A stretch of DNA of 46,454 nucleotides from Candidatus Rokuibacteriota bacterium (GTDB lineage: Bacteria; Methylomirabilota; Methylomirabilia; Rokubacteriales; CSP1-6), in contig VGLJ01000038.1 of assembly GCA_016866775.1 (NCBI GenBank), forward strand, positions 1 through 46,454, in the 5' to 3' direction. Numbering within the stretch: position 1 is the first letter of the stretch; the number at the start of each line of letters is the position of its first letter. The notes beneath the pieces were generated by a model. The model worked only from the letters and a program-made list of their open reading frames with translations, searched no databases and was not told the DNA's origin. This document shows, piece after piece, positions 1 to 46,454 of the stretch. Both the position numbers and the translations under genes were made by a program.

Positions 1-335
1 CCCGCGCGCCGGGGCGCGAGCACGACCGTCGCGATCGCCAGCACCACGCGCGTCATCGACGCGAGCGCGAACGCCGTGCGCGCGAACGGCGGGGCCGCGG
101 CCGCGCCGAGGTCGGTCAGCAGCGTCGCGAGCGCGAGCCCGCCGAGCGCCGCCTGGGCGATCGCCACCGCGCCGGCGCCGAGCGCGCTCACCCGGAGCAC
201 GCGCGACATCGCCGCGTCCGGCTTCGTGCCCGGCCCCGCGCGCAGCACCGCGAAGGCGAAGACGACGCCGCCGAGCGCGAGGGCGGCGCCGGCCAGCAGG
301 ACGCCGCGCAGGAGGACGTCGACGAAGCCGGCCAC
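1..335 (-). CDS. CopD-like integral membrane protein, partial (runs off left edge)
   Basis: Reading leftwards from a GTG at 335, an open frame of 111 codons continues past position 1, so the C-terminus is missing. The visible part is alternately hydrophobic, with about three membrane segments: a first around residues 4-28 (VDVLLRGVLLAGAALALGG), a second around 45-70 and a third near 88-106. This layout and the repeated small residues resemble the copper-resistance CopD/YcnJ membrane domain, but no metal-binding His or Met cluster is visible here, so the assignment is tentative. The start lies 13 bases after the stop of the lyase gene, which suggests one transcript with it. Start chosen because no ATG is available upstream in frame. 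Confidence 0.5.
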   Translation of the reverse strand, partial: MAGFVDVLLRGVLLAGAALALGGVVFAFAVLRAGPGTKPDAAMSRVLRVSALGAGAVAIAQAALGGLALATLLTDLGAAAAPPFARTAFALASMTRVVLAIATVVLAPRRA

Positions 336-348
336 GGGCGTGGTACCG

Positions 349-1269
349 CTAGCGCGGCGGCGCGGGGCGGTCGGGCACGACGCTCTTCGCGATCGTCGCG
401 TCGAGCGCCTCGTAGTCCTCGTAGCGGATCACGTCGTAGAGCTCGCGGCGCGACTGCATGCGGTCGAGCAGCGCCTGCTGCGTGCCGCGCTTGGCGAGCT
501 CGGCGTAGCAGTCCTCCATGGCGCGCGCGGCGATGCGCAGCGCGGTGGCGGGCCAGATCACCATCCTGTAGCCGAGGCTCGCGAGCTCGTCCGCCGACAG
601 GAGCACGCTGCGTCCGAACTCCGTCATGTTCGCGAGGAGCGGCGCGCGCACGGCGCCCGCGAACGCGCGGAAGTCGTCGGCGGTCGCGAGCGCCTCGGGG
701 AAGATCGCGTGCGCGCCGGCGTCGAGATAGCGCTTCGCGCGCGCGATGGCCGCGTCGATGCCCTCGGAGGCGACGGCGTCGGTGCGCGCGATGATCTTCA
801 GGTGACGCGCGGCGCGGACGGCGGCCGCGATCTTCCGCGCCATGTCGTCGGGGCTGACCAGGCGCTTGTCCGTGAGGTGGCCGCACTTCTTCGGCAGGAC
901 CTGATCCTCGAGCTGGACGGCGGCGGCGCCGGCGTCTTCCAGCTCGCGCACCAGCCGCATCGCGTTCAGTGCCTCACCGTAACCGGTGTCGCCGTCCACG
1001 ACGAGCGGCAGGCCGGACGCGCGGCAGATCGCGCGCGCGAAGAACGTGAGCTCGCCGAGCGTCAACACGCCGAGATCGGGCAGCGCGAGGCTCGCGCTCA
1101 CCGCCGCGCCGGAGAGGTACAGCGCTTCGAACCCCGCCCGGCGCGCGAGCAGCGCGGCGAGCGGATCGTGCGCGCCGGGGATACGCACGATCCCGGGACG
1201 GGCCCACAGCGCCGCGAGCCGCTCGCCCGCCGGCTGCCCGTCCCGGTCTCGCTCGGTGAGCCAGGTCAT
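349..1269 (-). CDS. prpB: Methylisocitrate lyase / PEP mutase family enzyme
   Basis: A 306-residue member of the isocitrate lyase/PEP mutase superfamily, cytoplasmic and Mg-dependent, cleaving a C-C bond in a 2-hydroxy- or 2-methyl-dicarboxylate. Diagnostic motifs are the metal-binding GDTGYGEALN, the QLEDQ strand and the catalytic loop KKCGH with the general-acid Cys. The barrel continues through IARTDA and NMTEFG, as in PrpB and dimethylmalate lyases. I chose the ATG at 1269 because upstream in-frame codons run into a hairpin-rich intergenic element. No prpC or prpD is nearby, so a role in the methylcitrate cycle is not shown and the true substrate may differ. It is the fourth gene of the operon beginning at 3998. 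Confidence 0.85.
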   Translation of the reverse strand: MTWLTERDRDGQPAGERLAALWARPGIVRIPGAHDPLAALLARRAGFEALYLSGAAVSASLALPDLGVLTLGELTFFARAICRASGLPLVVDGDTGYGEALNAMRLVRELEDAGAAAVQLEDQVLPKKCGHLTDKRLVSPDDMARKIAAAVRAARHLKIIARTDAVASEGIDAAIARAKRYLDAGAHAIFPEALATADDFRAFAGAVRAPLLANMTEFGRSVLLSADELASLGYRMVIWPATALRIAARAMEDCYAELAKRGTQQALLDRMQSRRELYDVIRYEDYEALDATIAKSVVPDRPAPPR

Positions 1270-1273
1270 CTCG

Positions 1274-1347
1274 GCACTCGCGGAGGGCCGGGATTCATTC
1301 CCGGCCCGGAGCGTGGGGGGATTGGGGGGTGCGCCTCGCACCCCCCA
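1274..1347. repeat. Two-hairpin intergenic element, copy 1
   Basis: It starts with GCACTCGCGGA (1274-1284), followed by a perfect 9-bp stem (1285-1293 with 1299-1307). A linker GGAGCGTGGGGGGATT comes next, then a perfect 10-bp stem (1324-1333 with 1337-1346, 3-nt loop), ending in AT. The same architecture with different arm sequences occurs at 32655-32731. It lies over the last codons of the selenoprotein gene and before the lyase start, where it could act as a terminator or attenuator. The G-runs on the plus strand could also form a quadruplex. Confidence 0.75.
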
Positions 1348-2431
1348 TAGCGAAAGGGATGTAGTACGCCCGGTCGCCGAGCTCGTCGACGGCGGCCCAG
1401 AAGGTCGGGCTCCCCGCCTTGCCCGGCTGCTCGAGCTCCCACGTCTGCCGCCGATAGCTCCAGCTCTCCGGGTGCAGGCGCCGCGCTTCGGCGAGATACG
1501 GCAGCGCCGCGTCCCGATGTCCGGCGGCGTGCAGGAACTGGCCGAGGCGGAAATTCGCCGCGGCGAGCACGTGCTCGTCGGTGACGACGGGTGAGCGGCG
1601 GCGCGCCTCGTCCGGCGGCAGCGCGTACGCGCTCGCCTCGCCCGTCAGGACCCAGTCGCGCAGGGCATCGAAGTACTCCGTGCGCAGGCGCTGCCGCTCG
1701 GCGAGCCCTTCGGCGCTCATCTGCTTGGTGGGGCGATCGAGGTGCGTGCGGAACGAGTCGCTCGAGCCCGCGGTCTCCGACGGCCGCACCACACGGCCCT
1801 CCTCGTCGATCCACACCGCGTTCGGCACGTTCACCATGCCGTACAGCTCGGCGACGACATGGCGCTCGTCGATGAAGCAGGGATAGGTCGGCTTCGCGGC
1901 GTCGATCCACGGCCGCGTCGTGCGCGCCCCGCCGCTATCGAGCGCGACGGAGACGACCATGAGCCCGCGATCCTTCAGCTCGTCGTACACGCCCTGCCAC
2001 ACGGGCAGGTCGAGCCGGCAGCCTCACCACGAGGCCCACGAGACGAGGAAGACTTTCTTGCCGCGGTACTCGGAGAGCGCGTGCGGACGTCCGTCGAGAT
2101 CCGGGAGCGTGAAGTCCGGCGCCTCGAGCGATTGCAGCGCCGCGCGCCGCGCGGGTGCCGCGTCCGCGAGGGCCCAGACGCCGTGCGCCTCGTCGCGGAC
2201 CACGGGATGCTCGAGCAGGTCGGCGAACGCCGACAGGTTCACGCGCTGGCCGTCGACGATCCCGCGGCCCGGAGGAATCCGCACGCAGCGATCCGCCTGG
2301 CAGAAGCCTTCCGGCTTCAGCTCCCACCCGGTGGCGGCGGCGAAGTCGTGCGCCGACAGCCACAGATTCCGGCCCTCGGGCGCCGCCGCCGCCCGATGCG
2401 GCGGCCGGGTGCCGTAGAGCAGCGTGATCAT
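1295..2431 (-). CDS. Thioredoxin/TlpA-like selenoprotein with in-frame UGA (Sec136)
   Basis: One gene of 378 residues if the TGA at 2026-2024 is read as selenocysteine; read as a stop, it splits into two fragments in the same frame. Residues 1-100 are an N-terminal domain with a conserved-looking Trp/Cys section (ATGWELKPEGFC). The redoxin domain starts near APDFTLPDLDG and reaches FLVSWASW-U-GCRLDLPVW, where U takes the place of the first Cys of a TlpA/ResA-type active site, with a Cys two residues later. The domain continues through VVSVALD and the cis-Pro loop NVPNAVWID, then a helical tail with TPR-like features. A hairpin of bacterial SECIS geometry follows the TGA. The ATG overlaps the thiolase stop (ATGA), so translation is coupled. 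The last 16 or so codons lie in the repeat element. A nonsense mutation is the alternative. Confidence 0.85.
1993..2026 (-). promoter_or_regulatory. SECIS-like hairpin after the UGA of the thioredoxin-like gene
   Basis: Counting from the base after the TGA (2024-2026), bases +15 to +20 (CCTGCC) pair perfectly with +26 to +31 (GGCAGG) around a five-base loop CGTGT. Bacterial SECIS elements bound by SelB are short stems within the coding region, with the apical loop roughly 16-37 bases after the UGA and a G among the first two loop bases. This hairpin meets both criteria (loop at +21, G second). The six-bp stem alone is weak evidence in GC-rich DNA; its position is the stronger point. Confidence 0.6.
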
Positions 2432-3573
2432 GTTTCGTTCGACAGCAGCAGCGTGCCCGCGGCCGAGAGCATGCCGCCCATGCCGTTGACGAGCGAGACC
2501 TTCACGTTCGGCACCTGGCGCGGGCCGCACTCGCCGCGGAGCTGACGCGTCGCCTCGAGGATCGGGAAGATGCCGTACATCCCGGTGTGCGTGTACGACA
2601 GGCCGCCGCCGTTGGTGTTGATCGGCAGCGTGCCGCCGGGTGTGGAGCGGCCGTCCTGGAAGAAGTGCACGCCCTCACCGGGCTTCGCCAGGCCGAGCGA
2701 CTCGAGCATGATCGGCGGGCCGGACGTGAACGCGTCGTAGAGCATGATGTGGTTGACGTCGCGGTGACTCAGCCCCGCCATCGCGAACGCGCGCTCGCCG
2801 GAGATCCGCGTGGCCTCGCTGAAGGTGAGCTTCTTCATCTGCGTGACGCTGACGTGCTCCGTCCCCTCGCCCGTCCCCCGCACCCACACCGGCTTCTTCG
2901 CGCAGTCGCGCGCGCGATCGGGCCGAGTGAGCACCACGGCGCCGCCGCCGTCGGTGACGAGGCAGATGTTCAGCAGCGTGAACGGATAGATCACCGGCCG
3001 GGCGCTCAACACGTCCTGCACGGTGATGGGCTTCTTGAACATCGCCTTCGGATGCAGCGCCGCCCACTGCCGCGTGGAGACGGCGACCTGCGCCCACTGC
3101 TCGAGCGCGGTGCCGTACTCGTGCATGTGGCGCGTGGTGATGAGCGCGAACTGGGTGGGCGCGGCGCCGTAGCCGTACGGGATCTCGTACTGCCCGGTGA
3201 GCGCGGTGTCGCGCGCGCGCGTGACGCCGACCTGCGATCGCCCGCTCTCGCCGTGCGAGATCACCGCGACGTTGCAGAGGCCGTGGTGCAGCGCCGCCAC
3301 CGCGTGCTCGACCATGATGATGAACGAGGTGCCGCCGACACTCGTGCCGTCCACGTAGCGCGGCGTGACGCCGAGCGCCTCGCCGAGCAGGGCCGGCGAA
3401 TGCTGGCCCGCGGTGAAGATGCCGTCGACGTCGCCGACCTTGAGGCCCGCGTCGCGCACGGCGTTGGTGATCGCTTCGAGATGCAGCGAGAGCTGGCTCT
3501 TGCCGGGGAGCACGCCGATCTCGTCGCTCTCGTCGACGCCGACGATGCAGGCCGCGTTCCTGAGCTCGTTCAT
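2428..3573 (-). CDS. Thiolase-fold protein (SCP2/Ltp2-like, probable acyl-CoA thiolase or aldolase)
   Basis: A 381-residue thiolase-superfamily protein of the lipid-transfer/SCP2-thiolase branch. It has the N-terminal beta-alpha fold (ACIVGVDESDEIG), an SVGGTSFIIMVEH stretch where classical thiolases carry the nucleophilic Cys, LVTDGGGAVVL, the MLYDAFTSGPP loop, and the C-terminal NTNGGGLSYTHTG and NGMGG motifs. The usual Cys is absent. This resembles Ltp2, which works with a DUF35 protein as a retro-aldolase on steroid side-chain CoA esters; that function is an inference. The DUF35 partner is immediately upstream with an ATGA overlap, and the selenoprotein follows with another ATGA overlap. 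A second such pair is at 9279-10847. Confidence 0.85.
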   Translation of the reverse strand: MNELRNAACIVGVDESDEIGVLPGKSQLSLHLEAITNAVRDAGLKVGDVDGIFTAGQHSPALLGEALGVTPRYVDGTSVGGTSFIIMVEHAVAALHHGLCNVAVISHGESGRSQVGVTRARDTALTGQYEIPYGYGAAPTQFALITTRHMHEYGTALEQWAQVAVSTRQWAALHPKAMFKKPITVQDVLSARPVIYPFTLLNICLVTDGGGAVVLTRPDRARDCAKKPVWVRGTGEGTEHVSVTQMKKLTFSEATRISGERAFAMAGLSHRDVNHIMLYDAFTSGPPIMLESLGLAKPGEGVHFFQDGRSTPGGTLPINTNGGGLSYTHTGMYGIFPILEATRQLRGECGPRQVPNVKVSLVNGMGGMLSAAGTLLLSNET

Positions 3574-3998
3574 CGTGCGGCCCCCTTCGCCGGCTGGAAC
3601 AGCGGGACCGTGTGGTCGTCGGTGAGCTTGTGGAACACGACCTCCACCGGCATGTCGCACGCGATCGACTTCGGATCCGGCGTGACGTTGACGAGGTTCG
3701 ACATCATCCGCGGCCCTTCCTCGAGCTCGACCATCGCGAGCACGTAGGGCGGCGGCATCTTGAACGCCTTGTTGAACGACTGGTGCCCGATCCCGAACGC
3801 GTGCAGGCGGCCCTTGCCGCTGGCCTGGATCCAGCCGATCTTGCGCGAGCGACAGCGCGGGCAGAGCACGCGCGGATAGAAGAACGTGTGCTGGCAGTCG
3901 CCGCACCGCGGCAGCATGAGCTTTCCTTCCTTCAATCCGTCCCAGTAGGGCTTCGCTTCGGGCGTGATCGGCTGGGGCAGCGGACGATCGGGTTCCAT
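3570..3998 (-). CDS. DUF35 OB-fold protein with zinc ribbon, partner of thiolase-fold protein
   Basis: A 142-residue protein. The N-terminal helix contains the family-typical PYWDGLKEGKLMLPRC, followed by a rubredoxin-like zinc ribbon with two Cys pairs (CGDC and CPRC) and an OB-fold domain (residues about 60-125) ending in VEVVFHKL. DUF35 proteins bind acyl-CoA and pair obligately with thiolase-fold enzymes, as ChsH2 does with Ltp2. The ATG at 3998 follows an AGGAG ribosome site. It is the first gene of the minus-strand operon and is divergent from the small secreted protein gene at 4138. The two starts are about 140 bases apart and presumably contain both promoters. Confidence 0.88.
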   Translation of the reverse strand: MEPDRPLPQPITPEAKPYWDGLKEGKLMLPRCGDCQHTFFYPRVLCPRCRSRKIGWIQASGKGRLHAFGIGHQSFNKAFKMPPPYVLAMVELEEGPRMMSNLVNVTPDPKSIACDMPVEVVFHKLTDDHTVPLFQPAKGAAR

Positions 3999-4078
3999 GA
4001 GGCTCCTTTCCGTGCGCCCACGCATGGTAGGGCCAGTCAGGGCCGCCGTCGAGTCCCCGCGAGCCGGAGCGCGTTCGG

Positions 4079-4094
4079 TGGCACGCCGGCTGCT
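4079..4094 (+). promoter_or_regulatory. Possible sigma-54 promoter (-24/-12)
   Basis: TGGCACG, four bases, then CTGCT differs from the sigma-54 consensus TGGCACG-N4-TTGCW at one position and keeps the GG-to-GC spacing. It lies about 45 bases upstream of the ATG of the small secreted protein. A single match in GC-rich DNA may be chance, and no activator site was identified next to it. Confidence 0.3.
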
Positions 4095-4137
4095 CCGCGC
4101 TCTCCTGTTGGTCGCCACCCAAGGGAGGGTTTGGGGC

Positions 4138-4398
4138 ATGAAGCAAGTACAACGCGTCCTCACCATCGCTCTCGCCGCGATCTTCGTCGTCGTTCCCGCC
4201 GTGATGGCGCAGACATCGACGGACACGAAAGCGTCGACCGACGTGAAGTCCGACACGAAGACGAGCGTGAGCGGCCAGGCCTCGCCCGCGGCGCCCGCGA
4301 ACCGCGACGAGTGCAAGGACGACGGCTGGAAGAAGTTCGGCTTCAAGAACCAGGGCCAGTGCGTGCGCGCGGTCTCCAGCGGGAAGGACCGCCGGTAG
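4138..4398 (+). CDS. Small secreted protein with C-terminal CKxxGWxxFGFKNQGxC motif
   Basis: An 86-residue exported protein. A signal peptide (Lys-containing n-region, hydrophobic VLTIALAAIFVVVPAV, AMAQ-like cleavage site near residue 26) is followed by a Ser/Thr/Lys-rich low-complexity linker. The C-terminal Cys-containing motif ECKDDGWKKFGFKNQGQC is a short pattern found at the ends of many secreted bacterial proteins, and its two Cys may form a disulfide. Function is unknown. The start was chosen for the signal peptide and the AGGGAGGG ribosome site. The next gene is a paralogue with the same layout, so this is a tandem duplication. Confidence 0.75.
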   Translation: MKQVQRVLTIALAAIFVVVPAVMAQTSTDTKASTDVKSDTKTSVSGQASPAAPANRDECKDDGWKKFGFKNQGQCVRAVSSGKDRR

Positions 4399-4464
4399 GT
4401 CACTGGCATTGCATCTGCTACGTCAGCGCGCACGCGTCGCTCACGCGTGAAGAGGAGACCCCAG

Positions 4465-4785
4465 ATGAAGCTGCAGCGCGTCCTGATCTTCGCCCTCGCA
4501 GTGTTGCTGATCGGCGTCCCCGTGGTCACGTTCGCCCAGACAACGTCGAGTCCGCCGGCGGCATCGGGTGACAAGGCCGCGGACAAGCCCTCGACGCCGA
4601 GCGCGAGCCCGTCGACGTCCCCGCCCGCGAGCGGCTCGACCGACAGCACCGCGACGAGCGGCGGCGGCGCGGCGGGCCAGGCGACGCCGGCCATGCCGGC
4701 GAGCGCCGAGGACTGCAAGAGCAACGGCTGGCAGAAGTTCGGTGCGAAGTCCGAGGCCGAGTGCCTGGCCAAGGTGAAGAAGTAA
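4465..4785 (+). CDS. Small secreted protein, paralogue of the preceding gene
   Basis: A 106-residue exported protein. The signal peptide (MKLQRVLIFALAVLLIGVPV, cleavage after TFA) closely follows its upstream neighbour's pattern. It is followed by a longer Ser/Pro/Thr/Gly-rich linker (residues about 27-75) and the C-terminal motif EDCKSNGWQKFGAKSEAEC with both Cys conserved. The start at 4465 is supported by a GAGGAGA ribosome site and the signal peptide; an upstream in-frame ATG would add six charged residues. The intergenic gap to the first copy is 66 bases. Role unknown; a cell-envelope or surface role is a guess from export and the low-complexity linker. Confidence 0.75.
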   Translation: MKLQRVLIFALAVLLIGVPVVTFAQTTSSPPAASGDKAADKPSTPSASPSTSPPASGSTDSTATSGGGAAGQATPAMPASAEDCKSNGWQKFGAKSEAECLAKVKK

Positions 4786-4843
4786 GCGCCTGACCCGACA
4801 ACCGCGCGGGAGGCGGTCGGCGCACGCCCGCCGCGCGCTTCGG

Positions 4844-4878
4844 GATACTTGACAGAGTCAACCGTCTGATTGACAGTC
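4844..4878 (+). promoter_or_regulatory. Palindromic operator upstream of the MarR-GNAT gene
   Basis: TTGACAGAGTCAA (4849-4861) is a perfect inverted repeat with a three-base spacer. Its right arm GTCAA pairs again with TTGAC at 4870-4874, and TTGACAGTC (4870-4878) repeats the left arm directly. A -10-like GATACT (4844-4849) overlaps the left edge. MarR-family regulators bind such short palindromes and usually repress their own gene; the site begins 58 bases before the ATG. Confidence 0.5.
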
Positions 4879-4906
4879 GGCCTCACTGCGTCTCCGGGAG
4901 GCCGCC

Positions 4907-5827
4907 ATGGACGTCGACGATCGCATCCGGGCCGTCCGCCGCTTCAACCGCTTCTACACGCGACGCATCGGCGTCCTGCACCGCGGCCTGGCCGGCAGCG
5001 CGGTCCCGCTCACGGAGGCACGCGTCCTCTACGAGCTGGCCCACCGCGACGCGCCGACCGCCACCGAGCTCCGGAGCGACCTCGGGCTCGACGCCGGCTA
5101 CCTGAGCCGGATCCTCGAGCGCTTCGAGCGCCGTGGCCTCGTCGCGCGCACGCGATCGGCGGAGGACGCGCGGCGCAGCCACCTCGCGCTGACGCGCCGT
5201 GGCCGGAAAGCGTTCGCGCCGCTCGACGAGCGGTCGCAGGCCGACGCGGGCGCGATGCTCCGCGACCTGCCGGCCGGCGACCAGCTGCGCGTCGTCGAGG
5301 CGATGAGGGCGATCGAGACGCTGCTGGGCGAGACGCGCTCGTCGCGCGCGCCGTACCTCCTGCGTCACCACCAGCCGGGCGACATGGGGCACGTCATCCG
5401 TCTGCACGGCGAGATCTACACGAAGGAGTTCGGCTGGGACCAGACGTTCGAGGCGCTCGTGGCGCGCATCGCCGCGCGGTTCATCGAGCGCTTCGACGCG
5501 CGTCGCGAGCGGTGCTGGATCGCGGAGGTCGGCGGGGACGTCGTCGGCTCGGTGTTCCTCGTCAAGCGTTCCGCGACGGTCGGCCAGCTCCGGCTGATGA
5601 TCGTGGATCCGAAGGCGCGCGGGCTCGGCATCGGCGAGCGCCTCGTGAGCGAGTGCGTCCGGTTCGCGCGCCAGGCGGGCTATCGCAAGGTGACGCTGTG
5701 GACGAACAGCGTGCTGCTCGCGGCGCGCCGGATCTACGCCAAGGCCGGGTTCCGCCTCGTCGACAAGGAGCGGCACCGCAGCTTCGGGCACGACCTGATC
5801 GGCGAGACGTGGGAGCTGGTCCTGTGA
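4907..5827 (+). CDS. MarR-type transcriptional regulator fused to GNAT acetyltransferase
   Basis: A 306-residue two-domain protein. Residues 1-145 are a MarR winged helix: the recognition helix region is around ATELRSDLGLDAGYLSRILERFERRGLV and the wing around EDARRSHLALTRRGRKAF. Residues about 155-306 are a GNAT domain with the acetyl-CoA loop VDPKARGLGIGERLV and the terminal strands NSVLLAARRIYAKAGFRLV. The fusion is a known architecture whose acetylation target is generally unknown. A GGGAGG ribosome site precedes the ATG. The palindrome in the leader suggests autoregulation. It stands alone, with a promoter region before the next gene. Confidence 0.9.
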   Translation: MDVDDRIRAVRRFNRFYTRRIGVLHRGLAGSAVPLTEARVLYELAHRDAPTATELRSDLGLDAGYLSRILERFERRGLVARTRSAEDARRSHLALTRRGRKAFAPLDERSQADAGAMLRDLPAGDQLRVVEAMRAIETLLGETRSSRAPYLLRHHQPGDMGHVIRLHGEIYTKEFGWDQTFEALVARIAARFIERFDARRERCWIAEVGGDVVGSVFLVKRSATVGQLRLMIVDPKARGLGIGERLVSECVRFARQAGYRKVTLWTNSVLLAARRIYAKAGFRLVDKERHRSFGHDLIGETWELVL

Positions 5828-5892
5828 GCGTCCGCCGGTGACCGCTCGCGTGCGTCGTGCTCGGGCTGTGGCTGGCGCGCCGCGATCCGGGC

Positions 5893-5898
5893 TAGAGT
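5893..5898 (+). promoter_or_regulatory. -10-like TAGAGT upstream of the CinA-type gene
   Basis: A TANNNT hexamer 30 bases before the ATG at 5929, with a GGAGG ribosome site between. There is no convincing -35 box, and the call rests on position and on similar hexamers before other first genes in this window. Confidence 0.3.
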
Positions 5899-5928
5899 GC
5901 GGCACCACCCCGACCACGGAGGCGTGCC

Positions 5929-6408
5929 ATGCGCGAGCTGATTCCGATCGCAGAACAGATTGCCGCCAGGTTGAAGGAGCGCAGGGAAACGGTCGCCGTC
6001 TCGGAGTCGTCCACGGGCGGCCTGATCTCCGCGGTGCTGCTCGCGGTGCCCGGAGCGTCGGCCTACTTCCTCGGCGGCGGCGTCATCTACACGCAGGCCG
6101 CCCGGCGGGGCATCCTCCAGGTCCCCGACGAGGCGGTGAAAGGGATCCGCTCGAGCAGCGAGCCCTACGCGCTCGTCAAGGCGCGCACGATCCGCGAGCG
6201 CGTGGGCGCGACGTGGGGGATCGGAGAGACGGGGGCCACGGGACCGACGGGCAACCGCTACGGCGACAAGCCGGGGCACTCGTGCCTGGCTGTCGTCGGC
6301 CCGAGCGAGAAGGTCATCACGCTCGAGACGGGCGACAGCGACCGCGTGACGAACATGGAGGTCTTCACGAAGGCCGCGCTGGAGCTATTCGCCTCCGCGC
6401 TTCGTTAA
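5929..6408 (+). CDS. pncC: CinA C-terminal domain protein (nicotinamide-nucleotide amidohydrolase type)
   Basis: A 159-residue stand-alone CinA C-terminal domain. The VAVSESSTGGLISAVLLAVPGAS segment has the catalytic Ser/Thr region of PncC, which deamidates nicotinamide mononucleotide to nicotinate mononucleotide in pyridine nucleotide salvage. GETGATGPTGNRYGDKPG is the second conserved segment. The length matches single-domain PncC rather than full CinA. The 3' end overlaps the convergent UGSC gene by 24 bases. Some family members have diverged, so the exact substrate is inferred. Confidence 0.8.
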   Translation: MRELIPIAEQIAARLKERRETVAVSESSTGGLISAVLLAVPGASAYFLGGGVIYTQAARRGILQVPDEAVKGIRSSSEPYALVKARTIRERVGATWGIGETGATGPTGNRYGDKPGHSCLAVVGPSEKVITLETGDSDRVTNMEVFTKAALELFASALR

Positions 6409-6918
6409 GAGCTCCACGATCCGATCGATCACGGCCTCCGCCTTCGCGCGGAGGTCGTCATCGCTGGCGTTCGCGATCGGGTGCGGGATGACCACGTAGG
6501 GATACTCCGGCAGCCCGTTGAGCTCGGCGACCGCGCGCGCCGTCGGCACGAAGCGGTCGGTCATCACGGCCACGGCGGGAATCCCGCGGCGCTCGGCGGC
6601 GATGGCGTCGTGCATACTGCACGACGAGCAGCTCCCTCAGTCGCCGATGCCGGACACGACGGCGTCGGCGGCGCTCAGCTCCCCGATGATCGCGTCGGGC
6701 GCCGGCCGGCTCGAATCGCCCTTGCGGCGGCGGACGACCTCGCGCACCCCGTGGCGTGTCTTGAGGATCTCCGCGACGTAGTCGTAGAACTTCGCGGTCC
6801 CGATTTTCGCGTTGTCGAGCAGGCCCACCACGGCCCCGTCGAGCTTGCCCAGCGGCGGGGCCATCACGAGCGGCTCACCCTCGGCGAACTGGCGGGGATC
6901 GCGCACTCTCAGCGTCAT
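6385..6918 (-). CDS. UGSC-family selenoprotein with in-frame UGA (Sec94)
   Basis: A 177-residue protein if the TGA at 6639-6637 is read as selenocysteine; otherwise two in-frame fragments result. Around it the frame reads VVSGIGD-U-GSCSSCS-MHDAI, which contains the U-G-S-C motif that names a recognised bacterial selenoprotein family. The rest is a small alpha/beta protein: KLDGAVVGLLDNAK near the N-terminus, IAAERRGIPAVAVMTDRF after the motif and PYVVIPHPI towards the end. A perfect 9-bp hairpin with a GTA loop follows the TGA at SECIS distance. The ATG is two bases after the stop of the upstream conserved gene. Biochemical function is not known; a redox role is likely from the Sec/Cys centre. 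It overlaps pncC tail-to-tail. Confidence 0.9.
6606..6639 (-). promoter_or_regulatory. SECIS-like hairpin after the UGA of the UGSC gene
   Basis: Bases +11 to +19 after the TGA (CGTCGTGCA) pair perfectly with +23 to +31 (TGCACGACG), leaving a GTA loop at +20 to +22. The loop starts with G and lies within the 16-37 base window typical of bacterial SECIS elements. A perfect 9-bp stem at this exact place is strong support for UGA recoding. Confidence 0.8.
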
Positions 6919-6920
6919 CG

Positions 6921-7964
6921 TCAGGCTCCAATCTGCGCGGTCTGCGCCTGGCCCTTCGTGCCGTACCACGGCGGGATGACGGCGCCGAATCCACCGGCGG
7001 GTCCGCCCGCCGCCACGACGAGCAGATCGTCAGGCACACGGAGCGCCGTGTACACGCGCTCCTCGTCGCTGCGCCCCGCCACCGCCGCCTTGCCCACCGT
7101 GCGCCACTCGCCGCGCTTCACGCGCGCGCGCTCGTGAACGTACTCGCGGATGTCCTTCTTGCCGAAGCCCGCGGCGGCGAAGATCTGGCGGTGCTGCTTC
7201 GGGACCACGAGGAAGTAGTTCCCCGGCCAGATCGAGTACGTGAGCATGTTGGCGCGAATCACGGCGGCGTAGGTGTCGAGGATCTCCCGCGGATCGTGCG
7301 TCCACTCGTTCATGAGCTGGTGCGGCGCGCCGCAGCCGAGCACCGTCACCGCGGAGGCTCCCGCGGGCACGCCGCGCTCGGCGGCGAGCGACGGCCACGG
7401 GCTGTCCTCTTCGTCCTCGGCCACGCAGTAGGAGAACTTGCCGGGGTGGCCGAGCGTCGAGCGATCGAGCTGACCGGGCACTCCGCCGAGCACGTTGATG
7501 ATGATGAGGCGCACCGTGCGCCCGATCGTCGCGTTGGCGCGGCTCCCGTTGGCGAGCACGTTGTGCGTCGCGTTCATCGCCAGCGCGGTCCGGATCGGCC
7601 CGTTCACCACGACGAACGGCGCGGCGCCGCCGGTGCTCGCGTTGCTCCCGTGCAGGCTGTACTCCGGACGGCACATCGCCTGGACGATGGCGACGACCAC
7701 CGGCATGTACTCCGGCAGGCACCCCGCCATGACCGCGGCGATCGCGACCTTCTCCGCGGTGATCCGCCGTCGCCGCACGGGCTCGGTGCCGACGAGCGCG
7801 CCCGGCTCGAGCCGCGCCACCGCGAGGAAGCGCCGGACGCGCTCGTCGGTGGGCGCCACGATCGGCAGCCCGTCCGTCCAGCCGTTCTTCTGGAACAGCT
7901 CGTTCGCCTCGAAGTCGTCGGCGACGTCGTAGGTCCTCGACTGCAGGCCGTCGCTCGTCATCAC
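6921..7964 (-). CDS. Conserved protein of unknown function upstream of the UGSC selenoprotein
   Basis: A 347-residue protein without a motif I can assign to an enzyme. It opens with LFQKNGWTDGLPIVAPT, then MAGCLPEYMPVVVAIVQAM, CRPEYSLHGSNASTGGAAPFVVVNGP and a glycine-rich LIIINVLGGVPG, and ends near AAGGPAGGFGAVIPPW. Several Cys (in MAGCLPEYM, MCRPEYS, FSYCVAE, VLGCGAPH) lie in well-structured contexts and could be functional. There is no signal peptide and no clear membrane segment. It is only two bases from the UGSC start, so the two are almost surely co-transcribed and may form a complex or pathway. Its 5' end is 38 bases from the divergent exonuclease III gene. Confidence 0.8.
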   Translation of the reverse strand: MMTSDGLQSRTYDVADDFEANELFQKNGWTDGLPIVAPTDERVRRFLAVARLEPGALVGTEPVRRRRITAEKVAIAAVMAGCLPEYMPVVVAIVQAMCRPEYSLHGSNASTGGAAPFVVVNGPIRTALAMNATHNVLANGSRANATIGRTVRLIIINVLGGVPGQLDRSTLGHPGKFSYCVAEDEEDSPWPSLAAERGVPAGASAVTVLGCGAPHQLMNEWTHDPREILDTYAAVIRANMLTYSIWPGNYFLVVPKQHRQIFAAAGFGKKDIREYVHERARVKRGEWRTVGKAAVAGRSDEERVYTALRVPDDLLVVAAGGPAGGFGAVIPPWYGTKGQAQTAQIGA

Positions 7965-7989
7965 GCGCAGTCTAGCCCGAACCGGGTGG

Positions 7990-8002
7990 TACGATCACGG
8001 CG
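7990..8002 (+). promoter_or_regulatory. Leaderless-type promoter -10 box (TACGAT) of exonuclease III
   Basis: TACGAT is followed by exactly seven bases and then the ATG at 8003, so transcription would be expected to begin at or next to the A of the start codon. No ribosome site is visible. The same TANNNT-N7-ATG spacing occurs at 14951 and 15163. Confidence 0.45.
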
Positions 8003-8872
8003 ATGCGGATCGCGACCTGGAACGTGAACTCGCTACGCGCGCGCCTCGACAAGGTGCTGTGGTGGCTCGAGCGCGCGAAGCCCGACGTGCTCATGATGCA
8101 GGAGACGAAGCTCGCGGATGCCGACGCGCCGTCCGCCGCGTTCCGCGACGCCGGCTACGAGCTCGCGCACCACGGCGAGGGCCGCTGGAACGGCGTCGCG
8201 ATCGCCAGCCGCTGCGGCATCGCGGACGTCGTCACGAACTTCGGCGAGCCGCTCCGGCCGTCGAAGACGCCCGGCGTGGCGGACGACGAGCCGCTCGCCG
8301 AGGCGCGCATGATGGCCGCGACCTGCGGCGACGTGCGCGTCGTGTGCGTGTACGCGCCGAACGGCCGCGTGGTCGACTCGCCCTTCTATCACGCGAAGCT
8401 CGCGTGGTACGAGCGGCTCGCGCGATGGTTCCGCGACGCCGGCGACCCCACGCAGCCGCTGGCGCTCGGCGGCGACTTCAACGTCGCCCCGACCGATGCC
8501 GACGTGTGGGATCCGCAGGCGTGCCACGGCGGGACGCACGTGTCGGAGCCCGAGCGCGCGGCGTTCCGGAAGCTCTGCGACTGGGGACTGAGCGACGCGT
8601 ATCGCCTGCACAACCAGGAGCCGGGGCGGTACACGTGGTGGGACTATCGGGCGGGCAACTTCCACAAGAACTTCGGCATGCGCATCGACCACCTGCTCGT
8701 CACGGCGCCGCTCGCGAAGCGCACGCGCTGGGCCGAGATCGACCGCGAGGCGCGCAAAGGGAAGCCGGTGCCGTCGGACCACGCGCCGCTGGTGATCGAC
8801 GTGGACTCACCCGGCTCCCAGTTCGACGCCGGCTGGGTCGACGCCGCGGCGCGGATCGCGCGGCGGCGTTAA
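8003..8872 (+). CDS. xthA: Exodeoxyribonuclease III (AP endonuclease)
   Basis: A 289-residue member of the exonuclease III/APE1 family, which cuts abasic sites and removes 3' blocking groups in base-excision repair. The motifs occur in order: WNVNSLRAR, MQETKL with the metal-binding Glu, VYAPNGR, LGGDFNVAPTDADVWDP with the catalytic Asp-Asn, RIDHLL and SDHAPLVID with the catalytic Asp-His. Length and start (MRIATWNVNS) match family members. A TACGAT box seven bases before the ATG suggests a leaderless transcript. It is divergent from the selenoprotein operon; its stop overlaps the stop of a small convergent frame. Confidence 0.93.
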   Translation: MRIATWNVNSLRARLDKVLWWLERAKPDVLMMQETKLADADAPSAAFRDAGYELAHHGEGRWNGVAIASRCGIADVVTNFGEPLRPSKTPGVADDEPLAEARMMAATCGDVRVVCVYAPNGRVVDSPFYHAKLAWYERLARWFRDAGDPTQPLALGGDFNVAPTDADVWDPQACHGGTHVSEPERAAFRKLCDWGLSDAYRLHNQEPGRYTWWDYRAGNFHKNFGMRIDHLLVTAPLAKRTRWAEIDREARKGKPVPSDHAPLVIDVDSPGSQFDAGWVDAAARIARRR

Positions 8873-9045
8873 GCGGCCCGCGCCCAGGTCTGGTCGGCCC
8901 AGGTCCGATCCCAGCCGTTCAGCCGCGCGGTCTCGTTGATGCGGTGACGCGCGATCGGATCGAGCGCACCGAAGATCCGCTCGTAGAGGGCCAGCACCTG
9001 GGGCGTCGTCAGGGTTTCGAGTCCCCGCTTGGTCTTCATGCCCAT
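8869..9045 (-). CDS. Small hypothetical protein
   Basis: A 58-residue frame reading MGMKTKRGLETLTTPQVL, then a helical, charged sequence ending TWADQTWARAA. It shows no domain I recognise. In favour: plausible amino-acid composition and a tail-to-tail arrangement with xthA (stops overlap by two bases). Against: short length and no obvious ribosome site. An alternative start is the ATG at 9039. Confidence 0.35.
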   Translation of the reverse strand: MGMKTKRGLETLTTPQVLALYERIFGALDPIARHRINETARLNGWDRTWADQTWARAA

Positions 9046-9117
9046 CCGGAGTTCAAATACCGTGCCGCGCGGAACGCGCGGTTTCCCGCGCGTGTGACAG
9101 GCCGCCCGCGACCGAAA

Positions 9118-9244
9118 TACCGAAGCTCGGTAAATCTCCGCCGACCCGTGGTAGTTCGGGCCGACGCCGTGGCGCACGGCGGATCCGTCCGAGCCGAAGC
9201 TCGCTCGCCGGATCTCCAGCGCACCATCCGCGCCCTGTTATGAT
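9118..9244 (+). promoter_or_regulatory. Promoter region of the second thiolase-fold/DUF35 operon
   Basis: The 233-base gap 9046-9278 has no gene. It holds an inverted repeat TACCGA-AGC-TCGGTA (9118-9132), a possible operator, and a -10-like TATGAT at 9239-9244. The latter would give a leader of roughly 30 bases carrying the GAGGAGG ribosome site before the ATG at 9279. No clear -35 box is visible. Confidence 0.4.
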
Positions 9245-9278
9245 GCGCCTCGCCATCGAAGAGGAGGCGTGCGCGCAC

Positions 9279-10451
9279 ATGACGATCAACGGCAAGGCGT
9301 ACATCGCGGGGGTCTACGAGCACCCCACCCGGAAAGCGGACACGATCTCCCTCGCGCAGCTCCACGCGGACGTCGCGAAGGGCGCGCTCGAGGACGCGGG
9401 ACTCACCAAGAACGACGTCGACGGCTACTTCTGCGCCGGCGACGCGCCCGGGCTCGGGCCGCTCTCGATGGCCGAGTACATGGGCCTCGGCAAGCTGCGG
9501 CACGTCGACACGACCGAGACCGGCGGGTCGTCCTACGTGATCCACGTCGGCCACGCCGCGCAGGCGATCGCCCTGGGCAAGTGCACCGTCGCGCTGATCA
9601 CGCTCGCCGGGCGGCCGCGCGCGGAGGGCATGGCGACGGGGACGGCGCCGCGCAACTACGGGTCGGCGGCCCCGGACGTCCAGTTCGAGTACCCGTTCGG
9701 GCCGACGGTCGTGAACCAGTACGCGATGTGCGCCATGCGCCACATGCACGAGTTCGGCACCACGAGCGAGCAGCTCGCGTGGATCAAGGTCGCCGCCTCG
9801 CACCACGCCCAGCACAACCCGCACGCGCTGCTGCGCGACGTCGTCACCGTCGAGGACGTCGTGAAGTCCCCGATCATCGCGGATCCCCTCCATCGCCTCG
9901 ACTGCTGCGTGATCACCGACGGCGGCGGCGCCGTGGTGGTCGTCCATCCCGACGTGGCGAAGCGCCTCACGCGCCCGCGCGTGAAGATCCGGGGCGCCGG
10001 CGAGGCGACCAAGCTGCAGATGGGCGGCAGGATCGACCTGACCTACAGCGGGGCGCGATGGTCCGGGCCGATCGCGTTCGAGGAGGCGAAGGTGACGCCC
10101 GCCGACATCAAGTACGTGTCGATCTACGACAGCTTCACGATCACGGTGCTGATGACCCTCGAGGACCTCGGCTTCTGCGCGAAGGGCCAGGGCGGAAAGT
10201 TCGTGTCCGACGGCAACCTGATCTCGGGGACGGGCAAGCTCCCCTTCAACACCGACGGCGGCGGCCTCTGCAACAACCATCCGGCGAACCGCGGCGGCAT
10301 GACCAAGGTCGTCGAGGCCGTGCGGCAGCTTCGGGGCGAAGCGCATCCGAAGGTTCAGGTGAAGAGCTGCGACCTCGCGCTCGCGCACGGCACGGGCGGG
10401 TCGCTCGGGACCCGTCACGGCAGCGCGACCGTCATCCTGGAGCGGGAGTAA
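9279..10451 (+). CDS. Thiolase-fold protein (SCP2/Ltp2-like), second copy
   Basis: A 390-residue thiolase-superfamily protein of the same branch as the one at 2428-3573. Corresponding landmarks are AYIAGVYEHPTRKAD, DVDGYFCAGDAPG, TTETGGSSYVIHVGHAAQAI (no nucleophilic Cys), CVITDGGGAVVV, SIYDSFTITVL and NTDGGGLCNNHPANRGG. In this class the DUF35 partner and the lack of the active-site Cys point to aldolase or other CoA-ester chemistry. That is inferred from the Ltp2-ChsH2 complex. The start at 9279 is chosen for MTINGKAYIAG and the GAGGAGG site; an upstream ATG at 9240 would add 13 atypical residues. The DUF35 partner follows after three bases. Confidence 0.85.
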   Translation: MTINGKAYIAGVYEHPTRKADTISLAQLHADVAKGALEDAGLTKNDVDGYFCAGDAPGLGPLSMAEYMGLGKLRHVDTTETGGSSYVIHVGHAAQAIALGKCTVALITLAGRPRAEGMATGTAPRNYGSAAPDVQFEYPFGPTVVNQYAMCAMRHMHEFGTTSEQLAWIKVAASHHAQHNPHALLRDVVTVEDVVKSPIIADPLHRLDCCVITDGGGAVVVVHPDVAKRLTRPRVKIRGAGEATKLQMGGRIDLTYSGARWSGPIAFEEAKVTPADIKYVSIYDSFTITVLMTLEDLGFCAKGQGGKFVSDGNLISGTGKLPFNTDGGGLCNNHPANRGGMTKVVEAVRQLRGEAHPKVQVKSCDLALAHGTGGSLGTRHGSATVILERE

Positions 10452-10454
10452 GCC

Positions 10455-10847
10455 ATGGCGACGGCACAGCGCACGATCCCCGCACCGCAGCCGAGCCCCG
10501 AGACGAAAGCGTTCTGGGACGGCGCCGCCGAAGGCAAGCTCTTGCTGAAGAAATGCCGCGCCTGCAGCCAGGTCCACTACTATCCGCGGCCGCTCTGCCC
10601 GTTCTGCGGCAGCGACGCCACCGAGTGGCAGCCCGCCGCGGGCACCGGCACGCTCTACTCGTACAGCGTCATGCGCCGCGCGGAGGTGCCGTACGCCATC
10701 GCCTACGTGACGCTCGACGAGGGCGTGACGATGATGACCAACCTCGTGAACTGCGACTTCGACCGCCTGCGCATCGGGCAGAAGGTCCGCGTCGTCTTCT
10801 CCCCGACTGACGGCGGCGCGCCGGTCCCCACCTTCACCCCCGCGTGA
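10455..10847 (+). CDS. DUF35 OB-fold protein with zinc ribbon
   Basis: A 130-residue partner of the preceding thiolase-fold protein. It has the FWDGAAEGKLLLKKC helix, a zinc ribbon with CRAC and CPFC pairs, and an OB-fold from GTGTLYSYSVMRR to VRVVFSP. It parallels the gene at 3570-3998 in layout and length. It is sandwiched between the thiolase-fold gene (three-base gap) and a dioxygenase gene whose GTG start overlaps its stop (GTGA), so the three form one translationally coupled operon probably acting on one CoA-linked or organic-acid pathway. Confidence 0.88.
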   Translation: MATAQRTIPAPQPSPETKAFWDGAAEGKLLLKKCRACSQVHYYPRPLCPFCGSDATEWQPAAGTGTLYSYSVMRRAEVPYAIAYVTLDEGVTMMTNLVNCDFDRLRIGQKVRVVFSPTDGGAPVPTFTPA

Positions 10848-11674
10848 GCGCCCTCGCCGTCCATCCGGTCGCCGGCGCGCTCGGCGCGGAGGTCTCCGGC
10901 GTCGACCTCGGGAAGCTCGACGAGGCGACCGTGGCCGCGATCCGCCGAGCGTGGCTCGAGCACCTGGTCGTCTTCTTCCGCGACCAGGACCTGTCGCCGG
11001 CGCAGTTCCTCGCGTTCGCACGGCGGTTCGGCGAGCCGATCGAGTACCCGTTCGTGAAGGGCCTCGACGACTACCCCGAGATCATCCCCGTGCTGAAGCT
11101 CGAGCACGAGACGATCAACTTCGGCGGCATCTGGCACTCCGACACCGCGTACCTCGAGCGCCCGCCGATGGCGAGCATGCTGATCGCGCGCGAGGTCCCG
11201 CCGGCCGGCGGCGACACCGAGTTCGCGAACATGTACCTCGCGTACGAGACGCTGTCGCCCGGCATGCAACGGATGCTGGCGCGGCTCGTCGCCGTCAACA
11301 GCTCGGCCGCCGCGGACGTCTCGCGCACGCGCGAGGACCGCATCAAGGACAGCGCGCGCGCCGGCGCGAAGAAGGAGTACGTCGCCGCGCACCCGGTCGT
11401 GCGCACCCATCCCGAGACCGGACGTCGCGCGCTCTACGTCAACGTCGCGCACACGGTGGCGTTCGAGGGCATGACGCCCGAGGAGAGCGCGCCGCTGCTC
11501 CAGTACCTCTTCCGGCACCAGGTGCGGCCCGACTTCACCTGCCGCTTCCGCTGGCGCCCGGGATCCATCGCGATGTGGGACAACCGGTGCGCGCAGCACA
11601 ACGCGATCAACGACTACCAGGGCCATCGCCGCCTCATGCACCGGATCACGCTCGCGGGGGACCTTCCACAGTAG
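10844..11674 (+). CDS. TauD/TfdA-family Fe(II)/2-oxoglutarate dioxygenase
   Basis: A 276-residue cytoplasmic oxygenase that couples 2-oxoglutarate decarboxylation to substrate hydroxylation. Iron ligands are visible as the HxD in IWHSDTAY and the distal His in DNRCAQHNAINDY; the Arg of HRRLMHRITLAG would bind 2-oxoglutarate. The N-terminal segment HPVAGALGAEVSGVDL is typical of TauD-like enzymes. The GTG start overlaps the DUF35 stop. The substrate cannot be told from sequence; taurine, 2,4-D-like ethers and other acids are used in this family. It is the last gene of its operon. Confidence 0.88.
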   Translation: MSALAVHPVAGALGAEVSGVDLGKLDEATVAAIRRAWLEHLVVFFRDQDLSPAQFLAFARRFGEPIEYPFVKGLDDYPEIIPVLKLEHETINFGGIWHSDTAYLERPPMASMLIAREVPPAGGDTEFANMYLAYETLSPGMQRMLARLVAVNSSAAADVSRTREDRIKDSARAGAKKEYVAAHPVVRTHPETGRRALYVNVAHTVAFEGMTPEESAPLLQYLFRHQVRPDFTCRFRWRPGSIAMWDNRCAQHNAINDYQGHRRLMHRITLAGDLPQ

Positions 11675-11690
11675 GAGAAAATCTTTTCCC
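11674..11690. terminator. AT-rich inverted repeat after the dioxygenase gene
   Basis: GGAGAAAA-TC-TTTTCCC is a near-perfect inverted repeat directly at the dioxygenase stop and the only A/T-rich patch nearby. It could be a weak terminator or an operator for the downstream sensor gene. Its stem is too short and the loop too tight for a confident terminator call. Confidence 0.3.
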
Positions 11691-11732
11691 GTCTTGGAGA
11701 GCGGGCGCGAGCCCACGACGATCCATGCAGTG

Positions 11733-12470
11733 ATGCCCCACTCGCGCGACGAGCTCGCCGCGATCCTCGAAGGCATCGACACCGCCGTCGTCGTCGTCGA
11801 TCGGGACTGGCGGGTCACCTATTTCAACAGCGCCGCCGACGGGCTCTTCCGCGCGCTCGGCCGCACGGGCGAGGCGCTCTTCGGCAAGGCGTTCTGGGTG
11901 GAGTTCCCCGAGCTCATCGGCACCGCGTGCGACCGCGAGTTCCGCCGCGCGTTCGCCGAGAGCGTGCCCGTCGCCTTCGACACGCACTACCCGCCGCTCG
12001 ACCGCTGGCTCCGCGTCCACGCGACGCCGATGCCGAACGGCCTCGCGGTGTCGCTCGCCGACATCACCCTGCGCCACCTCGCGGAGCGCACGCGGCGCGA
12101 GCTCGAGGACTTCTTCGACAACGCGACGGTGCCGCTGCACTGGGCCGGGCCCGACGGCGTCATCACCCGCGTCAACCAGGCGGAGCTCGATCTGCTCGGC
12201 TACGCACGCGAGGAGTACGTCGGGCACCACGTCGCCGAATTCCACGGCGACCCCGACGTCGCGCGGAGTCTCCTGGCCCGTCTCGCCGGCGGCGAGACCA
12301 TTCGCAGCCAGGACGTCCGCCTCCGGTGCAAGGACGGAACGATCAAGGACGTGCTGATCGACTCCAGCGTGCGCCGCGGCCCCAACGGCGAGTTCCTGCA
12401 CACGCGCTGCTTCACGCGCGACGTCGGAGCTCCGGCGCGCGGCGGAAGAGCCCGCGCGCCTGCACGGTGA
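11733..12470 (+). pseudogene. N-terminal part of a disrupted hybrid sensor kinase (two PAS domains)
   Basis: A 245-residue frame. It holds two PAS domains: one from about residue 5 (LAAILEGIDTAVVVVDRDWRVTYFN) to 110, and a second from about 118 (LEDFFDNATVPLHW) to 235, ending in RCFTRDV. There the family would continue into the phosphorylated-His dimerisation domain. Instead the frame runs into a short Arg/Ala-rich tail and stops at 12470. The rest of a kinase resumes in another frame at about 12467, so this is one gene with an internal deletion and frame change. Without HisKA it cannot autophosphorylate. A role as a free PAS sensor cannot be excluded. Confidence 0.7.
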
Positions 12471-13129
12471 GCGACACCGGCGCGGGCATCGCGGCCGAAG
12501 ACCTCCCGCAGATCTTCCAGCGCTTCCACCAGAGCCACGCGCCGCGCCGTCGCTCCGCCGGCGGCCTGGGCCTGGGGCTCGCCATCGTGCAGCACCTCGT
12601 CCAGCTCCACGGCGGGCGGGTCACGGCGGAGAGCCCGGGGCCGGGGCACGGGGCCACGTTCTCGGTGTTCTTCCCGCGGGTCGACGAGCCGCGCGCCGCG
12701 AAGGTGCGAACGCCCGACGCGGTGGTGCCGCTCGAGGTCGACCTCCAGGGCGTGCGCGTGCTGCTCGTGGAAGACGACGCGGACAGCCGCGAGACCATCC
12801 GCGAGATGCTCCACACGCAGGGCGCCGACGTGTGGGCGGTCGATTCAGGCGAGGCGGTGCTCGAGCTGCTGACGCGCGACGTGCCGACGGTGATCGTGAG
12901 CGACATCGGGCTCGCCGGGCTCGACGGCTTCAGCCTGATGCGCCGCATCCGGGCGCTGCGCAGCCGCGCCCGCGAGGTGCCGGCGATCGCGTTGACGGCC
13001 TACGCACGCGCCGAAGACCGCGCGACGGCGCTCGGCGCCGGCTACCAGCTCTATCTCACCAAGCCCGTGGAGCCGCTCGAGCTGCGCGTGGCGATCGCGC
13101 GCCTGACTCGGCTCTCGCGCTCGGCGTAG
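12467..13129 (+). pseudogene. C-terminal part of the disrupted sensor kinase: ATPase remnant plus receiver domain
   Basis: A 221-codon frame from a GTG. It starts inside the HATPase domain at SDTGAGI (G1 box), followed by the F-box-like IFQRFHQSH, GGLGLGLAIVQHLV (G2) and FSVFFPR. A full receiver domain follows, from VRVLLVEDDADSRE, with the phospho-acceptor Asp in VIVSDIGLAGLDG and the Lys in YLTKPVEP. The HisKA domain and the N-box of the ATPase are missing. Compared with an intact hybrid kinase, roughly 150-200 residues have been lost between this fragment and the PAS part. The GTG at 12467 overlaps the stop of the PAS part. Confidence 0.7.
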
Positions 13130-13174
13130 TCGCCGCGCGCGCGCTCGGCGGCGCGTGCGATATGTTCGGCGTTG

Positions 13175-13554
13175 ATGATTCCGCGATCGATCCTGATCGT
13201 CGACGACGAGCCCGCGGTCCGCGTCCTCTACGAGCTGGTGCTGGTGCGACGCGGCCACGTCGTCAGAACGGCCACGACGGTCGCCGACGCGCTCAAGACC
13301 TGCACGGAGGCCCCCCCGACGTCGTCATCGTCGACATGTTCATGCCCGAAGGGAGCGGCCTGGAGCTCATCCGCGCGCTGCGACGGCAAAATTCGGCGGC
13401 ACGCATCATCGCGATCACCGGCGGCGGCACGTGGGAAGGGTTCGAAGTTCTCATTACTGCGAAAGACGCTGGCGCCGACGTCACGCTGAGGAAACCCTTA
13501 CCAACGGAGGCCCTCGTCGAGGCCGTCGAGGGCCTCTTCGACCCGCCGCAGTAG
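13175..13554 (+). pseudogene. Single-domain response regulator, frameshifted at a C-run
   Basis: The frame from ATG 13175 begins as a receiver domain (ILIVDDEPAVRVLYELVL, with the acidic pair). It loses register at a run of seven C (13311-13317), after which the domain continues in another frame: VVIVDMFMPEGSG with the phospho-acceptor Asp, IIAITGGG, and LRKPL with the conserved Lys, ending at 13554. One extra C would restore a receiver protein of about 126 residues. This is either a genuine lesion, a slippage site or an assembly error. It lies just downstream of the broken sensor kinase and stops seven bases from the convergent aminotransferase. Confidence 0.75.
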
Positions 13555-13560
13555 CCGGAC

Positions 13561-14901
13561 CTAGATCTCGCGGTCGAGCTCGCGAACCGACGCGGCCACC
13601 ATGTCGACGAGCTGATCGACCTCCTGCGGCGTGATGCAGAGCGGCGGCGCCAGGCGAAGCACGCTGCCTCGCGCATAGACGATCGCGCCGCGGTCCCAGG
13701 CTTTGCGATCGAGCTTCGCGACGAGGTCCTTGGGCAGCGGCTGGCCCGAGTCTTTCGGATCGACCAGCTCGGCGCACACGAGCAGGCCGCGGCCCCGCAC
13801 TTCGCCGGCGATGCGCGTGCCTCGCAGCGCCTCGCGCAGGCCGGTGGCAAGCCGCGTGCCCATCGCGTCGGCGTTCTCGACGAGATGGTCTTTCTCCATG
13901 ATCTGGAGGTTCGCGAGCGCGGCCGCGCACGCGACGGGATGGGCGGCGTACGTGTTCGGATGCACGTTCTCGTCCTTCGTGTCGTCGGCGAAGACGCCGG
14001 CGAGCCGCCGCGTCGCGATGCTCGCGGAGAGCGGCACGTAGCCCGAGGTGATCCCCTTCGCGACCGACATCAGATCCGGGACGACGGCGTCGTGCTCGAC
14101 GGCGAACCAGCGCCCGGTGCGGCCGAAGCCCGTGATCACCTCGTCGGCGATCAGCAGCACCTCGAGCTCGTCGCAGATCGCGCGCACGCGCTTGAGCCAG
14201 CCGATGGGCGGCATGATGAAGCCGCCCGAGGAGAGCACCGGCTCCTGGATGACCGCGGAGACCGTCTCGGGCCCCTCGCGGACGATCGCGTCCCTCAGCT
14301 CGCGCGCGCGGCGCTCGACCAGCTCCTCGTCGCTGCCCGTGCCGCGGTCGCGGTACGGATACGGCGCGGTCACCTTCGCGAAGCCCGTCGGCTTGATGAC
14401 GTCGTACGGGGCGGAGAGATGCGGGAGGCCGCAGATCGCGTAGGTCCCCATCGTCGCGCCGTGGTACCCGCCGTGGAACGAGATGACCTTGTGCTTCTCC
14501 CCCTTGCCCTTGGCGAGCCAGTAGTGCCGCGCGATCTGCATCGAGCGCTCGTTCGCCTCGGAGCCGCTGACCGCGAACATCGTGAGATCGAGGTCGCCGG
14601 GCGTCAGGGACGCGAGCTTCTTCGCCAGCTCCGCCGCCGGGCGATTCGAGAACTGCCGCGTGGTCGGATAGTAGGCGAGCCGCACGGTCTGCTCGGCGAT
14701 CGCCTCGGCGATCTCGCGGCGGCCGTGGCCGACGTTCACGACGGCGAGGCCCGCGAAGCCGTCCATCAGCTTCTTGCCCCGCTCGGTCCAGACCCAGACT
14801 CCCTCGGCACGGTCGATGACCAGCTCCTCGTCCGAGAGCCACGGGTGGTCCTGCGTCTTGTGCGTCCAGAGATGGCGGATCGCGTCGGCTGGCGTTGTCA
14901 T
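13561..14901 (-). CDS. Class III aminotransferase (omega-aminotransferase family)
   Basis: A 446-residue PLP-dependent enzyme that transfers an amino group from an omega-amino acid or amine to an oxo acid. Motifs are VSGSEANERSMQIAR (phosphate binding), SFHGGYHGATMG, the Asp of LLIADEVITGFGRTGRWFA that contacts the pyridine nitrogen, and the Schiff-base Lys in SVAKGITSGYVPLSAS. Full family length. The ATG at 14901 gives a typical N-terminus; the gene stands alone between convergent and divergent neighbours. Substrate could be beta-alanine, pyruvate-coupled amines or similar; not resolvable from sequence. Confidence 0.9.
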   Translation of the reverse strand: MTTPADAIRHLWTHKTQDHPWLSDEELVIDRAEGVWVWTERGKKLMDGFAGLAVVNVGHGRREIAEAIAEQTVRLAYYPTTRQFSNRPAAELAKKLASLTPGDLDLTMFAVSGSEANERSMQIARHYWLAKGKGEKHKVISFHGGYHGATMGTYAICGLPHLSAPYDVIKPTGFAKVTAPYPYRDRGTGSDEELVERRARELRDAIVREGPETVSAVIQEPVLSSGGFIMPPIGWLKRVRAICDELEVLLIADEVITGFGRTGRWFAVEHDAVVPDLMSVAKGITSGYVPLSASIATRRLAGVFADDTKDENVHPNTYAAHPVACAAALANLQIMEKDHLVENADAMGTRLATGLREALRGTRIAGEVRGRGLLVCAELVDPKDSGQPLPKDLVAKLDRKAWDRGAIVYARGSVLRLAPPLCITPQEVDQLVDMVAASVRELDREI

Positions 14902-14950
14902 GCCCGCTACTGTATCAGTCCTCGACCCTCCCGGGGATCCCTCGAGGGCT

Positions 14951-14963
14951 TAAGGTAGCGTGC
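14951..14963 (+). promoter_or_regulatory. Possible leaderless promoter -10 box (TAAGGT)
   Basis: TAAGGT followed by seven bases and ATG at 14964, matching the spacing before xthA. No ribosome site is present. Confidence 0.3.
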
Positions 14964-15152
14964 ATGAAGCCCCACTACTTCCTGCCGCTCGCCGCGCACG
15001 TCGTCGGCACGCTCGCCATCGGCTTCGGCTCCGTCATCCCGGGCAGCTGCATCGCCGGCGTCAACGCGCTGACGGTCGGCTTCCTGGCGTCGGTCGTGAG
15101 CACGGTCGTCGCCTACTGGGTGGGCATCCGGCTGGCCGTCCGGTCGCGCTGA
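14964..15152 (+). CDS. Small two-helix membrane protein
   Basis: A 62-residue protein with two hydrophobic segments: about residues 5-22 (FLPLAAHVVGTLAIGFGS) and 35-56 (VGFLASVVSTVVAYWVGIRL), separated by a Cys-containing turn and ending in a basic tail. No family recognised. Its 3' end is 11 bases before the first possible start of the hydantoinase A gene, but that gene seems to have its own -10 box, so co-transcription is uncertain. Confidence 0.55.
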   Translation: MKPHYFLPLAAHVVGTLAIGFGSVIPGSCIAGVNALTVGFLASVVSTVVAYWVGIRLAVRSR

Positions 15153-15162
15153 ATCAGCCTGC

Positions 15163-15175
15163 TATGATCCCCGGG
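15163..15175 (+). promoter_or_regulatory. Leaderless-type promoter -10 box (TATGAT) of hydantoinase A
   Basis: A good TATGAT is followed by seven bases and ATG at 15176. The alternative start ATG at 15164 lies inside the hexamer. Choosing 15176 gives the usual N-terminus of the family (MFIVGVDVGGT). Confidence 0.45.
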
Positions 15176-17269
15176 ATGTTCATCGTCGGTGTCGACGTCG
15201 GCGGCACGTTCACGGACCTGACCGCCGTCGACGAGGCGACGGGCCGGGTCGTCGTCACCAAGGTCCCGTCGCAGGCGCGCAACGAGGCCGCCGCCTTGCT
15301 CGCGGGCCTCCAGGCCCTCGGCATCGCGAGCCGCGAGGTGCGGCGGCTCGTGCACGGCACGACGGTCGGAACCAACGCGGTGCTGGAGCGCCGCGGCGCG
15401 CGCGTCGCCGTGCTGACGACCGCCGGCTTCCGCGACCTGATCGAGATCGGGCGCACCAAGCGCAACATCCCCGCGCTGTTCGTGCCGACGTTCGTGAGGC
15501 CGAAACCGGTCGTCGAGCGCAAGCACCGCTTCGAGGTGATCGAACGCCTCGCGGCCGACGGCTCGGTGCTGGTGCCGCTCGATCCGGCGACCGTCGAGCG
15601 CGCGCTCGAGGCGGCGCTGGCCGCGCGCGCCGAGGCCATCGCCGTCTGCCTCCTCCACGCGTACCTGAATCCGACGCACGAGCGCCTCGTCGCGGACGCG
15701 GCCAAGGGCCGTGCGCTCGGGTTGCCGGTGTCATGTTCCGCGGACGTCGTCCCCGAGTACCGCGAGTTCGAGCGGTTCTCGACGACCGTGCTCAACGCGT
15801 ACCTGCAGCCGTTGATGGACGTCTACCTGAGCGGGCTCGAAGAGCGGCTGCTCGCGACCGGCTACGGCCACGGCGTGCTGACCGTCGGCTCCAGCGGCGG
15901 GATGATGACGACCGACACCGCGCGAAGGCTGCCGATCAAGACCATCTTCTCGGGGCCGGCGGGCGGGGTCAGCCAGGCCTGTCACGTCGGGGACAGCGCC
16001 GGAATTCGAGATTTCGTCACCTACGACATGGGCGGCACGTCGACGGATGTTTGCCTCGTCCGTGATCTCACGCCCGTGATGACGTCCGACAGCATGATCG
16101 GCGCGTTCCCCGTGAAGGTGCCGCAGATCGACATGCACACGGTCGGCGCGGGCGGCGGCTCCATCGCATGGCTCGACGTCGACGGCAGCCTGCAAGTCGG
16201 CCCGCGCAGCGCCGGGGCGTCGCCGGGGCCCGCGGCGTACGGCCTCGGCGGCACGGAAGCGACCGTGACCGACGCGAACGTCGTGCTCGGACGCATCGGG
16301 ACGAGCAAGCGCCTCGGCGGCAGCATCGCCGTGGCCCCGGACAAGGCGCGCGCGGTCGTGGCGGACCTCGCGCGGCGCATGGCCGTCCCGGCGGAGCGCC
16401 CGCAGGCCACATTGACGGGCGAGGCGCTCGCGGAGGGCATCGTGCGCATCGCCGTCGCGCGCATGACGTCCGCCATCCGCGAGATCTCGATCCAGCGCGG
16501 CTACGACCCGCGCGACTTCACGCTGATCGCGTTCGGCGGCGCGGGCCCGATGCACGCGCTCGCGATCGCGGACGAGCTCGGCATCCCGCGCGTGCTGGTG
16601 CCGCGCCACCCCGGCAACTTTTCGGCGCTCGGCCTGCTCGCCTCCGACATCAAGCACGACGACGTGCGCACGCGCGTGGGCCCGCTGCGCGCGCAGGCGT
16701 CGCTGCTCGGCGAGCTCTTCGCGGAGATGGCGGGAGGCGCGCGCCGTCAGCTCGAGCTCGAAGGCTTCGCGCACGACCAGCAGCGCGTGCGCCGCTCGCT
16801 CGACCTGCGCTACCGGGGTCAGGCGTTCGAATTGAACGTCGCGGTCGACACAATTGATGGCCATGGGCCGTCAAGGTTCAAGGGCCTTGACGCCTTACCG
16901 TCGTTGGCGGAGATCGAGGCGCAGTTCCACCGCCAGCACGCGAGCGCGTACGGCCACGCGAACACCGACGCGACGATCGAGCTGGTCAACATCAGGCTCG
17001 TCGCCTACGGCCTCGTCGCCAAGCCGGCGGCCGAGCGCCATCGGAGCGACACGCGGTCGCTGGACGACGCGCTCATCGAGCGCCGCCGCGTGTGGTTCGG
17101 CGGCGCCGCGCACGACTGTCCGGTCTGGGAGCGGGAGCGCCTGCCCGAGCGCGCGGCCCTCGGCGGCCCCGCGATCGTGGAGGAGTTCGGCGCGACGACG
17201 GTCGTGCTGCCGGGCTGGCGGGGAGCGCTGGACGAACACGGCAACATCCGACTCGAGAGAGAGGGTTGA
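15176..17269 (+). CDS. hyuA: Hydantoinase/oxoprolinase subunit A
   Basis: A 697-residue ATP-dependent hydantoinase/5-oxoprolinase alpha subunit, which activates and opens cyclic amides or related carbonyl compounds together with subunit B. It has the ASKHA nucleotide-binding motifs VGVDVGGTFTD at the N-terminus and YDMGGTSTD near residue 285. It also has HGTTVGTNAVLER, PAGGV, and FGGAGPMHA in the C-terminal half. Full family length. Start at 15176 is preferred (ATG at 15164 is possible, adding four residues). It is followed directly by a luciferase-like oxidoreductase and then subunit B, so the three form an operon. The substrate class (hydantoin, oxoproline, acetone-type) is not determined by sequence alone. 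Confidence 0.9.
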   Translation: MFIVGVDVGGTFTDLTAVDEATGRVVVTKVPSQARNEAAALLAGLQALGIASREVRRLVHGTTVGTNAVLERRGARVAVLTTAGFRDLIEIGRTKRNIPALFVPTFVRPKPVVERKHRFEVIERLAADGSVLVPLDPATVERALEAALAARAEAIAVCLLHAYLNPTHERLVADAAKGRALGLPVSCSADVVPEYREFERFSTTVLNAYLQPLMDVYLSGLEERLLATGYGHGVLTVGSSGGMMTTDTARRLPIKTIFSGPAGGVSQACHVGDSAGIRDFVTYDMGGTSTDVCLVRDLTPVMTSDSMIGAFPVKVPQIDMHTVGAGGGSIAWLDVDGSLQVGPRSAGASPGPAAYGLGGTEATVTDANVVLGRIGTSKRLGGSIAVAPDKARAVVADLARRMAVPAERPQATLTGEALAEGIVRIAVARMTSAIREISIQRGYDPRDFTLIAFGGAGPMHALAIADELGIPRVLVPRHPGNFSALGLLASDIKHDDVRTRVGPLRAQASLLGELFAEMAGGARRQLELEGFAHDQQRVRRSLDLRYRGQAFELNVAVDTIDGHGPSRFKGLDALPSLAEIEAQFHRQHASAYGHANTDATIELVNIRLVAYGLVAKPAAERHRSDTRSLDDALIERRRVWFGGAAHDCPVWERERLPERAALGGPAIVEEFGATTVVLPGWRGALDEHGNIRLEREG

Positions 17270-17270
17270 G

Positions 17271-18428
17271 ATGATCAGGCACTTCTCGAACGTCTACGCA
17301 GGGCACGTCGATCTCGGCGACATGGGGCAGGACGCGACGCCCGCCAACGACCGGCGCTACTCGAACGCGCACCTCGCGACCGTCTTCGACAAGACGACGG
17401 CCGTCGCGAAGACCATGGACGAGCACGGCTACTCGATCCTCTGGCTGGCCGAGCACCACTTCCAGCACGAGGGCTACGAGGCCATCCCGAACCTCCTGAT
17501 GTGCGCCGTCGACCTCGCGCACAAGACCCGGCAGCTCAAGATCGGCTGCGGCTTCAACATCACGCCGATGTGGCATCCGCTGCGTCTCGCCGAGGACTTC
17601 GCGACCGCCGACATCCTCACCAAGGGCCGTACGGTGTTCGGCGTCGGGCGCGGCTACCACACGCGCGAGGTGGAGACGTTCGGCGCGCCGATGCTCGACC
17701 AGGAGGCGAACCGCGAGCTCTTCGAGGAGCAGGTCGAGATCATCATGAAGGCGTTCCGCGAGGAGTCGTTCTCGCACAAGGGCAAGCGCTACACGCTGCC
17801 GCCGAACGTGCCGTACCGCGGCTACGACCTGAAGGAGCTGACGCTGGTGCCGCGCCCGGTGAACCTGCCCGTCGAGACGTGGCAGCCGGTCGTCAGCGCG
17901 GGCGCGCGCGGGCTCGACTTCATGATGAAGCACCGGATCAAGGGGCTGATCGGCGGCGGCGCGGCGACGGCGGCGCAGAAGTCGATCTACGCGTTCCAGG
18001 AGGCGGCGCATCGCGCCGGGCTCGATTACAAGCTCGGCGAGGGCCTGAGCCTCGGCATCTTCTACTACCTCGCCGACAGCCGCGAGCGGGCGATCCGCGA
18101 GATCACCCCGTTCTACGAGGAGCACGTGAAGATGTTCGGGCCGCTCGGCTTCGTGCCGGGCATCACGCCCGAGCAGCTCGAGGCGTCCACGAAGCGCGGC
18201 GGCTGGGACACGGCGGGCGTGCCGAAGGTGACCGACTACATGAAGGTCGGCGCGTGGTTCGCGGGGACCGTGGACGAGCTGGTTGCCTACCTCCACGAGC
18301 TGGAGGCGAAGTTCCCCGGGCTCGAGTACGTGCACCTCTCGAACAGCATGGGCATGCCGCAGAAGGTGATGCTCGAGCAGCTCGCGTGGCTCGGCAAGGA
18401 AGTCTTGCCCAAGTTCAAGAACCGATGA
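17271..18428 (+). CDS. LLM-class flavin-dependent oxidoreductase
   Basis: A 385-residue bacterial-luciferase-like monooxygenase (FMN or F420 dependent, TIM barrel). Landmarks are AKTMDEHGYSILWLAEHHF near residue 45, LKIGCGFNITPMWHPLRLAEDFA, GRTVFGVGRGYHTREVETFG and the VSAGARGLDFM strand in the C-terminal half. It sits between hydantoinase A (one-base gap after the stop) and hydantoinase B (ATGA overlap), which ties it to the same pathway. Perhaps it oxidises the compound that the hydantoinase then opens, or its product; this is inference from position. An intervening oxygenase in a hyuA-hyuB operon is unusual. Confidence 0.88.
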   Translation: MIRHFSNVYAGHVDLGDMGQDATPANDRRYSNAHLATVFDKTTAVAKTMDEHGYSILWLAEHHFQHEGYEAIPNLLMCAVDLAHKTRQLKIGCGFNITPMWHPLRLAEDFATADILTKGRTVFGVGRGYHTREVETFGAPMLDQEANRELFEEQVEIIMKAFREESFSHKGKRYTLPPNVPYRGYDLKELTLVPRPVNLPVETWQPVVSAGARGLDFMMKHRIKGLIGGGAATAAQKSIYAFQEAAHRAGLDYKLGEGLSLGIFYYLADSRERAIREITPFYEEHVKMFGPLGFVPGITPEQLEASTKRGGWDTAGVPKVTDYMKVGAWFAGTVDELVAYLHELEAKFPGLEYVHLSNSMGMPQKVMLEQLAWLGKEVLPKFKNR

Positions 18429-20464
18429 TCGATCCGATCACGCTGGAAGTCCTGCGCGAGGCGTTCGTCTCGATCGTGCGCGAGATGCGCGTGACGCTCG
18501 TGCGCACCGCGTACTCGTCGATCCTCTACGAGGGCGAGGACTTCTCGTGCGTGCTGATGGACGGCGACGCGCAGATCGTCGCCATGTCGAAGGGGCAGGA
18601 CCACCCGCTGCACATCGTGCCGATCGCGTGGTCGATGAAGGCCGTGCGCGAGAAGTTCGGCGACGACATCCACCCCGGCGACATGTTCCTCCACAACGAC
18701 CCCTACACCGGCGGCACGCACCTGAACGACGTCGCGCTGATCTATCCGATCTTCGCCGACGGAACGATGTTCGTCTTCCCCGTCGTGCGCGCGCACTGGG
18801 GCGACGTGGGCGGCATGAGTCCGGGCAGCCTCTCGGGCGGCGCGACCGAGATCTTCCAGGAAGGCGTGCGCATACCGCCCATTCGCATCGTCGACCGCGG
18901 GGTCCCGAACCAGGCGGCGCTCGACCTGATCTTCAGCAACATGCGCGGGCCGCGCGAGCGGCAGGGCGACTTCGAGGCCATGCTCGGCACCTGCAAGAAG
19001 GCCGCGGAGCGCGTCGAAGGCCTGGCCGCCAAGTACGGCGTCGCGACGGTCCGCGCCGCGGTGGCGGAGCTGATGGATCGCGCCGAGCTCAGGATGCGCC
19101 GCGCGATCGCGGCGCTCCGCGACGGCGAATACGTCTACGAGGCGCATCTCGAAAGCGGCCGCGAGCGGCTCGAGCCGCTGACCGTGCGGGCGAAGGTCAC
19201 GGTGGCGGACGACACCATCACGATCGACCTCACGGGAACGTCGCCGCAGACCGCCGGGCCGACGAACGTCGGGCCGGCGATGGCGCCCACGGGCGCCTTC
19301 ACCATCGTCAAGTCGTTCCTCGATCCGGGCTCCGACGTGAACTCGGGGGCGTTCCGGCCGCTCACGGTGATCACGCCGCCCGGGACGATCGTGAACGCCA
19401 ACCCGCCGGCGCCGTGCGGCGGCATGGTCGAGGTGAAGTACTGCGTCGAGACCGCCGTGATGGGCGCGCTCGCGCCGGCGCTCGACGGCAAGGTCGCCGG
19501 CGACCTCAAGGGCGGCGGCAACCATTGTTATGTCGGCGGCCCCCACCCCCGCACCGGCGAGACCTTCATCTTCTACGAGTACCCGGCCGGCGGGACCGGC
19601 GGCTATGACGGCGGCGACGGCAGCAACACCGTGCGCGCGTGGACCGAGAGCGACATGACCACGCTGCAGCCGATCGAGGCGATCGAGCAGCTCTACCCGG
19701 TGCACGTCGAGGCGACCGCCATCCGCGAGGATTCCGGCGGCCCCGGCCGGTGGCGCGGCGGCTGCGGCCTCACGCGCGCGGTGCGGATCCAGGCGCCGTC
19801 CACCCAGCTCTCGGTGCTCGCGGAGAAGGCGGTGCTTCCGCCGTTCGGCGTCTGTGGCGGCGACGCGGGCGCGCGCAACCGCTTCTGGATCTCGCGTGAC
19901 GGCCGGCCGGTCGCGCCCTCCCCGCTTCCGGGCAAGGTCAGCGGCTTCCCGATCGAGCCGGGCGACGTCTTGATGATGGAGAGCTCGGGCGGCGGCGGCT
20001 TCGGCGACCCGCTGGACCGCGATGTGGCGGCGGTCGCCGCGGACGTTGCGGAAGGCTATGTCACGCGCGCCGCGGCCGAGCGCATCTACGGCGTCGTCTG
20101 GCGCGGCGACGCCATCGACGAGGCCGCGACGGCCACGCGGCGCGCGGAGCTTCGGGTCGCCCGCCCGCGCGTGTCTCTACACCCCGCGCCGGATCTCGCG
20201 AGTGCCGGCGCAGCGACCGCGGACGCGAGGCTGCGCGGACGAGCGGTCCGCATCGACGCGGAGACGGCGCGCGCGCTCGGCATCTCCCGAGGCGGGGTGG
20301 TCGAGCTCGTGAACCCGCGCGGCGCGCCCCTGCGCGCGTGGGTGGCGGACGTCATGCCGGGGAACGGCCGTCGCGCGGAGATGGCCGCCGACGGGCTGCG
20401 CATGCTCGCGCTCGCGGACGGCGGGGAAGCCGAGATCCGCGCCGTGCACTCCGGCGCGCTGTAA
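18425..20464 (+). CDS. hyuB: Hydantoinase/oxoprolinase subunit B
   Basis: A 679-residue beta subunit of the hydantoinase/oxoprolinase/acetone-carboxylase superfamily. It starts with the canonical MIDPITLEVLREAF and carries SILYEGEDFSC, the metal-binding HNDPYTGGTHLNDV, AHWGDVGGM and the C-terminal YPAGGTGGYDGGDGSN and SSGGGGFGDP. The last 110 residues (from about VSLHPAPDL) are a tail beyond the usual core that contains a beta-rich IDAETARALGISRGGVVEL segment, resembling a small molybdopterin-dinucleotide-binding-like fold. That comparison is weak. It is translationally coupled to the preceding oxidoreductase and is the last gene of the operon. Confidence 0.9.
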   Translation: MIDPITLEVLREAFVSIVREMRVTLVRTAYSSILYEGEDFSCVLMDGDAQIVAMSKGQDHPLHIVPIAWSMKAVREKFGDDIHPGDMFLHNDPYTGGTHLNDVALIYPIFADGTMFVFPVVRAHWGDVGGMSPGSLSGGATEIFQEGVRIPPIRIVDRGVPNQAALDLIFSNMRGPRERQGDFEAMLGTCKKAAERVEGLAAKYGVATVRAAVAELMDRAELRMRRAIAALRDGEYVYEAHLESGRERLEPLTVRAKVTVADDTITIDLTGTSPQTAGPTNVGPAMAPTGAFTIVKSFLDPGSDVNSGAFRPLTVITPPGTIVNANPPAPCGGMVEVKYCVETAVMGALAPALDGKVAGDLKGGGNHCYVGGPHPRTGETFIFYEYPAGGTGGYDGGDGSNTVRAWTESDMTTLQPIEAIEQLYPVHVEATAIREDSGGPGRWRGGCGLTRAVRIQAPSTQLSVLAEKAVLPPFGVCGGDAGARNRFWISRDGRPVAPSPLPGKVSGFPIEPGDVLMMESSGGGGFGDPLDRDVAAVAADVAEGYVTRAAAERIYGVVWRGDAIDEAATATRRAELRVARPRVSLHPAPDLASAGAATADARLRGRAVRIDAETARALGISRGGVVELVNPRGAPLRAWVADVMPGNGRRAEMAADGLRMLALADGGEAEIRAVHSGAL

Positions 20465-20467
20465 GAA

Positions 20468-20686
20468 CTACCGCGCCTCCAGCACCACGACCTCGCCTTC
20501 GTCGTCGGTGATGATCTCGACCGGCTCGCGCTCGCACGCCGGCAGGCGGCGCGGCACGATCGCGCGGCGCACGAGATCACACATGATGCGGTTCGCCGTG
20601 GACCAGTCTTCCTCGTTCGTGACGTGAAATGAACAAAAGCTCGGCCGGTCCGGGTTCGACTGGCCGCAGACGATGCAGAGGCTCAT
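20468..20686 (-). CDS. Small Cys-rich (zinc-ribbon-like) protein
   Basis: A 72-residue protein beginning MSLCIVCGQSNPDRPSFC, a CxxC...CxxH pattern that could bind zinc. A helical segment (STANRIMCDLVRRAIV) and an acidic beta-hairpin end (VEIITDDEGEVVVLEA) follow. No named family recognised. It lies downstream of the PhyH gene on the same strand (71-base gap with a CCCCG/CGGGG hairpin) and converges on hyuB, with three bases between the stops. Confidence 0.6.
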   Translation of the reverse strand: MSLCIVCGQSNPDRPSFCSFHVTNEEDWSTANRIMCDLVRRAIVPRRLPACEREPVEIITDDEGEVVVLEAR

Positions 20687-20757
20687 CACCGCCCTCACCT
20701 CTGCAACAGGACATCCCCCGAGCGGGTTCCGGGGAACTTCGGCGAGACGGTCGGCGT

Positions 20758-21609
20758 TTACACGGCCTGGCGCGTGCCGCCGTACGCGATGCTCGGGCCG
20801 ATCCGGCTGTCCGCGAAGATCAGCTTCGCGCGCTTCTCGGTGATCGCCGACCAGTTCGCCAGCGCGTGCGCCGACCACTCCGCATCCGGCCGCGGCTCGT
20901 CGTCGAAGTTGCCGTAGGTGTCGACGCCGCGCAGGAGCATCGTGGGCTGCGGGACGCGCGGCGGCTTCGCCCACGTCGGCAGCATCTCGACGAGCAGCAG
21001 GAAGCGACGGTCCGGGCCGGCATTCACTCCCGAGGAGTGCACGAGCGAGTTGTCGAAGAACACCGCCTCGCCGGGCTGGAGCTCGAAGTCCACCGCCTTC
21101 GAGTCGTCGAACGCGTCCGTGATGAACTGGCCGCGCGCGAGGATGCTCTTCGGATCGTCCTTCTCCGAGTGCTTGAGGATGCCCCAGCGATGCGAGCCGG
21201 GGATGCCGCGCAGGCAGCCCTGCTTCACGCCGCAGTCCGAAAGCGCGAGCCCCGCGAGCACAACGGGGAGCGCCGCGCCGTACGACGAGTCCTGATGCCA
21301 GCCCGCGAACGTCTCGCCGTCGGCCTTCTTGACCCGCCACGCCATGCTCCAGCAGCGGATGTTCGGGCCGATGAGGTCCTCGAAGACGTCCAAAATGTGC
21401 GGGTCCTCGGCGATCTCCAGCACCCAGGGGCACAGGAGATGCGACTTGGTCTTCATCTTCTTGATGTCGACGTCGGACACCCGCGCTTCGAGCGCCTCGA
21501 AGCGCTCGCGGTACAGACGGGCGCGCGCGGCACTCATCAGCCGCACGGGCGACAGGCAGCCGTCCCGCTCGTAGGCACGCACCTGCTCTTCGGTCAGGAC
21601 CTTGGGCAT
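20758..21609 (-). CDS. Phytanoyl-CoA dioxygenase (PhyH) family protein
   Basis: A 283-residue Fe(II)/2-oxoglutarate oxygenase of the PhyH family. The iron-binding HxD is in [11 protein letters not shown], the distal His in [10 protein letters not shown] and the 2-oxoglutarate Arg in [21 protein letters not shown] is the family's beta-strand signature. The N-terminus [17 protein letters not shown] is typical and fixes the start. Family members hydroxylate acyl-CoAs, amino acids, ectoine or halogenate small molecules; the substrate here is unknown. It lies 100 bases upstream of the sigma-54-type activator's coding end on the same strand. Confidence 0.88.
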
Positions 21610-21712
21610 GTCAGGACCTCCGCGGGCGGTAGTCTACGGCAGCAGATCGGCAACGGCGATGCGAGCGTCCGGCAGCGCGAAGGGGAAGCGCCGCGCGGCG
21701 GCGGCGGGGCGG

Positions 21713-22726
<1,014 letters not shown>

Positions 22727-22776
22727 GCGCGTGATGCAACGGTTCAGCTCGTTGAGGTCGAGCGGCTTCCGCCCTC

Positions 22777-22794
22777 GTTCTCATCATTGAGAAC
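22777..22794. promoter_or_regulatory. Perfect palindrome between crcB and the truncated activator
   Basis: GTTCTCA-TCAT-TGAGAAC has 7-bp perfect arms and lies where the receiver domain of the activator should be. It may be an activator or repressor site, or mark the deletion join. It contains the stop codon that closes the activator frame. Confidence 0.4.
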
Positions 22795-22810
22795 GGCTGG
22801 GGCGCGGCAC

Positions 22811-23188
22811 CTAGCGCTCGAGACGAGCGCCCGCGAGCATCCCGGCGACGCACAGCACGAGCGAGATGACGGTCGTGACCCCGATGTTCAGGACGGCGCC
22901 ACGCCAATCACCGAGCTGGACCATCCGGACACTTTCGTAGCTGAACGCGGAATACGTCGTCAGGCCGCCGAGCACGCCGGTACTCAGCAGCAGCCGCATG
23001 TCCTCAGAGATCACGGACGCCGCCGCGATCCGGTTGACGAATCCGATCAGGAAGCAGCCCACGAGATTGACGGCGAGCGTGCCGTACGGAAATCCGTCGC
23101 CGTAGAGCCGGACCGCGAGGAGGGCCGTGAGATACCGGAGACCGCTACCCACTGCGCCGCCAAGACAGACGAGCAGGAGATGCGCCAT
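22811..23188 (-). CDS. crcB: CrcB/Fluc fluoride ion channel
   Basis: A 125-residue four-helix membrane protein that exports fluoride as a dual-topology dimer. Family motifs are [10 protein letters not shown] at the N-terminus, [15 protein letters not shown] with the conserved Asn, and the helix break [15 protein letters not shown] with the Phe/Ser/Thr residues lining the pore. Length and start match single-domain CrcB. No fluoride riboswitch was recognised upstream. It is divergent from the peptide-transport operon, with 112 bases between the starts. Confidence 0.93.
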
Positions 23189-23300
23189 CTACGCCGGCAG
23201 CCAAGCCATGCGACACAGCTTGACACGGCGCGGCGGCCGCTTGCCACACCCGGCCCTTCCGCGATACGGTCGGTCACCCCGACCCGAAGGGAGCATCTCG

Positions 23301-24890
23301 ATGACCCGAATCAGTCGAATCGTCGGCGCAACGATCCTGTCAGTGACCGTAGCGATCGTCGGAGCGACGGACCACGCCCCGGCCCAGGCCAAGACCGAGC
23401 TGACCGTGGCCCTGTCGAGCTTCTCCGCGGAGACGCTCGACCCCGCCCTGCAGGGCCACAACGTGAAGTACTACCTGTCGCTGATCTTCGATTACCTCGT
23501 CGGCGTCACGCCCGAGGGCCAGCTGACGCCGGCGGGCGGACTCGCGTCGAAGTGGGAGCCCTCGGCCGATCACAAGCGCTGGACGTTCCACCTCCGCAAG
23601 GGCGTCAAGTTCCACACCGGCGAGGAGATGACGTCGGAGGACGTGAAGTTCAGCCTCCAGCGCGCGATGAGCAAGCGCTCCACGACCGGCTACGCCGGGC
23701 CGCTCCGCACGCTGATCCAGGACATCGAGACGCCGGCGCCGGACCGCGTGGTCATCGTCCTCAAGCAGCCGACGCTCATCATCCCGACGTACCTGTCACG
23801 CTCGCTCTCCACCGAGGGCATGGTGCTGCCGAAGAAGTACATCGAGGCGAACGGCGACGACGTCTTCGCGCGCAAGCCCGTCGGCACCGGTCCCTACAAG
23901 TTCGTCGAGCAGGTGACGGGCTCGCACATCAAGCTGACCGCCGTGGACAACCACTGGCGCCTCGGCGTGCCCAAGTACAAGAACGTCACGTTCCGGCTGA
24001 TCTCCGAGGAGACCACGCGCATCGCGATGCTGCGGCGGGGCGAGATCGACGTGGCGGACGTGAGCCGCGAGCGCGTGAAGGAGCTGGAGCGCGAAGGATT
24101 CCCGGTCCACTTCCGCAAGGATGAGGCCGTCCTCCAGCTGTGGTTCGTGCTCGGGCCGGACGGCTGGGTGGCGCCGACGAAGGACAAGCGCGTGCGCGAG
24201 GCGCTGAACCTCGCGATCGATCGCAAGGAGATCGCGCAGGCGATCTTCGCCGGCCGCGCCGAGCCCGCCGCCGTCCCCTTCGGCCTCACGTGGTCGTGGG
24301 CGCACGTCGGATTCAAGGCGACGCCGGACATGGCGTACCCCTACGACCCCGCGCGCGCGAAGAAGCTCCTCGCCGACGCCGGCGTCGGAAGCGGCTTCCC
24401 GCTCGACGTCTACGCGTTCCAGCTCCCGGGCCTTCCGGAGGGCAAGGCGTTCGCCGAAGCCGTCGCCGGGTACTGGGAGAAGATCGGCGTGAAGCCCAAG
24501 CTGATTCCGGTCGACTACCCTGCGTTCCGCAAGCTCTGGGTCGACCGCAAGGCGCCCGGCGCCGTCGGCTACTACAACATCGCCAACCGGGACTGGATCG
24601 GGACGTACGCGCTGCTGGAGAAGATGGCCTACACGCCGTCGAAGCTGAACGCCACCGTGAACGATCCCGAGATCGACGGCATGATCGCGCAGGTCATGGA
24701 CCAGACCGACCAGGCCAAGATCAACGCGCTCATGCGCAACATCTTCACGCGCCTGCGCAGCGAGCACTACGGCGTCCCGGTGGTGTACATCCACGCGGCA
24801 TACGCCACGTCGAAGACGCTCGGCAAGTACAGCCCCGGCGCCGTGATGTACGACCTGTTCATCGACACGCTCGCCTCGGGGAAGCCGTAG
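23301..24890 (+). CDS. Peptide/nickel-type ABC transporter substrate-binding protein
   Basis: A 529-residue extracytoplasmic solute-binding protein of family 5 (DppA/OppA-like). It has a signal peptide of about 30 residues ([19 protein letters not shown], cleavage after AQA). The mature protein follows with [21 protein letters not shown], the SBP-5 signature, and [20 protein letters not shown]. The start at 23301 has a GAAGGGAG ribosome site and gives a complete signal peptide. It is the first gene of a five-gene dpp-type operon followed by two permeases and two ATPases. It probably binds peptides or a peptide-like ligand; specificity not deducible. Confidence 0.92.
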
Positions 24891-24894
24891 CGAC

Positions 24895-25815
24895 TTGATC
24901 CGTTTCGTCGTCGTTCGGCTGCTGCAGTCGCTGGTGGCTCTGGCGATCCTCACGATCGTCGTCTTCATCCTCGCCCGGGCCACCGGCGACCCGCTGCACA
25001 TGATCCTCCCGATGTCGGCGACCGAGGAGGACTACGCCAACGCGCGCGCCTACCTCGGACTCGACAAGCCCTACGTCCACCAGTACCTCTCGTTCGTCGG
25101 CAAGGCCGTCACCGGCGACTTCGGCAATTCCATCCGCGCGCGCAAGCCCGTCGTCGAGCTCCTGCAGGAGCGGCTGCCGAACTCCCTCAAGCTCGCCCTG
25201 TTCGCCATGATCGTCTCGCTGGGGTTGGCGTTCCCGCTCGGCGTCATGGCCGCGGTGAAGAAGGACACCGCGATCGACCGGATCGCGCAGATCGTCGCCG
25301 TGCTCGGCCAGTCGCTTCCCACCTTCTGGGTGGCGATCATCCTCGTCGAAGTCGTCGCCGGCCGGCTGCAGTGGCTGCCCGCAGGCGGCATCACCGGGTT
25401 CTCGAGCTACGTGCTGCCGGGCTTCACACTCGGATGGTTCGTCGTGGCAGGGATGATGCGGCTGCTGCGCTCCGGCATGCTGGAGGTTCTCGACTCCGAA
25501 TACGTCAAGCTCGCCCGCGTCAAGGGTGTCGTCGAACATCGCGTGATCTGGCTGCACGCGCTGAAGAACGCGCTCATCCCGGTCGTGACGTTCGCCGGGA
25601 TCTACTTCGCGATCCTCGTCACCACCGCGATCGTCGTGGAGACCGTCTTCGCGTGGCCGGGCCTCGGCCGCCTCGCGTACGACGGGATCACCTCGCGCGA
25701 CTTCCCGGTCATCCAGGCCGTCGTGCTCACGACCGCGGCGATCGTGGCGGCCGTGAACCTCTGCGTGGACTGCCTCTACGCGTTCATCGACCCGCGGATC
25801 AGGTACGCGCGATGA
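24895..25815 (+). CDS. dppB: Peptide ABC transporter permease, DppB/OppB type
   Basis: A 306-residue inner-membrane permease with about six membrane segments. The N-terminal helix LLQSLVALAILTIVVFILAR, the periplasmic-side GKAVTGDFGNSIRARKPV, and the cytoplasmic EAA-type loop around EYVKLARVKGVVEHRVIWLHALKNALIPV that docks on the ATPase are all typical of DppB. The start is a TTG four bases after the stop of the binding-protein gene; it gives the standard N-terminus. Overlaps the next permease gene by four bases. Confidence 0.92.
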   Translation: MIRFVVVRLLQSLVALAILTIVVFILARATGDPLHMILPMSATEEDYANARAYLGLDKPYVHQYLSFVGKAVTGDFGNSIRARKPVVELLQERLPNSLKLALFAMIVSLGLAFPLGVMAAVKKDTAIDRIAQIVAVLGQSLPTFWVAIILVEVVAGRLQWLPAGGITGFSSYVLPGFTLGWFVVAGMMRLLRSGMLEVLDSEYVKLARVKGVVEHRVIWLHALKNALIPVVTFAGIYFAILVTTAIVVETVFAWPGLGRLAYDGITSRDFPVIQAVVLTTAAIVAAVNLCVDCLYAFIDPRIRYAR

Positions 25816-26690
25816 GCACCATCGCGGTCCCCGAGATCGCCGCGCAGCCCATTCCTGAGCGCCGGGGGCGACGGCTGCCGTACGTCTCGCTCGCGATCGT
25901 CGCCACGTTCGTCCTCGCGGGCGTGCTCGCGCCGCTGCTGAGCCCGTCAGACCCGCTCGAGCAGGCGCTGCGTCTCAAGTTCCGGCCCCCGGTGTGGGAG
26001 GAGCGCGGCACGTGGGCGAATCCGCTCGGCACCGATCGCCTCGGGCGCGACATGCTCTCGCGCATGCTCTGGGGCTCGCGCGTGTCCCTGGCCGCGGGCG
26101 TCCTGACGGTCCTGTTGGCGAGCGCATTCGGCGCTGCGGTGGGTCTCGTCGCCGGCTACTACGGCGGACGGGTCGACGCGGCGCTGATGCGCGTCACCGA
26201 TGCGACGCTCTCGTTTCCGGTCATCCTGCTCGCACTGATCCTCGCGGTCACCGTCGGGCCGAGCTTCGGCAACGTGGTGATCGCGATCGCGGTCATCCTG
26301 TGGGCACGCTACGCGCGCGTGATCCGCGGCCAGGTGCTCACGCTGATGGAGCTCGACTTCATCGCGCAGGCGCGGATCGCGGGCGCCGGCGCCTGGCGCA
26401 TCATCACGCGCCACCTGGTGCCGAACACGCTCAACACGCTCGTGGTGCTCGTCACGCTCCAGATCGGCTACGTGATCATCGTCGAGGCGTCGCTGTCGTT
26501 CCTCGGCGCCGGCATCCCGCCGCCGACGCCGGCGTGGGGCTCGATGATCGCCGAGGGCCGGGAGTTCGTGACCAGCGCGTGGTGGGTCTCGTTCTTCCCG
26601 GGCCTCGCGATCCTGCTGGTGGTGCTGGCGTTCAACCTCCTCGGGGACTGGCTGCGCGACACGCTGGACCCGAAGCTGCGCCAGCTCTGA
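25812..26690 (+). CDS. dppC: Peptide ABC transporter permease, DppC/OppC type
   Basis: A 292-residue permease. After a first membrane helix (VSLAIVATFVLAGVLAPLL), the conserved HPLGTD-like motif appears as ANPLGTDRLGRDMLSRMLWGSR. The EAA loop is at DFIAQARIAGAGAWRIITRHLVPNT, and the C-terminal signature is LLGDWLRDTLDPKLR. The ATG overlaps the dppB stop (ATGA). It forms the transmembrane channel with DppB. Confidence 0.93.
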   Translation: MSTIAVPEIAAQPIPERRGRRLPYVSLAIVATFVLAGVLAPLLSPSDPLEQALRLKFRPPVWEERGTWANPLGTDRLGRDMLSRMLWGSRVSLAAGVLTVLLASAFGAAVGLVAGYYGGRVDAALMRVTDATLSFPVILLALILAVTVGPSFGNVVIAIAVILWARYARVIRGQVLTLMELDFIAQARIAGAGAWRIITRHLVPNTLNTLVVLVTLQIGYVIIVEASLSFLGAGIPPPTPAWGSMIAEGREFVTSAWWVSFFPGLAILLVVLAFNLLGDWLRDTLDPKLRQL

Positions 26691-26698
26691 GCGGCGCG

Positions 26699-27678
<980 letters not shown>

Positions 27679-27679
<1 letters not shown>

Positions 27680-28653
27680 TGGGCGCGCTGCTCGATGTCG
27701 CGAACCTCACGAAGCACTTCACGGTGCGGCGCGGCACGCTCGGCCTGTCGCACGCGACCGTGCGCGCCGTCGACGGGATCTCGTTCACCCTCGACGCGGG
27801 AACGACCCTCGGACTCGTCGGCGAATCCGGCTGCGGAAAGACGACCACGTCGAAGCTCGTCCTCGGGCTCGAGCGCCCGACCGGCGGCAGCATCCGCTTC
27901 GACGACCAGGACGTGCTCACCCTGGATCGTGAGGGGCGGCGGCGCTATCGCCGCAACACCCAGGCGGTGTTCCAGGATCCGTACGCCTCACTCGACCCGC
28001 GCATGCGCGTCGGGGCGATCATCGCCGAGCCGCTCGTCATCAATACCGATCTGCACGAGCGTGGCCGCCGCGACCGTGTCGCCGAGCTGCTCGACCTCGT
28101 CGGGCTGCCGGAGCGCGCGGCCGGGCTCTATCCCCACGAGTTCTCCGGCGGGCAGCGGCAGCGGATCGCGATCGCGCGCGCGCTCGCGCTGGCGCCGAAG
28201 CTCGTCGTGCTCGACGAGCCCGTCTCCGCGCTCGACGTCTCGATCCGCGCGCAGATCCTGAACCTCCTCAAGGATCTGCAAAAGCGCCTCGGCGTGTCGT
28301 ATCTCTTCATCGCGCACGACCTCGCCGCCGTCGCGCACATGAGCCACTCCATCGCGGTCATGTACCTCGGCAAGATCGTCGAGTGGGGCGACGCGGCGGC
28401 CGTCGCGCTCACACCGACGCATCCGTACACGAAGGCGCTGTTCGCGGCCGCCCTGCCGATCGACCTCGACGTCCCGCCGGACGAGGTGCCGCTGGTCGGC
28501 GAGATCCCCAGCCCGCTCGCGCCGCCGGGCGGCTGCCGGTTCCATCCGCGGTGCCCGTTCGCCATGCCACACTGCGCGACGCAGGAGCCGGCGCCGCGGG
28601 CCGAGAGCGGCCGGCTGGTCGCCTGTCATCTCTATGGGGTGCCGGGGTCCTGA
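27679..28653 (+). CDS. dppF: Peptide ABC transporter ATP-binding protein, DppF/OppF type
   Basis: A 324-residue ATPase paired with DppD. Motifs are Walker A GESGCGKT, Q-loop AVFQDPYASLDPRM, signature FSGGQRQRI, Walker B LVVLDEPVSALD, H-loop FIAHDLA, and the C-terminal CRFHPRCPFAMPHC cluster-type segment. Start chosen at the ATG overlapping the dppD stop (TGATG). It is the last gene of the transporter proper; the TctC-type binding protein after it has its own strong ribosome site 36 bases downstream. Confidence 0.93.
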
Positions 28654-28689
28654 GCCGTGGGGCCCCGACCTTCAAAAGGAGGAGCTCGC

Positions 28690-29673
28690 ATGCACCGCTT
28701 CACGCTGTTGATCGCCAGGCTGATCGCTCTCACGCTCGTCGCGACGGCGCCCGCCGTCGCCCAGGAACCGTTCCCGAGCCGTCAGATCACGATCGTGAAC
28801 CCCTTCCCGCCCGGCGGTCAGGCGGATCTCAGCGGACGCCCGCTGGCGGCCGCGCTGGAAAAAGTCTTCAAGCAGCCCGTCGGCCTCGTCAACAAGTCGG
28901 GGGCGGCGGGCGCGGTCGGCATGCAGTCGGTCGCGATCGCGAAGCCGGACGGCTACACGATCACGATCACGGTGCCCGCGATCTCCACGCTGCCGGAAGT
29001 CGACAAGCTGTTCGGCCGCCAGCCCGTGATCACGCGCGAGCAGTTCGCGCCGATCGCGCGCATCAACGCCGACCCGTGCCTCATCGTGGTCGGCGCCGAC
29101 AAGCCGTGGAAGACGATCAAGGACCTGATGGAGGACGCGAAGAAGCGGCCGGGCCAGATCACCTACGCGTCGTCCGGCATCTACGGCGCCTCGCACGTCC
29201 CGATGGAGATGCTCCTGCAGGCCGCGGACGTGAAGATGCGGCACCTCCCGACGGCAGGCGGCGGCCCCGCGACGACGGCGGTCCTCGGCGGCCACGCCGA
29301 GCTGTGGTGCTCGACGATCGGCCCCGCGACCCCGCACGTGAAGTCCGGCAAGTTCCGCGCGCTCGCAGTCTCCGGCGCGCAGCGCCAGCCGTTCTTCCCC
29401 GACGTGCCGACGCTGAAGGAGTCCGGCTACGACGTCGAGTACTACCTGTGGATCGGCCTCTTCGGCCCGAAGGCCATGCCCGCGCCCGTGATGAAGGCCT
29501 GGCGCGAGGCGGTGAAGCAGGCGGTCGAGGATCCCGCGTTCAAGAGCGCGCTCGAGAAGGTGCAGTCGCCGCTCGCGTACCAGGACGCGGACGACTTCCA
29601 GAAGTGGTGGGACGCGGACTCCGCGCGCCTCGCCGAGGTCATCAAGAAGGTCGGCAAGGTCGAGGTGAAGTGA
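28690..29673 (+). CDS. TctC/Bug-family tripartite tricarboxylate transporter binding protein
   Basis: A 327-residue periplasmic binding protein. The signal peptide (LLIARLIALTLVATAPAVAQ) is followed by the family hallmark PSRQITIVNPFPPGGQADLSGRPLA and the KPDGYTITITVPAISTLP segment that shapes the carboxylate-binding site. An AAAGGAGGAG ribosome site supports the ATG. No TctA or TctB membrane subunit is nearby. Such orphan Bug proteins are common and may serve a distant transporter or act as sensors. It overlaps the esterase gene by one base, suggesting that the esterase acts on the ligand it captures. Confidence 0.9.
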   Translation: MHRFTLLIARLIALTLVATAPAVAQEPFPSRQITIVNPFPPGGQADLSGRPLAAALEKVFKQPVGLVNKSGAAGAVGMQSVAIAKPDGYTITITVPAISTLPEVDKLFGRQPVITREQFAPIARINADPCLIVVGADKPWKTIKDLMEDAKKRPGQITYASSGIYGASHVPMEMLLQAADVKMRHLPTAGGGPATTAVLGGHAELWCSTIGPATPHVKSGKFRALAVSGAQRQPFFPDVPTLKESGYDVEYYLWIGLFGPKAMPAPVMKAWREAVKQAVEDPAFKSALEKVQSPLAYQDADDFQKWWDADSARLAEVIKKVGKVEVK

Positions 29674-30557
29674 TGGACACCGGCATCGGAGCGGTGCGCG
29701 CGCACCTGGCGAAGCTGCCGCCGTCGGACTCGCTCACGATCGCGCAGCGGCGCGCGCAGTACGAGCGCGCGGAAAAGTTCTTCCCGACGCCGGCGGGCGT
29801 GAAGGTCGAGCACGTCGCGGCCGCCCGGCCGGCGGAATGGCTCGCTCCGCCGGGCGCCCGCGCCGATGCCGCCATCCTCTATCTCCACGGCGGCGGCTAC
29901 GTGATCGGCTCGCCGCGCTCGCATCGCCACCTCGCGGCGGCGATCGGCGCGGCGGCGCAGGCACGCGTGCTGCTGCCGGACTACCGCCTCGCGCCGGAGG
30001 ATCCGTTCCCGGCCGCGGTGGACGACGCGGTCGGCGCGTATCGCTGGCTGCTTTCGCAATCGATCGCACCGGCGCGGATCGTCGTCGCCGGCGACTCCGC
30101 GGGCGGCGGGCTCACCATGGCCACGCTGCTCGCGCTGCGTGACGCCGGCGTGCCATTGCCGGCGGCGGGCGTCTGCATCTCGCCGTGGGTCGATCTCACG
30201 TGCGGTGGGGCGAGCTACATCACGCGCGCGGACGCCGACCCCATCGTCCTGCGCAAGAGCGTCAGCGAGATGGCCGTGGCGTACCTGGCCGGCCGCGACG
30301 CCACGACGCCGCTCGCGTCGCCGATCGGCGCGGACCTCGGCGGGCTGCCGCCGCTGCTCATCCACGTCGGCGACGACGAGGTGCTGCTCGACGATGCCGT
30401 GCAGCTCGCGGAGCGCGCGCGCAAGGCGGGCGTCGACGCGACGCTCGAGGTCTGGCCGGAGATGATCCACGTCTGGCACTGGTTCTTCCCGATGCTGGAG
30501 GAGGGTCAGAAAGCGATCGACGGGATCGGCGCGTTCGTGCGGATGAAGACGCGCTAG
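29673..30557 (+). CDS. Alpha/beta hydrolase, hormone-sensitive-lipase family esterase
   Basis: A 294-residue HSL-family esterase. It has the oxyanion-hole motif LYLHGGGYVIGS, the nucleophile elbow VVAGDSAGGGLT with the catalytic Ser, the Asp in HVGDDEVLLDD and the His in EMIHVWHWF. Cytoplasmic, with no signal peptide. Its ATG overlaps the stop of the TctC-type gene (TGATG), so the two are co-translated. It converges on the phosphotransferase gene, with one base between the two stops. It would hydrolyse short-chain esters or lactones; substrate unknown. Confidence 0.9.
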   Translation: MDTGIGAVRAHLAKLPPSDSLTIAQRRAQYERAEKFFPTPAGVKVEHVAAARPAEWLAPPGARADAAILYLHGGGYVIGSPRSHRHLAAAIGAAAQARVLLPDYRLAPEDPFPAAVDDAVGAYRWLLSQSIAPARIVVAGDSAGGGLTMATLLALRDAGVPLPAAGVCISPWVDLTCGGASYITRADADPIVLRKSVSEMAVAYLAGRDATTPLASPIGADLGGLPPLLIHVGDDEVLLDDAVQLAERARKAGVDATLEVWPEMIHVWHWFFPMLEEGQKAIDGIGAFVRMKTR

Positions 30558-30558
30558 C

Positions 30559-31492
30559 CTAGGCGCCCGCGCGCCGCAGCCGCTCGTCGCGCTGCGCGAA
30601 GAGTATCGCGGTCGCCGGGCCGACGGCCTCGTCGATCGCCTCGCCTTTCGCGTTGTACGCCATCACCCACAGGCTGGCGGCCCAGGCGAGCTCCTGCTCC
30701 TCGCGCGTCCACAGGTGCCCGCGCGCGATCGCGTAGGCGCCGAGGAAGTCGGACGTCTCGGCGAGCGACGCGCCGGCGTTGTCCGGCGTGATCGCGAACA
30801 TCGCGGACGCGAGGCCGACGATGGTCGCCTCCGGCAGGGCCACCACGCTGTCCCAGTCGTAGACCATGTGCAGCTCGCCATTGATCCACCGGAGGTGCTC
30901 GGTCTGCCAGTCGGAGTGGCCGAGCACCGAGGGCAGCGTCGCCGCACGGAGCCGGGTCCGCGCGCGCGTGACGGCCTCGACGAGCCACGACGGCTCCGTG
31001 TGCGCGTTCAGGTCGACGGCGCCCTCGGACGGCGGCGGCCAGAGCCGGCGCGAGCTGTGGTTCCACCACCCCCACGCCGGTGGCGGGTCGAGCGTGGGGA
31101 TGTCGGTGACCGCCGGCATCGTGCGCGTGAGCCGCGCGAGCGCCTTCGCGAAGCGCTCCGTACGATCGGGCGCCTCCGGGAGCTGCTCGCCGCCCGCCTC
31201 GTAGCCCTCCGCGGTCGCCGTGTAGCGCCCGAGCGCCGTCGGTCCGACGAGCGGCTCCGGGCACGGGAAGCCGTGCTGCCGGATGTGACGCTGCACGCGA
31301 TGGCAGGCGGTCAAGCGCAGCTCGGGCGGGCGGATCTTGACGACGACGTCACGCCCGTCCTCGAGGTGCAGGCCGATCACCGCCGACTGCGTCCCGGCTT
31401 CGAACAGCGTCTTCGCGGGGCGAGAGCCGAGCGCGCGCGCACCACGCCGCGAGCTGCGGCCGCCACGTCTCACGATCGAACGGCTTGCGCAT
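30559..31492 (-). pseudogene. APH/ChoK-type phosphotransferase, frameshifted in a GC dinucleotide tract
   Basis: The frame from ATG 31492 reads MRKPFDRETWRPQLAAWCAR, then loses register at a (GC)5 tract (31431-31440). The kinase-like domain continues in another frame as ALGSRPAKTLFEAGTQSAVIG to the end. One additional GC unit joins the two cleanly into a protein of about 311 residues. Domain features are VVVKIRPPELRL, the catalytic loop VLGHSDWQTEHLRW and the metal-binding VYDWDSV. The family phosphorylates aminoglycosides, choline, homoserine and other small molecules. It may be a real lesion, a slippage switch or a sequence error. An internal start could yield an N-terminally short protein. 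Confidence 0.75.
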
Positions 31493-31533
31493 CCAGCGCA
31501 GCGTAGCACGCGGCTTCGGCCGCGCGAGTCGAG

Positions 31534-31577
31534 TAGAATTCGTTGGCCGCAGGCGCGCGAAGCGCACGGCGTGGAGG
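31534..31577 (+). promoter_or_regulatory. Promoter -10 (TAGAAT) and ribosome site of the tartrate-dehydrogenase-like gene
   Basis: TAGAAT at 31534-31539 and GGAGG at 31573-31577, seven bases before the GTG at 31585, favour this GTG over an upstream in-frame ATG at 31543, which lies too close to the -10 box. Confidence 0.45.
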
Positions 31578-31584
31578 TTCAGCG

Positions 31585-32652
31585 GTGGCCACTCACAGGA
31601 TCGCGGTCATTCCCGGCGACGGCATCGGCAAGGAGGTCGTCCCCGAGGGCCTGCGCGTGCTCGACGCGGCGGCGCGCAAGTTCACCATCGACCTCAAGCT
31701 CGATCACTTCGACTGGAGCTGCGACTACTACGCCAAGCACGGCACGATGATGCCGGAGGACTGGAAAGAGCAGCTCGGCGGCCACGACGCGCTGTTCTTC
31801 GGCGCCGTCGGCTGGCCGGCCACCGTGCCGGACCACGTCTCGCTGTGGGGCATGCTGATCAAGTTCCGGCGCGAGTTCGACCAGTACGTGAACCTCCGCC
31901 CGTGCCGGCTCATGCCCGGCATCAAGAGCCCGCTCGCGGACCGCAAGCCCGGCGACATCGACTTCTTCGTGGTGCGCGAGAACACCGAGGGCGAGTATTC
32001 CAGCGTCGGCGGCCGCATGTTCGCGGACACCGAGCGCGAGATCGTCTTCCAGCAGTCGTGCTTCTCGCGCAAGGGCGTCGACCGGATCCTCCAGTTCGCG
32101 TTCGAGCTGGCGAAGCGGCGGCCGAAGAAGCACCTCACCTCGGCCACGAAGTCGAACGGCATCTCGATCACGATGCCCTACTGGGACGAGCGTGTGGAGG
32201 CGATGGCGAAGCGCTACGCCGACGTGCGCGTCGACAAGTTCCACATCGACATCCTCACCGCGCACTTCGTCGCGCATCCGGACTGGTTCGACGTCGTCGT
32301 CGGCTCGAACCTCTTCGGCGACATCCTCTCCGACCTCGGCCCCGCGTGCACCGGCACGATCGGCATCGCGCCGTCCGCGAACCTCAACCCCGAGCGCGCG
32401 TTCCCCTCGCTCTTCGAGCCCGTGCACGGTTCGGCGCCGGACATCTACGGCAAGGGCATCGCGAATCCGATCGGACAGATCTGGGCGGCGGCGATGATGC
32501 TCGAGCACCTCGGGCACCCCGAGGCGGGCGCCGCGATCGTCAAGGCCATCGAGACCGTGCTCGATCCGAAGAGCGGCGCGCCGCGCACGCCGGACATCGG
32601 CGGCAGGGCGACGACCGCCGATCTCGGCAAGGCGATCGCCGGGGCCGTCTAG
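31585..32652 (+). CDS. ttuC: Tartrate dehydrogenase/decarboxylase-like beta-decarboxylating dehydrogenase
   Basis: A 355-residue NAD-dependent enzyme of the isocitrate/isopropylmalate dehydrogenase family. Motifs are IAVIPGDGIGKEVV, VNLRPCRLMPG, FVVRENTEGEYSSVGGR, the catalytic Lys region SATKSNGIS, VVGSNLFGDILSDLGP with the metal-binding Asp residues, and FEPVHGSAPDIYGKG. The early residues and the NTEGEYSS loop fit tartrate dehydrogenase (TtuC/YeaU) better than LeuB or Icd, but malate or isopropylmalate cannot be ruled out. Start is a GTG with a GGAGG site. The gene is immediately followed by the two-hairpin element. Confidence 0.85.
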   Translation: MATHRIAVIPGDGIGKEVVPEGLRVLDAAARKFTIDLKLDHFDWSCDYYAKHGTMMPEDWKEQLGGHDALFFGAVGWPATVPDHVSLWGMLIKFRREFDQYVNLRPCRLMPGIKSPLADRKPGDIDFFVVRENTEGEYSSVGGRMFADTEREIVFQQSCFSRKGVDRILQFAFELAKRRPKKHLTSATKSNGISITMPYWDERVEAMAKRYADVRVDKFHIDILTAHFVAHPDWFDVVVGSNLFGDILSDLGPACTGTIGIAPSANLNPERAFPSLFEPVHGSAPDIYGKGIANPIGQIWAAAMMLEHLGHPEAGAAIVKAIETVLDPKSGAPRTPDIGGRATTADLGKAIAGAV

Positions 32653-32654
32653 GC

Positions 32655-32731
32655 GCACTCGCGGAGGGCGGCGGCTTCGCCGTCGCCCGGAGCGCCGGGG
32701 GGATTGGGGGGCCGCCAGAGGCGGCCCCCAT
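32655..32731. repeat. Two-hairpin intergenic element, copy 2
   Basis: GCACTCGCGGA (32655-32665) is followed by a 10-bp stem with one G-U/G-T wobble (32666-32675 with 32679-32688). The linker GGAGCGCCGGGGGGATT comes next, then a perfect 10-bp stem (32707-32716 with 32720-32729, loop AGA) and AT. Linkers are shared with copy 1 at 1274-1347, whereas the stem arms differ but still pair. It lies between two convergent stop codons, an ideal place for a bidirectional terminator. Confidence 0.8.
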
Positions 32732-32736
32732 GTCAA

Positions 32737-33489
32737 TCAAGCGAGGAAGTCGACGGAGCGCCGGGTCGGGATCGGCGCGCGCAGCGGCAGTGCGTCCAGG
32801 AGCTCGAGCCTGCCGCGATCGTTCGTCGCTTGCGCCGCGCGCACGAGCCCGGCGAGCCGGCGGTCCACGACCACCGCCGTGGCGGGGGGCACGGTCGTCG
32901 CGGGAAGCTCGGGCCTCTTGGCGAGCGCGACGTCGACCGCGTCCGGCAAGGCGTTCGCGCCGTTGACCAGCGCGTCCAGCGCCTTCGGACGTATCGCGAG
33001 CAGCCCTTCCAGGGCCGCGGTATCCATCACGACTTTGTCCTTTCCGTCGACGCGCGTGATCGTGAGCCCCGCGGGCGCGGACGCCACGGCCACGTGGATC
33101 GCTCGGGTGAGCGCCGCCCGGAGGTCGGACGGGAGACCGCGTGACTCCTCGATCAACCGGAGCGCGTCGTTCATCTTCGCCACCGCGTCCGCCAGGGGGC
33201 CCGCGACGCCCGTCGCCGCGGAGGACGCCGCGGCATCTGCGACCGCGATCGTGCCTACACCGGGGACGATGCGCGTCGCGGGCGCGGCCGACGCGGCCCG
33301 GAGCGAGACGGAGTTCACCGCATCGCGCACGGCCGCGCCGAGCGAATGTGCGGATGCCCGCACGTCAGCGGCGCTCGGCGCAGCCGCATGGGATCCGGTC
33401 ACGTCGGGACGCGTCGCGCGGGCCGCCTGGAACAGTCGGCGCGTCGTGCTCTCCGTCGTGACCGTCGCGCGAATCGACAGACCGCTCAT
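32737..33489 (-). CDS. Hypothetical Ala-rich protein
   Basis: A 250-residue protein without a recognised domain. Residues 1-90 are rich in Ala, Thr and Val and probably extended. The middle section (ADAVAKMNDALRLIEESRGL) is helical, and the following TITRVDGKDKVVMDTAALEGLL suggests a small alpha/beta unit. It ends PTRRSVDFLA. There is no signal peptide or membrane helix. The C-terminal VDFLA resembles the IDFFA end of the small protein just upstream on the same strand (33623-33772). The amphipathic, low-complexity make-up recalls filament or hook-associated proteins, but I have no motif to support that. The frame is uninterrupted for 750 bases. Confidence 0.55.
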   Translation of the reverse strand: MSGLSIRATVTTESTTRRLFQAARATRPDVTGSHAAAPSAADVRASAHSLGAAVRDAVNSVSLRAASAAPATRIVPGVGTIAVADAAASSAATGVAGPLADAVAKMNDALRLIEESRGLPSDLRAALTRAIHVAVASAPAGLTITRVDGKDKVVMDTAALEGLLAIRPKALDALVNGANALPDAVDVALAKRPELPATTVPPATAVVVDRRLAGLVRAAQATNDRGRLELLDALPLRAPIPTRRSVDFLA

Positions 33490-33622
33490 GGCGGCCTTCT
33501 TTAGAGCACGATCGATACCAGGCTAAATCTCAGGAATAACGGAGACTTACTGGACAGCAGGGCATACGGTGGTCTGGCGGAGGTACCGCGATTCGGGCGC
33601 CGGCGCCAGAGGCGCTCGGGGG

Positions 33623-33772
33623 CTAGGCGAAGAAGTCGATCCGGCTCGTCTCCTGCCGAATGCGCGCGAGGACCTCGAGGATGGTCGGCGCAAGCAGTCG
33701 CTGGCGGACGACGCTCTGCGCGAAGGCCGCCGTACCGGGCCGGTACAGCGGATCACTCAGCGGCGAGATCAT
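33623..33772 (-). CDS. Small hypothetical protein ending in IDFFA
   Basis: A 49-residue frame from ATG 33772 (MISPLSDPLYRPGTAAFAQS) with a helical second half and end TSRIDFFA. No family recognised. It is upstream of, and on the same strand as, the 250-residue protein with a similar end, VDFLA. Low confidence because of its length; the stretch 33490-33622 between them contains no gene I can support. Confidence 0.35.
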   Translation of the reverse strand: MISPLSDPLYRPGTAAFAQSVVRQRLLAPTILEVLARIRQETSRIDFFA

Positions 33773-33963
33773 ACGACCCCTATCGACAGCATGATCCACA
33801 ACACTTGAGGCCGCATCGCAGACGCGGCGACGTGCGTGCGGCTCGGCGAGCGAGCTCTGGCGACGGCGCCAGAGATCTGGCATCCGCACCAGGGCACGCT
33901 GGCCCGAAGCCATGTTCCGTGTTAGTCAGGTAAGCCACGCAGCATCGACAACGGGAGGCGCCG

Positions 33964-35040
33964 ATGGCGAAGAACGGTTTCCGCGTCATGGACAGCGACC
34001 TGCACGTCATCGAGCCGAAGACGCTGTGGGACGACTACCTCGATCCGAAGTTCCGCGGACGGGTGTCGCGCCACAACGTCGACGACAAGGTGCTCCCCCC
34101 CTTCGCGGATCGGCCCGAGCGGCAGCGCGCGTGGTCGCTCCGCATGAAGCGGCCGGGCGCCGAGCGGCTCGGGCACGGCACGCAGCCGAAGGAGGCGCTC
34201 GAGGCCATGGACGTCGAGGGCATCGACGTCGGCATCCTCTTCCGCACGTGGGCGAGCCAGGCCATCAACGTCGACGGCCTCGAGCCCGCGTTCGCCGCGG
34301 CGATGGCGCGCGCGTGGAATCGCTGGATCATCGACTTCTGTCAGGAGAGCCGGGACCGGCTCAAGGCCTCGGCGCTGATCCCGATGCAGGACATGGATCT
34401 CGCGGTCGCCGAGGCGCGCGCCTCCGTGCGCGACGGCGCCGTGACCTTGGTCCTGCCGTCGCACATGGTCAACAACCGGCCGATCTACGACCGGTTCTAC
34501 GATCCGCTGTGGGCCGTGGCGCAGGAGCTCGACGTCGCGGTCTCGTTCCACGGCAACCACGCCGCGCACGCCGAGCACCTCGCGAAGCGCTACCTCGACA
34601 ACCTCGTGCTCAGCCACGCGTGCGGCCAGCCGGTCGAGATGATGCTGACGCTCGGCGCGGTCGTCACCGGCGGCGTGCTGTCGCGGTTCCCGCGGCTCCG
34701 CATGGCGTTCCTCGAAGGCAACTGCAGCTGGCTGCCGTGGTGGCTCTGGGCGCTCGACGAGCGCTGGGAAGCGTGGGGCGATCAGGAGCTCTTCGGCCAG
34801 GACGCGCTGCCGTCGGAGCTCTTCCGCCGTCAGTGCGTCGTGTCGGTCGAGCCGGAAGAGGGGCTGGCGAAGCACGTGGTAGCCGAGCTCGGCGACGAGA
34901 ACCTCGTGGTCTCCACCGACTGGCCGCACGACGACTCACGCTATCCGCACGCGGTCGACACGTTCCTCGAGCTGCCGATCGCGAAGGACAGCCAGCGCAA
35001 GATCCTCTGGGACAACTGCGCGCGCCTCTACAGGCTGTGA
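33964..35040 (+). CDS. Amidohydrolase-2 family metal-dependent hydrolase/decarboxylase
   Basis: A 358-residue TIM-barrel protein of the amidohydrolase-related family (ACMSD-like). The first metal motif appears as DSDLHVIEP (HxE/HxH-like), the middle His in VSFHGNH, and a late Asp in VVSTDWPHDDSRYP. Members hydrolyse or decarboxylate aromatic and organic acids; a sugar-lactone role is also known. A GGGAGG ribosome site precedes the ATG. The enolase-superfamily gene follows after ten bases, so both likely act in one catabolic route, supplied by the convergent sugar transporter at 36123-39212. Confidence 0.85.
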   Translation: MAKNGFRVMDSDLHVIEPKTLWDDYLDPKFRGRVSRHNVDDKVLPPFADRPERQRAWSLRMKRPGAERLGHGTQPKEALEAMDVEGIDVGILFRTWASQAINVDGLEPAFAAAMARAWNRWIIDFCQESRDRLKASALIPMQDMDLAVAEARASVRDGAVTLVLPSHMVNNRPIYDRFYDPLWAVAQELDVAVSFHGNHAAHAEHLAKRYLDNLVLSHACGQPVEMMLTLGAVVTGGVLSRFPRLRMAFLEGNCSWLPWWLWALDERWEAWGDQELFGQDALPSELFRRQCVVSVEPEEGLAKHVVAELGDENLVVSTDWPHDDSRYPHAVDTFLELPIAKDSQRKILWDNCARLYRL

Positions 35041-35050
35041 GGGCGGAGCG

Positions 35051-36133
35051 ATGAAGATCACCGCCGTCGAGAGCATGCTCCTGCGCGTCCCGACGCCGAA
35101 GCCGATCGCGCTGGAGTTCCCGCAGCAAGGCCTCGTCACCACGCTGATCCACACCGACCAGGGCGTCACCGGGCTCGGCTACTCGCTCGCGATGGGCGGG
35201 GGCGGCGCGGAGGCGATCCAGGTCTATCTCGAGACGCGGCTCAAGCCGCTGCTGATCGGACAGGATCCCCTCTTCGTCGAGCGCCTGTGGGAGCGGATGT
35301 ACCGCGCCGACCGCGGGATCAAGCGTCAGGGCGTCGCCGGCTACGCGATCAGCGCGCTCGACATCGGGCTCTGGGACATCGTGGGCAAGGCGTCGAACCA
35401 GCCGCTCTACACGCTGTGGGGCGGCATGACCGACCGCGTGCCGGTGTACGGCAGCGGCGGCTGGCCCGCGTACAGCCTCGACGACCTGATCAACGAGGCG
35501 CTGCGCTACAAGGCGCAGGGCTGCCGCTACTACAAGATGAAGATCCACGATCCGGATCCGCGCGTGAACCGTGAGCGCGTGGTGGCGGTGAAGAAGGCGC
35601 TGGGCGACGGTGTCCGGATGATGGTGGACGTCAACCAGAAGCTCGACGTGCTCGGCAACATCCGCCAGGCGGCGATGCTCGAGGACCTCGATCTCGTGTG
35701 GTACGAGGAGCCGGTGCTCGCGGACGATCTGGCGGCCTGCGCCGAGGTCGCGCACGCGATCAAGATTCCGGTGGCGACCGGCGAGAACAACTACACGCGC
35801 TACGAGTTCCGCGAGCTGATCGAGCGCCGCGCCGCGCGCTACCTCATGCCGGACGTCTGTCGCGCCAACGGGTTCAGCGAGACGCTGAAGATCGCGCGGC
35901 TCGCCGCCGCCCACCAGGTGCTCGTGTCGCCGCACGTGGTCCACGAGCTGTCGCTGCAGGTCCTCGGCGCCCTCTCGAACGGCTTCCTCGCCGAGTGGAT
36001 CGACTGGGCCCCGGCCGACCTGCTCGAGGGGATGCCGAAGTGCGAGGACGGCCACTTCCGGATCTCGGACCGGCCCGGGCACGGCCTGGCCCTCGGACCG
36101 GACGCGGTGAAGAAGTACCGGGTCAGCCCTTGA
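35051..36133 (+). CDS. Mandelate racemase/muconate lactonizing enzyme family protein
   Basis: A 360-residue enolase-superfamily enzyme that abstracts a proton next to a carboxylate, typically a sugar-acid dehydratase or racemase. The barrel shows the KMKIH (KxK) catalytic pair, metal ligands in MMVDVNQ (Asp), WYEEPV (Glu) and ATGENNY (Glu), and the His in VSPHVVHELS. The N-terminal capping domain begins at MKITAVESMLLRVPTP. Coupled to the amidohydrolase gene upstream, it overlaps the convergent permease gene tail-to-tail by 11 bases. A sugar-acid dehydratase role is likely from the neighbouring CUT1 transporter, but is inferred. Confidence 0.88.
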   Translation: MKITAVESMLLRVPTPKPIALEFPQQGLVTTLIHTDQGVTGLGYSLAMGGGGAEAIQVYLETRLKPLLIGQDPLFVERLWERMYRADRGIKRQGVAGYAISALDIGLWDIVGKASNQPLYTLWGGMTDRVPVYGSGGWPAYSLDDLINEALRYKAQGCRYYKMKIHDPDPRVNRERVVAVKKALGDGVRMMVDVNQKLDVLGNIRQAAMLEDLDLVWYEEPVLADDLAACAEVAHAIKIPVATGENNYTRYEFRELIERRAARYLMPDVCRANGFSETLKIARLAAAHQVLVSPHVVHELSLQVLGALSNGFLAEWIDWAPADLLEGMPKCEDGHFRISDRPGHGLALGPDAVKKYRVSP

Positions 36134-36977
36134 CCGAGCCCGCGGTGAGGCCGACGACGTAGTAGTCGAGGAAGAAGACGTACATCACGACGACGGGCAG
36201 CGCGCCCGTCACGGCCCCGGCCATGATCCCGCCCCAGTGGAAGACGTCGCCGCGGATCATCTCCGCGGCGACGCCGACGGTCACCGTCTTCGTCACGCTC
36301 GCCGACGTGAAGGTGAGCGCGTAGAGAAACTCGTTCCACGCGAGCGTGAACGCGAAGAGCATCGCGCACACGATCCCCGGCACGGCGATCGGCAGCACGA
36401 TGCGGAAGAGCACGCCGAGCCGCCCACACCCGTCCACCAGCGCGCACTCCTCGATCTCGCGCGGCACCACCTTGAAGTAGCCGAGCAGGAGCCACGTGCA
36501 GAACGGGATCAGGAAGGTCGGATAGGTCAGCACGAGCGCCCACAGGCTGTCGATGAGACCGAGCCAGTTCACGATCTGCGTCAGCGGCAGGAAGAGCAGC
36601 GTCGGCGGGACCAGATACGTGATGAACACGCCGATCCCGAACGACCGCGCGCCGGGGAACCTGAGCCGCGCGAGGCTGTACGCGGCGAAGATGCTGATCG
36701 CGACCGAGACGGTCATCGTGACGAACGAGACGACGAGGCTGTTGAAGAGCCAGCGCCAGAAGTTGGTCTTGAAGAAGAGGTGGTGGAAATGGCCGAGCGA
36801 GACGCCGTCGCGGATCCAGAACGGGATCGCCTGGAGATCGTAGAGCTCGCGATCGGTCTTGAACGCCGTGACGACCATGAAATAGATCGGGAACAGGATG
36901 AACAGGAGGAACGGGACCAGCCCGACGTGATCGACGACGAACAGGCGGAACGCGCCGCCGCGGCGGACCCTAGGCAT
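36123..36977 (-). CDS. CUT1 sugar ABC transporter permease, MalG/UgpE type
   Basis: A 284-residue inner-membrane permease with six predicted helices. A cytoplasmic start and helix LVPFLLFILFPIYFMVVTAF are followed by AAYSLARLRFPG and the EAA loop EECALVDGCGRLGVLFRIVLPIAVPG, which contacts the ATPase. Third gene of the operon binding protein - permease - permease; the ATG overlaps the preceding permease gene by eight bases. The ATPase (MalK/UgpC type) is not in this window and is probably encoded elsewhere. Confidence 0.9.
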   Translation of the reverse strand: MPRVRRGGAFRLFVVDHVGLVPFLLFILFPIYFMVVTAFKTDRELYDLQAIPFWIRDGVSLGHFHHLFFKTNFWRWLFNSLVVSFVTMTVSVAISIFAAYSLARLRFPGARSFGIGVFITYLVPPTLLFLPLTQIVNWLGLIDSLWALVLTYPTFLIPFCTWLLLGYFKVVPREIEECALVDGCGRLGVLFRIVLPIAVPGIVCAMLFAFTLAWNEFLYALTFTSASVTKTVTVGVAAEMIRGDVFHWGGIMAGAVTGALPVVVMYVFFLDYYVVGLTAGSVKG

Positions 36978-37926
36978 GGCGCGTTTCGTCCCGCTGCAAG
37001 TAGTGCAGCTGCAGCGCCACGACGACCACGAGGACCGGGAACATGAAGAGCGACACGGCCGCGCCCCTGCCGAGCTGCATGCTGCCGAAGGCCAGAGCGT
37101 GGGACAGCGTCGCGAAGAGGTGGGTGCTCTCCTGCGGCCCGCCGCGCGTGAGCACGTACACGATGTTGAAGTCGGCGAACGTGAAGATCGTCGAGAACAG
37201 GACCACGACGGCGAGGATCGGCTTCAGGAGCGGATAGGTGACGTGCCAGAAGCGGCCCCAGCGTCCCGCGCCGTCCACCTCGGCGGCCTCGTAGAACTCC
37301 GTGGGAATCGCGGTCAGCCCCGCGAGCACCGTCACGGCGAAGAACGGCAGGCCGCGCCAGATGTTGACGACGATCACCGCGGCCATCGCGAGCGCGGGCG
37401 AACCGAGCCAGTTCACCTCGAGCGGCGCGAACCCGATGGGGCCGAGCACCACGCGGTTCACGGTCCACGTGATGACGCTGTAGAGCGAGTCGAACATCCA
37501 GAGCCAGCCGAGCGTGCTGAGCGCGGTGGGGATGACGAACGGCAGCAGCACGAGCCCGCGGATCAGGCGCTTGAGCCGCAGCGTGCGGTGGAGGATCAGC
37601 GCGAGCATCACCCCGAGCACCGCCTTCGCGGCGACGGCGCTGACCGTGAAGACCACGGAGTTCTGCAGCGTCTGGCGGAAGCTCCCGTCGTCGAGCAGCG
37701 CGGTGAAGTTGGCGAGGCCGACGAACGTGCCGCTGCCGCCACCCACGACCGTATTGCTGACGCTGTAATAGAGCGCCATCGCGAACGGATACGCGACCAG
37801 GAGACTGATCCAGAACAGGGCGGGCAGGATCAGCGCGACCCCGGTGATCGCCTCCAGGCGCCGGGCGGAGCGAAACCCACGGGACCGGCCGGCCGCGCGC
37901 GCGCGCGCGCGGCCGGCCGTGGCCAG
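36970..37926 (-). CDS. CUT1 sugar ABC transporter permease, MalF/UgpA type, with non-standard start
   Basis: A permease of up to 318 residues: first helix ITGVALILPALFWISLLVAY, several more helices, and the EAA loop EAAEVDGAGRWGRFWHVTYPLLKP. No ATG, GTG or TTG is available in frame between the stop of the binding-protein gene and the first membrane helix. A CTG at 37926, two bases after that stop and 11 bases after AAGGAG, is the best start. The first residues then include RARARAA encoded by a GC-repeat palindrome. An ATG within helix 1 is too far in. So either a CTG start is used or the GC tract is miscounted. Confidence 0.8.
   Translation of the reverse strand: MATAGRARARAAGRSRGFRSARRLEAITGVALILPALFWISLLVAYPFAMALYYSVSNTVVGGGSGTFVGLANFTALLDDGSFRQTLQNSVVFTVSAVAAKAVLGVMLALILHRTLRLKRLIRGLVLLPFVIPTALSTLGWLWMFDSLYSVITWTVNRVVLGPIGFAPLEVNWLGSPALAMAAVIVVNIWRGLPFFAVTVLAGLTAIPTEFYEAAEVDGAGRWGRFWHVTYPLLKPILAVVVLFSTIFTFADFNIVYVLTRGGPQESTHLFATLSHALAFGSMQLGRGAAVSLFMFPVLVVVVALQLHYLQRDETRHA
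37887..37918. repeat. GC dinucleotide tract flanked by GGCCGGCC, 32-base perfect palindrome
   Basis: GGCCGGCC, (GC)8 and GGCCGGCC form one self-complementary block lying in the first codons of the permease gene. It can form a hairpin or Z-DNA and is prone to slippage during replication or misassembly. Confidence 0.9.
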
Positions 37927-37928
37927 CG

Positions 37929-39212
37929 CTATAGCGTCTCCTTGAAGATCTTCTGCATCTCGCCTTCCATCCACGTCATCGCGTCCTTGATCGGCGTGCC
38001 GCCCACGACCTTCGCGATCATGTTCGGCAGGAGGTATTTCGAGTCCATCGCCGCGATGTACTGCGTGGGCGGCCCGGGCCAACCCTGCGGACGCGTGAAC
38101 GGCCCTTCTTTCGGCAGCAGCGTGAGGTTCGGATCCTTCCTCCACACCTCGTGGCCCTCGAACTTCTTGAACGGGCTCATGCAGAAGCCCTTGGCCGCGG
38201 CGATCCACGAATTGAACTTGTCCTCCTGGTAGAGGAACCGCAGGAAGTCCTTCGCGAGGTCGACGTTCTTCGAGAACTTCCAGATGCCGAGCCCGTGGTG
38301 GAACGTGCCGGCGAAGCGGCCCGCCGGCCCCGCGAGCCCCTCGTGATGGCCGAGCTCGCCGGTGATCGGCATGTCCTTGTCCTTGGCCGCGAGGTAGATG
38401 CTCACCGGGTTGTGGACCCAGCCACCCTTGCCGGACAGGATCAGCCGGTTGTTGCCGGCGTCGTCCCAGGAGAGGACCTCGGACGTCATCGCATCCGAGT
38501 ACAGGCGCTTCGCGTAGTCCAGGAACTCGGCCGTCTTCGGCGAGTTGATCGCGATCGTCTTGCCGTCCGCCTCGACCTCTTTCGCGCCGTAGCACCACAT
38601 GACCGTGCGCCACGAGAGGATCGAGTCCGTGCAGTTGGAGATCGCGATGCCGACGGGCGCGCCGCGCTTCTTCAGCTCGGCGCCGACCTTGCGGAGGTCG
38701 TCCCACGTCTTCGGCGTCTGCAGGTTCGCGGCCTTGAAGTGCTTGGTGTTGTACGTGCCGACGAACGACAGCCAGTACCACGGCGCGACCTTCCAGTGGC
38801 CGTCGATGTGGAACGTGGCCTTGTGGCCGGGATAGACCTCGTAGCGCCGGCCGACGTCGTCGATGACGTCCTCGATGTTCGCCAGGTTGTTGCGGTGGAG
38901 GTAGCCGAACGCTTCCCACACGTTGACCAGGTCGTGCCCGGCCTGCGCGGTGGCCTCGGCGGCGAGCTTGATCGGGACGTCGGTCACCTTCACGGTGTCG
39001 AACCGGACGTCGCAGTTCGCCTGCTTGCCGAACTCCTGCATGATCTGCGTGAGCCGCTCGTCCCCTGACGGGACGAAGAGGCTCAGCGCGAGCGCGGTGA
39101 GCGTCCGCCGCTGGGCGAACGCGGGAGCGACGCCGCCGGCGAGCCAGCCCATGGACGCGGCGCCGGCCGCCGCACCGGTCGTGGAAAGGAACCGCCGTCG
39201 TGTGATCGCCAT
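37929..39212 (-). CDS. Sugar ABC transporter substrate-binding protein (family 1, Tat-exported)
   Basis: A 427-residue extracellular binding protein. The N-terminus ITRRRFLSTTGAAAG has a twin-arginine motif followed by a hydrophobic stretch and cleavage near AFA, so it is exported by Tat. Family-1 features include VNVWEAFGYLHRN, TPKTWDDLRKVGAELKKRG and GTFHHGLGIWKFSKN. It is the first gene of the CUT1 operon; its start is 124 bases from the divergent deacylase gene, with a -10-like box on the other strand. The ligand is probably a sugar or sugar acid, inferred from the permeases and the convergent enolase-superfamily enzyme. Confidence 0.9.
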   Translation of the reverse strand: MAITRRRFLSTTGAAAGAASMGWLAGGVAPAFAQRRTLTALALSLFVPSGDERLTQIMQEFGKQANCDVRFDTVKVTDVPIKLAAEATAQAGHDLVNVWEAFGYLHRNNLANIEDVIDDVGRRYEVYPGHKATFHIDGHWKVAPWYWLSFVGTYNTKHFKAANLQTPKTWDDLRKVGAELKKRGAPVGIAISNCTDSILSWRTVMWCYGAKEVEADGKTIAINSPKTAEFLDYAKRLYSDAMTSEVLSWDDAGNNRLILSGKGGWVHNPVSIYLAAKDKDMPITGELGHHEGLAGPAGRFAGTFHHGLGIWKFSKNVDLAKDFLRFLYQEDKFNSWIAAAKGFCMSPFKKFEGHEVWRKDPNLTLLPKEGPFTRPQGWPGPPTQYIAAMDSKYLLPNMIAKVVGGTPIKDAMTWMEGEMQKIFKETL

Positions 39213-39281
39213 CCTCCACCTCCTGGGTGCGGGCGACTATAGCGAACCGCACTTCTGAACGCATCCGGCCCCGGTCGGAGG

Positions 39282-39287
39282 TATGAT
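39282..39287 (+). promoter_or_regulatory. -10-like TATGAT upstream of the deacylase operon
   Basis: TATGAT in the 124-base divergent region, about 50 bases before the ATG at 39337, which has an AAAGGAG ribosome site. No clear -35 box. Confidence 0.4.
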
Positions 39288-39336
39288 CCGGACCACAGCC
39301 GAGGCCGCCCCCTCGCATGGCTCAAAGGAGCGCGAC

Positions 39337-41028
39337 ATGGCCTACGACCTCCTGATCCGCAACGGCCGCATCATCGATGGCTCCGGTCGACCCGCCTACA
39401 CCGGCGACGTCGGCGTCAACCAGGGCAAGATCGTCGAGCTCGGCAAGCTCAATGGGGGCGCGAGGCGCACGATCGAGGCCGACGGCCGGGTCATCGCGCC
39501 CGGCTTCGTCGACAACCACTGCCACTACGACGCGCAGGTCCTGTGGGACCCGCTCTGCACGTACTCCTGCCACCACGGCGCGACCAGCGTGCTCATCGGC
39601 AACTGCTCGCTCGCCCTCGCGCCGGTGCGCCCGGCCGAGCGCGAGAAGCTCGCGGGGATGCTCTCGTACGTCGAGGCGATCCCCATGGACGTCCTGCAGG
39701 CCGGCGTGCCGTGGAACTGGGAGTCGTTCCCCGACTACATGCGCGCCATCGGGACTCGGCTCGGCGTGAACGTCGGGACGCTCGTCGGCCACTCGGCCGT
39801 GCGGCTCTACGCGATGGGCAAGGACTGCTCGGAGCGCGACGCGACGCCGAAAGAGCTCGACGAGATGCGGCGCATCGTCCGCGAGGCGATCGACGCCGGC
39901 GCGCTCGGGCTGTCGATCACGCGCAACATGAACCACTTCGACATCGCGGGTGTGCGCATCCCCGCGGCGTGCGCGCCGGAGTCCGAGCTGTTCGCGCTCG
40001 CCGACGTGCTGCGCGAGGCCGGCACCGGTGTCATCCAGTGCGGCGGCGGCACGAACCCCGAGCTGAAGGACAAGCTGCTGAGCCGGATCTCCCAGGCCTC
40101 CGGCCGCCCCGTCATGTACAACACGCTCCTCGAGCAGGCGCGCCAGCCCGGACGCTGGAAGACGCACCTCGCGCACGTCGAGGAGACGGTGAAGCAGGGC
40201 ATCCGCGCGGTGCCGCTCGTCAACCCCGGCAGCATCATCAACCGGTTCACGATGCGGAACTGCCAGGTCTTCCGCAGCATGCCCACGTGGCTGCCGATCC
40301 TCCAGGGCCCGGACGACGACAAGCTCCGCGCCTACAGCGACCCCGCGATCCGCGTGAAGCTGCGCGAGGAAGTCGACGCGCCGCTCGGGCCGGATTCCAC
40401 GTTCTCGAAGCGCTGGGACCTGATGGTCGTCGAGGCGCCGAAGCTCGCGAAGAACCGTGGGCTCGCCGGCAAGCACCTCGCGGAGATCGCGCAGGCGCAG
40501 GGCAAGCACCCGATGGACGCGTTCCTCGACCTCGCGGTGGAAGAGAACCTCGACACGGTGTTCACGCTCGGCGAGATCAACATGGACACCGAGGCCGTGG
40601 CGCAGATCCTCGGGAGCCCGTACGCGGTCGTCGGCCTCTCGGACGGCGGCGCGCACGTGCAGTTCCACTCCAATGTCTCGAACCCCACGCGCCTGCTCGG
40701 CTACTGGGTGCGTGAGAAGAAGATCATGTCGCTCGAGCTCGCGGTGCGGCGGCTCACGTTCGACTCCGCGGCGGCGTTCGGCATCTACGACCGCGGGCTC
40801 CTGATCCCCGGGATGGCGGCCGACCTCGTGGTCTTCGACCCCGACACCGTGCGGCCGGTGCCCGAAGACGTCGTCCACGACTTCCCGAACGACGGCTGGC
40901 GCATGCGCGAGCTGGCGGAAGGCATCCACTACACGGTCGTCAACGGCGAGGTCCTGCTCGAGAAGGGCACGCACACCGGCACCCATCCCGGCCGCGTGCT
41001 CACCAACGCGCGTCACCAGGCGAGCTGA
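39337..41028 (+). CDS. N-acyl-D-amino-acid deacylase-like amidohydrolase (first of tandem pair)
   Basis: A 563-residue enzyme of the D-aminoacylase branch of the amidohydrolase superfamily. It has the N-terminal beta-sandwich (YDLLIRNGRIIDGSGRPAY), the metal motif FVDNHCHYDAQVLWD, the Cys ligand in IGNCSLALAP, TLVGHSAVR, the late catalytic Asp in VGLSDGGAHVQF and the return strand GLLIPGMAADLVVFDPD. In place of the usual HxH it reads HCH, which preserves both His. Start fixed by the ribosome site and MAYDLLIRNG. The next gene is a paralogue after 11 bases. Members remove acyl groups from N-acyl-D-amino acids; related substrates are possible. Confidence 0.9.
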   Translation: MAYDLLIRNGRIIDGSGRPAYTGDVGVNQGKIVELGKLNGGARRTIEADGRVIAPGFVDNHCHYDAQVLWDPLCTYSCHHGATSVLIGNCSLALAPVRPAEREKLAGMLSYVEAIPMDVLQAGVPWNWESFPDYMRAIGTRLGVNVGTLVGHSAVRLYAMGKDCSERDATPKELDEMRRIVREAIDAGALGLSITRNMNHFDIAGVRIPAACAPESELFALADVLREAGTGVIQCGGGTNPELKDKLLSRISQASGRPVMYNTLLEQARQPGRWKTHLAHVEETVKQGIRAVPLVNPGSIINRFTMRNCQVFRSMPTWLPILQGPDDDKLRAYSDPAIRVKLREEVDAPLGPDSTFSKRWDLMVVEAPKLAKNRGLAGKHLAEIAQAQGKHPMDAFLDLAVEENLDTVFTLGEINMDTEAVAQILGSPYAVVGLSDGGAHVQFHSNVSNPTRLLGYWVREKKIMSLELAVRRLTFDSAAAFGIYDRGLLIPGMAADLVVFDPDTVRPVPEDVVHDFPNDGWRMRELAEGIHYTVVNGEVLLEKGTHTGTHPGRVLTNARHQAS

Positions 41029-41039
41029 GAGGAAGAACG

Positions 41040-42722
41040 ATGGCGTACGACCTGTTGATCAAGAACGGCATGGTGGTGGACGGTTCCGGCTTCGCGCGCT
41101 ATCGCGCCGACGTCGCGGTGAAGGACGGCGTGATCGCGGACATCGGCCGGCTCAACGGGGCGAGCGCCACGACGACCATCGACGCCGAGGGGCGCTTCGT
41201 CGCCCCCGGCGTCATCGACCTGCACACTCACTACGACGCGCAGCCGTTCTGGGACCGGCTCTGCACGTCATCGATCTGGCACGGCGTGACGACGGTGCTC
41301 ATCGGCAACTGCGGGCTGACGCTGGCGCCGCTGCGGCCCGAGCATCGCGACACGATGCTCGCCACGTTCTGCTGCGTGGAAGACCTGCCCGTGCGCTCGC
41401 TGAGCGCGGTGCTGCCGTGGAGCTGGCAGAGCTTCGGCGAGTTCCTGAACGCCATCGACATCGGGCTTGGCGTCAACATGCTGCCGCTCGTCGGCCACAA
41501 TCCCCTGCGCCTGTCCGCGATGGACAAGGCCGCGTGGGACCGCAACGCGACCGAGGACGAGATCGCGGACATGCAGCGCATGCTGCGGATCGCGATGGAG
41601 GAAGGCGCCTGGGGCTGGAGCACGACCAACTCGCCGACGCACGCGGGGCCGCAGGGCCAGCCCGTGCCGACACGGCTCGCCAACGACGAGGAGCGCGTGG
41701 CGCTCGGCCGCACGCTCGGCGAGTTCAACCGCGGGATCATCGAGATCCTCCCGCCGGGCGCGGGCCAGCCGACCGACACCGACAAGCAGCACCTGCTCGA
41801 CGTGGCGCGGGCCAGCGGCCGCCCGGTCTTCTTCCTCGGGTTCGACACGGGCGCCCGCCCGTTCGTGGAGGAGGCCAGCCGCGAAGGCGCGCAGCTCTTC
41901 AACCTGCTCCGCGCGATCCCGTTCAATCCGCGCATCACCCTCAAGAAGACGACGTACTTCGCCAACCTCGACGTCTGGGACGTCGTGATGGCGAAGCCGT
42001 TCGACGAGAAGATGGCGCTGCTCACCGATCCCGAGAAGCGCGCCGAGCTGCGTGACGCCGCCATGCAGCGCCAGCGCCGGCGCCCGGGCGTGCCCGGACG
42101 CTTCATCAAGTGGAAGGCGATCATCGTCAACAAGGCCGCGCTCGAGAAGAACCGCGGCTACGAGGGCAAGTCGGTCCTCGATCTCGCCGAGCAGCAGGGC
42201 AAGCACGTCGCCGACTTCGTGCTCGACCTCGCGGTCGAAGAGAAGCTCGAGACCGAGTTCCTCCTCCAGTCGCGCTCGCCGGAAGAAGAGGCGGCGATCG
42301 CCGACTACGTGAAGACCGGGCACGCGATCCCGTCGCAGACCGACGCGGGCGCGCACCTCAACACGAACTTCTGCACCGCCGGTGAGTCGACGTACGTGCT
42401 CGGCGGGTGGGTGCGCGACCGCCAGCTCCTGACGCTCGAGGACGCGATCCGGCGGTTCACGTTCCAGCCCGCGAGCATCATGGGGCTGCACGACCGCGGG
42501 CTCGTGCGACCGGGAATGGTCGCCGACCTGATGGTCTTCGACCTCGCGACGATGGGCGTGAAGGAAGACGAGATCACGCGCGACGGCCCCAACGGCTCGC
42601 CGCGCCGCGTGCAAGGCGCGACCGGTGTCGACTACGTCGTGGTGGGCGGCCAGCTCGTGCTCGACCACGGGACTCACACCGGCGCGCTGCCGGGCCGGGT
42701 GATCCGCGCCAACGGTCGCTAA
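41040..42722 (+). CDS. N-acyl-D-amino-acid deacylase-like amidohydrolase (second of tandem pair)
   Basis: A 560-residue paralogue of the preceding enzyme with the same plan: MAYDLLIKNGMVVDGSGF, the metal motif DLHTHYDAQPFWD, IGNCGLTLAP with the Cys ligand, LVGHNPLR, the late Asp in SQTDAGAHLNTNF and LVRPGMVADLMVFDL. The two copies share their N-terminus almost word for word but differ more in the middle, which suggests an old duplication with split substrate range. The ribosome site is GAGGAAG. The cyclase gene starts seven bases after its stop, so the three genes form an operon. Confidence 0.9.
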   Translation: MAYDLLIKNGMVVDGSGFARYRADVAVKDGVIADIGRLNGASATTTIDAEGRFVAPGVIDLHTHYDAQPFWDRLCTSSIWHGVTTVLIGNCGLTLAPLRPEHRDTMLATFCCVEDLPVRSLSAVLPWSWQSFGEFLNAIDIGLGVNMLPLVGHNPLRLSAMDKAAWDRNATEDEIADMQRMLRIAMEEGAWGWSTTNSPTHAGPQGQPVPTRLANDEERVALGRTLGEFNRGIIEILPPGAGQPTDTDKQHLLDVARASGRPVFFLGFDTGARPFVEEASREGAQLFNLLRAIPFNPRITLKKTTYFANLDVWDVVMAKPFDEKMALLTDPEKRAELRDAAMQRQRRRPGVPGRFIKWKAIIVNKAALEKNRGYEGKSVLDLAEQQGKHVADFVLDLAVEEKLETEFLLQSRSPEEEAAIADYVKTGHAIPSQTDAGAHLNTNFCTAGESTYVLGGWVRDRQLLTLEDAIRRFTFQPASIMGLHDRGLVRPGMVADLMVFDLATMGVKEDEITRDGPNGSPRRVQGATGVDYVVVGGQLVLDHGTHTGALPGRVIRANGR

Positions 42723-42729
42723 GCCTCGC

Positions 42730-43293
42730 ATGCGCATCGTCGACCTCAGCATGACGGTGGACGAGTGCGACTCGACGCCGTTCGCGCCGGAGGAAGCCTA
42801 CTTCAAGGTCCGCCCGATCGTGCGCTGGGAGGACAAGGGCTTCGTCTCCAACATCGTGGAGCTCACCGTCCACGCCGGCACGCACATCGACTCGCCGCAC
42901 CACTTCGTGCGCAGCGCGGGCGGCGTGGAGACGCTGCCGCTCGATGCGTTGATCGGCGACGCGATCGTCCTGGATCTCACCGCCAAGGGCAAGGCCAACG
43001 CGCGCATCGGTCCCGACGATCTCGACGCGGCGGAGCAGGCACTCATCGCGCGGCGGCCGCGCGTGCTGGGCTTCGACTTCGCGCAGGAGGAGAAGGGCGC
43101 GGACTACCAGACGGCCGGCGAGATCCTCACCAGCGGCATGCGCGTCCACCGCATCATCCTGCCGAAGATCGTGTATCAGATCGAAAACCTCATCAATCTC
43201 GACCAGATCCCCTCGAAGGTGAAGATCGTGGCGCTGCCGGTGAAGTGGAAGACGGAGTCGGCGCCGGCGCGCGTGATCGCCATCCTCGACTGA
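42730..43293 (+). CDS. Cyclase family protein (kynurenine-formamidase-like)
   Basis: A 187-residue metal-dependent hydrolase of the cyclase/formamidase family. The signature HAGTHIDSPHHF supplies the metal-binding His/Asp, and VLGFDFAQEE and ILPKIVYQIENLINLDQIP correspond to the second half of the fold. It is shorter than KynB-type enzymes by about 20 residues but all core motifs are present. As third gene of the deacylase operon it may hydrolyse N-formyl or cyclic amide intermediates; this is an inference from neighbours. Its stop abuts the probable end of the convergent MFS gene. Confidence 0.85.
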   Translation: MRIVDLSMTVDECDSTPFAPEEAYFKVRPIVRWEDKGFVSNIVELTVHAGTHIDSPHHFVRSAGGVETLPLDALIGDAIVLDLTAKGKANARIGPDDLDAAEQALIARRPRVLGFDFAQEEKGADYQTAGEILTSGMRVHRIILPKIVYQIENLINLDQIPSKVKIVALPVKWKTESAPARVIAILD

Positions 43294-44474
43294 TCATCGC
43301 GCCGGCGAAGCCGGCCCTCGAGCCAGCGCGAAGGCGCCCCCCCCAGCGCGAGTGCCGCCACGGCGAGCGCGGGCGCGAAGCCGACTCCGAACCCGGCCAG
43401 GCCGCTGACACACAGCGGGCCGACGATCTGGCCCGTCGCGAAGGCGGCGGTCATGGCGGCCATGAGACGCGGCGCGGAGGGACCGGCGACGCGGCGGGCC
43501 TCCTGCATCCCCGCCATCGTGATCACCATGAACGTTCCGCCGACGTCGCACGCGGCGAGCGCGATCCCCGGCAGGCCGCGCGAGACGATCGGCAGCGCGA
43601 CGCCGACGGCCATCACCAGGTGCGCGACGATCCACACGCGCCGAATGTGAGTGCCGCTCCACCGGGCGGCGACGATCGGCGAGACGGCCGCGGCGATCCC
43701 GAAGATCGGCCACACCCAGCCGAAGACGGCGGGATCCTCGATCAGCTCGCGGGCCATCACCGGAAGGAACGTGGCGGGGATGATGTAGCCGAATCCGAAC
43801 GCGCCATAGCACAGCACCAGGCGCACGGTGTCGGGCGCGGTCCGCGCGTCGGACGCCGTCGCAGGCGCGGCCGGTACATGGGATGCCACGCGAGCCGCCG
43901 AGACGACGCCCTCACGCTCGGCGAACATGGGCCACGTCACGGCGCCGAGGACGAGCGCGACGATTCCCAGCACGTTCCAGGCGAGCGCCGACCGCGCGTC
44001 GATGCGCATGAGCGCGAGACACGTCACGCCCGCGAGCGCGATCCCGATCCCGACGCCCGCGAAGACGACGCCGCCGAGCGTCGGCCGCCGCAGCCGCTCC
44101 GTCGACCACGCGGAGGCGTGGATCAGCACCCACGCGCTCGCGACGCCGGCGACCGCGCGCAGCACGATCCACGCCGCGACGTCGTGCGTGACGCCCATCG
44201 CGAGCGTGGCGAGCCCGATGACGAGAAGGCTGACGCGGATCGTGGCCGCCGCGCTCAGCCGGAGCCACGTCGCGGAGAGCGCGCCCGCGAGATATCCGAT
44301 GTAATTCGCGGCGGCGAGCCACCCGCCCAGCGCGACGGAGACGCCCGCGTCGGCTCGCATCATCGGCAGGATCGGGGTGAAGGCGAAGCGGCCGATGCCC
44401 CTCGCGACCGCGAGGGCGATCAACCCGGCCGCGGCGACGCGTGCGTCAGGCCTTCTGGAACGCGAACAGTCCAC
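43176..44474 (-). CDS. YbfB/YjiJ-type MFS transporter, 3' end probably frameshifted
   Basis: A multi-helix permease: LIALAVARGIGRFAFTPILPMM at the N-terminus is the hallmark of the YbfB/YjiJ group, with a dozen hydrophobic segments to VAALALGG. Then, at a run of eight C on the plus strand (43337-43344), the frame turns hydrophilic and runs 118 bases into the convergent cyclase gene. One more base in the run would instead end the protein at 43294, exactly next to the cyclase stop. I consider that the natural end. The GTG at 44474 is the most likely start, overlapping the methyltransferase remnant. Substrate unknown. Confidence 0.75.
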   Translation of the reverse strand: MDCSRSRRPDARVAAAGLIALAVARGIGRFAFTPILPMMRADAGVSVALGGWLAAANYIGYLAGALSATWLRLSAAATIRVSLLVIGLATLAMGVTHDVAAWIVLRAVAGVASAWVLIHASAWSTERLRRPTLGGVVFAGVGIGIALAGVTCLALMRIDARSALAWNVLGIVALVLGAVTWPMFAEREGVVSAARVASHVPAAPATASDARTAPDTVRLVLCYGAFGFGYIIPATFLPVMARELIEDPAVFGWVWPIFGIAAAVSPIVAARWSGTHIRRVWIVAHLVMAVGVALPIVSRGLPGIALAACDVGGTFMVITMAGMQEARRVAGPSAPRLMAAMTAAFATGQIVGPLCVSGLAGFGVGFAPALAVAALALGGAPSRWLEGRLRRRDDQSRMAITRAGADSVFHFTGSATIFTFEGIWSRLMRFSI

Positions 44475-44712
44475 GTGGTTCGCGCAGCGATCTTCGCCAC
44501 CCATCGGCGACGACCGCGGTCATCCGCGCGACACCGGCTTCGAAGGCCTCGTCGGAGAGTGCCGCGAGATCCGAGTACGTCCGCGACCTCACCTTCGACA
44601 GGTAGTCGATTGGAGACTCTGCGACGGGCTGCTCGATCGTGTGGGAGGACAGCAACCCGAATCCTGCGCGCGCGAACGCGGCTTCGAGCTCGCGCCCGGA
44701 GGGCTGGGAGCT
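44446..44712 (-). pseudogene. C-terminal remnant of a SAM-dependent methyltransferase
   Basis: About 88 codons read SGRELEAAFARAGFGLLSS, then SPIDYLSKVRSRTYSDLAAL, SDEAFEAGVARM and RGLFAFQKA. These match the C-terminal part of class I methyltransferases (helical lid and final strand). The SAM-binding N-terminal half is missing: upstream there is only about 90 bases before the next gene's stop, containing repeat-like hairpins. It is therefore a gene remnant, overlapped at its end by the start of the MFS gene. Confidence 0.55.
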
Positions 44713-44762
44713 CGCGGCCGGCGCGGTACCGTTCCGGGATCGACGTTGCGTCGAAATCCAAA

Positions 44763-44799
44763 GGTCCGCTCCGCAGCACCCGCGGAGGCGGCCCCCCAT
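44763..44799. repeat. Partial third copy of the two-hairpin element
   Basis: The right-hand end GAGGCGGCCCCCC-ATGTCGATCA closely matches the end of copy 2 (GAGGCGGCCCCC-ATGTCAATCA), including the position of the neighbouring minus-strand stop codon. The left part forms an imperfect hairpin (GGTCCGCTCCGC with GCGGAGGCGGCC) but lacks the GGGGGGATT linker. Confidence 0.45.
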
Positions 44800-44804
44800 G
44801 TCGA

Positions 44805-45659
44805 TCAGCAGTGCTTGTGCACGAACTCGATGATGCGCGCCTGCGCCTGCGCGCCGGCGGGCGTGTCGCCCTTGCGCGCGAAGCCCGAGCCGTCGGCCTC
44901 GTACAGCTCGAGCTCGAGCGCGCCGCCCGCCTTCCCGTACGCGGCGACGAAGCGATCGAGGTGCGGCCGCGGATGCGCCTGGTCCTTCGTGGCCTGGAGG
45001 TAGAGCACCGGCGGCATCTCGGTCTTCTCGCCGCGCTCGAGCGCCATCACCGGGTTGCCTTCCTCCATCGCCGCTTCGGTCTTCCAGTAGTCGTCGTGCG
45101 ACGGCAGCACGCGATCGGCGATCGATCCCGGCCCGGCCTTCTGCAGCTCCTTCGCGTAGCGATAGCGGCCGAGCGGATCGATCACGGGCCACAGGAGAAT
45201 CGCGCAGCGCACGCTCGCATCGGCGCCGCCCGCGAGCGGGAGCGACGCGTAGCGCGCGTCGCGCGGCCGCATCGCGGTCAGCATCGCCTGGTGCCCGCCG
45301 CTCGACGTGCCCATCACGCCCACGCGGTCCGCGCGGCCGTTGAAGTCCTTCGCGCGCGCCTTCAGCCAGCGGATCGCGTAGTTGATGTCGATCATCGAGC
45401 CGGGATACGAGGCGTCGGGCGGCATCCGGAAGTCCAGCGAGGCGACGACGACACCGCTCTTCGCCAGCACCTCGTGGATCGCCTCGTCCGTCATGCGGCT
45501 CTCGCGGCACCACGCGCCGCCGTGCAGCGAGACCATCATCGGGAACGGGCCCGCGCCCTGCGGCTGGAAGATCCGCGCGAGCAGCGGCTTGTCGCCATGA
45601 CGGAGGTACTCGACGTCCTGCACCTGGATCTGGTGGTTGCCGGGCGTGCTGGGGGTCAT
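44805..45659 (-). CDS. Alpha/beta hydrolase (BD-FAE/esterase-lipase type)
   Basis: A 284-residue esterase. The oxyanion hole is MVSLHGGAWCRESR, the nucleophile elbow VGVMGTSSGGHQAML holds the Ser (GTSSG), and the Asp and His are probably in YLQATKDQAHPRPHLDRF. It belongs to the group near prolyl-oligopeptidase-like and feruloyl/carbohydrate esterases. The ATG at 45659 follows a GGGAGGAG site; in-frame codons further upstream look non-coding. Cytoplasmic. Its stop is directly followed by the partial repeat element. Confidence 0.88.
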   Translation of the reverse strand: MTPSTPGNHQIQVQDVEYLRHGDKPLLARIFQPQGAGPFPMMVSLHGGAWCRESRMTDEAIHEVLAKSGVVVASLDFRMPPDASYPGSMIDINYAIRWLKARAKDFNGRADRVGVMGTSSGGHQAMLTAMRPRDARYASLPLAGGADASVRCAILLWPVIDPLGRYRYAKELQKAGPGSIADRVLPSHDDYWKTEAAMEEGNPVMALERGEKTEMPPVLYLQATKDQAHPRPHLDRFVAAYGKAGGALELELYEADGSGFARKGDTPAGAQAQARIIEFVHKHC

Positions 45660-45694
45660 GAAGGGCTCCTCCCGGAGAGCGGGTGAAGTGCGCG

Positions 45695-45931
45695 CTAGCG
45701 TACGTCGGGCCGCGGCGCGAGTCCAGACTGGATCGTCGCCCACGTCCCCGGAGGCGGCCCGAGCGGATCGAGCGCGAGGGGCAAGGCGCCGACGACCGCG
45801 CGGTACTCCGCGAGCCGCGCTGCGCAGGCGTCACATCCGCGGAGATGTCCGTCGACCCGCGCCTGCTCGGGCGCCTCGAGCGAGTCGAGCGCGCGCGCGG
45901 CGAGGTCGTCGAGGACATGGTCGTCGCCCAT
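45695..45931 (-). CDS. Zinc-finger anti-sigma-like protein
   Basis: A 78-residue protein with the anti-sigma zinc-finger signature: DDLAARALDSLEAPEQARVDGHLRGCDACAARLAEYR contains the HxxxCxxC zinc site of the zf-HC2/RskA family. Unlike RskA-type factors there is no membrane helix after it; the frame ends soon (SGLAPRPDVR). No sigma-factor gene is adjacent in the visible part; the upstream neighbour is on the opposite strand. It may be a soluble anti-sigma factor or a shortened remnant. Confidence 0.7.
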   Translation of the reverse strand: MGDDHVLDDLAARALDSLEAPEQARVDGHLRGCDACAARLAEYRAVVGALPLALDPLGPPPGTWATIQSGLAPRPDVR

Positions 45932-46086
45932 GGTGCTGCCACGACTACGGCGGACGTCCACCGCCCGGTTCCGGGTCGCGCGACCATACTGGCGCGCGTC
46001 CTCGGGCCGCGCCATCCGCTCCGGACCTACGTGCTGACGGCGGCGACCTTCGAGCGCGCGCCGGCGCCCGTCAGGTATCGTTGACC

Positions 46087-46395
46087 ATGGCTCGGCTCAA
46101 GGCCGGCAGGCGCGCGCGTCTCCCCGACAGCGCGTTCGCGTACATCGATGCGCGCGGCCGGCGCCGGCTGCCGGTCCACGACAAGGCGCACGTCCGCAAC
46201 GCGCTCGCGCGCTTCAGCCAGGTCACGTTCGAGAACGACGCCGCCCGCGAGCGCGCGCGCACCCGGTTGCTCAACGCCGCGAAGAAATTCCGCATCGTCC
46301 CCGTCGGGTTCATCACCGGTCAGCTGCAGCTAGCGCGAGGACTCTCCAGTCGTGCTCGCATCGCGCCGTGGCCGACGCCGCTCGGGAATCTGTGA
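46087..46395 (+). CDS. Small basic conserved protein of unknown function
   Basis: A 102-residue Arg-rich protein. The segment LPDSAFAYIDARGRRRLPVHDKAHVRNALARFSQV, continuing through ARTRLLNAAKKFRIVPVGFI, resembles a short conserved domain (similar to DUF6582) seen alone or in front of signalling domains. Its function is unknown. Here the last 25 residues (from GQLQLARGL) look unstructured. A -10-like TATCGT ends five bases before the ATG. It is divergent from the anti-sigma-like gene by about 155 bases. Confidence 0.65.
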   Translation: MARLKAGRRARLPDSAFAYIDARGRRRLPVHDKAHVRNALARFSQVTFENDAARERARTRLLNAAKKFRIVPVGFITGQLQLARGLSSRARIAPWPTPLGNL

Positions 46396-46454
46396 GTCAT
46401 TTATCCTCGACCTCTTCTCGCCGCGGCCATGATGGTTACGCGGCTTGACGCCGG

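Follow-up and report, generated by a model that had tools for sequence, protein, structure and literature searches.

Does the TGA at positions 6637–6639 of this DNA end a minus-strand gene, or does it encode selenocysteine (Sec) within one, and if it encodes Sec, what does the selenoprotein do? The window analysed here is the whole 46,454-nt stretch of contig VGLJ01000038.1 from a Candidatus Rokuibacteriota bacterium (GCA_016866775.1). An earlier reading made from the letters alone (the sequence-only reading) had proposed that a UGSC selenoprotein is encoded at this place.

A UGSC-family gene with one in-frame TGA

The frame running from 6918 to 6385 on the minus strand, with its ATG at 6918–6916, is open except for the TGA at 6637–6639. 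Read with this one codon recoded as Sec, it encodes a UGSC-family selenoprotein of 177 aa, and the translation around residue 94 is VVSGIGD-U-G-S-C-SSC. The sequence-only reading gave no strand; the feature belongs to the minus one, where both the two same-frame fragments divided only by a TGA and the residues U-G-S-C that it had described are borne out. Its expectation that a standard annotation would split the gene also holds, the standard code yielding one fragment at 6637–6969 (110 aa) and another at 6385–6615 (76 aa).

Two nucleotides ahead of the UGSC start, a second minus-strand gene (6921–7964, 347 aa, start at GTG 7964 or ATG 7961), which we call the partner gene, ends in an ordinary TGA at 6923–6921. 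The GGAG ribosome-binding sequence of the UGSC gene, read from the sequence at 6926–6929 on the same strand, falls within the 3′ end of the partner gene, and translational coupling of the UGSC gene to its partner is probable. On the opposite side, a CinA-domain gene (PF02464; 5929–6408, plus strand) is convergent with the UGSC gene, and the 3′ ends of the two overlap by 24 bp.

The window protein matches the curated UGSC models over nearly its full length and passes both cut-offs, with 146.9 bits against NF041046 (NCBIfam UGSC_fam, cut-off 125) and 182.8 bits against PF24696 (Pfam UGSC, cut-off 25). Its assignment to a known UGSC-motif selenoprotein family is thus correct. Knowledge of this family goes back at least to 2008, its UGSC-containing protein belonging to the Global Ocean Sampling (GOS) selenoproteome (PMC2398784), and the window gene is an ordinary member and no discovery. 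It shares with the family the Sec in UGSC, at the conserved UxxC column (U94/C97), and a SECIS element just downstream of the UGA; some family members carry an additional domain as a fusion. A second Cys is present in the window copy (UGSCSSC, a UxxCxxC motif), as in a widespread subtype; UxxC is invariant across the members compared, and the third Cys is missing from many. What we add to the family is an obligate partner, a multiplication of Sec-only copies in one lineage, and a Sec site like that of GrdB.

Close orthologues of the window pair (71–76%) occur in only 4 of the 56 other genomes of its own taxonomic family, and relatives in Betaproteobacteria are equally close (73%), so the pair is an accessory and possibly mobile copy. 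For another UGSC pair of the host genome (L032), the closest named relatives are Candidatus Rokubacteria, with 75% partner identity.

The UGA is conserved in a genome equipped to decode it

The host genome (5.13 Mb in 159 contigs, 97.5% complete) was searched for selA, selB, selC and selD, and all four were found. The tRNA-Sec gene (70 bits, anticodon TCA), selA (592 bits) and selB (381 bits) sit together on one contig (C43). The selD gene lies on another (C31; 336 bits) and has its own in-frame TGA, a Sec codon in the active-site loop. The host's selenoproteins number about a dozen, counting those of eight UGSC genes, SelD and a grd-like cluster.

Among 111 related genes, the Sec column is TGA in 110 and TGC in one, so that aligned homologues have Sec or, in a single case, Cys. 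The Cys form (L119:4080–4605), from a Geodermatophilaceae assembly, reads C-A-G-C; in its hairpin just 5 of the 9 pairs survive, and the loop no longer has the GU. UAG as the Sec codon has been reported from Geodermatophilaceae. In the host, exactly one TGA occurs in each of the eight UGSC genes. At class level, 72/95 genomes contain the family; within the host's own taxonomic family all 57 genomes do, with 2 to 12 Sec copies apiece, and the matches listed at both levels all have one TGA.

No internal stop was found in 108 partner sequences, and the window partner itself ends in TGA; UGA therefore serves here as both stop and Sec codon, and it is the hairpin that distinguishes the two.

A SECIS hairpin directly 3′ of the UGA

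The hairpin (6606–6626, minus strand) has a stem of nine perfect pairs, 6626–6618 with 6614–6606, closed by the loop GUA at 6617–6615. The sequence-only reading had the stem and the GTA loop right but placed the start of the stem 20 bases after the TGA; it is the loop that begins about 20 nt past the TGA, while the stem begins at 11 nt, after a 10-nt spacer. Its folding energy is unremarkable (z = −0.85 against dinucleotide shuffles) and nine pairs also arise in 3.9% of synonymous recodings of the window gene. Taken alone, the window hairpin is weak evidence.

The comparative data put the hairpin far beyond chance. Across the 110 Sec genes, 8.22 of the 9 stem positions pair on average, as compared to 5.27 ± 0.15 in synonymous recodings (maximum 5.68 in 200), and GU stands at the apex of the loop in 109/110, within a conserved AGUNU apex. 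Over 64 distinct sequences the covariation score is 0.235 (0.093 ± 0.011 expected), a value that neither any of 500 shuffles nor any slid register attained; six of the nine stem pairs exhibit compensatory changes and 90.5% of cells are paired. The RNA structure after the TGA is thus conserved, with compensatory changes, above the level of synonymous recoding, and the hairpin stands directly 3′ of the UGA with a conserved apical GU, as in a bacterial SECIS element. SelB with Sec-tRNA(Sec) would recognise the hairpin at 6606–6626 and decode the UGA at 6637–6639 as Sec.

The codon, the hairpin, the conservation and the machinery together indicate that Sec is almost certainly inserted at U94; the TGA/Cys column, the covarying hairpin and the complete sel gene set support what the sequence-only reading had suggested. 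That the TGA is instead a genuine stop (of a pseudogene, an assembly error or the first of two small genes), with no Sec inserted, is extremely improbable. The assembly is fragmented, the frame is split under the standard code and the hairpin by itself is unexceptional, but a stop reading would have to accommodate the TGA that 110 of 111 independent relatives, drawn from many phyla, and all eight paralogues have in the same column, together with the Cys homologue, the covariation and the machinery, and the ATG needed to start the second fragment (6615) falls within the hairpin. Still more remote is a reading in which the host translates TGA as tryptophan or some other ordinary amino acid, which has the open frame in its favour and nothing more, and against it the Sec machinery, partners that never contain an internal TGA and a partner gene that stops at TGA 6923–6921 with the UGSC start 2 nt further. 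Both readings were rejected on the conservation, the hairpin, the machinery and the TGA stop in the same operon.

A one-to-one partner

Partner homologues adjoin all eight UGSC genes of the host genome, in either order, and the genome has exactly eight of them, giving a 1:1 correspondence. A search of named genomes with the partner found UGSC nearby on the same strand in 72/80 loci, mostly within 200 nt, a frequency that describes the 80 loci most similar to the window's partner; three of the eight loci with no UGSC gene nearby run off their contig. The 80 loci come from Proteobacteria, Chloroflexi, Actinomycetota, Acidobacteriota, Rokubacteria, SAR324, a Bacillus and others. The 347-aa partner had no match in Pfam, NCBIfam or the PDB sequences, whether searched as a single protein, as a 62-member set or as a profile.

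One host gene (L038) is a natural fusion, a single chain of UGSC followed by the partner, with the motif U-S-T-C and about 25 orthologues in the class. Its structure model has a pTM of 0.86, and Foldseek found nothing for it at E ≤ 0.001. The GOS study described a UGSC fusion to a domain named 'Unknown_1' (PMC2398784), which is probably the partner domain. The fused genes (L038:5300–5347, orthologues L152–L175) lack the standard stem register and could use as SECIS another hairpin, whose apex is of the GGUC type. Judging from the genomic pairing, UGSC and its partner very probably act as a fixed physical complex.

The Sec site resembles that of GrdB and PrdB

When 58 UGSC members were scanned against NCBIfam, the only coherent group of matches besides UGSC itself was a set of weak ones of the GrdB/Prd type. 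The GrdB model TIGR01917 was matched by 21 of the 58 (best 2.2e-6), GrdF by 13, the selenoprotein-B subfamily by 11, PrdB by 7 (best 0.0094) and GrdH by 4. For the window protein, the GrdB, GrdF, GrdH and subfamily matches all fall on the Sec region, residues 84–159 corresponding to positions 337–406 of the GrdB model. This match reaches 19.9 bits, and the TIGR01917 cut-off is 602.2.

GrdB-like genes of the same class, when their TGA is read through, show the motifs UGTCNRC or UGSCHRC. Profile alignment with hhalign set UGSCSSC on UGTCNRC with a shared GIP (probability 80–88%, E 3e-6 to 1.5e-5 for one pair; at most 1.5% probability in eight shuffles). The same alignment was negative against the GrdB-like frames of the class that end at the Sec codon and turned positive after reading through the TGA, because this codon is the exact end point of those frames and of the Pfam GRDB model alike. 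Searches with this model (PF07355) consequently report no in-frame stop in genuine GrdB genes that contain Sec, and miss the C-terminal Sec domain. Small C-terminal PF07355 matches with neither a CxxC nor a UxxCxxC motif (L201–L210) were left out.

We consider it likely that the UGSC Sec site is akin to the C-terminal Sec domain of GrdB and PrdB, over a short segment of about 60–75 residues in which the UGxCxxC motif itself supplies much of the score. With the GrdB, GrdF and GrdH proteins of glycine, sarcosine and betaine reductase (TIGR01917, TIGR01918, NF040794, NF040795) the UGSC protein shares an alignable strand-UGxCxxC-helix-GIP segment in which the Sec and Cys columns coincide. It differs from them in scoring far under their cut-offs and in lacking the roughly 340-residue GrdB N-terminal part, which was found neither in UGSC, where only the Sec segment matched, nor in the partner (hhalign 0.2%), so that the partner is not equivalent by sequence. 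To D-proline reductase PrdB (TIGR04483) the likeness consists of the weak matches and of a small Sec subunit with a larger partner; the differences are a score under the PrdB cut-off and no PrdA-like partner detected. None of the Grd/Prd-type reductase models matched any of 62 partner members, and the reductase chemistry is therefore not carried over by the partner.

The host genome also has the grd-like cluster mentioned above (L221; G000:C11:40000–59000), which includes a GrdA with Sec (CYVU). In two GrdB-like genes of this cluster the frame stops at a TGA, beyond which comes a read-through of the UGT(S/C)xRC type. Two further loci (L184 and L186, past position 2535) carry a GrdB-like subtype, U-G-T-S-T-R-C, in which Ser replaces the resolving Cys of UxxC.

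Predicted fold and proposed chemistry

An AlphaFold2 model of the UGSC protein, built on the 58-member alignment, has a pLDDT of 92 and predicts a parallel alpha/beta domain of five strands and five helices in alternation. Sec94 follows the predicted strand 86–92 and precedes helix 95–110, a position from which Sec94, at the strand end, and Cys97, at the start of the next helix, would form a UxxC redox pair. Such a pair, with the Sec94 selenolate as nucleophile and Cys97 as the resolving residue, is probable.

UGSC would act in its complex with the partner protein, which is encoded upstream (7964 to 6921, minus strand), and the complex would reduce a small metabolite held by the partner, the paralogous pairs of one genome differing in substrate. 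This assignment as a selenium-dependent reductase with substrate-specific pairs is drawn by analogy from the distant kinship to the GrdB/PrdB Sec site, and we hold it tentatively. Neighbouring genes at the 80 loci are mainly LysR regulators, TctC receptors, MFS transporters, CoA-transferases, monooxygenases, glyoxalases, SDRs, amidohydrolases and GSTs; no conserved third gene dominates in a scan around these loci and no pathway is fixed by it. The neighbours suggest peripheral catabolism without naming a pathway.

A more specific chemistry, somewhat doubtful though possible, is that the protein acts as PrdB does: the selenolate would attack a substrate carbon to give a selenoether, resolved by Cys97, in a reductive cleavage of a C–N or C–X bond. 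The Sec-site kinship to GrdB, GrdF, GrdH and PrdB speaks for it, as do neighbours comprising catabolic regulators, TctC transport receptors, CoA-transferases, monooxygenases, glyoxalases and GSTs, and the many divergent paralogues per genome would suit substrate diversification; but the similar segment is short, the neighbouring genes are a mixed set and the partner shows no recognisable pyruvoyl-type subunit.

A general thiol oxidoreductase of the thioredoxin type, acting outside any substrate-specific reductase, is unlikely. UxxC, standard among redox selenoproteins, is common to thioredoxin-like selenoproteins and the window protein, and the UGSC protein appears in published lists under the Trx-like fold (PMC2398784; PMC13188914). 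The predicted model, with its high pLDDT, is instead a longer parallel alpha/beta domain. Foldseek against the PDB returned generic Rossmann/flavodoxin-like alpha/beta folds (TM about 0.4–0.5), with no thioredoxin among the matches listed, and a PDB sequence search with the UGSC protein gave no match. The model thus argues against an evidently thioredoxin-like fold, contrary to the literature, and on its alternating beta-alpha order and the listed PDB matches we set the thioredoxin fold aside, as far as a predicted model goes. Nor would a free oxidoreductase need a fixed 1:1 partner of 350 aa or up to 12 copies per genome.

Most likely, UGSC provides the redox-active subunit of a selenium-dependent reductase made up of two subunits. 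As a whole, the explanation that joins a UGSC selenoprotein, SECIS decoding, a redox pair, a partner complex and a reductase appears likely to us. Further reaching, and more speculative, is the idea that UGSC and its 347-aa partner may represent an unrecognised class of such reductases, related to GrdB/PrdB by the Sec domain only, with a partner of unrecognised fold, which soil members of this lineage would have multiplied into many substrate-specific copies per genome for small-molecule catabolism. The 1:1 partner and the GrdB/PrdB-like Sec site give the UGSC family a concrete pair and a chemistry to test, and the multiplication of UGSC genes (2 to 12 Sec copies in 57/57 genomes) would help to explain why this lineage retains selenium.

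At a distance, the module seems to be flanked by two pairs of thiolase-like and zinc-ribbon/OB-fold (ChsH2-type) genes, at about 2428–4000 on the minus strand and at 9240–10847 on the plus strand, the right-hand one of which was confirmed by Pfam.
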